A stretch of 39,819 nucleotides of DNA from an uncultured Candidatus Actinomarina sp. GTDB lineage: Bacteria; Actinomycetota; Acidimicrobiia; Actinomarinales; Actinomarinaceae. Under the pieces are notes generated by a model that saw only the letters and a program-made list of their open reading frames with translations, searched no databases and was not told the origin of the DNA. The DNA lies in NCBI GenBank assembly GCA_902555055.1, contig CACDQN010000001.1, positions 1 through 39,819 on the forward strand, in the 5' to 3' direction. Below are positions 1-39,819 of the stretch, one piece after another. How positions within the stretch are numbered: the first letter of the stretch is position 1; every line of letters starts with the position of its first letter. The translations under genes were made by a program, and so were the position numbers.

Positions 1-950
1 TTTTGAATAATGAAAGCCCCTACAAATATAGCTATACCTGCAAATACATTTAGAATTGTATTGAAAAAGTCGAGACCTTGTTTAATTGAGTCAGCTTGTT
101 CAGCTGCTGCTTCTTGAGCGTTTATTACATTTAGATTTTCACTATCTAGATTTGCTATTTGATTCTTAACTTCATTAACATCGTAATTATTTTCCACAAC
201 AACATTGATTAAGTCAACTTTGCCTCTTGAATCTAATAACTTTTGAGCTGTTGTGAAGTCAAATAATGCAAATGTTGCACCCCCTGGAGATCCAACATTT
301 GCAAATTCTGCTATGCCCGTAATTGTAAATGTTGCAGGCGTTGCTCCAGCAAGTACTGTTACTTGATCTCCAACTGCAAAATCGTGATTTTCAGCAGTAA
401 GAACGTCCATAACAACTTCTCTAATATTGGTTGGGGGTTTACCTTCAACCAGTGACCACTGGGCAGCATAAGGATTGTTGTCCCAAGCAGCTCCAAATGT
501 AGGTGCAAAGCCATTCTGAACTAAGATTGTTTCTCTTGAACATTCTTTAACTAGGGAATGACAGTCTTTTCTGGGGCCAAATTTAATATACTGTGCGTAC
601 CCTAAAACCTCACCCCAGGCAGCCTTGACACTTGGTAGATTCTGTATTTCTTGAATTTTTTCATCTGGTATTTTTTTTACTTCAAAAGAAATAGGCCCTT
701 GGCCACCATCACCACTAAATCCTTGAGCAAAATCTTCTTGAATAGGTTGAACTACTAAGTCAACACCTTCATATATTCCAGTAAACAAATTATCAAATGC
801 TGATTTATTACTTTCAGAAAATATATTTGAAGCAATAATTACAGCTACACCAAGAATAATTGATGATGTTGTTAGAAAAATTCTAACTGGATAAGTCCTA
901 AGGTTTTTCCAGGCTATCAGAAATAGGGGACGTTTAGTAAATCCAAACAT
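1..950 (-). CDS. FtsX/MacB-like ABC transporter permease, truncated by window start (N-terminal part present)
   Basis: Reverse-strand reading from ATG (CAT at 948-950) gives MFGFTKRPLFLIAWKNLRTYPVRIFLTTSSIILGVAVIIASNIFSE..., typical N-terminal TM plus MacB_PCD-like domain; start overlaps the stop of the ATPase gene; open to position 1. Confidence 0.8.
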   Translation of the reverse strand, partial: MFGFTKRPLFLIAWKNLRTYPVRIFLTTSSIILGVAVIIASNIFSESNKSAFDNLFTGIYEGVDLVVQPIQEDFAQGFSGDGGQGPISFEVKKIPDEKIQEIQNLPSVKAAWGEVLGYAQYIKFGPRKDCHSLVKECSRETILVQNGFAPTFGAAWDNNPYAAQWSLVEGKPPTNIREVVMDVLTAENHDFAVGDQVTVLAGATPATFTITGIAEFANVGSPGGATFALFDFTTAQKLLDSRGKVDLINVVVENNYDVNEVKNQIANLDSENLNVINAQEAAAEQADSIKQGLDFFNTILNVFAGIAIFVGAFIIQ

Positions 951-1699
951 TAGATGTCACTTAGAGCAGTGACCTCTGAAATAATCTCTTCTTGAGTTGG
1001 CTCTTCTAAATCGCTAGCTATCTTTCCATCTTTTAACATTACGACCCTGTTCGCAAACGAAGCAGCATAGGGATCGTGAGTTACCATAATAATTGTCTGA
1101 TTGAGCTCCTCAACAACTGACTTCATAAATACTAGAAGTTCTTTACTGGACTTCGAATCAAGATTTCCAGAAGGTTCATCAGCAAATATAACTTCTGGCT
1201 TTGTAGCCATAGCTCTTGCAGCGGCAACTCTTTGTTGCTGTCCACCGGATAGTTCATTTGGTCTGTGTGTTAATCTATCACTAATATCAACAGTATCAAC
1301 AACCTTTTTTACCCACTCCATATCAGGTTTTTTTCCAGCAATAGATGCTGGTAGTGTAATGTTTTCTTCTGCTGTGAGAGTTGGAATTAGGTTAAAAGCT
1401 TGAAAGACAAATCCGAAACTATCTCTTCTAATTTTTGTTAACTGTTTATCGTTCAACTTTGATATGTCACTATCTTTCAAATAAATCTGACCAGATGAAG
1501 GTCTATCTAAGCCAGCCAAGCAGTGTAGTAAGGTTGACTTTCCAGATCCAGAAGGTCCCATTATTGCTGTAAATTGCATTTCGTTAAAATTTATATTGAT
1601 ATTGTCAAGAGCGGTAACGCTAGTTTCTTTTTCTCCATATATTTTTGTTAAGTTATTAGCACTAATTATTACGTTCATGAATTCAATATTAGGATGCAC
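950..1699 (-). CDS. ABC transporter ATP-binding protein, LolD/MacB type (start may be internal Met at 1678)
   Basis: Walker A GPSGSGKST, signature LSGGQQQRVAAARA, Walker B VIFADEPSGNLD. Confidence 0.92.
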   Translation of the reverse strand: MHPNIEFMNVIISANNLTKIYGEKETSVTALDNININFNEMQFTAIMGPSGSGKSTLLHCLAGLDRPSSGQIYLKDSDISKLNDKQLTKIRRDSFGFVFQAFNLIPTLTAEENITLPASIAGKKPDMEWVKKVVDTVDISDRLTHRPNELSGGQQQRVAAARAMATKPEVIFADEPSGNLDSKSSKELLVFMKSVVEELNQTIIMVTHDPYAASFANRVVMLKDGKIASDLEEPTQEEIISEVTALSDI

Positions 1700-1859
1700 T
1701 AAAAAATACTGTTACTTGATAAAAATCAGTTAACAAAATTTTTACATATCTAACTTTACTTCCTAATTCAAATTTGTTTATATTGTCTTATGTACAAAGT
1801 TAATAACTGGAACTGGTGGACTCTACATATGTAGGTGCTCAGTTTTTGTTATTTGGTTG

Positions 1860-1883
1860 AACCGGGCACCGCCCGGTTTTTTT
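1860..1883 (+). terminator. Intrinsic terminator on + strand
   Basis: AACCGGGC-ACC-GCCCGGTT perfect 8-bp stem (1860-1867/1871-1878) with a T7 run at 1877-1883; no T-run on the opposite strand. Confidence 0.8.
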
Positions 1884-1950
1884 ATTTGAAATTGTCACTG
1901 AAATTGAATCCCGGGCCAAACCCTCAAGAGTTTTACTTTATACGTTGGTA

Positions 1951-2418
1951 CTAATGCAGAGATTGGGTGGTTATCTCCTTCCATTCTGAAGCTTTTGGTC
2001 CTGTCTTGTAAAGAGACAGTAGGTCAAAAGAAACTGTTATCGGGATGAGTTCATTAAGCTCCCCCAGATCAAAAGATTTGGGTAACTCATCCCCGTAGCA
2101 CAGTGAAAGATGTGGTACCCAAAGACTTGGCCAACCTTCTATTTTTGAAACAGAATTAAAAAAATAAGTATTGTTTGATGATTCAAGATATAGTCTTTGA
2201 AAATAGGTATCTCCTCTGGATATTTTGTCAAAGTTAATATTACATTTTTCATTAGAAAGCAGTTTTAAAGTCTTAATTGCTTTTTCATATGTAGAAATTT
2301 TTGTGACTAAGGTTACATGTGGAAAAAAAGAGTCTTTTCCTTCCTCTTTTGCGAACCTTTTAATCAAGTCATAGATTTCTTTATTGTGTTTGGAGCTTTG
2401 AAGCCAAATTGAATACAT
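1951..2418 (-). CDS. 2H phosphoesterase / cyclic phosphodiesterase-like (2'-5' RNA ligase superfamily)
   Basis: 155 aa with two HxT/S-type motifs: FFPHVTLVT and WVPHLSLCYG. Confidence 0.7.
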   Translation of the reverse strand: MYSIWLQSSKHNKEIYDLIKRFAKEEGKDSFFPHVTLVTKISTYEKAIKTLKLLSNEKCNINFDKISRGDTYFQRLYLESSNNTYFFNSVSKIEGWPSLWVPHLSLCYGDELPKSFDLGELNELIPITVSFDLLSLYKTGPKASEWKEITTQSLH

Positions 2419-2422
2419 TGAT

Positions 2423-3247
2423 TTATTGAATTTTTACTTTTTTTAGTTTACTCACAAAAAAACAAACTATAAATATACCAGTTGCAACTAACGACATTGT
2501 TGGACCTGAAGGCAGATTGTAAAAATAGGATAAATATAGCCCGGAAAATGAAGAAATTATTCCAAAAATAATACTTATATAGATTGAAGAGACAAAATTG
2601 TCTGTTATTTGTTTTGATGCAGCTGCGGGTATCAGAAGCATACTTAAGACCAGAATAATTCCTACTGTTTGAAGAGAAGCAACAATTGCTACTGATAAAA
2701 CAACAAGGAATAAATAATTTAAAAAATTTGTATTTAAACCCTTAACTTCAGCACCAATAGGATCAAAAGAATAAAACAGCAATTGCTTGAAAAAGAGTAC
2801 TATAAGAAAAACTACAGCGATACACATTGAGACAACTATGTAAACATCGAATCTACTAACAGCTAATATTTGACCAAAAAGTAAATCTTCTAAATTAATA
2901 GTTACATTAAGTATTGATATTAAAACAAAGCCAAGGGCAAAAAAAGAAGAGAAAATAATACCTATTGCAGTATCTTCACCAACATTTGAATTTTTAATAA
3001 TATATCCTAGGAAAAAAGCAATCAAAATAGCCGCTGGAACGCCTAATTCAGAAATACTAAATCCTAGAAAAACACCTATTGCAATAATTGGTAAGGTTGC
3101 ATGAGCCATTGCATCAGCCATAAAGCCCATATTTCTATTTATCGCAAAAGGCCCAAGGATTGAAAGCATAGTTCCTGAAGCTATGGCTGTGATGGTTGAA
3201 CGAACCATAAATTCATATTTGAAGGGCTCCATTAAAATCTCAATCAT
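2423..3247 (-). CDS. znuB: Metal (zinc/manganese) ABC transporter permease, ZnuB/MntB family
   Basis: Multi-TM ABC-3 family protein (AMAHATLPIIAIG, GAEVKGLN, LVLSMLLIPAAASKQ); ORF track extends to 3316 but MIEILMEPFKYEFM is the more natural start. Confidence 0.85.
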   Translation of the reverse strand: MIEILMEPFKYEFMVRSTITAIASGTMLSILGPFAINRNMGFMADAMAHATLPIIAIGVFLGFSISELGVPAAILIAFFLGYIIKNSNVGEDTAIGIIFSSFFALGFVLISILNVTINLEDLLFGQILAVSRFDVYIVVSMCIAVVFLIVLFFKQLLFYSFDPIGAEVKGLNTNFLNYLFLVVLSVAIVASLQTVGIILVLSMLLIPAAASKQITDNFVSSIYISIIFGIISSFSGLYLSYFYNLPSGPTMSLVATGIFIVCFFVSKLKKVKIQ

Positions 3248-4031
3248 CGTTTTGCCTATGACTTTCTGAGGTATGGTATTTGAACATATCATAATGTGAG
3301 CCATACATCTCCTCAATGACTTCTTTTGTTAATACTTCTGATGGATCTCCGTATGCACAGCAATGTCTATTGAGACACAGAACCTCATCAAATTTATCTT
3401 CTAGATTGTTTAAGTCATGTGTGGCGACAAGAATTGTCTTGCCATCAAGATTGATATCACTTATTAGACTCATAATATCTTCTTGGGCTCCTACATCAAC
3501 AGCGCTGAATGCTTCATCTAATAAAAGAATATCTGCGTCTTGTGCAAGTCCTCTTGCGATTAATACTCTCTGAAATTGTCCACCCGATAGGTTATTAATG
3601 TTTTCATTGATTTTTTCAGGAAGACCAACATTTTCAAGAGCTTCCTTAATCTTTGAGTTTATTTTATTTCTTGAAAAAAGATTCAATGATTTCTTACTAA
3701 TCAATCCCATCTCTACAACCTGTTTGACTGAAAGTGGAAAATTTCGATTTATTAAATCTCTTTGGGGAACATAGCTAATGGATCCCTTTGCCTCTAGAGG
3801 GCTTAATCCATTGATTTTCAGTGACCCGTTAACTATAGGAACTAACCCCGCCATTGCGTTAAACAAGGTTGATTTGCCTCCACCATTGGGGCCAACTACT
3901 GCAACTTTTTTACCTTTATTTATACGAAAAGTCACATCATCTAATGCAGGTGTTGTACCTAGTTGAACACAGCAACCATCTGAAACGATGATTGCTGTGT
4001 CATCTAATAATTTATCTTCTGTTGTCTTCAT
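3240..4031 (-). CDS. znuC: Metal ABC transporter ATP-binding protein, ZnuC family
   Basis: Walker A GPNGGGKST, LSGGQFQRVLIARGLA, DILLLDEAFSAVD; lies between znuA- and znuB-like genes. Confidence 0.88.
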   Translation of the reverse strand: MKTTEDKLLDDTAIIVSDGCCVQLGTTPALDDVTFRINKGKKVAVVGPNGGGKSTLFNAMAGLVPIVNGSLKINGLSPLEAKGSISYVPQRDLINRNFPLSVKQVVEMGLISKKSLNLFSRNKINSKIKEALENVGLPEKINENINNLSGGQFQRVLIARGLAQDADILLLDEAFSAVDVGAQEDIMSLISDINLDGKTILVATHDLNNLEDKFDEVLCLNRHCCAYGDPSEVLTKEVIEEMYGSHYDMFKYHTSESHRQNDD

Positions 4032-4075
4032 TGTGATACCTTTTTTACGGGTAGCTAAAGTTATCTACAACTAAC

Positions 4076-5167
4076 TTAATCAGTATTTGTTAGATTCTCC
4101 ACAATTAATTCAACAGCAGTCATTAAAAACTCTGGGTAAGTTTGACCAGGCCTTAAGGTTTCTACCCACAAGCCTTCTACGGCTTTTATTCCTGTCTCAG
4201 CGACAATTGTTTCGGCGTAAACAGATGGGGCCTCTGCCTCAATAAAGATTACCTTTACATTATTGTCTTCAATTACATCAATTACACCAACAAGTTGTGA
4301 TGGTGAAATCTCGTTTGAAGAATCTAAATCAGGAATAATTGTTGACAGCACTTCAAGACCAAATTTAGCTTCCAAATAACCTAAAGACTCATGTGTAGTT
4401 ATGAGCTTTCTATTTTGTGAAGGCACAGATGAAATTAGTTCAGATACTTGACTAACTAACCCTTTTAATTCGGTCACATAAGCTTTGCCTGCTGCTTCAT
4501 AATCAGATGCATTACTTGGATCAAAATTGACTAATTTTGACTCAATAAACTCTGCTGCATAAGCAACTCTGTTTGGATCGAACCAAAAGTGAGGATCATA
4601 TGCACCGTGGCCATGACCTTCATGTCCATCGTGGTCATCATGTCCTTCTTCATCATGGTCATCATGTCCTTCTTCGTCGTGGTCATCATGTCCTTCTTCG
4701 TCGTGGTCATCATGTCCTTCTTCGTCGTGGTCATCATGTCCTTTTTCACCATGGTCATCGTGATCATCGTGACCACCTTCTTTGAACTCAATTGGAAAAA
4801 CACTTTCACCCACTTCTGCCAAAGCCTCCGAGCCACATACTGAATTTTCTAGCAACTCAATTAAAGCTGCTGGTTCATACATTAACCCTGTATAAAAAAC
4901 TAGATCAGCGTCTGCTATTTTTCCAGCATCTTGTGGTGCTGGTTCGTACGTATGAGGATTAGCTTCAGGCGGCATTAATATTGTTAGGTTAATATTTTCT
5001 CCACCGACTTGACTAACAAACTCACCAATCATTGGTGTTGTTGCTACAACATTAATCTCTCTACCATCAATTTCCGGACAACCTGCTTCTGCACTTCCGC
5101 CAGAACAAGCTATCAACACTAATGAGAGTGCTATAACACCAATTTTAAAAATAGGTTTATTCTTCAA
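4076..5167 (-). CDS. znuA: Zinc ABC transporter substrate-binding lipoprotein, ZnuA family with His/Asp-rich loop
   Basis: Lipobox LVLIACSGG, NPHTYEPAPQDAGKIADADLVFYTG, GHDDHDEE repeats, YDPHFWFDP. Confidence 0.93.
   Translation of the reverse strand: MKNKPIFKIGVIALSLVLIACSGGSAEAGCPEIDGREINVVATTPMIGEFVSQVGGENINLTILMPPEANPHTYEPAPQDAGKIADADLVFYTGLMYEPAALIELLENSVCGSEALAEVGESVFPIEFKEGGHDDHDDHGEKGHDDHDEEGHDDHDEEGHDDHDEEGHDDHDEEGHDDHDGHEGHGHGAYDPHFWFDPNRVAYAAEFIESKLVNFDPSNASDYEAAGKAYVTELKGLVSQVSELISSVPSQNRKLITTHESLGYLEAKFGLEVLSTIIPDLDSSNEISPSQLVGVIDVIEDNNVKVIFIEAEAPSVYAETIVAETGIKAVEGLWVETLRPGQTYPEFLMTAVELIVENLTNTD
4634..4753. repeat. In-frame tandem repeat, about 5 x 24 bp (gtcatcatgtccttcttcgtcgtg), encoding GHDDHDEE units of ZnuA
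   Basis: Units at 4634-4657, 4658-4681, 4682-4705, 4706-4729 and 4730-4753 (last degenerate). Confidence 0.9.
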
Positions 5168-5191
5168 AATTCTCCTTCTAATTTATAACAG

Positions 5192-5214
5192 TAAATGAGA
5201 ATAAGTCTCATTTA
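5192..5214. promoter_or_regulatory. Putative Zur operator in the divergent znuA/zur intergenic region
   Basis: Perfect inverted repeat TAAATGAGA-ATAAG-TCTCATTTA just upstream of znuA and the Fur-family gene. Confidence 0.7.
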
Positions 5215-5260
5215 TTTTATTGTCAAGTTTATATGATAATTAATTTCGTCTGTTTTAAAA

Positions 5261-5719
5261 TTGAGAAGTATAATAAAAAACATGATTGAGGACTCCAGAA
5301 AAATACTATCCGAACACAGTGTCTCTATTACCAATCCTAGAATTTTAGTCCTCGAAGCACTTTTAGAATTTGGTAATCCTATAACGATAGATGAACTTCA
5401 ATCTAAGCTTAAAGGAGCCGTAGCAAAATCCACACTATATAGAGTTTTAAATGACTTAAAAAAAATAAAAATTCTTAATGAGTTTACTTCGCCTGATAAT
5501 TCAACTGTTGTTGAACTTATATTAGAAGACCACTCACACCATCATCATCTTTTTTGTAGTGATTGTGGTGAAGTTATCGATGTTGAATTAAGTGAAGAGT
5601 TTGAAATAATGCTAAATAAAGAAATAGAAAAAGTACAAAAAAACTTTAACTTTGAAATAACAGACCACAGAGTTGAAATGTTTGGGCTTTGTACCGATCA
5701 GTGTTCTAATTGCAAATAG
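5261..5719 (+). CDS. zur: Fur-family transcriptional regulator, probably Zur (start may be Met at 5282)
   Basis: Winged-helix N-terminus, HSHHHHLFCSDCGEVIDVE, C-terminal CTDQCSNC zinc ligands; divergent from znuABC. Confidence 0.85.
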   Translation: MRSIIKNMIEDSRKILSEHSVSITNPRILVLEALLEFGNPITIDELQSKLKGAVAKSTLYRVLNDLKKIKILNEFTSPDNSTVVELILEDHSHHHHLFCSDCGEVIDVELSEEFEIMLNKEIEKVQKNFNFEITDHRVEMFGLCTDQCSNCK

Positions 5720-5721
5720 CT

Positions 5722-5901
5722 CTAAAAAATTAAAGCTATTAAATTTGCATTCAATAACATAGATTGAATAACTTCAAATGAATGAATGTTTTCAGGAGTT
5801 GTGGTGAGGGGTATCGTCATATAGCTTCCAGTAATAACATTTTCTACCGCTAATGCGGTTTCAATGTAGTCATTTTGAGTAATGTTGCAAACTATACACA
5901 T
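5722..5901 (-). CDS. Short hypothetical protein (59 aa) with N-terminal CxxC
   Basis: Reverse-strand ORF MCIVCNITQNDYIETALAVENVITGSYMTIPLTTTPENIHSFEVIQSMLLNANLIALIF*; falls just below the ORF-track length cut-off; fills an otherwise empty gap. Confidence 0.4.
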   Translation of the reverse strand: MCIVCNITQNDYIETALAVENVITGSYMTIPLTTTPENIHSFEVIQSMLLNANLIALIF

Positions 5902-5976
5902 AATTTAACCCTTGTTGTTTCATTTATAATTCTAGTGTAGATTTTAAGATTAGAAAACATATATTAAGGTAGTTAA

Positions 5977-7212
5977 ATGTTAAATAATTCAAATTTAAGG
6001 CATGGGATTATAAATGTTGGTGATTTACCTATTCCATTTGATCTTGTTTTAAACGCTGCTGTATTGGTAGTTGTTTTAACATTTGTTTTTCTTAAAGTTT
6101 CCTGGAAAGAATCGATTCTGACCTCAAAAGAAACACTTTTTTCAACCAAACAATCAACAAGTGGAAAGTTGTTTGGATTTTTGATCTTAGCCTTGCTAAC
6201 GGTCCCTGGTTTAATAAATAATGAGGCTGCAACTGTATCTATAACTCCACTAATTTTGTGGGTTTTTTTGTGGATCGGGGTCCCAGTTCTTGGTTTACTT
6301 TTTGGAGATTTATATGCAAAATTTAATCCGTTATCAATTTTGGTTAATAGAGAAGGTGAGGCTAATAATGTCTACCCTGCTGCGTTCTTATTTATTTGTT
6401 TGACCTGGTTTGAGCTTGTCTGGAGCAAGCCAGGAAATCCAAGACATATAGGAATTGTTTTCTTAGTTTTACTTGTGGTGGTGTCAGTGGTCCAGAGGTT
6501 TTATAACAAAACCCTAATTGAAGTCGACCCCTTGTTGTTACTACATCATCTATATAGCAAAATGAGAATAACAAATAGCAAACCTGTATTTAGAACACTG
6601 CTAAATAACATCTCAAATCTTGCCCAACTAAAAGGTATGGAATACTTTATATTGCTTATGATTGGCACAGTTACCTACGACGGTCTGCGGGAAACTACTT
6701 TTTGGTTTGAATTATTTGGATCTCAAACATATGAGACTTCATTTTCAACAGTTGCTTTTTTATTAATGAATCTTTTGATAATAGTGTTCTATAGATTTGC
6801 ATGCTATTTTGCTATACGAGTAAGTGGTGAAGATTTAAACTTAAACGAGATTTCTCTTAAATTTGGACACACAATGCTTCCAATTGCTTTTGCATATCAT
6901 GTGACACATTATTTGAGCTTACTTTTGTTTGAGTTTCAAACTGTTGTTTATAGATTGAATGATCCATTTGGTTTTGGATGGAATTTATTTAATGTGCAGG
7001 AACCCGAAGTAAATTATTTCTTAGAACCCATTGCTCTGTGGACAATTATGGTCATTGTTACACTTGCAGGTCATATGTTAAGTGTTGTTTTAGCACATGA
7101 TTTATCAGTAAAATTATTTGGACATCAAAAAAGTGATAAGACTCAGTATGTATTTCTATTTATAACAGTAGCTTTAACACTTCAAGCATTGTTTGTGCTA
7201 AGCGTCGCTTAA
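5977..7212 (+). CDS. Multi-pass integral membrane protein of an actinobacterial family (sometimes annotated fenitrothion hydrolase-like)
   Basis: About 10 hydrophobic segments; N-terminus HGIINVGDLPIPFDLVL resembles the 'HGIGGRxDLPIPLWL' family start; family call from memory. Confidence 0.55.
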   Translation: MLNNSNLRHGIINVGDLPIPFDLVLNAAVLVVVLTFVFLKVSWKESILTSKETLFSTKQSTSGKLFGFLILALLTVPGLINNEAATVSITPLILWVFLWIGVPVLGLLFGDLYAKFNPLSILVNREGEANNVYPAAFLFICLTWFELVWSKPGNPRHIGIVFLVLLVVVSVVQRFYNKTLIEVDPLLLLHHLYSKMRITNSKPVFRTLLNNISNLAQLKGMEYFILLMIGTVTYDGLRETTFWFELFGSQTYETSFSTVAFLLMNLLIIVFYRFACYFAIRVSGEDLNLNEISLKFGHTMLPIAFAYHVTHYLSLLLFEFQTVVYRLNDPFGFGWNLFNVQEPEVNYFLEPIALWTIMVIVTLAGHMLSVVLAHDLSVKLFGHQKSDKTQYVFLFITVALTLQALFVLSVA

Positions 7213-7216
7213 TAAC

Positions 7217-8479
7217 TTACTTTAACTTATTTTCTATACTGGCTACTCTTTCAGCAATTGGAGGGTGTGAATAGTAGTAAGAGCTATATAAAGAGTCGGG
7301 GGTTAAATTAGAAGCATTGTCTTTGCTCAACTTCAATAAACCAGAAATCATATACTCTCCATTGGTGTATTGAAATGAAAAATCATCAGCTTCAAATTCT
7401 CGTTTTCTAGACAGTGCTGAGGTGAACGGTCTAGTAAAGAACGTATAAGAACCAGCAACTAAGTAGAAAAGTAAAAACTTGGAATATATAGTTAAAGATT
7501 CTAAACCGTGGTCAAGGAAGAAATTATCACTTTTAAGTACTTCACTTAATATGTAAAAACCAATAAAACCAAATACTAGTGAACTAATAAGCGTTTTCCT
7601 TATGTGCCCTAACTTATAGTGTCCTAATTCATGACCAAGAATTGCCTCCATTTCATCTGGAGTAATCGTTTTTAACAGTGTATCAAAAAACACGATTCTC
7701 TTGTTTTTTCCAAATCCAGTGAAAAAAGCATTTCCGTGAGTGCTTCGTAAACTTGCATTCATGACGAATAAACCTTTTGATTTAAAATCAACTTTTTTCA
7801 ATAATTTTTCTATAGGTTTTTTAAACTCTTCATTATCAAGTGGCTCAAATTTATTGAACAGTGGCATTATTAAAACTGGATATAAGAAGAAAATAACCGC
7901 TTGAAGGGTAAAGACAGCTCCAAATGCGTAGATCCACCAGTTATCTCCTAAATTTACGACTATATAAATTACAGTTGCGTAAATAACTGATGAGATAGCT
8001 GCAGAAATTAACAAACTTTTAAACATGTCTGTTACAAATGTTTTTGTTGTTGTTTTGTTGAAGCCGTGTCTTTCCTCTATAACGAATGTTGAGTATATAG
8101 ATATTGGAAGTGAAATCACTTGCTCAACTACCAACAATAAAAGTCCTAGTAAAACTGCTCCGAGAACCTCTGATGAAGTTGTAGAGACCACTATTTCACT
8201 GAGAAAATTAAACAATCCCCCTAAAGTAAAAATTATCAACACAACAGTACCAAAGAGAGCTGTAAAGATTTGAAATCTAATTCGATCAATATTGTAATCT
8301 ATTGATTTCTTGTACTCTTCCTCAGTAACTTCACTTACAAACCTTTCAGGAATAGCGTTTTTGTTTAATTCAATAGATTTAAGGTTTCTGATTTTCAAAT
8401 ATGTCTCAAGCAAAAACTTAATAGCTATTAGAGATATGAAAATAGTTGTGAAGTTTGTAGAAGATAAAAATTCTTGCAT
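7217..8479 (-). CDS. M48 family metallopeptidase, CAAX protease 1/STE24-like
   Basis: HELGHYKLGH zinc motif, EFEADDFSF, STE24-like N-terminal TM architecture. Confidence 0.9.
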   Translation of the reverse strand: MQEFLSSTNFTTIFISLIAIKFLLETYLKIRNLKSIELNKNAIPERFVSEVTEEEYKKSIDYNIDRIRFQIFTALFGTVVLIIFTLGGLFNFLSEIVVSTTSSEVLGAVLLGLLLLVVEQVISLPISIYSTFVIEERHGFNKTTTKTFVTDMFKSLLISAAISSVIYATVIYIVVNLGDNWWIYAFGAVFTLQAVIFFLYPVLIMPLFNKFEPLDNEEFKKPIEKLLKKVDFKSKGLFVMNASLRSTHGNAFFTGFGKNKRIVFFDTLLKTITPDEMEAILGHELGHYKLGHIRKTLISSLVFGFIGFYILSEVLKSDNFFLDHGLESLTIYSKFLLFYLVAGSYTFFTRPFTSALSRKREFEADDFSFQYTNGEYMISGLLKLSKDNASNLTPDSLYSSYYYSHPPIAERVASIENKLK

Positions 8480-8506
8480 AGTTGAATTAGTTTAACATAA
8501 ATAATT

Positions 8507-9277
8507 TTATTGACCGAAGCGACGTTCTCTTTGGGAGTATTCTCTCAGGCAACGAAGAAAATCTATTTTTCTAAATTCTGGCCAGTAAACATCTTGAAAA
8601 ATCACCTCAGAGTAAGCACTTTGCCATAATAAAAACCCTGACAACCTTGACTCTCCACTTGTTCTAATAATTAAATCAATATCTGGAGTTTCAGGAGAGT
8701 ATAAATGTTTTCGTAATTGTTCATCTGTTACGTTCTCAATTAATTCATCAAAATCATTGTGATCTTTTCTATTTTGATCAATCAATCCCTTAATGGCATC
8801 TAGAATTTCTTGTCGACCTCCATAACCCAAAGCAATTGTTAAAGTTTTTTGTCCTCCACCCCTAACTTCTTTGAGCTGTTTAATAGTTTCTTGTAAAAAA
8901 TCCGGTAAAAGGTCTGTGGATCCAATAAATTCAATTTTAAAGTTATCAACTACATCATCAATTAACAACTCTTCAAAGAGTTCATTGAGCACTTGAAAAT
9001 ATGGTTCAAGTTCTTCTGCTGGTCTAGATAAGTTTTCTCTTGATAAAAGCCAACTTGTGATGTAATTAATCCCTACTTCATCACACCATCCAATACACTC
9101 TTTAAGTCTTGTCATGCCGATTTTATATGAAACTTTAAAACTAAGTAATCCTTCTTTCCTTGCGTACCTTCTATGACCATCATGAATTAATCCGATGTGT
9201 TTAGGTAAGCTTTCGCTAAATAATTTATTACGTAAACGATTTTCATAAATTGAGTAAATTAATCTTGGAGAGGACAT
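8507..9277 (-). CDS. uppS: Cis-prenyltransferase (undecaprenyl diphosphate synthase family)
   Basis: IGLIHDGHRRYAR (variant of IMDGNxRWA), ALGYGGRQEI, DLIIRTSGESRLSGFLLWQSAYSE, RRFG C-terminus. Confidence 0.88.
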   Translation of the reverse strand: MSSPRLIYSIYENRLRNKLFSESLPKHIGLIHDGHRRYARKEGLLSFKVSYKIGMTRLKECIGWCDEVGINYITSWLLSRENLSRPAEELEPYFQVLNELFEELLIDDVVDNFKIEFIGSTDLLPDFLQETIKQLKEVRGGGQKTLTIALGYGGRQEILDAIKGLIDQNRKDHNDFDELIENVTDEQLRKHLYSPETPDIDLIIRTSGESRLSGFLLWQSAYSEVIFQDVYWPEFRKIDFLRCLREYSQRERRFGQ

Positions 9278-9280
9278 TTT

Positions 9281-10702
9281 TTAAGCTGTAGCTGCTTCTA
9301 TTTCTTCAATTGTTTTTGGAGCATTTTTTGTGAGGTTCATCGGTCCATTGTTTGTACAAACTATATCATCTTCAATTCTCACACCGATACCCAAGAGGTC
9401 TTTAGGGATCTCATGTTTTACGGTTTTAGCATTCATCATTTCTTCTTTTTCTAGTTTTGTAGCTTTCTCCATCCCCATAATTTTTCTACGTTCTCTAATT
9501 TCATTTGGATCTCGTTCAAGTAAAGGAAATTCTATAACGGGCTTTGTTGGTCTTACGTAGATTCCTGGCTCTATAGTTGTAACCATTCCATGCTCAAATG
9601 CTCTTGGTTGTCCATTCACTTCGTTACTTCCAGCATCATGAACATCAAGGCCTAGCCAGTGCCCTGTACCATGCATAAAGAATTCGAAAAAATGCATCAT
9701 TGAGATTGTTTCTTCTACGCCAAGTGGAACTAGTTTTAAATTAACCAATGATTCAGATAAAGTTTTTATAGTTTGTTGGTGTACTTCTTTCATGGAGTTG
9801 CCCACAACTACTCCTTCTACACCCTCATTTTGCACCCTTAACACTTCTTCATATACATCTTTTTGAGGTGATGTAAATTTTCCTGATATAGGAAAAGTAC
9901 GGGTTACATCAGAGGAGTACATTCCATACTCTGCTGCTGCATCAATTAGAAGTAGGTTTCCATCATCAAGTTGATCTCTATTTGTTGAGTAATGAAGTAT
10001 GCAGGCATTATGACCTCCGGCAACTATTGAGGGGTAGCCTAGTCTTTCTGCACCTCTGTCATAAAATATCTTTTCCATCTCTGCTCCAACTTGATACTCA
10101 TACATTCCAGTATTTGTAGTTTTCATTGCATGAATATGACCTTCGACGGTTATATCACAAGCTTTTGTTAGTAGCTCAATCTCTCCATCACTTTTAATTA
10201 ATCTAAGCTCTGAAACTAATGGTTGCAATGAGTGTAGTGTCGCGTTGCTAAAGTCAGCACCTCTTTGATCATAGGGGACTGCATGGGTAAGAATTTTCTT
10301 ATCATGTTTTTCAAAGTTGTTTGAAGAGTAGTCACAATAAATATCATTAAACCCTCTAAGCAAGTTAGGAAGTATTTTTTCGTAGTCTTGAAATGAATAA
10401 GCTTTTGAAGCGTCGTATTCATCAACTGCGCCAGATTGTCCTAAACGCTTTCCCTCCCATGTCTCCATTTCCTCATTTCTATCTTGAACAAACAAATGCA
10501 ACTCCGGCTTTGAGTCTTTAATGAGAATTACAGCGTGTGCATCTGGCTCTGGCCATTCTGTTAAATAGTAAAAATTTGAATCTTGACGAAATGGATACCA
10601 TGTATCATTGTTTCTATAAACTATTGACCCACTGTGGAGTAAGACAGCACCATTCTTTATTTTATCGGCTAAGCGTTGTCTGGAATTAATTGAATTATTC
10701 AT
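9281..10702 (-). CDS. pepP: Xaa-Pro aminopeptidase (aminopeptidase P)
   Basis: DAAAEYGMYSSDVTRTFP, HGTGHWLGLDVHD, TTIEPGIYV, metal-ligand motifs of M24B. Confidence 0.93.
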   Translation of the reverse strand: MNNSINSRQRLADKIKNGAVLLHSGSIVYRNNDTWYPFRQDSNFYYLTEWPEPDAHAVILIKDSKPELHLFVQDRNEEMETWEGKRLGQSGAVDEYDASKAYSFQDYEKILPNLLRGFNDIYCDYSSNNFEKHDKKILTHAVPYDQRGADFSNATLHSLQPLVSELRLIKSDGEIELLTKACDITVEGHIHAMKTTNTGMYEYQVGAEMEKIFYDRGAERLGYPSIVAGGHNACILHYSTNRDQLDDGNLLLIDAAAEYGMYSSDVTRTFPISGKFTSPQKDVYEEVLRVQNEGVEGVVVGNSMKEVHQQTIKTLSESLVNLKLVPLGVEETISMMHFFEFFMHGTGHWLGLDVHDAGSNEVNGQPRAFEHGMVTTIEPGIYVRPTKPVIEFPLLERDPNEIRERRKIMGMEKATKLEKEEMMNAKTVKHEIPKDLLGIGVRIEDDIVCTNNGPMNLTKNAPKTIEEIEAATA

Positions 10703-10747
10703 GTACAGATTAAGAATAATCTAGAGTTTATAGAAAATGCTAGTGTT

Positions 10748-11554
10748 TTATACAGAATTAAGAAATTTTTCTAAAACTTTAACCCATGTGTGCTCATTAT
10801 GTTCTCCACCAGATATCTCTAAAAAATTAGTTTTAATGTTTTGTGCTTGAATTGCTTTATTAACTTCACGAACTCCGGAAAGATAGAAACTATCGTTATT
10901 TGAAAAATCAAGATTCCATTCGGAAGGAAATATATTGCTTACGCTATCGCCAAAAACTCCACCCTCATTGGTACCAACAGAAAGGTTGCAAAATAAATTT
11001 TTATTTAAATTGTTTAAATCATTTATAAAATCAGGAAAACCAAACCAGAATGCGGGGGAAAAAGAAAAGACATTGTCAAAATAGGGAAACAAAATTGAGG
11101 TTTTTAATGACATCAAGCCTCCCATAGATGCTCCCATCACGATCTTTTTGACGGAATTAATGTCAACATCGTAATCAGAAAGTATCGAAGGTAGGTAAAT
11201 GTTTATCAATGAGTTTAAATGTTCTACAGCATGATTTATATTTTGCGTTCTTGGATATGGGTTGTATTGCTTTTTTCTACTTTTATTTGAAGTTACTCCA
11301 ACAACAAAATATCCATTCTGAGTCTGGTTTTCAATATTGCCTAAGACTTCTTCAAAATTAAAAGAGTACCCATAGGCACTTTTAGAGTTCAAAAATAAAT
11401 TTTCAGCATCAAATGAAAGAATTAGGTGAGTTATTCTTTTGAATTTGGGGTACCTTACAATAAGTTTATTCGTGTCTTCTAGGTTTATATCAACAACCGG
11501 TTGGCTTACGTGTATATTCTCGAAAGATTTTGAATAGTTGGAAAATATGAGCAT
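10748..11554 (-). CDS. Alpha/beta-hydrolase, esterase (Fes/IroE-like) family
   Basis: GASMGG nucleophile elbow, FSPAFWFG, GGEHNEHTWV catalytic His region. Confidence 0.75.
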   Translation of the reverse strand: MLIFSNYSKSFENIHVSQPVVDINLEDTNKLIVRYPKFKRITHLILSFDAENLFLNSKSAYGYSFNFEEVLGNIENQTQNGYFVVGVTSNKSRKKQYNPYPRTQNINHAVEHLNSLINIYLPSILSDYDVDINSVKKIVMGASMGGLMSLKTSILFPYFDNVFSFSPAFWFGFPDFINDLNNLNKNLFCNLSVGTNEGGVFGDSVSNIFPSEWNLDFSNNDSFYLSGVREVNKAIQAQNIKTNFLEISGGEHNEHTWVKVLEKFLNSV

Positions 11555-11557
11555 TGT

Positions 11558-12019
11558 TTACTGAAGATTATTATCAATAATTTCAGCAACTTCTTTTGCT
11601 TTGTTTTCGTTTGGAGTAATTATCAGAACTATATTATCGCCTGCAAGTGAAGCTATCACATCTTCTATATATAGGTTGTCTATTGACTCAGCGATAACCT
11701 GTGCGGCAGCAGTTGTTGTCTTGACAATAACCTGATTGGAAACTGCTTCAACACTAACTACAAAGTCTTGTAAAGCTTTTTTAGCAATCTTAAATTGAGC
11801 ACTGTTATCTTGATTTTTTGGTAGGAGGTAAACAAGCCTTCCGTTACTGAGTCTCTTTTTTACAGCACCTAGTTCACTCAAGTCTCTTGACAGTGTAGCT
11901 TGTGTAATTACTATTTCATTTTTTTTCAACATGCCTTTTAATTGGTTCTGAGATGAGACTTTTCCCGTATCAATAAAGTCGGCTATTAGTTTTTGTCTTT
12001 GAATTGTTGCTTTAGTCAT
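11558..12019 (-). CDS. argR: Arginine repressor ArgR
   Basis: MTKATIQRQKLIADFIDTGKVSSQNQL... ITQATLSRDLSELGAVK winged helix plus C-terminal oligomerisation domain; ORF track extends to 12055 via TTG. Confidence 0.9.
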   Translation of the reverse strand: MTKATIQRQKLIADFIDTGKVSSQNQLKGMLKKNEIVITQATLSRDLSELGAVKKRLSNGRLVYLLPKNQDNSAQFKIAKKALQDFVVSVEAVSNQVIVKTTTAAAQVIAESIDNLYIEDVIASLAGDNIVLIITPNENKAKEVAEIIDNNLQ

Positions 12020-12022
12020 ATT

Positions 12023-12052
12023 TATAAATATACATTTTTTTGTATATTTATA
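12023..12052. promoter_or_regulatory. Perfect 12-bp inverted repeat directly upstream of argR (possible ARG box/autoregulatory operator or 5' hairpin)
   Basis: TATAAATATACA-TTTTTT-TGTATATTTATA, ending 3 nt from the argR ATG. Confidence 0.6.
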
Positions 12053-12055
12053 CAA

Positions 12056-13429
12056 TCATAAATTTTTATAAATCTCTTTTGCAAGGTTTACTGCTTCTTC
12101 TTTACTAACCTCACCATCGTTAATTCTTTGTTCATACAAAGCTTTCATTATTATTCCCACTTTTGGACCTGGTTCAATATTAAAAATTTCCATAATTTCA
12201 TTTCCTGTTATTGGAGGTCTCATCTTTGACATTTCTTCTTTTTCTAGAACCTCGCTAATTCTTCTTTCCATTTCATCTAAATTATCATAAATCTCTTTTG
12301 CTTTGTTTTTATTCTTTGTGGTTACATCAGCTCTAACAAGATTGTTTAATTCTTTAAGAACATTTCCGGAATCAACTATATATCTTCTTACTGCCGAGTC
12401 TGTCCATCCCATTTTGAACGTGTGAGGCCTTAGGTGCAGTTCAACTAATAACGCTACATCTTTTATTGTTTTTTTATCATATTTTAAATCTTTTAAAATT
12501 CTCTTAGTCATTTTTGCTCCAACAACTTCATGGTGTCTGAAGTGTACTTTGCCATTTTCAATGCCCCTGGTTTTTGGTTTGGCAATATCGTGGAATAAAG
12601 CTCCTAGACGAGAAACTAGGTTAGGAGAAACTCCATCAACAACAGTTAGTGTGTGTTCGTAAACATCTTTATGGTGGTGTTTAGGATCAATCTCCATTTT
12701 AAGTTCATCTATTTCTGGTATTGTAAATGTACTTAACCCACTTTCTACAAACACCCTTATGCCATTTGATGGGTTTTTTCCTGTAAGAAGTTTTGAAAAT
12801 TCATCTCTAATTCTTTCCTTTGAAACAATCTTTATCCTCTCAACATTTTCCCTCATTGCATTATATGTTTCATCATCAGGAGCAAAGCCATGCGAACTAA
12901 CAAACCGACACAATCTCAACATACGTAATGGGTCGTCAGAAAAGGATATAACTGGATTGTCGGGTGTTGTTATCGTTCCGTTTGAGAGATCTTTTATACC
13001 TCCGTGGGGGTCAACTATTGTGTTGTCTGTAAGTGAAAAAGCAATAGCATTAATAGTGAAGTCTCTTCTAGATAGGTCTAAGGCTAGGTCAGAAACTGAT
13101 TCAATAGATGGATTTCTTGACGCTTTTTCATAAGTATCTTCTCTATAGGTAGTAATGTGTAATGAATTATTTTCTATTTGGAGTTCGATAGTTCCAAATG
13201 CTTTTCCTACTTCTGTAGTTTTATAACCACTGCTATTCAATAATTTTATAGATTCATCTGGGGAAGCATTAGTCGTAAAATCAAAATCTGAAGTTGGAAT
13301 CCCTAAAATCCCATCCCTTACTGCTCCTCCTACTAAATAAAATTCAAAATCATTTGAAGAATAAATATCAGAGATAGTTTTTAAATATTGATTATTATTT
13401 ATCAACTCTAATAATGTTCTTGGTACCAT
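12056..13429 (-). CDS. cca: CCA-adding tRNA nucleotidyltransferase with HD domain
   Basis: VGGAVRDGILG, DFDFTTNA, RRDFTINA, DDPLRMLRL, HDIAKP HD domain. Confidence 0.93.
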   Translation of the reverse strand: MVPRTLLELINNNQYLKTISDIYSSNDFEFYLVGGAVRDGILGIPTSDFDFTTNASPDESIKLLNSSGYKTTEVGKAFGTIELQIENNSLHITTYREDTYEKASRNPSIESVSDLALDLSRRDFTINAIAFSLTDNTIVDPHGGIKDLSNGTITTPDNPVISFSDDPLRMLRLCRFVSSHGFAPDDETYNAMRENVERIKIVSKERIRDEFSKLLTGKNPSNGIRVFVESGLSTFTIPEIDELKMEIDPKHHHKDVYEHTLTVVDGVSPNLVSRLGALFHDIAKPKTRGIENGKVHFRHHEVVGAKMTKRILKDLKYDKKTIKDVALLVELHLRPHTFKMGWTDSAVRRYIVDSGNVLKELNNLVRADVTTKNKNKAKEIYDNLDEMERRISEVLEKEEMSKMRPPITGNEIMEIFNIEPGPKVGIIMKALYEQRINDGEVSKEEAVNLAKEIYKNL

Positions 13430-13465
13430 ATTGATAGCTTAGAAGAAGTGGAGAGCAATATAAAT

Positions 13466-13891
13466 ATGAATTTGAAAGTAGACTTTGCAGCTGGAGGAAT
13501 TGTTCTAATTGATGAAAAAATTTTAATTGTTAAAAATAAAAAAGGGGATTCTTCTGGTGATCAAAAAAGTTGGTGGGGCTATCCAAAGGGCCATCTAGAA
13601 GAGGGTGAATCGCCCTCGGTCGCAGCTCTACGTGAAGTATTTGAAGAGACTGGTTTTGTAGTAGAACTAAAAAAGGAAAAACCAATTGCCGAATCACGAT
13701 ATGAAGTTAATTTACGTGGTGAAAGGGTAAATAAGACCGTGTGGTTTTATGAGATGGGTGTTGTAAAACCATTTGAAAATGAACCAGATGATGAAATTCT
13801 AGAAGTTGCTTTAGTTAATTATGAAGATGCTTTAAGTATGTTGACCCATGAAGAAGATAAAAAGATACTCAGTTATGTATTTAACAAATGA
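13466..13891 (+). CDS. NUDIX hydrolase
   Basis: Nudix box GHLEEGESPSVAALREVFEETGF; position next to cca is typical of Actinobacteria. ORF track extends to 13448. Confidence 0.9.
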   Translation: MNLKVDFAAGGIVLIDEKILIVKNKKGDSSGDQKSWWGYPKGHLEEGESPSVAALREVFEETGFVVELKKEKPIAESRYEVNLRGERVNKTVWFYEMGVVKPFENEPDDEILEVALVNYEDALSMLTHEEDKKILSYVFNK

Positions 13892-14573
13892 TAAACAACG
13901 ACATCGTCTTTTAATTGGTTCCTATAACACTCGGAAGTGGAATGACTATTCATCCTTAATTTACTTTGAAAAAATATACGGTGGTAAGCCACTATTAAGA
14001 AAAATAAAATCTATTGGTTTAGAAAATAATATAGAATTTCACTCAGCTATGGTTCAAGAAAATATGTCTGGACAATGGTTGTCATCTGGTTGGATAGAGT
14101 CAAGTAGGTTAAATGTTCTTTCGTTTGATTTACGAAAATACAAATATCAAGAAACAGAGAGTTTTCATGTAGAAGATTTTAATCAAAACTCCATAGATGG
14201 TTTACTACCCCTAGACCAACGTATTTTTGATGCGTACTGGCGTAATTCAAAAGCTGGATTTAGTGAAACAATTGAAAGCTGTAATCGTAATTATCTTTTT
14301 AAAAAGTATGTTGATAAAGAGTTGATTGGGTATGCAATTTTAGGATCAACTAGAAGTTTTTCATTTTTACAAAGATTTGGAATATCAAAAGATTATCAAA
14401 ATAGTGGTTATGGATCTTCACTTTTAAACGCTGTAGTAAACTTTGCAAAGAGTAAGAAGTTTGTCAACATTAGGCTTAATACACAGCCCAACAACACTGC
14501 AGCACAAAATCTTTATCTTAAAAAAGGCTTTAAATTAACAAATACTAATTATGTAATTTTTAGTTCAAGCTAG
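13875..14573 (+). CDS. GNAT-family N-acetyltransferase
   Basis: C-terminal GNAT core RFGISKDYQNSGYGSSLLNAVVNFA...NNTAAQNLYLKKGF. ORF track start 13848; MYLTNDKQ at 13875 more plausible. Confidence 0.8.
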   Translation: MYLTNDKQRHRLLIGSYNTRKWNDYSSLIYFEKIYGGKPLLRKIKSIGLENNIEFHSAMVQENMSGQWLSSGWIESSRLNVLSFDLRKYKYQETESFHVEDFNQNSIDGLLPLDQRIFDAYWRNSKAGFSETIESCNRNYLFKKYVDKELIGYAILGSTRSFSFLQRFGISKDYQNSGYGSSLLNAVVNFAKSKKFVNIRLNTQPNNTAAQNLYLKKGFKLTNTNYVIFSSS

Positions 14574-14622
14574 TTTAATTTAGAACTTCATTAATAATTT
14601 TAGGTCGCTTATTATAAACAAT

Positions 14623-14910
14623 ATGGAACAAGAAGACAGTTTTGTTGAATCGGTTGAAAGTTTAATTGAAACAATTAAAAGACTTATTGTAAAACCAGTA
14701 AAAAGAATAACGGGCTTTGCATCTGTTGGTTTTTTACTTGTGGTTCTTTTGATCTTGGCACTTATTTTTCTATTTATAGGAATCATTAAAATTATGCAAG
14801 GGATTGGTCTGTTGTTGGGAATAAATCCTACTGGCTTTGCTTTTGCCTCAATAGGACTACTCTTCTTAATTATGGCTTTAAGGAACTACTGGAGAAGAAG
14901 CAATGGATGA
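14623..14910 (+). CDS. Small membrane protein, two TM segments
   Basis: VGFLLVVLLILALIFLFIGIIKI and GFAFASIGLLFLIMALRNYW; overlaps trxB start. Confidence 0.65.
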   Translation: MEQEDSFVESVESLIETIKRLIVKPVKRITGFASVGFLLVVLLILALIFLFIGIIKIMQGIGLLLGINPTGFAFASIGLLFLIMALRNYWRRSNG

Positions 14911-15817
14911 TGTAGCAATAATTGGTTCAGGACCTGCTGGATATACAGCAGGAATATATGCTGGAAGAGCTAATCTACAACCCATTCTTTTCGAAGGTTT
15001 AGAATCTGGTGGACAACTTATGCTTACTACCGACGTAGAAAACTATCCAGGATTTGTTGATGGAATCATGGGTCCTGAACTCATGCAAGTATTTAAAGGT
15101 CAAGCAGAGAGATTTGGAACAACAATAAAAACAGAAATCATTGACACTATTGAGAATATAGATGGCGGTTTTAAATTAAAAAGTTCTAAAGGAGAGTATG
15201 AGTTTAAAACAGTAATTATTGCCTCTGGTGCATCTGCTAGGTGGTTGGGGGTTGATGGAGAAAAAGAACTTCAAGGATATGGAGTTTCTGCATGTGCTAC
15301 TTGTGACGGCTTCTTTTTCAAAGAGAAAGAAGTGGCTGTTATCGGTGGTGGAGACTCCGCAATGGAAGAGGCTCTATTTCTAACTAAGTTTGCAAATAAA
15401 GTTTACGTCATTCATAGGAGAGATCAATTTAGAGCTAGTCAAATTATGCAAGATAGGGTTTTAAATCATGAAAAAATAGAAGTTGTATGGAATAGTACGG
15501 TTGAAAAGATTAATGGTGAGGGAGCTGTGTCTTCTATTTTGATTAAAGATACAATCAATAGTTCTGAAAAAGAGTTAAATCTTGATGGGGTCTTTGTTGC
15601 AATAGGACACGATCCAAATGTTGGTTTTTTAGATGGTTTTATCGAACTTGATGATAAAGGGTATATTAAAACTGGCTTTACTACAGAAACAAGCACCTCT
15701 GTTCCGGGTGTTTTTGCCGCTGGGGATGTTGCAGATTCAATATACAGACAAGCTATAACTGCAGCTGGAACAGGCTGTCAAGCAGCAATAGATGCTGAGA
15801 GATGGCTTGAACACTAG
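14903..15817 (+). CDS. trxB: Thioredoxin-disulfide reductase
   Basis: GSGPAGYTAGIYAGRA, redox CATCDGFF, GGGDSAMEEA, VFAAGDVAD. Confidence 0.97.
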   Translation: MDDVAIIGSGPAGYTAGIYAGRANLQPILFEGLESGGQLMLTTDVENYPGFVDGIMGPELMQVFKGQAERFGTTIKTEIIDTIENIDGGFKLKSSKGEYEFKTVIIASGASARWLGVDGEKELQGYGVSACATCDGFFFKEKEVAVIGGGDSAMEEALFLTKFANKVYVIHRRDQFRASQIMQDRVLNHEKIEVVWNSTVEKINGEGAVSSILIKDTINSSEKELNLDGVFVAIGHDPNVGFLDGFIELDDKGYIKTGFTTETSTSVPGVFAAGDVADSIYRQAITAAGTGCQAAIDAERWLEH

Positions 15818-16745
15818 TTTGAATTTTTCTGAATATATTAAGTTATTAACTGAAACAGAAGCTGAAGATTTAAATATAAAACTAAACTCTTGTGGATATC
15901 AAAGCTCAGATAATCTTAATGACCTGCTGAATACTGTTGAGCTTTTTATTGAAGACCAAAATCTTTCAAAAGAAATAACTAAAGAAAATCTTTGGAATGA
16001 GCTATTGAATAATGGGTACGTCTTAGGAGATAGAATTCTGCAATTACAGAGCCCCACTCTTTATGGTGCAGATGTCGAAGAACTGCAGGAATATTTATCC
16101 CGATTGGGTTTCTTTTCTGATCCAATAAATTCAATCTTCAACAGTAATCTTGAAGTTTCTGTTAAGCAATTTCAAGAAAATCGTGGTCTTTCTGTAGATG
16201 GAGTTGTGGGGATGTATACTTCCATCGAAATTAGAAAGCTTTTAAGGCCAAATCTGGGGACATCCCTAAATGAAGCAGTGAAATCATTCAAAAGAGATTC
16301 AAACACAATCTCTATATGTTTTGATGTTGATAATATTGGAAACTACAAAGAACAAAATGATTTCTATCAAAAAATAAAAACTCATTGCACAGAAGTGGGG
16401 GTTTCTGTCTATTTTTCTTCTGAAGTCAATCAAGATAATAACGAAGAGAATGTGGTTGGTTATGTAAATAAATTAAATCCTTCTTTATTTCTGAAGTTTG
16501 CTTTTAAGGAATCTGGCTTAAGCATCAACTATTTTAAAGGAAAGCACTCATTAAGCATTATTGGTGAACAGCTTTCTAATACAATTGGGTTAGATAAAGA
16601 AATTACTTCACAGGGTAAGTCACTACCTATTCTTAAGAAGACAAAATCAGTAACTTTGATATTTAATGGCAATTTTTACCAATTTAATATTGAAGAGTTA
16701 ATTACAAAAATAGTGAATGAACTAAAAGATATTTACAAAAACTAA
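15792..16745 (+). CDS. CwlM-like protein: peptidoglycan-binding domain plus degenerate amidase_3-like domain
   Basis: VEELQEYLSRLGFFSDPINSIFNSNLEVSVKQFQENRGLSVDGVVGMYTSIEIRKL is a PG_binding_1 repeat; trxB-[this]-parB matches mycobacterial trx-cwlM-parB synteny. Confidence 0.7.
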   Translation: MLRDGLNTSLNFSEYIKLLTETEAEDLNIKLNSCGYQSSDNLNDLLNTVELFIEDQNLSKEITKENLWNELLNNGYVLGDRILQLQSPTLYGADVEELQEYLSRLGFFSDPINSIFNSNLEVSVKQFQENRGLSVDGVVGMYTSIEIRKLLRPNLGTSLNEAVKSFKRDSNTISICFDVDNIGNYKEQNDFYQKIKTHCTEVGVSVYFSSEVNQDNNEENVVGYVNKLNPSLFLKFAFKESGLSINYFKGKHSLSIIGEQLSNTIGLDKEITSQGKSLPILKKTKSVTLIFNGNFYQFNIEELITKIVNELKDIYKN

Positions 16746-17536
16746 CTCAATTTATTGATAAACGAATCTAGAGATTCTTTACTTTTTAAAACAAAACTTA
16801 TTTTTGTACTGTTTTTACTACGAATAAAATTTACTTTTGTACCTAATGAGTTCTCTAATATTTTTTTATAGTGTGCGTTTTGCTCATCAACATCTGATCC
16901 ATTTAGAGATCTTACTTTCTCCTCAACCTCTCTACTTGATAGACCAAGTTTTACAATATCCTCAAGTATCTTATCTTGTAAATTGTGTTCAAGAACTATA
17001 AGTGGTTTCACTTGTCCAAAAGTTACCCTGTTGCTAACGAGCTCCTCTTGAACTTTAGTGCTTAAATTTGAAATTCTTAGCATATTTGAAATATGGGGAC
17101 GACTTTTTCCAACTAAGATGCCTATCTCTTCATTTGTAAGATTGTGTTTTTCTTTAAGATTTCTATATGCAAGAGCTTCTTCTATTGAATTAAGCTGGCT
17201 TCTCTGGATATTTTCAACAAGACCCAGGACAGCTGCGTCTCTTTTACTAACATCTTTAATAACACAAGGTACAAACTTTAAACCGGCTATTTTTGAAGCC
17301 CTAAGTCTTCTTTCACCCGCTATTAGTTCGTATTGGTTATTGCCAGTTTTTTGAATAATTAAAGGCTGTAAAATTCCGTTTTTCATAATGGAGTTTTTTA
17401 ATTCTTGAATTTTTGTATTGTCGAATTTTTTTCTTGCCTGGCTTGTACTTTCTTTAATTAGCGTAAGATCAATATTTTCAACTTTAAACTCTCTAGTTTC
17501 AACATCTGGCAATAAATCGCTTAATGACCTTTTCAT
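16742..17536 (-). CDS. parB: Chromosome-partitioning protein ParB
   Basis: YELIAGERRLRASKIAGL, GLVENIQRSQLNSIEEA, HTH VGKSRPHISNMLRI. Confidence 0.96.
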   Translation of the reverse strand: MKRSLSDLLPDVETREFKVENIDLTLIKESTSQARKKFDNTKIQELKNSIMKNGILQPLIIQKTGNNQYELIAGERRLRASKIAGLKFVPCVIKDVSKRDAAVLGLVENIQRSQLNSIEEALAYRNLKEKHNLTNEEIGILVGKSRPHISNMLRISNLSTKVQEELVSNRVTFGQVKPLIVLEHNLQDKILEDIVKLGLSSREVEEKVRSLNGSDVDEQNAHYKKILENSLGTKVNFIRSKNSTKISFVLKSKESLDSFINKLS

Positions 17537-18288
17537 AAACCCACCCTTTCTATAAATTCATTTGAAAATTCTAAAAATTCTAATCTTGCTCTGCTCTGTT
17601 CTTTGAAATCTAATACTGTTTTAGAATAGAACGGACTATCGGCAATTTCAGTTAATTGAGATATTTTTGAATTGAACATTTTGTCCGAAAGTAAAAATTT
17701 TAACTCAGTTTCAAAATCTTTAAAGCTAGCACGCCTAGTGTCTACCTGGTTTAAAACAACCCCCAGAAAAATTGGATCTGCTTTCTTAATTGAGGAAATT
17801 GTTATTTTTGCAAAACTCATGGCTTGAGAAACTCCTTCTACTGCTAAAAACTCAGGTTTTGCAGGTATGAGGTAGTAGTCGGATACTGCAAGCGCTTCTT
17901 GTGTTAATGAACTAATCGTTGGGGGTGTGTCGATAATTACTATATCAAAATGATATGAAGCAAGAAAATCTTTAGCTCTATTTAGCTTAGGCCCTCCAAT
18001 AATTTTTTCATCATTATGCTTTAATATCGATTTATTTGACGGAATTATGTATAAATTTTCTGATAAAGAGCCTATTTTTTTATCATAATTTTTTTCTAGC
18101 AAATCAGTTGAATTAATTATGTTTTCTTCGTCCTTATTGAGGTTTAAGTATGTAGAAACGTTTCCCTGGGGGTCTGTGTCTATTATGAGGGTTTTAAAAC
18201 CCCTATTTGATAGTATTTTTCCCAAGTTTACAGTAAATGTTGTTTTTCCAACTCCACCTTTTTGGCATAAAATTGTTACTATCTTCAC
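17533..18288 (-). CDS. parA: Chromosome-partitioning ATPase ParA/Soj
   Basis: CQKGGVGKTTFTVNLG deviant Walker A, DTDPQGN, VIIDTPPT. Confidence 0.96.
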   Translation of the reverse strand: MKIVTILCQKGGVGKTTFTVNLGKILSNRGFKTLIIDTDPQGNVSTYLNLNKDEENIINSTDLLEKNYDKKIGSLSENLYIIPSNKSILKHNDEKIIGGPKLNRAKDFLASYHFDIVIIDTPPTISSLTQEALAVSDYYLIPAKPEFLAVEGVSQAMSFAKITISSIKKADPIFLGVVLNQVDTRRASFKDFETELKFLLSDKMFNSKISQLTEIADSPFYSKTVLDFKEQSRARLEFLEFSNEFIERVGL

Positions 18289-18881
18289 CTAACAGTTATA
18301 ACATCTATGTGTCTTATATCTGTTGAATTAATCGTAAAATTTTCTTGTTTCACGTGAAACATATTTTTATTATGTTCTATTTTTTCTCCACTTGAGGAAA
18401 CAATATATACAGTGTTCTTGTTTTTTTTAATGGATTCAAGTGCATCTTTTGATGAAATGTAACATCTTGAAATGTACAGGTTATTATTGGAAATTACACT
18501 TCTTGCATCTTTTTGCATAATTTCGACATTGTTCAAATTTAAAATATTTTTTAGTCTTTGAAGTTCGAAAACCCTGCTTTCGCTTATATCAACTAATATA
18601 AATTGATTTTTTGGATTTGTTATTGCTACAGGTATTCCCGGAATTCCACCGCCTGTACCTAGGTCATAAACCGAATCAAATGTTTGATCTAGTTCATTTA
18701 TTATTTTTCCAAAATATAGTGAGTGGATAATGAATTCATCCCAAACAAATTGAGAGTCTTTATTGCTAATAAGTCCGTTTTTTATTCCTGTTTCTAATAG
18801 CCAACTATGATATTTATAAAGTTTTTCGGAAAATTTATTATTTGCATCACCCCAATGTGGTATTTGAGGTGAGAAAGTCAT
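18285..18881 (-). CDS. rsmG: 16S rRNA (guanine527-N7)-methyltransferase
   Basis: DLGTGGGIPGIPVAI, FILVDISESRVFEL; position between parA and jag. Confidence 0.93.
   Translation of the reverse strand: MTFSPQIPHWGDANNKFSEKLYKYHSWLLETGIKNGLISNKDSQFVWDEFIIHSLYFGKIINELDQTFDSVYDLGTGGGIPGIPVAITNPKNQFILVDISESRVFELQRLKNILNLNNVEIMQKDARSVISNNNLYISRCYISSKDALESIKKNKNTVYIVSSSGEKIEHNKNMFHVKQENFTINSTDIRHIDVITVR
18346..18361. promoter_or_regulatory. parS site
   Basis: Exact 16-bp palindrome TGTTTCACGTGAAACA embedded in rsmG (encodes MFHVKQ on the - strand). Confidence 0.97.
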
Positions 18882-19636
18882 TCTTCTTCTTCAGGAGCAA
18901 AAACTACAGATCTGTATGGCTCTCGACCTTCTGAGTATGAGCGAATACCGTTTAATGTAGAAGCGGCATCATGTAATGTTTTCCTATCAACTGAATTCAT
19001 AGGCTCTAACATAACTTCTTGTTTGTCATCAAGAATTTGTTTGCTTAGTCTTTCTGCATAAATTGTAAGGGCTTCTTTTCTCTTTTTTGCATATTCTGCA
19101 ACATCAAGTCTCAGCCTTGTTCCAGCACCTGTTTTTCGCTGTACAACTGTTCTAGTTAATTCATGTAAAGACCTAATTATAAAACCTTTATCTCCAACGA
19201 GTGCCTCTGTCTGTTCACCAGTTACTTTAACAACCAAGTTTTCATCTTCTAATGTGCCCTCGACGTCGCCTTTTAATCCAAATGATTTTACTAGACCCTT
19301 CAAAAAGTCAATTGAAACCTTTAGTTGTTCATCTTTATCTGCTTCTACCCTTGGTTTTCTAGGTGTATATTGCTTTTTTTGAACATTTTTGTTGCCATTA
19401 CCATTATTATGTCTTTTATTTTGGCTTCTTTTGTTATAGTTTCTGGAACCACTGTCTCTAACCGAGATTCTAACTAATGCTTTTGTTCCCCCCACACCAA
19501 AAACTCCGCCTTCTGGTTCTCTTAAAATATTAATATTTGCTTGAGTGGCATCGTCTAAATTTAGTTCGCTTAATCCAGCTTTTATAGCATCATCAATGGA
19601 CTTTGCTTCAACTTCTACCCATTTATTGTTGGCCAT
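18878..19636 (-). CDS. jag: Jag/KhpB RNA-binding protein (Jag-N, KH, R3H)
   Basis: Jag_N WVEVEAKSIDDAIKAGLSEL, KH and C-terminal R3H VDRKTLHDAASTLNGIRSYSEGREPYRSVVF. Confidence 0.94.
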   Translation of the reverse strand: MANNKWVEVEAKSIDDAIKAGLSELNLDDATQANINILREPEGGVFGVGGTKALVRISVRDSGSRNYNKRSQNKRHNNGNGNKNVQKKQYTPRKPRVEADKDEQLKVSIDFLKGLVKSFGLKGDVEGTLEDENLVVKVTGEQTEALVGDKGFIIRSLHELTRTVVQRKTGAGTRLRLDVAEYAKKRKEALTIYAERLSKQILDDKQEVMLEPMNSVDRKTLHDAASTLNGIRSYSEGREPYRSVVFAPEEEE

Positions 19637-20451
19637 TATTTTCTCCTTCTTTTTTTGCGGTTTTTTCGAGAATTTTCTTGAACAGGGCTATCATTTTGTT
19701 GTTCATTTTCCTCGTTTTTAGTATTTTCTTTTTTTGTTTCTTCTCTGTCGTCAAGCTTTACTATTAAGGCTTGTTGACCTATTCGAAATATGTTTCCTGT
19801 TAAAAAATAAACAACCAAGCCGGTTGGAAGGGTCCATGAAATAAATCCAAAGAATATTGGCATAACCTTTCCAATCATTTGCATTTGTTGAGCTTGTGGG
19901 TTGTTTGAATTATTTGATTTTTTTGTTATTTGTTGTTGTTGATAAAGTGCTGTCAGAATAACAAAAAGAATTAGTACTAGGTATGGAACCCTGTCTATCC
20001 AGTCAGATACTTCCGACGGTGGAATTTGAAGATCCATATTAAAAAACGTTAGGCTTGAGCTGTTTTCAAGTTCTTTAAATAGTGAAGATGTATTTGGAAT
20101 AAAGCTTAGTGGTTCTCTTAACACCCTAAAAAGCGCAAACCATATTGGCATCTGCACTATTAAAGGAAGTATGCAACCAAGTGGGTTTATTCCTTTTTCT
20201 TTATACATTGCTGCCATTGCTTTATTAAGTTCTTCTTTATTGTCTTTGTGTTTTTTCTGAAGAGCTTTTATGTCGGACTGTGCGTCTTGCATTCTTTTAG
20301 TAGATCTTGTTTGTCTCAAAGTAAGGGGAAAAATAATTACATTAATTACAACAGTTAGTAGCGCTATGGAGAAACCATAGGAGGCCACAAAGTCATAAAT
20401 GTAAGATAATAAAAAGGCTATAGCGAGAGCAAAGGGTTCTAATATTGCCAA
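19636..20451 (-). CDS. yidC: Membrane protein insertase YidC/Oxa1
   Basis: YGFSIALLTVVINVIIFPLTLRQTRSTKRMQ..., NPLGCILPLIVQMPIWFALFRVL, basic C-tail. Confidence 0.95.
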   Translation of the reverse strand: MAILEPFALAIAFLLSYIYDFVASYGFSIALLTVVINVIIFPLTLRQTRSTKRMQDAQSDIKALQKKHKDNKEELNKAMAAMYKEKGINPLGCILPLIVQMPIWFALFRVLREPLSFIPNTSSLFKELENSSSLTFFNMDLQIPPSEVSDWIDRVPYLVLILFVILTALYQQQQITKKSNNSNNPQAQQMQMIGKVMPIFFGFISWTLPTGLVVYFLTGNIFRIGQQALIVKLDDREETKKENTKNEENEQQNDSPVQENSRKNRKKRRRK

Positions 20452-20654
20452 TTTTTACCAATTTTTCTATATACTGGGTTACAAGTTATTAATCTATGAA
20501 GAATTAATGGGATTGTTTTTAAAATTCCATCACTTTCGAGCTTTTCAGCAATAGCTGTAGTGCATGACGGGTAATAAATACAGTTTCCACCACCTAGGCC
20601 AAAAAACGTCAACAACGATCTAGTTATTTGTAGAAATAAACTAATTACTTTCAT
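20439..20654 (-). CDS. yidD: Membrane protein insertion efficiency factor YidD
   Basis: YYPSCTTAIAEKLESDG...HRLITCNP; between rnpA and yidC. Confidence 0.85.
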   Translation of the reverse strand: MKVISLFLQITRSLLTFFGLGGGNCIYYPSCTTAIAEKLESDGILKTIPLILHRLITCNPVYRKIGKNWQY

Positions 20655-20970
20655 TTTCTAACAGTAAGGGGTGTTTTTTAAAAATATTTAATAGTTCTCT
20701 TGAAGAAAGATTTGATGATTCTTTGTTTCCAAGTACTAATATGTCTAAATTTTTATTTTCTTTCAAGCCCCTTACGGCTTCCCTTGTCCTTCTCTTAAAC
20801 TTATTTCTGCCAACCGCATTACTCTGTTTGCTTGAAATGCTTATTCCAAGCCTAGAAGTTTTTATATCATTCTCTTTAACAAAGATTCTTAAATCTTTAG
20901 CGGCAAAACAAAATTCTTCTTTTTTTAGGTTTTCAAAATGAATTTTTTTATTAAGTGCTCTAAACTTCAT
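20641..20970 (-). CDS. rnpA: Ribonuclease P protein component
   Basis: SRLGISISSKQSNAVGRNKFKRRTREAVR core motif; synteny. Confidence 0.92.
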   Translation of the reverse strand: MKFRALNKKIHFENLKKEEFCFAAKDLRIFVKENDIKTSRLGISISSKQSNAVGRNKFKRRTREAVRGLKENKNLDILVLGNKESSNLSSRELLNIFKKHPLLLENESN

Positions 20971-20978
20971 GAGCTAAC

Positions 20979-21113
20979 CTAGGCAGATAAAATTTTACGA
21001 CCTTTTTTTCTTCTTCTTTTAAGAATTTCGCGACCAGCTCTGGTTCGCATTCTTGATCTAAAACCGTGTTTTCTGCTTCTTTTTCTATTACTAGGTTGAT
21101 ATGTTCTTTTCAT
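20979..21113 (-). CDS. rpmH: 50S ribosomal protein L34
   Basis: 44 aa on - strand: [44 protein letters not shown]; missing from ORF track due to size. Confidence 0.97.
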
Positions 21114-21349
21114 TTTTTACCTGATTAAGAGAATAAATGATTGAAGTAATTAAACAAAGCAAAAAATAATTTATTTTATTAAGTTCGCGAAAAGTAAGTT
21201 ATGTTCGCGATAAACAAACTAACTAGTAATAAATAACACTTCTTAAACAAAGGGTTTCTGATTTCTAACTACTGTTTAAAACCACTGTTTACTGGGTTTT
21301 TTACTAGTTTTCAACAATTCTGTCATTTTTAATTTGTTTTTAACACTCT
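21114..21349. other. oriC: Candidate origin region, rpmH-dnaA gap
   Basis: AT-rich gap with TTTTNAACA motifs at 21273-21281 (-), 21308-21316 (+), 21337-21345 (+), and two GTTCGCGA repeats. Confidence 0.6.
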
Positions 21350-22723
21350 ATGTTTTTTTTTAAGGGTGGAGTAAATTTAAATCTGATTATGGAGAATGAT
21401 AAAAACCTGAGTGGGCTTTTAATAGAATTTAATTCTGAATTAAATAAAAGTATTGCCAATAAAACGGATAAATACTGGTTAGATCAACTTAGGTTCGAGC
21501 TTTTAAATAAAAAAGAGTTAAATATTGTTGTTGGTTCGGAATTTGTAAAATCTTCTATAGAAAAAAAGCTTTTAAAAAATATTGCTTCTGTTTTCAAAAG
21601 AGTTGTAGGTGGGTCTGATTGTGTTTTTGTTATTGATAACTCCTTTTCTTCTTATGTTGATAAAACATCATATATCGAAGTGAAAGAAGAGCCTGTTAAA
21701 CAAAAAGAGTCTCCCAGACCTTCATATGATTTAAGTTTTTTTGATGAGCTTTTTGTTGGAAACTGTAACAACCTAGCTGTGACCGCTGCTAAAAATGTTG
21801 TTACAGCTCCTGGTGAAAGGTTTAACCCCCTTTTTGTTTATGGAAAGCCGGGTGTTGGTAAAACACAGCTTCTAAAAACAATATCTAAGTCCTGTTTTTC
21901 TTCTTTTTATATTGATTCTGAGTCGTTTCTAGAATCATATATCTCTGGAATTAAAAACAACGACATTGATATCTTTAAAAATAAAATTAGGTCTGTTGAT
22001 GTTCTATTAATTGATGATATTCAATTTTTTATTGGCAAAAAGGGGGTTTCGGAGGAGCTTTTTCATACTATTAACTACTTTCTTAACAACTCCAAAGCTG
22101 TGGTTCTTGCTTCTGATCAAAAACCACAAGCGCTAAAAGGTTTTCCGGAAAGGTTAATTTCAAGGGTTTTAAACGGCTTGGTAACAGACATTGAAAAGCC
22201 GGATAAAAAAATATTTTTAGAGGTTCTTAAGAACAACAATAAAGACTTTGATAATAATTTAATTTCTAAAAAAGACTTTGACCTACTCCTCTCCCTTGAT
22301 TTCCAAAGTTTTAGAGAGATAAATGGTGTTGTTAATAATTTAATAATAAACAAACAAACCGGTGTAGGTAATTCAAAATATGTGGCAGAACTTGTTTCAA
22401 TGTATTCTGAAAACAAAATAATGGAACTGACTCCAGAGTTTATTTTAGGCTATTGTTCCAGCGTCTATCAGGTTGATGAAAGGTTGGTTTTGTCTAAAAA
22501 CAGAAGTGAGCAAGTCAGCAACGCTCGTCATCTTTTTATATACCTAATGAGAAAACATACGGAATACTCTCTTAATCAAATAGGTCTTTATGTTGGAAAC
22601 AGATCTCATTCAACTGTTTTGTCTTCTATTAAAAAAGTTGAGGCCTCGCACTCTTTTAAGAGAGAAATAAACATTTTCAACAATAAAATAGAAAACAGCT
22701 CGTTAAGTTTTTCTGGTGTGTGA
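21350..22723 (+). CDS. dnaA: Chromosomal replication initiator DnaA (start may be Met at 21389)
   Basis: Walker A GKPGVGKTQLL, VLLIDDIQFF, HTH plus signature YVGNRSHSTVLSSIKKVE. Confidence 0.96.
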   Translation: MFFFKGGVNLNLIMENDKNLSGLLIEFNSELNKSIANKTDKYWLDQLRFELLNKKELNIVVGSEFVKSSIEKKLLKNIASVFKRVVGGSDCVFVIDNSFSSYVDKTSYIEVKEEPVKQKESPRPSYDLSFFDELFVGNCNNLAVTAAKNVVTAPGERFNPLFVYGKPGVGKTQLLKTISKSCFSSFYIDSESFLESYISGIKNNDIDIFKNKIRSVDVLLIDDIQFFIGKKGVSEELFHTINYFLNNSKAVVLASDQKPQALKGFPERLISRVLNGLVTDIEKPDKKIFLEVLKNNNKDFDNNLISKKDFDLLLSLDFQSFREINGVVNNLIINKQTGVGNSKYVAELVSMYSENKIMELTPEFILGYCSSVYQVDERLVLSKNRSEQVSNARHLFIYLMRKHTEYSLNQIGLYVGNRSHSTVLSSIKKVEASHSFKREINIFNNKIENSSLSFSGV

Positions 22724-22827
22724 AATGTTTATAACTTTAAACAGCACTAATCTTAGTTTCTCAATGGAAAAGTTTTTTTTAAACATTTTTAACAGCTTTA
22801 TTATTGTTATATCTATAAAGGAATATA
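22724..22827. other. Second candidate origin element, dnaA-dnaN gap
   Basis: Two contiguous 9-mers TTTTAAACA-TTTTTAACA (22777-22794) followed by AT-rich sequence. Confidence 0.5.
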
Positions 22828-23943
22828 TTGAAATTTAAAACAACAAGTAAAGAAATAAAAGAGTTTGTACTTTCTGTTTCTAGAGCTGTAGACATTAAAC
22901 CTTCCAACCCCTCTCTGCAGGGTATCTATCTTCGAGCTAATAATAACTATTGTGAATTAATAGGAACCGACCTGGATTTAGTTATCAAGGCAAGGTTTCC
23001 TGTTGAAGTTGAGGTTGAGGGTGAGAGCCTTATAAACTCTAGAGTTTTTTCAGAGGTGGTTAGAAAACTCCCTGTCGGAGACGTTGTTTTTTCTGATTTA
23101 GGTAACGAAGTAAAAATAGAAACAAAGAAAACAGAATACAAACTAAGAAAACTAGATCACCTAACCTACCCAAAAAGCCTCTTAGAAGAACCATATGACA
23201 CAGAAACAAGTCAAAAACTAAAAACTCTCCAACTGTTTAACGCACTTAAAAAGGTTGGAATAGCAGCATCCCCAGAAGGCGGAAAACCCGTACTTACAGG
23301 TGTTTATTTCGACAATGAAGAAAGTGAGACAAACCTGGTTTCCACAGACAGTTACAGACTGGCAACAACAACAGTATCAGACCTACCCATAAACGACGCA
23401 GGAATAGTTTCATTTAGATCATTAAACGAAACCATCAAGCTGTTTGAAGAAGAAGAGGAAATAAACATAAACTCAACAGAAAGGGAGTTGCACTTTTACA
23501 ATGAAAGGTACTACACGTCTGTTAGAAAACTAGAGGGGAAGTTTCCCGAGTACAAAGCACTCTTTCCAAAAGAAAACCTTTTTTCCCTAGAGGTAGATAA
23601 AAAAACAATACTAGATTCGCTTGATCGTTCAACGGTTGTAGCGGAAGGTTTTATACCCGTAACTTTAAAAGTAATAGATGAAAAAACCCTACACATTTAC
23701 TCAATAAACAAAGACATTGGGGGCGGTGTTGAAAAAGTTGACATTAGTATTCTTGGACTTGATGTTGGAGACGTTTCTGGTTTTGAAATATCCTTTAATC
23801 CAAACTACCTCATACAAGGAGTCGAGGTTTTAGAGGGCAGTAAAGTTTATTTAAGATTTTCCGGTAATGACAAACCAGCCGTGATACAGGGGGAAGAAGA
23901 GAAATATAAATATCTCTTAATGCCAGTAAGAACCAACCAGTAA
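22828..23943 (+). CDS. dnaN: DNA polymerase III beta subunit (sliding clamp)
   Basis: KPVLTGVYFDNEESETNLVSTDSYRLATTTV, C-terminal YKYLLMPVRTNQ; position after dnaA. Confidence 0.96.
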   Translation: MKFKTTSKEIKEFVLSVSRAVDIKPSNPSLQGIYLRANNNYCELIGTDLDLVIKARFPVEVEVEGESLINSRVFSEVVRKLPVGDVVFSDLGNEVKIETKKTEYKLRKLDHLTYPKSLLEEPYDTETSQKLKTLQLFNALKKVGIAASPEGGKPVLTGVYFDNEESETNLVSTDSYRLATTTVSDLPINDAGIVSFRSLNETIKLFEEEEEININSTERELHFYNERYYTSVRKLEGKFPEYKALFPKENLFSLEVDKKTILDSLDRSTVVAEGFIPVTLKVIDEKTLHIYSINKDIGGGVEKVDISILGLDVGDVSGFEISFNPNYLIQGVEVLEGSKVYLRFSGNDKPAVIQGEEEKYKYLLMPVRTNQ

Positions 23944-23945
23944 AA

Positions 23946-24227
23946 GTGGTTATTAAAGAACCCACAAGAATTAACCCAAATGATTCAGGTATAGATTTTT
24001 CCAAATCCAAAAAAATAGAAAGCTATATAAAGAAAAGCAACTTTTCCTGGTCACAAGACATTACCCCAGGACCCGTGTTGGGAGATGTTTTTATTGTATA
24101 TGTTCAAAACAACAGGTTAAAAAATTTATTAGAACTAGAAGAGCAGAAAATAATATTAAACATTGAAAAACACACCAAAATAAAGCTTAAAGCACTAAAA
24201 ATTCAAATGTTTAATGACAAGCAATAG
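23946..24227 (+). CDS. DciA/DUF721-like protein, short version
   Basis: 93 aa, GTG start; core GDVFIVYVQNNRLKNLLELEEQKIILNIEKHTKIKLKALKIQMF resembles the DUF721 KH-like core; position before gyrB. Confidence 0.55.
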   Translation: MVIKEPTRINPNDSGIDFSKSKKIESYIKKSNFSWSQDITPGPVLGDVFIVYVQNNRLKNLLELEEQKIILNIEKHTKIKLKALKIQMFNDKQ

Positions 24228-24303
24228 TTGGTAAATCTACTAAAATAGGAGTTCAGCAGGGGCTGTAAAGTAAACAAAAAGAAGCGTATCTTGGAGATAG
24301 TTC

Positions 24304-26226
24304 GTGTCTAAAAAAGATTCAAATAGTTATGATTCAAAAGATATAAAAATTCTTGAGGGTCTTGAGGCGGTTAGAAAAAGACCAGCCATGTATATAGGAT
24401 CAACAGGTCCAAACGGCTTACATCATTTAGTCTGGGAGGTAGTCGACAACTCCGTAGACGAAGCAATGGCCGGCAGGTGTTCAAAAATAACAGTGTCTTT
24501 AGAAAAGAACGGATCTGTTACTGTAGAAGACGACGGTAGCGGTATTCCGGTTAAACCACATCCAAAAACAAAAATTTCTGCTTTAACCACAGTGCTTACA
24601 ACCCTTCATGCTGGAGGTAAGTTTGAATCTGGCGCCTACACAGTAAGTGGAGGTTTACACGGTGTTGGAATATCTGTTGTTAATGCACTTTCAACCTTTG
24701 TAAAAGTCCAGGTTCAGAGAGACGGCCACTTTTGGAACCAAGAGTTTGATCTTGGTAAACCAAAATCAAAAATTAAAAGAGGGAAAGTTTCAAAAAAAAC
24801 AGGAACTAAAGTCAATTTTCTTGCTGATCCGGAAATATTTGACGAGACCCAGACATATGATTACGAAATTGTTGCTGAAAGACTCCGTCAAACCGCATTT
24901 TTAAATAAAGGATTAAAAATAATTCTAACTGACAATAGAGTAAAACCACCTACAAAAGAGGAGTACCACTACAAAGGAGGTCTTGTAGATTTTGTTGAAT
25001 ATTTAAATGAAGGTTTTGAAACCCTACACAGCAAAATCATTTCTTTTTCAGACCAGACAAAAGATTCAGAAATAGAAGTCGCCCTTCAGTGGAAAAATGA
25101 AGACGATGTAACTGTTAAAAGCTTCGCAAACAATATACACACACTCGAAGGCGGAACCCACGAAGAGGGACTTAGAACAGCAGTAACAAAAGCAATAAAT
25201 GATTTTGCAAAAAAAAGAAATTTACACTCAGACATATCTTTGACTGGAGATGATATCAGAGAGGGAATGACAGGTGTTGTTTCAGTACGAGTTAAGGAGC
25301 CACAGTTTGAAGGCCAAACAAAAACAAAACTTGGAAATACAGAAATGAAATCACGTGTCCAGGTTCTTATTAATGAAGAATTTCCAAAGTGGCTTTCTAA
25401 AAACACAAAAGATGGGAGAGCAATCGTAGAAAGGTGTGCTCTTGCCGCAAAAGCAAGGATGAGTGCAAAAAAAGCTAGAGAACTAACCAAAAGAAAAAGC
25501 ATTTTAGAAACATCAGGCCTTCCTGGAAAACTTGCTGATTGCTCATCAACAGACCCAACTGAAAGCGAGTTGTTTATTGTTGAGGGAGACTCTGCCGCGG
25601 GTCCGGCAAAACAAGCTAGAGATTCTAGGGTGCAAGCGATTCTTCCTATTAGGGGAAAAATTATAAACGTTCAAAAAGTTACAGAAAACAGAGCTCTTCA
25701 AAATGAAGAAATAAGTGCTTTAATAAAGGCCATTGGTACAGGCATTAAAACCCAATTTAATGGAGACGAATCAAGGTACGATAAAATTATTTTTCTTACT
25801 GATGCAGATGTTGACGGAGCACATATACGAACACTTTTATTAACCTTCTTTTTTAAATTTATGCCCGGCTTGATCACAGGAGGAAAGGTTTGGATATCAG
25901 AACCACCCCTTTATAGATTAAAAGCTTCTTCTGGAATAACATACTTAAAAGACGACGAGGCTTTAACAAAGTTTAAAAAAGAAAACAAGAATAAAAAATT
26001 CGACACAAGCAGATTTAAAGGCCTAGGAGAAATGAATGCTGGAGAACTTTGGGAAACTGCAATGAATCCAGAAACAAGGACACTAATAAAAGTAACACTT
26101 GCAGACGCAAAGGGCGCTATGGCCAAGGCATCAGATATGTTCGAAATACTTATGGGAAATGATGTTTCGAAAAGAAAACAATTTATAGAAAAGAACGCAA
26201 AAGACGTAAGGTTTTTGGACGTATAA
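24304..26226 (+). CDS. gyrB: DNA gyrase subunit B
   Basis: GLEAVRKRPAMYIGSTGPNGLHHLVWEVVDNSVDEA, EGDSAAGPAKQARD, GTG start with upstream GGAG. Confidence 0.97.
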   Translation: MSKKDSNSYDSKDIKILEGLEAVRKRPAMYIGSTGPNGLHHLVWEVVDNSVDEAMAGRCSKITVSLEKNGSVTVEDDGSGIPVKPHPKTKISALTTVLTTLHAGGKFESGAYTVSGGLHGVGISVVNALSTFVKVQVQRDGHFWNQEFDLGKPKSKIKRGKVSKKTGTKVNFLADPEIFDETQTYDYEIVAERLRQTAFLNKGLKIILTDNRVKPPTKEEYHYKGGLVDFVEYLNEGFETLHSKIISFSDQTKDSEIEVALQWKNEDDVTVKSFANNIHTLEGGTHEEGLRTAVTKAINDFAKKRNLHSDISLTGDDIREGMTGVVSVRVKEPQFEGQTKTKLGNTEMKSRVQVLINEEFPKWLSKNTKDGRAIVERCALAAKARMSAKKARELTKRKSILETSGLPGKLADCSSTDPTESELFIVEGDSAAGPAKQARDSRVQAILPIRGKIINVQKVTENRALQNEEISALIKAIGTGIKTQFNGDESRYDKIIFLTDADVDGAHIRTLLLTFFFKFMPGLITGGKVWISEPPLYRLKASSGITYLKDDEALTKFKKENKNKKFDTSRFKGLGEMNAGELWETAMNPETRTLIKVTLADAKGAMAKASDMFEILMGNDVSKRKQFIEKNAKDVRFLDV

Positions 26227-28727
26227 TGCCAAATAAAAAACCAACACCAAAGAAAAAAGCAGCTACAAAAAAACCAACACCAAAGAAAAAACAAACAAGC
26301 TCAACACAGGTGGAGAAACCTGTAGAAAACCCAAATAACGGAACCATTGCTGTTGAAGACGAAATATCAAAATCATTTTTAGATTACGCAATGTCTGTTA
26401 TTGTCTCAAGGGCACTTCCAGACGTAAAGGATGGTTTAAAACCGGTTCAGAGAAGAATACTATATTCAATGTATGAAACGGGAATAAGGCCTACTGGACC
26501 ATTCAGAAAATGTTCAAAGGTTGTTGGTGACGTAATGGGTAATTATCACCCACATGGTAATGATGCTATCTACGGAACCCTAGTCCGACTTGGCCAAAAC
26601 TTTAGTACGAGATATCCGTTAATTGAGCCACAGGGAAACTTTGGAACCCCAGACGACCCCCCTGCCGCAATGAGATACACAGAGTCTAGAATGTCTTCTT
26701 TATCTTCCCAGCTTCTTGATGGAATAGATGAGGACACTGTTAACTTTGAACCAAACTATTCTGGAGAAACCTCTGAGCCTAAAGTCTTACCTGCTAGGTT
26801 TCCAAACTTGCTTGTTAACGGTGCTGAGGGAATCGCAGTTGCTATGGCCACAAATATGCCCCCTTATAATCTGAGAGAAATTACTGAAGCTGTAAAATTC
26901 ACAGTTTCAAACAAAGATGTTAAACCTAGGGATTATCTAAAAATTATTAAAGGACCAGACTTTCCCACAGGAGGTCTTGTTGTAGACACACCGACAATAA
27001 AAGACGCAATACTAAAAGGTCGAGGGTCTATAAAAATAAGAGCTGTTGCTGATGTAGAGGAACTAGGTAGAGGAAGGTCTGCGATAGTGGTTAAAGAACT
27101 TCCTTACCAAGCGTCTACAGACAGGATTATGGAAAAAATTGCTACATTAGTTCAAGACAAAAAACTTGTTGGAATTTCAGACTTAAGAAACGAAAGCAGT
27201 GATAGAAACGGGACCCGACTAGTTGTTGAGCTCAAAAGAGATGCTGTACCACAGGTTGTATTAAATCAACTTTTCAAGCAGACACAACTTCAGGACACCT
27301 TTTCAGTTAACTCTGTAGCTTTAGTTGAAGGTGTTCCAAAGGTTTTATCAGTTCCAGAACTAATAAATTATTATATAGACCACCAAATTGATGTAATTCA
27401 AAGAAGGACAAAATACAGACTTCAAAAAGCAGAAAGCAGACTACATATAGTTGAAGGACTTCTCCTTGCACTAAACAAGATTGATCAAATAATAAAGGTT
27501 ATAAAATCATCAAAAGACGTAGACACTGCAAGAAAATCACTTATGACTAAATTTAAGCTTTCTGAAATACAAGCTTCTCACATTCTAGACATGCCGCTTA
27601 GAAGATTAACTGCTCTTGAAATGGAAAAACTTGAAGAAGAAAAGAAAGAGTTAAAAGAAACCATCAAAGACCTCGGAGCTATCTTAAAAAGTCGAGCTAA
27701 GCAAGACAAGATACTAATAGAAGAACTAGAAGCAATAACTGAAAAATTTGGTGACGAAAGAAGGTCAAGAATTGTTCCCGATGTTGGAGAGGTTTCGATA
27801 GAAGACCTTATTGAAGATGAGGAAATTATTGTTTCAGTTTCATCTAACGGGTATGTAAAGTCAGTTCCTTCTACTTCTTACAAAAAGCAAGGAAGGGGAG
27901 GAAAGGGAGTAAAAGCAGCTTCTTCAGATGAGGACGTCATAGAACACCTACTGTCCACTTCAGTACATTCCTACCTACTGTTTTTTACTGATCAAGGAAA
28001 AGTATATAGAGCCAAAGCACATGAAATTCCTAAAACTAACAGAACAGCAAGAGGCTCACTAATTCAAAATGTATTATCTATGGGTCAAGATGAGAAAGTA
28101 CAAGCAATTATTGACACTAGAGATTACGAGACCGAGAAATTTCTTTTAATAATGACAGAAAAGGGAACAGTTAAGAAGTCAAAATTTAAAGAGTTCGATT
28201 CAAATTACAAATCACTCCAAGCAATTAAATTAAAAGATGACGATAGGGTGGTTTCTGTGAAAACAACCTCTGGAGATGAAGATGTAATATTGGTTTCACA
28301 AAAAGGTCAGGCAATTAGATTCGCAGAAGAAAATCTTAAACCTCAAGGCAGAACCGCAATGGGAGTAAGGGGCATAAAACTAAGAGAAGGAGACAAGGTA
28401 GTTGGAGCCGCAACCTCAAGAGATGAAACCCTTCTTTTTATTACAGCTAAAGGATACGGAAAAAGAACAAAATTAGACGAATTTAGAAAAGCAGGCCGCG
28501 GGGGGATGGGAGTGAAGGCCTTAAAGGTTACAGACGCAAAGGGAAATTTAATAGGAGCACGCTCTGTTGATGAAGATACAGAGGTTATGCTTATGAGTAC
28601 TGGTGGAACAGCTATAAGATGTGCTGTAAAGCAAATTAAACAAATGAGTAGGTCTGCACAAGGCGTAAGAGTAATGAAGCTCTCCTCTGAAGAAGAGGTT
28701 TCAGCTTTCATTCCAATAAAGAGTTAA
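26226..28727 (+). CDS. gyrA: DNA gyrase subunit A
   Basis: PAAMRYTESRM catalytic Tyr motif, GyrA box QGRGGKG, C-terminal beta-pinwheel repeats. Confidence 0.97.
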   Translation: MPNKKPTPKKKAATKKPTPKKKQTSSTQVEKPVENPNNGTIAVEDEISKSFLDYAMSVIVSRALPDVKDGLKPVQRRILYSMYETGIRPTGPFRKCSKVVGDVMGNYHPHGNDAIYGTLVRLGQNFSTRYPLIEPQGNFGTPDDPPAAMRYTESRMSSLSSQLLDGIDEDTVNFEPNYSGETSEPKVLPARFPNLLVNGAEGIAVAMATNMPPYNLREITEAVKFTVSNKDVKPRDYLKIIKGPDFPTGGLVVDTPTIKDAILKGRGSIKIRAVADVEELGRGRSAIVVKELPYQASTDRIMEKIATLVQDKKLVGISDLRNESSDRNGTRLVVELKRDAVPQVVLNQLFKQTQLQDTFSVNSVALVEGVPKVLSVPELINYYIDHQIDVIQRRTKYRLQKAESRLHIVEGLLLALNKIDQIIKVIKSSKDVDTARKSLMTKFKLSEIQASHILDMPLRRLTALEMEKLEEEKKELKETIKDLGAILKSRAKQDKILIEELEAITEKFGDERRSRIVPDVGEVSIEDLIEDEEIIVSVSSNGYVKSVPSTSYKKQGRGGKGVKAASSDEDVIEHLLSTSVHSYLLFFTDQGKVYRAKAHEIPKTNRTARGSLIQNVLSMGQDEKVQAIIDTRDYETEKFLLIMTEKGTVKKSKFKEFDSNYKSLQAIKLKDDDRVVSVKTTSGDEDVILVSQKGQAIRFAEENLKPQGRTAMGVRGIKLREGDKVVGAATSRDETLLFITAKGYGKRTKLDEFRKAGRGGMGVKALKVTDAKGNLIGARSVDEDTEVMLMSTGGTAIRCAVKQIKQMSRSAQGVRVMKLSSEEEVSAFIPIKS

Positions 28728-28729
28728 AG

Positions 28730-29332
28730 ATGGTAAGAGTAAACAGAGTAAGAAGAATAATTAGAAAAATAGATCCTTGGACGGTTTTAAAAGTAACTCT
28801 AGTTTTAAACTTTATAGTTTCCCTAACTGTTGTTTTAGGGCTATCAATATTATGGGTCCTTCTTGTTAACGCAGGCGTTCCACAGGGCCTTGAAGACATA
28901 GCAAGAAGATTGGCACTTCTTGATCAAGATGCTTCATTGGTTGGAAACATAGAAACTTTATTTACAAGTGTGGTATCCCTTGCTGCTGTGTATATGCTGA
29001 CACAAACAGCTTTGGCAACAATTGGTGCTTTCTTTTATAATCTTGTTTCTGATTTAGTTGGAGGTATAGAGGTTGTTGTTCTAGAAGAATCTCATCTTGA
29101 GACACCTCAAAAACAAAAAATTAATAAAAAAACAAAAGAAAACCAAGATGACAAAGAAACGGTTTTGATGTCTTTTGTTAACTCTATTAAAAAAGTTAGA
29201 GAAAACAAACCGGAGGAAATCGAAATTCCAAAAACAGACCTTCCAAGACCTGATGTACCACGAGATATCGAAGAACCTACATTAATGGATGCTTTAAAAA
29301 ATACAGAAAACGAAGAAGACGAATCTATATAA
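28730..29332 (+). CDS. DUF3566 transmembrane protein with charged C-terminal tail
   Basis: RRIIRKIDPWTVLKVTLVLNFIVSLTVVLGLSILW...IGAFFYNLVSDLVGGIEVVV; canonical post-gyrA actinobacterial gene. Confidence 0.85.
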   Translation: MVRVNRVRRIIRKIDPWTVLKVTLVLNFIVSLTVVLGLSILWVLLVNAGVPQGLEDIARRLALLDQDASLVGNIETLFTSVVSLAAVYMLTQTALATIGAFFYNLVSDLVGGIEVVVLEESHLETPQKQKINKKTKENQDDKETVLMSFVNSIKKVRENKPEEIEIPKTDLPRPDVPRDIEEPTLMDALKNTENEEDESI

Positions 29333-29388
29333 AAAATCTAAGAGGAGTAATTAAGTTTCGCTATTTTCTCAATGCAAGAAAGGAAACC

Positions 29389-30309
29389 ATGAGAATAAAA
29401 TCACTTCTTTTTGCTTTGTTTTTATCGACGTGCTCGGGGTCAGTACTTGATAGGGAAGAACTAAAAATTATTTCTTTATCAACAACACACACTGAAATCA
29501 TTCAGTCACTAGAGGCACAAGACACCTTAATTGCTGTAGATGCATTTTCAGAGGTAGACCTCCCCATTCAAAGGGTAGATGCTTATACAGTAACCGCTGA
29601 AGAGCTAGTACCACTGAATCCAGATATAGTGATTGTTGCTTTTGATTTCAATGGAATAGTAGAAGGGTTGGAAAGTCAAGAGATTAACTACCTACTACTT
29701 CCTCCAGCAAAGAATTTTGAGGATGTTTATTCACAGATATCCACCATTGGTGAACTGGTAAATAAACAAAGCGAGGCTTCAGCGAAAGTTAGAGAAATGA
29801 AAAGTGAAATAAACCAAATATTAAATAATGCTAATTATGAAAATATTTCTGTTTATCACGAAATTGGTTATTCATATGGAATTTATAGCATCAACAAAGA
29901 ATCACTAATAGGAGAAATTTACAATGCATTGGGTGTTTCAAATATTGCTAATTCAGAAGAAGACCCCTATGGAGGTGGATACCCAGCATTGACTGAGGAA
30001 ATGATTGTCGAGTCTAACCCTGACTATATAATTGTTGGTCACACTGACTACTTAAACAAAGATCTTTCAATTAGAGAAGGCTGGGGAAGCATCACAGCAG
30101 TAGAAAACTCTAATGTTTACTTCTTGAACGACACCCTTGCTAGCAACTGGGGAACTACTACGGTTCAACTTGTTGAAGAAATCTCTTCAATATTTGAAGA
30201 AAGTATACAAACCAACCCATATTCAGACTATTTACTATTAATATCATTATTGGTTTTAGTAATAATGGTTTTTATTTTTACTAGAAAAAATACAAATCAA
30301 AAAGTTTAA
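29389..30309 (+). CDS. BtuF/FepB-like periplasmic-binding lipoprotein with additional C-terminal TM segment
   Basis: Lipobox LFLSTCSGS; IISLSTTHTEIIQSLEAQDTLIAV, LVPLNPDIVIV; C-terminal YLLLISLLVLVIMVFIFTRKN. Confidence 0.8.
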   Translation: MRIKSLLFALFLSTCSGSVLDREELKIISLSTTHTEIIQSLEAQDTLIAVDAFSEVDLPIQRVDAYTVTAEELVPLNPDIVIVAFDFNGIVEGLESQEINYLLLPPAKNFEDVYSQISTIGELVNKQSEASAKVREMKSEINQILNNANYENISVYHEIGYSYGIYSINKESLIGEIYNALGVSNIANSEEDPYGGGYPALTEEMIVESNPDYIIVGHTDYLNKDLSIREGWGSITAVENSNVYFLNDTLASNWGTTTVQLVEEISSIFEESIQTNPYSDYLLLISLLVLVIMVFIFTRKNTNQKV

Positions 30310-30320
30310 AAGGAGAATTT

Positions 30321-31229
30321 ATGAAAGGGTATTCCAACGATTTATACATACTCGCATTTGACCACAGAGGAACCTTAACAAAGGGGCTTCTTGGAGTTGA
30401 AGGCAGGCCTCCTACTGATGAAGAGGCCGCAAGAGTCTCTTCTATGAAAGACATAATTTTTGATGGTTTTCTTGAAGCTCAAAACAAGGGTATAAACGGT
30501 GGAGACCCGGCGATTCTTGTTGACGAAACTTTCGGACTTCAAGTTCAACAAAAAGCCAAAGAAATAGGAATAAAATTCGCAGCTCCTGTTGAAAAATCTG
30601 GGCAAAAAATCTTTGATTTTGAATACGGAGATAATTTTGGTGAAAAAATCAAAGAAGTAGATGCTGATTTTGTGAAAATACTTGTGCGTTGGAATCCAAG
30701 TGATGATTCAGAAACTAGAGAAGTCCAGGGTGAGAGAATAAAAACTCTTTCAAAATGGTTAGATGAAAACGAGAGAAAGTTTCTTCTCGAGTTCTTAGTA
30801 CCAGCAACAGATGAACAACTAGAAAGTGTTGATGGAGACCAAGCAAGATATGATTCAGAGATAAGACCAAAACTAGCAGTTCAAGTTGTTGAAGAAATGA
30901 GAGAAAGAGGAGCTGACCCAGATATTTGGAAAATTGAGGGCTTGGATACAGTTGAAGACAATGAGAATGTTTCGAAAGTTATTAAAGATGGCGGAAGAGA
31001 AGACGTAATAGCAGTTGTTCTTGGCAGGGGAGCAAATGATGAGAAAGTTAATGAATGGTTAAAAGCCGGTTCTTCTGTCGATGGTTATAAAGGATTTGCA
31101 ATTGGGAGATCAATATTTTGGAATTCACTTAAAGGGTGGCATAGCGGTGCTAAGTCGCGTGAAGAAGCTGTTTCAGAAATTGCCAATTCTTATTTAAACT
31201 TTATATCTGTATACCAAAACGGGAGCTAA
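30321..31229 (+). CDS. DUF2090 (IolC C-terminal-type) class I aldolase-like protein
   Basis: YILAFDHRGTL, DADFVKILVRWNPSDD, DIWKIEGLD, VLGRGA; TIM-barrel aldolase-like pattern. Confidence 0.75.
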   Translation: MKGYSNDLYILAFDHRGTLTKGLLGVEGRPPTDEEAARVSSMKDIIFDGFLEAQNKGINGGDPAILVDETFGLQVQQKAKEIGIKFAAPVEKSGQKIFDFEYGDNFGEKIKEVDADFVKILVRWNPSDDSETREVQGERIKTLSKWLDENERKFLLEFLVPATDEQLESVDGDQARYDSEIRPKLAVQVVEEMRERGADPDIWKIEGLDTVEDNENVSKVIKDGGREDVIAVVLGRGANDEKVNEWLKAGSSVDGYKGFAIGRSIFWNSLKGWHSGAKSREEAVSEIANSYLNFISVYQNGS

Positions 31230-31232
31230 AAA

Positions 31233-32435
31233 ATGCCACAAGGCAAAGCAGTTATTGGACAATCTGGAGGTCCAACAGCTGTTATAAACAGGTCACTAGT
31301 TGGTTTTATTAAAGAAGCAACTAAATCAGATTTTGAAGAAATCCTTGGCGCAAAACATGGATTAGAAGGAATGCTCAATGAAGATTTTGTTGATCTTGCC
31401 AGCCTATCAGAAGCGCAACTTTACGGAATTGGTAAAACACCAGCTGCAGCCTTAGGTTCGGTCAGAAAAAAGCCTACAGAATCTGATATAGAAAAACTTG
31501 TTTCAATATTTGAAAAACAAAACATTAGAAACTTTTACTATATAGGCGGTAATGATTCTGCAGAAACAGCGAATCTCGTTGCGGAGGGAGCAAGTTCTAT
31601 TGGGTATGAAATGAAAGCATTTCATATTCCAAAAACTATTGATAATGATTTACTCGAAACAGACCACTGTCCAGGCTATGGCTCAGCGGCCCGGTTTGTC
31701 GCACATGCTTTTCAAGGGGATGATGCAGATAATAGAAGCCTCAAGGGAATCAAAATTAATGTTTTGATGGGTAGACATGCAGGCTGGCTTACTGCTGCAA
31801 GCACTCTAGGCAAATCTTCAGAAGAAGATGGCCCCCACTTAGTTTATGTTCCAGAAAAAGTATTTAAAATTGAAAACTTTTTAAAAGAAGTTAAAGAAGT
31901 ATATGATTCACTTGGAAGATGCGTGGTTGCAGTATCTGAAGGTATACACAACGAAGAGGGTGAGTATTTTCTACAGACATATGCAAGCGAAACAGGCTCT
32001 GGCTTAGCAGGAAAAACAGATAGTCACGGAAATATTCAACTCTCAGGTTCAGGTGCTTTAGGCGATACATTGACAAATATAGTTTCAGAACATATTGATA
32101 GTGCAAGGGTCAGGGCGGATACTTTTGGATATTTACAGAGATCTTTTTTAGCCGACATTTCTGATGTAGATGCTGAAGAGGCAGAGAGAGTTGGACAACA
32201 CGCTGTTGCTGCATCTAAAGACTTACAAAGTGGATCTGTAGTCCTTAAAAGAAAATTGTCAGAAACATACTTCTGTGATGTTGATGTTGTAGAGCTGAAT
32301 AAAGTTGCAAAACATACAAAAGATATGCCACAAGATTTTTTGGACGAAGCTAAGCCATATGTTACAAATAATTTTTTTGAATACGCCATGCCATTAACTG
32401 GCGGTATAGAGCCAAAAACACAAATTTTTGTTTAG
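31233..32435 (+). CDS. 6-phosphofructokinase, probably pyrophosphate-dependent type
   Basis: GQSGGPTAVINRSL, YIGGNDSAETAN, IPKTIDNDLLETDHCPGYGSAARF, GRHAGWLTAAS. Confidence 0.88.
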   Translation: MPQGKAVIGQSGGPTAVINRSLVGFIKEATKSDFEEILGAKHGLEGMLNEDFVDLASLSEAQLYGIGKTPAAALGSVRKKPTESDIEKLVSIFEKQNIRNFYYIGGNDSAETANLVAEGASSIGYEMKAFHIPKTIDNDLLETDHCPGYGSAARFVAHAFQGDDADNRSLKGIKINVLMGRHAGWLTAASTLGKSSEEDGPHLVYVPEKVFKIENFLKEVKEVYDSLGRCVVAVSEGIHNEEGEYFLQTYASETGSGLAGKTDSHGNIQLSGSGALGDTLTNIVSEHIDSARVRADTFGYLQRSFLADISDVDAEEAERVGQHAVAASKDLQSGSVVLKRKLSETYFCDVDVVELNKVAKHTKDMPQDFLDEAKPYVTNNFFEYAMPLTGGIEPKTQIFV

Positions 32436-32870
32436 ATGTCAAAAATAACCTTATCCAGAGATGAATTTGAATCTTTTTGGAAAGCAACTATTCGATATTA
32501 TGAACTTGATCCTCAAGGGGTGATGCACAACGCTAACCATGTAGCATTTTTTGATCAGGCAATTACTGCTTATTTTAAGGATATAAATTTTGACTACTTA
32601 AAAGATATCGAACAAACAAAAAAAGATTTTCATACAGTACAGGTGTTAGTTCAGTACAATAAACCTCTTTATTTTGATCAAGATATAGAAATTGGCGTAA
32701 AGGTAAAAGAAATAGGAAACTCAAGCATTACCTGGATAATGGGAATGTTTTTAAAAGAAACAGGGGAATTAGTAAGTTCTTGTGAGGCTGTACATGTTTA
32801 CACTGACCAAACAACAATGCAGCCAACACCCATTACAGATGAACTTAAAGCAAAACTGAAGTTTAATTAA
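32436..32870 (+). CDS. Acyl-CoA thioesterase, 4HBT/YbgC-like hotdog fold
   Basis: YYELDPQGVMHNANHVAFFDQA, VQYNKPLYFDQDIEIGVKV. Confidence 0.85.
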   Translation: MSKITLSRDEFESFWKATIRYYELDPQGVMHNANHVAFFDQAITAYFKDINFDYLKDIEQTKKDFHTVQVLVQYNKPLYFDQDIEIGVKVKEIGNSSITWIMGMFLKETGELVSSCEAVHVYTDQTTMQPTPITDELKAKLKFN

Positions 32871-32898
32871 TCAATTCTTAAGGGTTAATATTGTTCAT

Positions 32899-33999
32899 AT
32901 GAATCAAAGAAGATATGATATTGACGCTTTGCGATCTATAGCAATGTTTCTACTTATTTTTTACCATCTTGGAATTTCGTTTACCTCCGTTGCTCCTTAC
33001 ATTGCATTTGTGCAAAACAAAAGATTTAATGATGGAATTTGGGACTTATTAAGCGTAATGAATTCATGGAGAATACCTCTTGTATTTCTAATTTCGGGAA
33101 TTGCTTTAAGGCTAGCTTTTCAAAGGAGAACAAAAATAGAAATGTTTAAAGAAAGAGCAAAAATTTTAATTGTTCCATATATTTTTGGTTCGGTAACTTT
33201 CGGAGCCGCATCACTTGCGATTGCATTTACTTATTACGAAGGTTGGTCAGACGAATATTTGTGGTTATGGGTTATAACAATATTCGACGGAGTTCATTTA
33301 TGGTTTCTAAAAAATATATTTATTTATTGTCTTATTTTGATTCCATTTTTAAATCTAGTTTCAAACAAAGTAGAAAAGGAAACTATATTTTCAAAAATTT
33401 TAAACCTGCCAGGTGGAGTTTTTGTATTTTCAATTCCGGTTATTCTTGAAGGCCACTTATTAAACGTTACTGCCTATTCTGAGGTAGTAAATTATGGGAG
33501 ATCTTATCAAGAGTATGCAAACACAAACCACGGTTTTTTACTAGGTTTTATATGGTTTTTCCTCGGAGTTCTTCTAGTTTCCCAAGGCGAAGTTTTTTGG
33601 GAATCAAATAAACGAAATTGGAAAATTCATCTCTTTCTGGGGTTTGCATTTTACTTTTACAGATTTTTTAACAACTTTGAAGACGGCTTTTCCTTGGATA
33701 ATCGTTTAATCTCTTTTGAATCATTCAATTTTATATTTTTGATGCTTGGGCTGGGGGCCGTTTATCTCAATAAGGACTCCCCACAACTTACTTATTACAA
33801 GACAGCAGTTTACCCTGTTTATATTGTTCACCTACCAGTACAAATGGCCGTAATGTATTATTTTTCTGGTATAAATATCCATCCAATAATAAAATTTCCA
33901 ATTGCTTTATTCTTAATTTGTTTCTTATCTCTAACTATTTATCATGCTATAAAAAACATCAAACGATTGAGACCACTGTTTGGTCTAAGAAATAAGTAA
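32899..33999 (+). CDS. Acyltransferase 3 family membrane protein
   Basis: RRYDIDALRSIAMFLLIFYHLG...WRIPLVFLISGIALRLAFQ; multi-TM. Confidence 0.85.
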   Translation: MNQRRYDIDALRSIAMFLLIFYHLGISFTSVAPYIAFVQNKRFNDGIWDLLSVMNSWRIPLVFLISGIALRLAFQRRTKIEMFKERAKILIVPYIFGSVTFGAASLAIAFTYYEGWSDEYLWLWVITIFDGVHLWFLKNIFIYCLILIPFLNLVSNKVEKETIFSKILNLPGGVFVFSIPVILEGHLLNVTAYSEVVNYGRSYQEYANTNHGFLLGFIWFFLGVLLVSQGEVFWESNKRNWKIHLFLGFAFYFYRFFNNFEDGFSLDNRLISFESFNFIFLMLGLGAVYLNKDSPQLTYYKTAVYPVYIVHLPVQMAVMYYFSGINIHPIIKFPIALFLICFLSLTIYHAIKNIKRLRPLFGLRNK

Positions 34000-34001
34000 A
34001 A

Positions 34002-34508
34002 ATGAAAAAAGTGAATTTATTATTTTTTATTCTTTTTCTAAGTTTTTGTTCAACCTCTAGCGGTAGTGGAATAGCTTCTCTATCAGACGACACAACCACT
34101 ACTTTAGTAATAACTGAAGAGGACTATCCAATTGTTTTGACTAAGTGTTTAAATGAAGAAAAGGGTTATAACCTAGTAACTCCATTTGATATAGAAGATT
34201 TAAAAACAAACATTGGTCAGTTAAGCAATAGTAAAGAGGAAGAATTACAGCTAGGGGAAGATGTTAACTACTGTATAAACAAATATAACCTTTGGTCAGA
34301 TTCGTCTTCCTCAAACCCAGAAGAGCTTGCAAAATTATATGATCAAAACCTCGAATTAGCTAAATGCTTAAGAGAAAAGGGTATAAATGTTCCAGACCCA
34401 AGTCAACAAGAACCTAAACTTGACTTAAGTGGGTTAACTAAATCAAAAGATGAAATTACTCCACTTTTAAAAGAATGTGGATATGGTGAATCAGAATATG
34501 AAAAATAA
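34002..34508 (+). CDS. Small lipoprotein, tandem Cys-motif family (copy A)
   Basis: Lipobox LFLSFCSTS; TKCLNEEKGYNLVTP and AKCLREKGINVPDPS modules, each followed by a second Cys. Confidence 0.75.
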   Translation: MKKVNLLFFILFLSFCSTSSGSGIASLSDDTTTTLVITEEDYPIVLTKCLNEEKGYNLVTPFDIEDLKTNIGQLSNSKEEELQLGEDVNYCINKYNLWSDSSSSNPEELAKLYDQNLELAKCLREKGINVPDPSQQEPKLDLSGLTKSKDEITPLLKECGYGESEYEK

Positions 34509-35082
34509 GAGTTTAATAATCCTGATGTTTATTATCTCTTCAGCATGTTCTGCGTCAAATGATGCGCAAGGTGTAGTTTCCACTCAAGACTTATCGACAG
34601 ATACTACAGTAACAACTGTCCTAGAAAGTGTTGTTGAAGAAACTTTAACACCGGAAGACGCACAGCTTTTGTTAGCTAGGTGCTTAAGAGATAGTGGATA
34701 TGATGTTCAAGATCCAAAAAATAATGATGACTTAAGGAGTATTTTAACTCCGATATTTCTTGCAGCTGATGAAAGAGGAAGAGCAGAGCTTTTTCAGACT
34801 ATACAAACATGCGCAGAAGAAAATAATATTCCTTTGGGAGATAACGCAGACTTTGAAAACCCAGAAGATATTGCAGATAGATTGGATACAGAGCTTGAAT
34901 TTGCTCAATGCTTAAGAGGAAAAGGCATAGAGGTTGAAGACCCGAGTGTAGACAGGCCCCTTAGACCAATACTTGTTGAATTAGTACAGTCTGGCCAATA
35001 TTTAGAAGATCAAATTAGAGAAGCTGCTGGAGAATGTTTTGATGATCTCGGACTTGAACCACCAGAACAAGGTGGAGGATAA
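34498..35082 (+). CDS. Small lipoprotein, tandem Cys-motif family (copy B)
   Basis: Start at internal ATG 34498 (ORF track 34477); lipobox FIISSACSAS; ARCLRDSGYDVQDPK and AQCLRGKGIEVEDPS. Confidence 0.75.
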   Translation: MKNKSLIILMFIISSACSASNDAQGVVSTQDLSTDTTVTTVLESVVEETLTPEDAQLLLARCLRDSGYDVQDPKNNDDLRSILTPIFLAADERGRAELFQTIQTCAEENNIPLGDNADFENPEDIADRLDTELEFAQCLRGKGIEVEDPSVDRPLRPILVELVQSGQYLEDQIREAAGECFDDLGLEPPEQGGG

Positions 35083-35107
35083 AACTACATATTATTTATA
35101 CTTTTGT

Positions 35108-35707
35108 ATGTATAAAAAATCGTCAATAATACTGATACTACTAACAGCTTGTTCTTTCATCCAACAAGAAGAGAAATCCGTTGTTTCAGTTGCTGATACC
35201 GACAAAGGAAAAGAAGCAATTGCTTTGGGTGTTGAGCTGTCAGACGATAGAGAAGAAATTTCAGATGAAGATGCACCACTAGTCCTTGTTCAATGCGTAA
35301 ATGAATCTGGCTATAAATTTAAAGAACCTAAAAACTTCCTAGACCTCTACACAACCATTGCATCGTATTTTGAAACAATAACCGAACAAGAGGCTGAAGA
35401 ACTCTGGAGCATAATCGAAGAATGTGCATTGAAATATAATTTATGGGGCGTCGCTGATGAGAATCAATTTGAAGACCCCGCACAAGTTGCAAAAGAATTA
35501 GACAGCTCTCTTTTTATTGCTAAATGTTTTAGAGAGAATGGATACCCTAAGGTTCCTGACCCTAATTACTTTAATAGAAACGTAAATCTTGACGCATACA
35601 CCACTGAAGAATGGGATTTTAGTGAAGATGATCCAATTGTTCAGACATGGCAAGCTTGTGAGGAAATAATGCCAGAAGAACTAAAAAATGAGGAGTGGGA
35701 TGATTAA
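35108..35707 (+). CDS. Small lipoprotein, tandem Cys-motif family (copy C)
   Basis: Start at internal ATG 35108 (ORF track 35039); lipobox LILLTACSFI; VQCVNESGYKFKEPK and AKCFRENGYPKVPDPN. Confidence 0.75.
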   Translation: MYKKSSIILILLTACSFIQQEEKSVVSVADTDKGKEAIALGVELSDDREEISDEDAPLVLVQCVNESGYKFKEPKNFLDLYTTIASYFETITEQEAEELWSIIEECALKYNLWGVADENQFEDPAQVAKELDSSLFIAKCFRENGYPKVPDPNYFNRNVNLDAYTTEEWDFSEDDPIVQTWQACEEIMPEELKNEEWDD

Positions 35708-35770
35708 GAAATTTAATAAAATAATTTCTCAGAAAACTTACAGGTTTAATAAACTAATCTGATTGGAACA

Positions 35771-37336
35771 ATGATGAAAAACTTACTTAAATTAAAAAAC
35801 TTATACGCACTAATTTTTATAACAGCTCTGGCTTATGGAGGTTATTATTTTGGGACACAAAACACAGAAGATAATACTAGCAGTAAAACCCTAGAGCTTA
35901 CAACTGTATCTATTCAAAAAGGTGATTTAGCAAAAAAAGAAGAATATAACGGCACACTTCGCCAAACAGATAAAAAAATTCTTAACTCACCAACAAATGG
36001 TGTAGTTACATTCCTACCCAAAGAAGGAAGCGTTGTAAATTTTGGTGAAGTATTATTTATAATCGACAACAAACCTGTAATTTTACTTCAAGGAAGTACA
36101 CCTTTTTATAGAACATTAGATCTTAATTCAGACCCAGGTGTTGACATACAACAAGTTGAAGAAGCTTTGGTTTACTTAGGCTATGCCGATAGTGCTTTTG
36201 TGCCTGATGAAGTCTTTGATGAACAAACCTCCAAGATGTTAAATACTTTATATATTGATTACGGCATTGATACAAAGTCAGAAATAACACCAACAGAGCA
36301 GGTTTTAATAAATCAAAAACAAGATGAAATAGAACTCCTAGAAAATACAGTTTCAGACGGTGGTACAACCTTAAGCGAAGTAAACAATAAAAAGAAACTA
36401 TTAGATGACGCAAAAGAAAATGCGACAAAAGAAAACGCTGCATGGCAGGCTGCTGAGAATGAAATTGAAAGAATACAAAATTTAATAGATGAGCTTACAT
36501 ATGAGTCAATGTCTGAAGACACCCGTGCAGGAAAAAAGGCTCAATATGAAGAGGATATTAAGACGCAGGAACGTATTCAAAGCAGGGAAGCTGGTAAAGA
36601 ATCTGGAATTGATGCAACAGAACAACTAGCTATCGACAATGCTCAAAAAGCATATGATGATACTTTAGAGTCATATAACGAAGGCGTAGATAGAGATGCA
36701 GAGCTTGCTAAAGCAAGAGAAGAGTTAAACGAGCTTCAATTAAGTTCTATCTCTGAAACATTCAGCCCAACTAATGCTTTTGCTTCACAGACACCAATAA
36801 TTACTGGGTCAATCATAAATGATTTAGGATCTGCTGTTGCACTCAACTCACCACTGTATAACATTTCATCAGTAGGGATAGAGGTAGTTTTTCAAGTAGA
36901 TGCCACAGATCAAGAAACAGTAACATTAGGTAAAAATGTTGAAATAGAACTCCCAACAGACGAAAGAGTTCCAACTGTTATTACTTTTATTGACCAAGTA
37001 GTGACACAAACACAGGCAGGAGACTTTATAGAGGTAGTTCTTGAAGTTCTAAACCCTGAAGAAGTCGAGGCTTATGACCAAGCTCCTGTCAAAGTATTTT
37101 TAACAACAGAGGTCTCTGAAAATGTTTTATATGTACCCGTAAACGCACTCCTAGCCTTAGCTGAGGGAGGATATGCCCTTGAAGTATACGAAGGAGTAGC
37201 TGAGGGAAGTACTTTTGAAGGAGAGTCTGGTGTGGACACAACTTATGTTGCAGTGGAGATAGGAGTGTTTACAGATGGATTTGTTGAGGTGATTGGAAAC
37301 ATTCAAGAAGGACAATTGGTAGTTGTTCCGAGATGA
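35771..37336 (+). CDS. HlyD/MacA-like periplasmic adaptor with peptidoglycan-binding-like domain and long coiled coil
   Basis: N-terminal TM, lipoyl-like NSPTNGVVTFLPKEGSVVNFGEVLFIIDN, PG_binding-like VDIQQVEEALVYLGYADSAFVPDEVFDEQTSKMLNTLY, coiled coil 36300-36750. Confidence 0.8.
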   Translation: MMKNLLKLKNLYALIFITALAYGGYYFGTQNTEDNTSSKTLELTTVSIQKGDLAKKEEYNGTLRQTDKKILNSPTNGVVTFLPKEGSVVNFGEVLFIIDNKPVILLQGSTPFYRTLDLNSDPGVDIQQVEEALVYLGYADSAFVPDEVFDEQTSKMLNTLYIDYGIDTKSEITPTEQVLINQKQDEIELLENTVSDGGTTLSEVNNKKKLLDDAKENATKENAAWQAAENEIERIQNLIDELTYESMSEDTRAGKKAQYEEDIKTQERIQSREAGKESGIDATEQLAIDNAQKAYDDTLESYNEGVDRDAELAKAREELNELQLSSISETFSPTNAFASQTPIITGSIINDLGSAVALNSPLYNISSVGIEVVFQVDATDQETVTLGKNVEIELPTDERVPTVITFIDQVVTQTQAGDFIEVVLEVLNPEEVEAYDQAPVKVFLTTEVSENVLYVPVNALLALAEGGYALEVYEGVAEGSTFEGESGVDTTYVAVEIGVFTDGFVEVIGNIQEGQLVVVPR

Positions 37337-38004
37337 ACTCTGTAATTTCAATTAATAATATTACAAAAACCTATGAAGGACCACCTCCGGTCAAAGCTTT
37401 GGATGGCGTAACTCTTGAGGTTCAAAAAGGAGACTTTGTCGCAATAGTAGGTCAGTCTGGAAGTGGAAAGTCTACCCTTTTGAACATGATAGGTTTACTT
37501 GATAGCGTTACTGAAGGCACTATAGACATAGAGGGAAAAAATATATCAGAACTTTCTGATAATGAACTTTCTAAATTTAGGGGAGAAAAAATTGGATTTA
37601 TATTCCAGAGCTTCTTCTTGCTACCAGGTCTCACAGCTCAAGAAAATGTTGCTGAAGGACTTTTATATCAAGGAATTTCAAGAACAGAAAGATTAGAGAG
37701 CGCAACAAAAGTTTTAGAACAGGTTGGGCTTGGAGACAGAACTACACACCTTCCTAAAGAACTTTCAGGAGGGCAGCAACAAAGGGTTGCTATCGCTAGG
37801 GCTTTGGTACAAGATCCTGCTTTTGTGTTAGCTGATGAACCAACTGGAAACTTAGATAAAGAGTCTGGTTTAAATATATTGAACATACTTAAAGAGCTTA
37901 ATAATCAAGGAAAGACAGTAATTATGATTACTCACAATCAAGAACATGCAAATATGTTTGAAAAGGTAATCGAGTTAGTTGATGGAAAAGTTGTAAACAG
38001 ATGA
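37333..38004 (+). CDS. ABC transporter ATP-binding protein, LolD/MacB type
   Basis: GQSGSGKSTLLNMIGLLD, LSGGQQQRVAIARALV, FVLADEPTGNLD; overlaps adaptor by 4 nt. Confidence 0.95.
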   Translation: MNSVISINNITKTYEGPPPVKALDGVTLEVQKGDFVAIVGQSGSGKSTLLNMIGLLDSVTEGTIDIEGKNISELSDNELSKFRGEKIGFIFQSFFLLPGLTAQENVAEGLLYQGISRTERLESATKVLEQVGLGDRTTHLPKELSGGQQQRVAIARALVQDPAFVLADEPTGNLDKESGLNILNILKELNNQGKTVIMITHNQEHANMFEKVIELVDGKVVNR

Positions 38005-39185
38005 GTAAAAATAAGCTAAGAACAAGGGACCTTTTCTTTGTTGCTGTATATGGTGTAAAAGCTAGAAAAGGTAGAGCAGCTTTAACATCAATTGGAATAG
38101 GAATAGGCATAGCAGCAATTGTCGCAGTTTCTGGAATAGCTGCATCAGGAAGTGCAGACCTACTTTCTACTCTTGAGTCCCTTGGTACGAATCTAGTGAA
38201 AGCATCCCCTCAAGCTGGTTTTTTTGGAACACAAGAAGAACTCCCTGAAGGAGTAATTGGTATGGTTGAGAGAATTGGACCAGTTGAAGAGGTAACATCT
38301 ACTACCCAAACAGATTTATTAGTTAGACGTTCAAACTTTATTTCAGAATTTGAAGGAGGCGGTATTTCCACAATTGTCACAAGCTCCGAACTCTTAAATG
38401 TTATTGGTGGAAAACTTTCGGAGGGACGTTTTATAACAGAAGGCCTCGCTGATTTACCTGTCACTGTTCTTGGAAGTGTTACAGCTAAAAGGTTGGGAAT
38501 TACAAACTTATCTAAACCTACGAAGATACTAATAGATGATGAGTGGTTTGGGGTTATAGGCATTGTTGAAGAACTTAAAATACATCCAGATTTAGACAGA
38601 TCTGTTTTTATTGGTTATGGAGCAGCTAAGAAACTTTTTGATATTAACAAAGAGCCAACCACTATTTACTTAAGAGCAAATCCTACTTTTATTGAAGATG
38701 TTGTTGAGGTTATTGCACCTTCAATGAACCCAGAAAACCCTGACCAAGTTGAAGTTTCAAGACCCTCGGATGCACTAGAAGCACAGCAAGCTGTTGAAGC
38801 TTCGTTCACAAACTTATTACTTGGACTCGGTTCTGTAGCCCTTCTAGTCGGGGGTGTAGCTATAGCTAACGTTATGGTTATGTCTGTTTTAGAAAGAAGA
38901 ATGGAAATTGGAGTTAGAAGATCTATTGGTGCTACAAGAAGGGAAATCAGGTACCAATTTTTACTAGAAAGCGTTGTACTATCAGGAATTGGAGGACTGG
39001 TTGGTGTTATGTTGGGTTCACTTATTACCCTGGCTTACACTAATTATACAAATATTGTATTCTCAATACCAGTATGGCAAATTTTAGGAGCAGTAGTTTT
39101 AGCATTATTAATTGGAGCTATTTCAGGAGTTTATCCAGCAATAAAAGCATCAAAAATACAACCAGCAGAAGCGGTTCGAAAATAA
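38001..39185 (+). CDS. MacB-like ABC transporter permease (MacB_PCD + FtsX)
   Basis: RKGRAALTSIGIGIGIAAIVAVSGIA, ...VMVMSVLERRMEIGVRRSIGATRREIRYQFLLESVVLSGIGGLVG. Confidence 0.93.
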   Translation: MSKNKLRTRDLFFVAVYGVKARKGRAALTSIGIGIGIAAIVAVSGIAASGSADLLSTLESLGTNLVKASPQAGFFGTQEELPEGVIGMVERIGPVEEVTSTTQTDLLVRRSNFISEFEGGGISTIVTSSELLNVIGGKLSEGRFITEGLADLPVTVLGSVTAKRLGITNLSKPTKILIDDEWFGVIGIVEELKIHPDLDRSVFIGYGAAKKLFDINKEPTTIYLRANPTFIEDVVEVIAPSMNPENPDQVEVSRPSDALEAQQAVEASFTNLLLGLGSVALLVGGVAIANVMVMSVLERRMEIGVRRSIGATRREIRYQFLLESVVLSGIGGLVGVMLGSLITLAYTNYTNIVFSIPVWQILGAVVLALLIGAISGVYPAIKASKIQPAEAVRK

Positions 39186-39706
39186 AAATACTTTTTTTTA
39201 TACTTCTTTTATCTTCTTGCACTATTGGTGGTGAGGAAACAACACAGGGGGTTGTCACTATAGATGACTCAACAGTAACAACTATCTTAGATGAAGAAAC
39301 AACATTTGAAGAAGGAGTACTAAATTTTGCTCAGTGCATGAGAGAAGAGGGTATTAACTTTCCAGACCCAACCTTTGATATTGACGGAAATCCAGAATTT
39401 GACAATTTAGAAATAGAGAATGAAGATGAATTTGAAACAGCATTTGAAAATTGTGAAGAAATTTTAAGAAATGCTCTTCCAGAGCAATTCGACTTAGATC
39501 CAGAAGTTGAAGCAGCATTAGTAGATGCTTCATTAGAGTTTTCTCAGTGCATGAGAGAAGAAGGTATTGATTTTCCAGACCCCAAACCTGGTGAATTTGG
39601 CTTCTTTGCATTTAGGGATGCTGATATTGACTTTAACTCAGAAGCTGTACAGCAAGCTTTTGAAATATGTCAGCCCGAAAACCCACTTGATAATCTTGAT
39701 GATTAG
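39182..39706 (+). CDS. Small lipoprotein, tandem Cys-motif family (copy D), possible ATA start
   Basis: KILFFILLLSSCTIGGEETTQGVVTIDDSTVTTIL... FAQCMREEGINFPDP and FSQCMREEGIDFPDP. ORF track start 39074 gives an implausible N-terminus overlapping the permease. Confidence 0.7.
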   Translation: MKILFFILLLSSCTIGGEETTQGVVTIDDSTVTTILDEETTFEEGVLNFAQCMREEGINFPDPTFDIDGNPEFDNLEIENEDEFETAFENCEEILRNALPEQFDLDPEVEAALVDASLEFSQCMREEGIDFPDPKPGEFGFFAFRDADIDFNSEAVQQAFEICQPENPLDNLDD

Positions 39707-39715
39707 TTAAAACAG

Positions 39716-39819
39716 TTATTTATGTGGATTAACTAAAAATTTATTACCAGTACTTTGCTTAGCATATGAATTTATAATCTCTGGTTGAAGCATCTCCTCA
39801 AAAGATATTTCTTCTGAGT
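39716..39819 (-). CDS. C-terminal fragment of a - strand gene truncated by window end
   Basis: Reverse-strand open frame ...SEEISFEEMLQPEIINSYAKQSTGNKFLVNPHK*. Confidence 0.5.
   Translation of the reverse strand, partial: SEEISFEEMLQPEIINSYAKQSTGNKFLVNPHK

Follow-up and report, generated by a model that had tools for sequence, protein, structure and literature searches.

Few protein-DNA pairs of bacteria are as conserved as the initiator DnaA and its box; the pair is considered here in Actinomarinales, an order of tiny marine actinobacteria. No work on the origin of Actinomarina or on the changed box described below was found in the literature searched. The canonical box is TTWTNCACA in E. 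coli and TTGTCCACA in actinomycetes (PMC4285127). Residues P423, D433, H434, T435 and H439 (E. coli numbering) are listed as DnaA-box contacts (PMC7561715), and D433 of E. coli has been assigned to box base pair 7 (PMC8235120). Non-canonical boxes were described for Mollicutes, where the box is given as TT(A/T)TC(C/A)ACA (PMC3322544), for Thermotoga maritima, whose box ACCTACCAC keeps CCAC (PMC10316083), and for epsilonproteobacteria, in which a class-wide variant is suspected to stem from changes at the N-terminal end of helix 5 in domain IV (PMC5043019). The DnaA-trios of the basal unwinding system are defined as triplets whose middle base on the trio strand is always A (PMC8287927). The putative boxes of Actinomarinales share with the canonical box the length of nine bases, the T-rich 5' half and the ACA 3' end. 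They differ from it at position 6, which is A, G or T and never C in 40 loci.

Sequence data and comparison set

The window, a stretch of 39,819 nucleotides, belongs to contig 1 of a 1.01-Mb genome (GC content about 33%) of Candidatus Actinomarina (Actinomycetota, Acidimicrobiia); Candidatus Actinomarina and Acidimicrobiaceae are its closest relatives with a name. Forty Actinomarinales loci, the window included, were compared with 23 loci of other Acidimicrobiia; the order is represented by one genus only in the genome collection used. Orthologous gaps were aligned across the relatives. Shuffle tests (500 shuffles) were performed on 20 divergent representatives, with genome kinship left uncorrected. 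The own-genome background of the tandem 9-mers and of the TCGCGA pair was determined by pattern searches of the assembly. One assembly (G059) contained two dnaA copies (L049 and L055), 98% and 59% identical to that of the window, on separate contigs, and is probably a mixed bin.

Gene order

The genes parB-parA-rsmG-jag-yidC-rnpA-rpmH lie on the minus strand and are followed on the plus strand by dnaA-dnaN-orf-gyrB-gyrA. The AT skew switches sign near 22 kb, close to dnaA, which fits the expectation for a bidirectional origin. No known RNA families were found in 20600-23000. A single perfect parS site (TGTTTCACGTGAAACA, 18346-18361) is located within rsmG, adjoining parA and parB; here the ParB code, a second origin-linked code, has its canonical form and was left unchanged. 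The region is framed by the following features:

20979-21113, minus strand: rpmH, read from the sequence; upstream edge of the rpmH-dnaA gap
21350-22723, plus strand: dnaA (Bac_DnaA 1.3e-44, Bac_DnaA_C 8e-19)
22595-22618, plus strand: codons of GNRSHSTV, corresponding to E. coli 430-437 (GGRDHTTV), with the S433 codon at 22604-22606
22828-23943, plus strand: dnaN, TTG start, with DNA_pol3_beta domains

DnaA protein

The Bac_DnaA (AAA+) and Bac_DnaA_C (helix-turn-helix) models gave 152.7 bits (cut-off 23) and 67.9 bits (cut-off 31.5), respectively; the full-length model TIGR00362 gave 305.7, under its cut-off of 343.9. The ATG at 21350 sits in an element that is nearly invariant in the order, and in some relatives an in-frame stop follows it. 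Since this position falls in a non-coding element of the relatives in the alignment, the true dnaA start is probably ATG 21389. By alignment, the ATP-binding and oligomerisation residues are intact: K178, D235, D236, R281, R285 and R334 (Walker, arginine-finger and sensor residues in E. coli numbering) were kept in 40/40 loci, with one X at 334.

The motif GNRSHSTV was present in DnaA as originally predicted, with its start 3 bases before the position given at that time, and its Ser is indeed codon 419 of the ORF read from 21350. The DnaA signature [GN][RK]DH[ST]T fails at residue 433, which is S in all 40 Actinomarinales loci. When aligned to E. coli DnaA, these loci shared a whole set of replacements in domain IV, namely P423 to N, S, T or V, D433 to S, T435 to S and H439 to S. 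The other Acidimicrobiia sampled carried D433 and P423 in 23/23 cases; their residue 435 was T or S, and their residue 439 was H, Y or N. Residues R399, R407, H434 and T436 were alike in both groups, except for one K at 399; R399 and H434 are thus kept in the order. With several base-contact positions altered, the alignment points to a rebuilt reading face rather than to a lone substitution. Outside the order, RSH[ST]T with TCN Ser codons was looked for in the other Acidimicrobiia and in sampled Actinomycetota; the matches were scattered, and none of the ten that were inspected was DnaA.

Putative origin module between dnaA and dnaN

The gap between dnaA and dnaN contains the following elements:

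22726-22734, minus strand: box 3, TTATAAACA, putative DnaA box just past the dnaA stop, overlooked initially
22735-22743, plus strand: box 4, CTTTAAACA, weaker candidate, head-to-head with box 3
22777-22785, plus strand: box 1 of the tandem, TTTTAAACA, putative DnaA box, at the same place and ungapped in 40/40 loci
22786-22794, plus strand: box 2 of the tandem, TTTTTAACA, putative DnaA box, abutting box 1 in 40/40 loci
22798-22809, plus strand: DnaA-trio-like run TTA TTA TTG TTA, separated from the tandem by the 3-bp spacer GCT

The tandem, the 3-bp spacer and the trio-like run were present in all 40 loci, and the exact tandem TTTTNAACATTTTNAACA (22777-22794) occurred once in the own assembly. 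In box 1, ACA at positions 7-9 was invariant and position 6 was A, G or T. In box 2, AC at positions 7-8 was invariant and position 6 was A or G; in some clades this box is far from TTTTNAACA (TGTCCGACA, TGTCAGACG). Clades with R or K at residue 408 of DnaA tend towards G at position 6 of box 2, a pattern that follows the clades and proves nothing. Box 3 had an invariant AACA (40/40) and was located upstream of box 1 at a distance of 51 bp in 33 loci, 50 bp in 3 and 49 bp in 4. Box 4 had A or T at position 6 and retained ACA in part of the loci only. Across the 40 loci, AC at positions 7-8 was invariant in boxes 1-3, and C6 occurred in 0 of 160 aligned box sites; the canonical TTWTNCACA was not matched. 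On the opposite strand the trio-like run reads 3'-AAT AAT AAC AAT-5'. The form TTA TTR YTR TTA was found in 20/20 representatives, in which only the first and third bases of triplets varied and the middle base was fixed.

The exact 9-mer TTTTNAACA was recovered at all predicted positions, 21273-21281(-), 21308-21316(+), 21337-21345(+), 22777-22785(+) and 22786-22794(+), as was the one-mismatch copy TCTTAAACA at 21241-21249. A further exact copy within dnaA (22674-22682) was absent from the initial list. The lack of a canonical box, claimed for the two gaps, extended to the whole window, in which no exact TTATCCACA occurs. The 9-mer is low in information. The window contained 21 copies of TTTTNAACA against 10.4 expected from shuffles, so any single copy has little weight. 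The two gaps (about 337 bp) held 5 copies against about 0.18 expected at the window rate, for a motif that was chosen after inspection. Among the 20 representatives, the predicted enrichment was present in the dnaA-dnaN gap, where 11 copies were counted outside the tandem against 1.6 expected (0/500 shuffles), whereas it was slight in the rpmH-dnaA gap, where 7 copies were counted outside the pre-dnaA element against 3.3 expected (20/500 shuffles reached 7). When a box matrix was built from one clade and applied to the other, it contained too little information to single out sites and gave many matches in coding sequences. We infer that the tandem 9-mers and box 3 serve as DnaA boxes in the order.

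Ancestral state and base composition

In most other Acidimicrobiia, the same gap contains in the same orientation a pair such as TTGTCCACA-ATCCACA (7-bp step), followed by a spacer of about 4 bp and CTACTACTA-type trios. Using one regular expression, this pair-plus-trio module was found in 19/23 loci, with near misses in most others; typically, TCCACA boxes are combined with CTACTA trios. The layout is therefore common to both groups; what sets their cores apart is position 6.

A drift towards AT combined with relaxed specificity could also lead to such a core. C6 would have given way to A while the AT-rich genome shrank, leaving weak boxes of the old code, and DnaA would tolerate A6 as Mollicutes DnaA presumably does, S433 and its neighbours having changed for unrelated reasons or lost stringency. 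This is in line with the Mollicutes consensus (PMC3322544), with the genome GC content of about 33% and with box positions 1-6, which differ between clades. However, one of the other Acidimicrobiia with 32% GC (L069) has kept D433, the shared layout with TCCACA boxes and TTATCCACA, and two Bacilli with 23-25% GC (L047, L048) have kept KDH and TTATCCACA boxes with C6; low GC is thus no explanation for the changed core. Moreover, C6 is missing in all four boxes in 40/40 loci, C8 was kept in boxes 1-3 in 40/40, and four contact residues were altered together. Drift of this kind is considered rather unlikely.

Alternatively, the 9-mers and the AT-run might be promoter or leader signals of dnaN instead of DnaA boxes. 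An ACA followed by an AT-rich stretch may resemble a -35/-10 pair, and the block ends with a ribosome-binding site, but the -10-like TATAAA overlaps that ribosome-binding site. The abutting 9-mers ending in ACA, the site 49-51 bp upstream and the triplet pattern would be left unexplained, and other Acidimicrobiia carry a box-box-trio module at the homologous site. A function as dnaN signals is therefore improbable.

Elements between rpmH and dnaA

Three elements of the upstream gap contain exact copies of the 9-mer:

21273-21281, minus strand: upstream 9-mer, not conserved
21308-21316, plus strand: upstream 9-mer, not conserved
21335-21352, plus strand: pre-dnaA element TGTTTTTnnCACTCTATG, nearly invariant in the order, containing the copy at 21337-21345

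The original prediction of boxes in this gap could not be maintained: the positions of the copies vary between relatives and enrichment is marginal, and the upstream 9-mers are probably chance occurrences or weak accessory sites. In TGTTTTTnnCACTCTATG the flanks are near-invariant, and the positions equivalent to box positions 6-7 vary (AA, CA, AC, AG, GC, CG). This element probably belongs to the promoter region of dnaA and not to the boxes, and may serve as promoter or as DnaA autoregulation site. Some 35 bp upstream of rpmH, at 21148-21156, nearly all loci conserve the sequence AATTAAACA (TTAAACAAA), which could be either a -35 promoter element of rpmH or an additional AACA-core box.

The rpmH-dnaA gap also contains two TCGCGA palindromes (21184-21213) whose starts are exactly 20 bp apart (TCGCGA-N14-TCGCGA). 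This spacing was found in 39/41 Actinomarinales loci, the pair is the sole one of its kind in the assembly, and no other element of the gaps is as strongly over-represented. Among the other Acidimicrobiia, 3/23 have an exact pair in the rpmH-dnaA gap and 3/23 a pair with one mismatch. No known binding protein for the pair was found; it is regarded as a putative ancient regulatory element. That the pair, or another element of this gap, represents the true DnaA sites is very hard to believe in spite of its over-representation, wide occurrence and uniqueness, since it is unlike any DnaA box and does not follow the change to S433, occurring as it does also in Acidimicrobiia whose DnaA and boxes are canonical.

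Proposed function and limits of the probable code change

The probable explanation is that the whole lineage uses a variant DnaA-box code, operating on an ordinary basal unwinding system with the 9-mers as the boxes of the order. The layout of the module was observed directly; binding, loading and opening are proposed by analogy with the literature on that system. ATP-DnaA would bind the tandem pair through its rebuilt domain IV and, following the scheme of the basal unwinding system, would then extend onto the trios via domain III and open the duplex just before dnaN. A supporting role in the complex would fall to box 3 at the dnaA stop, which lies in helical phase with the tandem (49-51 bp, about five turns). 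The core would have moved from NTNTCCACA, which other Acidimicrobiia still have at this site, to TTTT[A/C]AACA, with loss of C6, together with the change of the protein.

The original prediction had linked the shifted box to the Asp-to-Ser change. This link was upheld to the extent that the residue is fixed order-wide and coincides with an altered core at the homologous origin site; co-evolution is beyond statistical demonstration, because all 40 genomes descend from one change. The single substitution did not suffice as an explanation, since P423, T435 and H439 are altered too. Position 7, to which D433 is assigned, is still A in the three best-conserved boxes of every locus, and the changed base is position 6. 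With D433 assigned to an unchanged position and A6 already allowed in Mollicutes, the one-residue account is too simple. In Thermotoga maritima, too, a Ser at the D433 position goes with a box that keeps CCAC. Compared with the relaxed consensus TTWTNCACA, the shift of the box amounts to essentially one base, for which Mollicutes provide a precedent.

Tentatively, the code of Actinomarinales may even have been exchanged, such that domain IV would prefer [A/G]ACA and reject C6 via at least four replaced base-contact residues, although this further step is somewhat doubtful. If true, the DnaA of Actinomarinales and the origins of other bacteria would be mutually unreadable. An order in which both sides have changed at homologous positions, with sisters in the ancestral state, lets one ask how an essential initiator-origin pair switches without lethality. 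Origin finders based on TTATCCACA will overlook or misplace such origins.

Comparison with known systems

Among the variant boxes, that of Mollicutes admits TTTTCAACA and TTATCAACA; unlike in Actinomarinales, C6 is still permitted. Thermotoga maritima DnaA resembles that of Actinomarinales in having Ser at the D433 position (2z4r) along with a non-canonical box. The Thermotoga box differs in its 5' half, the organism is not specifically related to Actinomarinales, and no core of the type ACCTACCAC was seen when the aligned gaps were inspected by eye. In the epsilonproteobacterial box it is position 5 that differs, being fixed as T, and the acidic residue and the His of the motif were kept in these bacteria.

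The basal unwinding system (PMC8287927) shares with the module described here the same-orientation tandem boxes, the short spacer, the triplets with fixed middle A and the location in the dnaA-dnaN gap. When TTTT[A/C]AACA is taken as the species-specific box, a box lies <=16 bp from at least three NAN triplets, as defined for that system; TTTTAAACA and TTTTTAACA each have 3 differences from TTATCCACA, for which the definition allows <=2 mismatches. The module of Actinomarinales is distinguished from the basal unwinding system by the core lacking C6, by the 3-bp spacer and by trios that are mostly 3'-AAT-5' rather than 3'-GAT-5', and from the pairs of other Acidimicrobiia, which have a 7-bp step, by boxes that abut each other (9-bp step).
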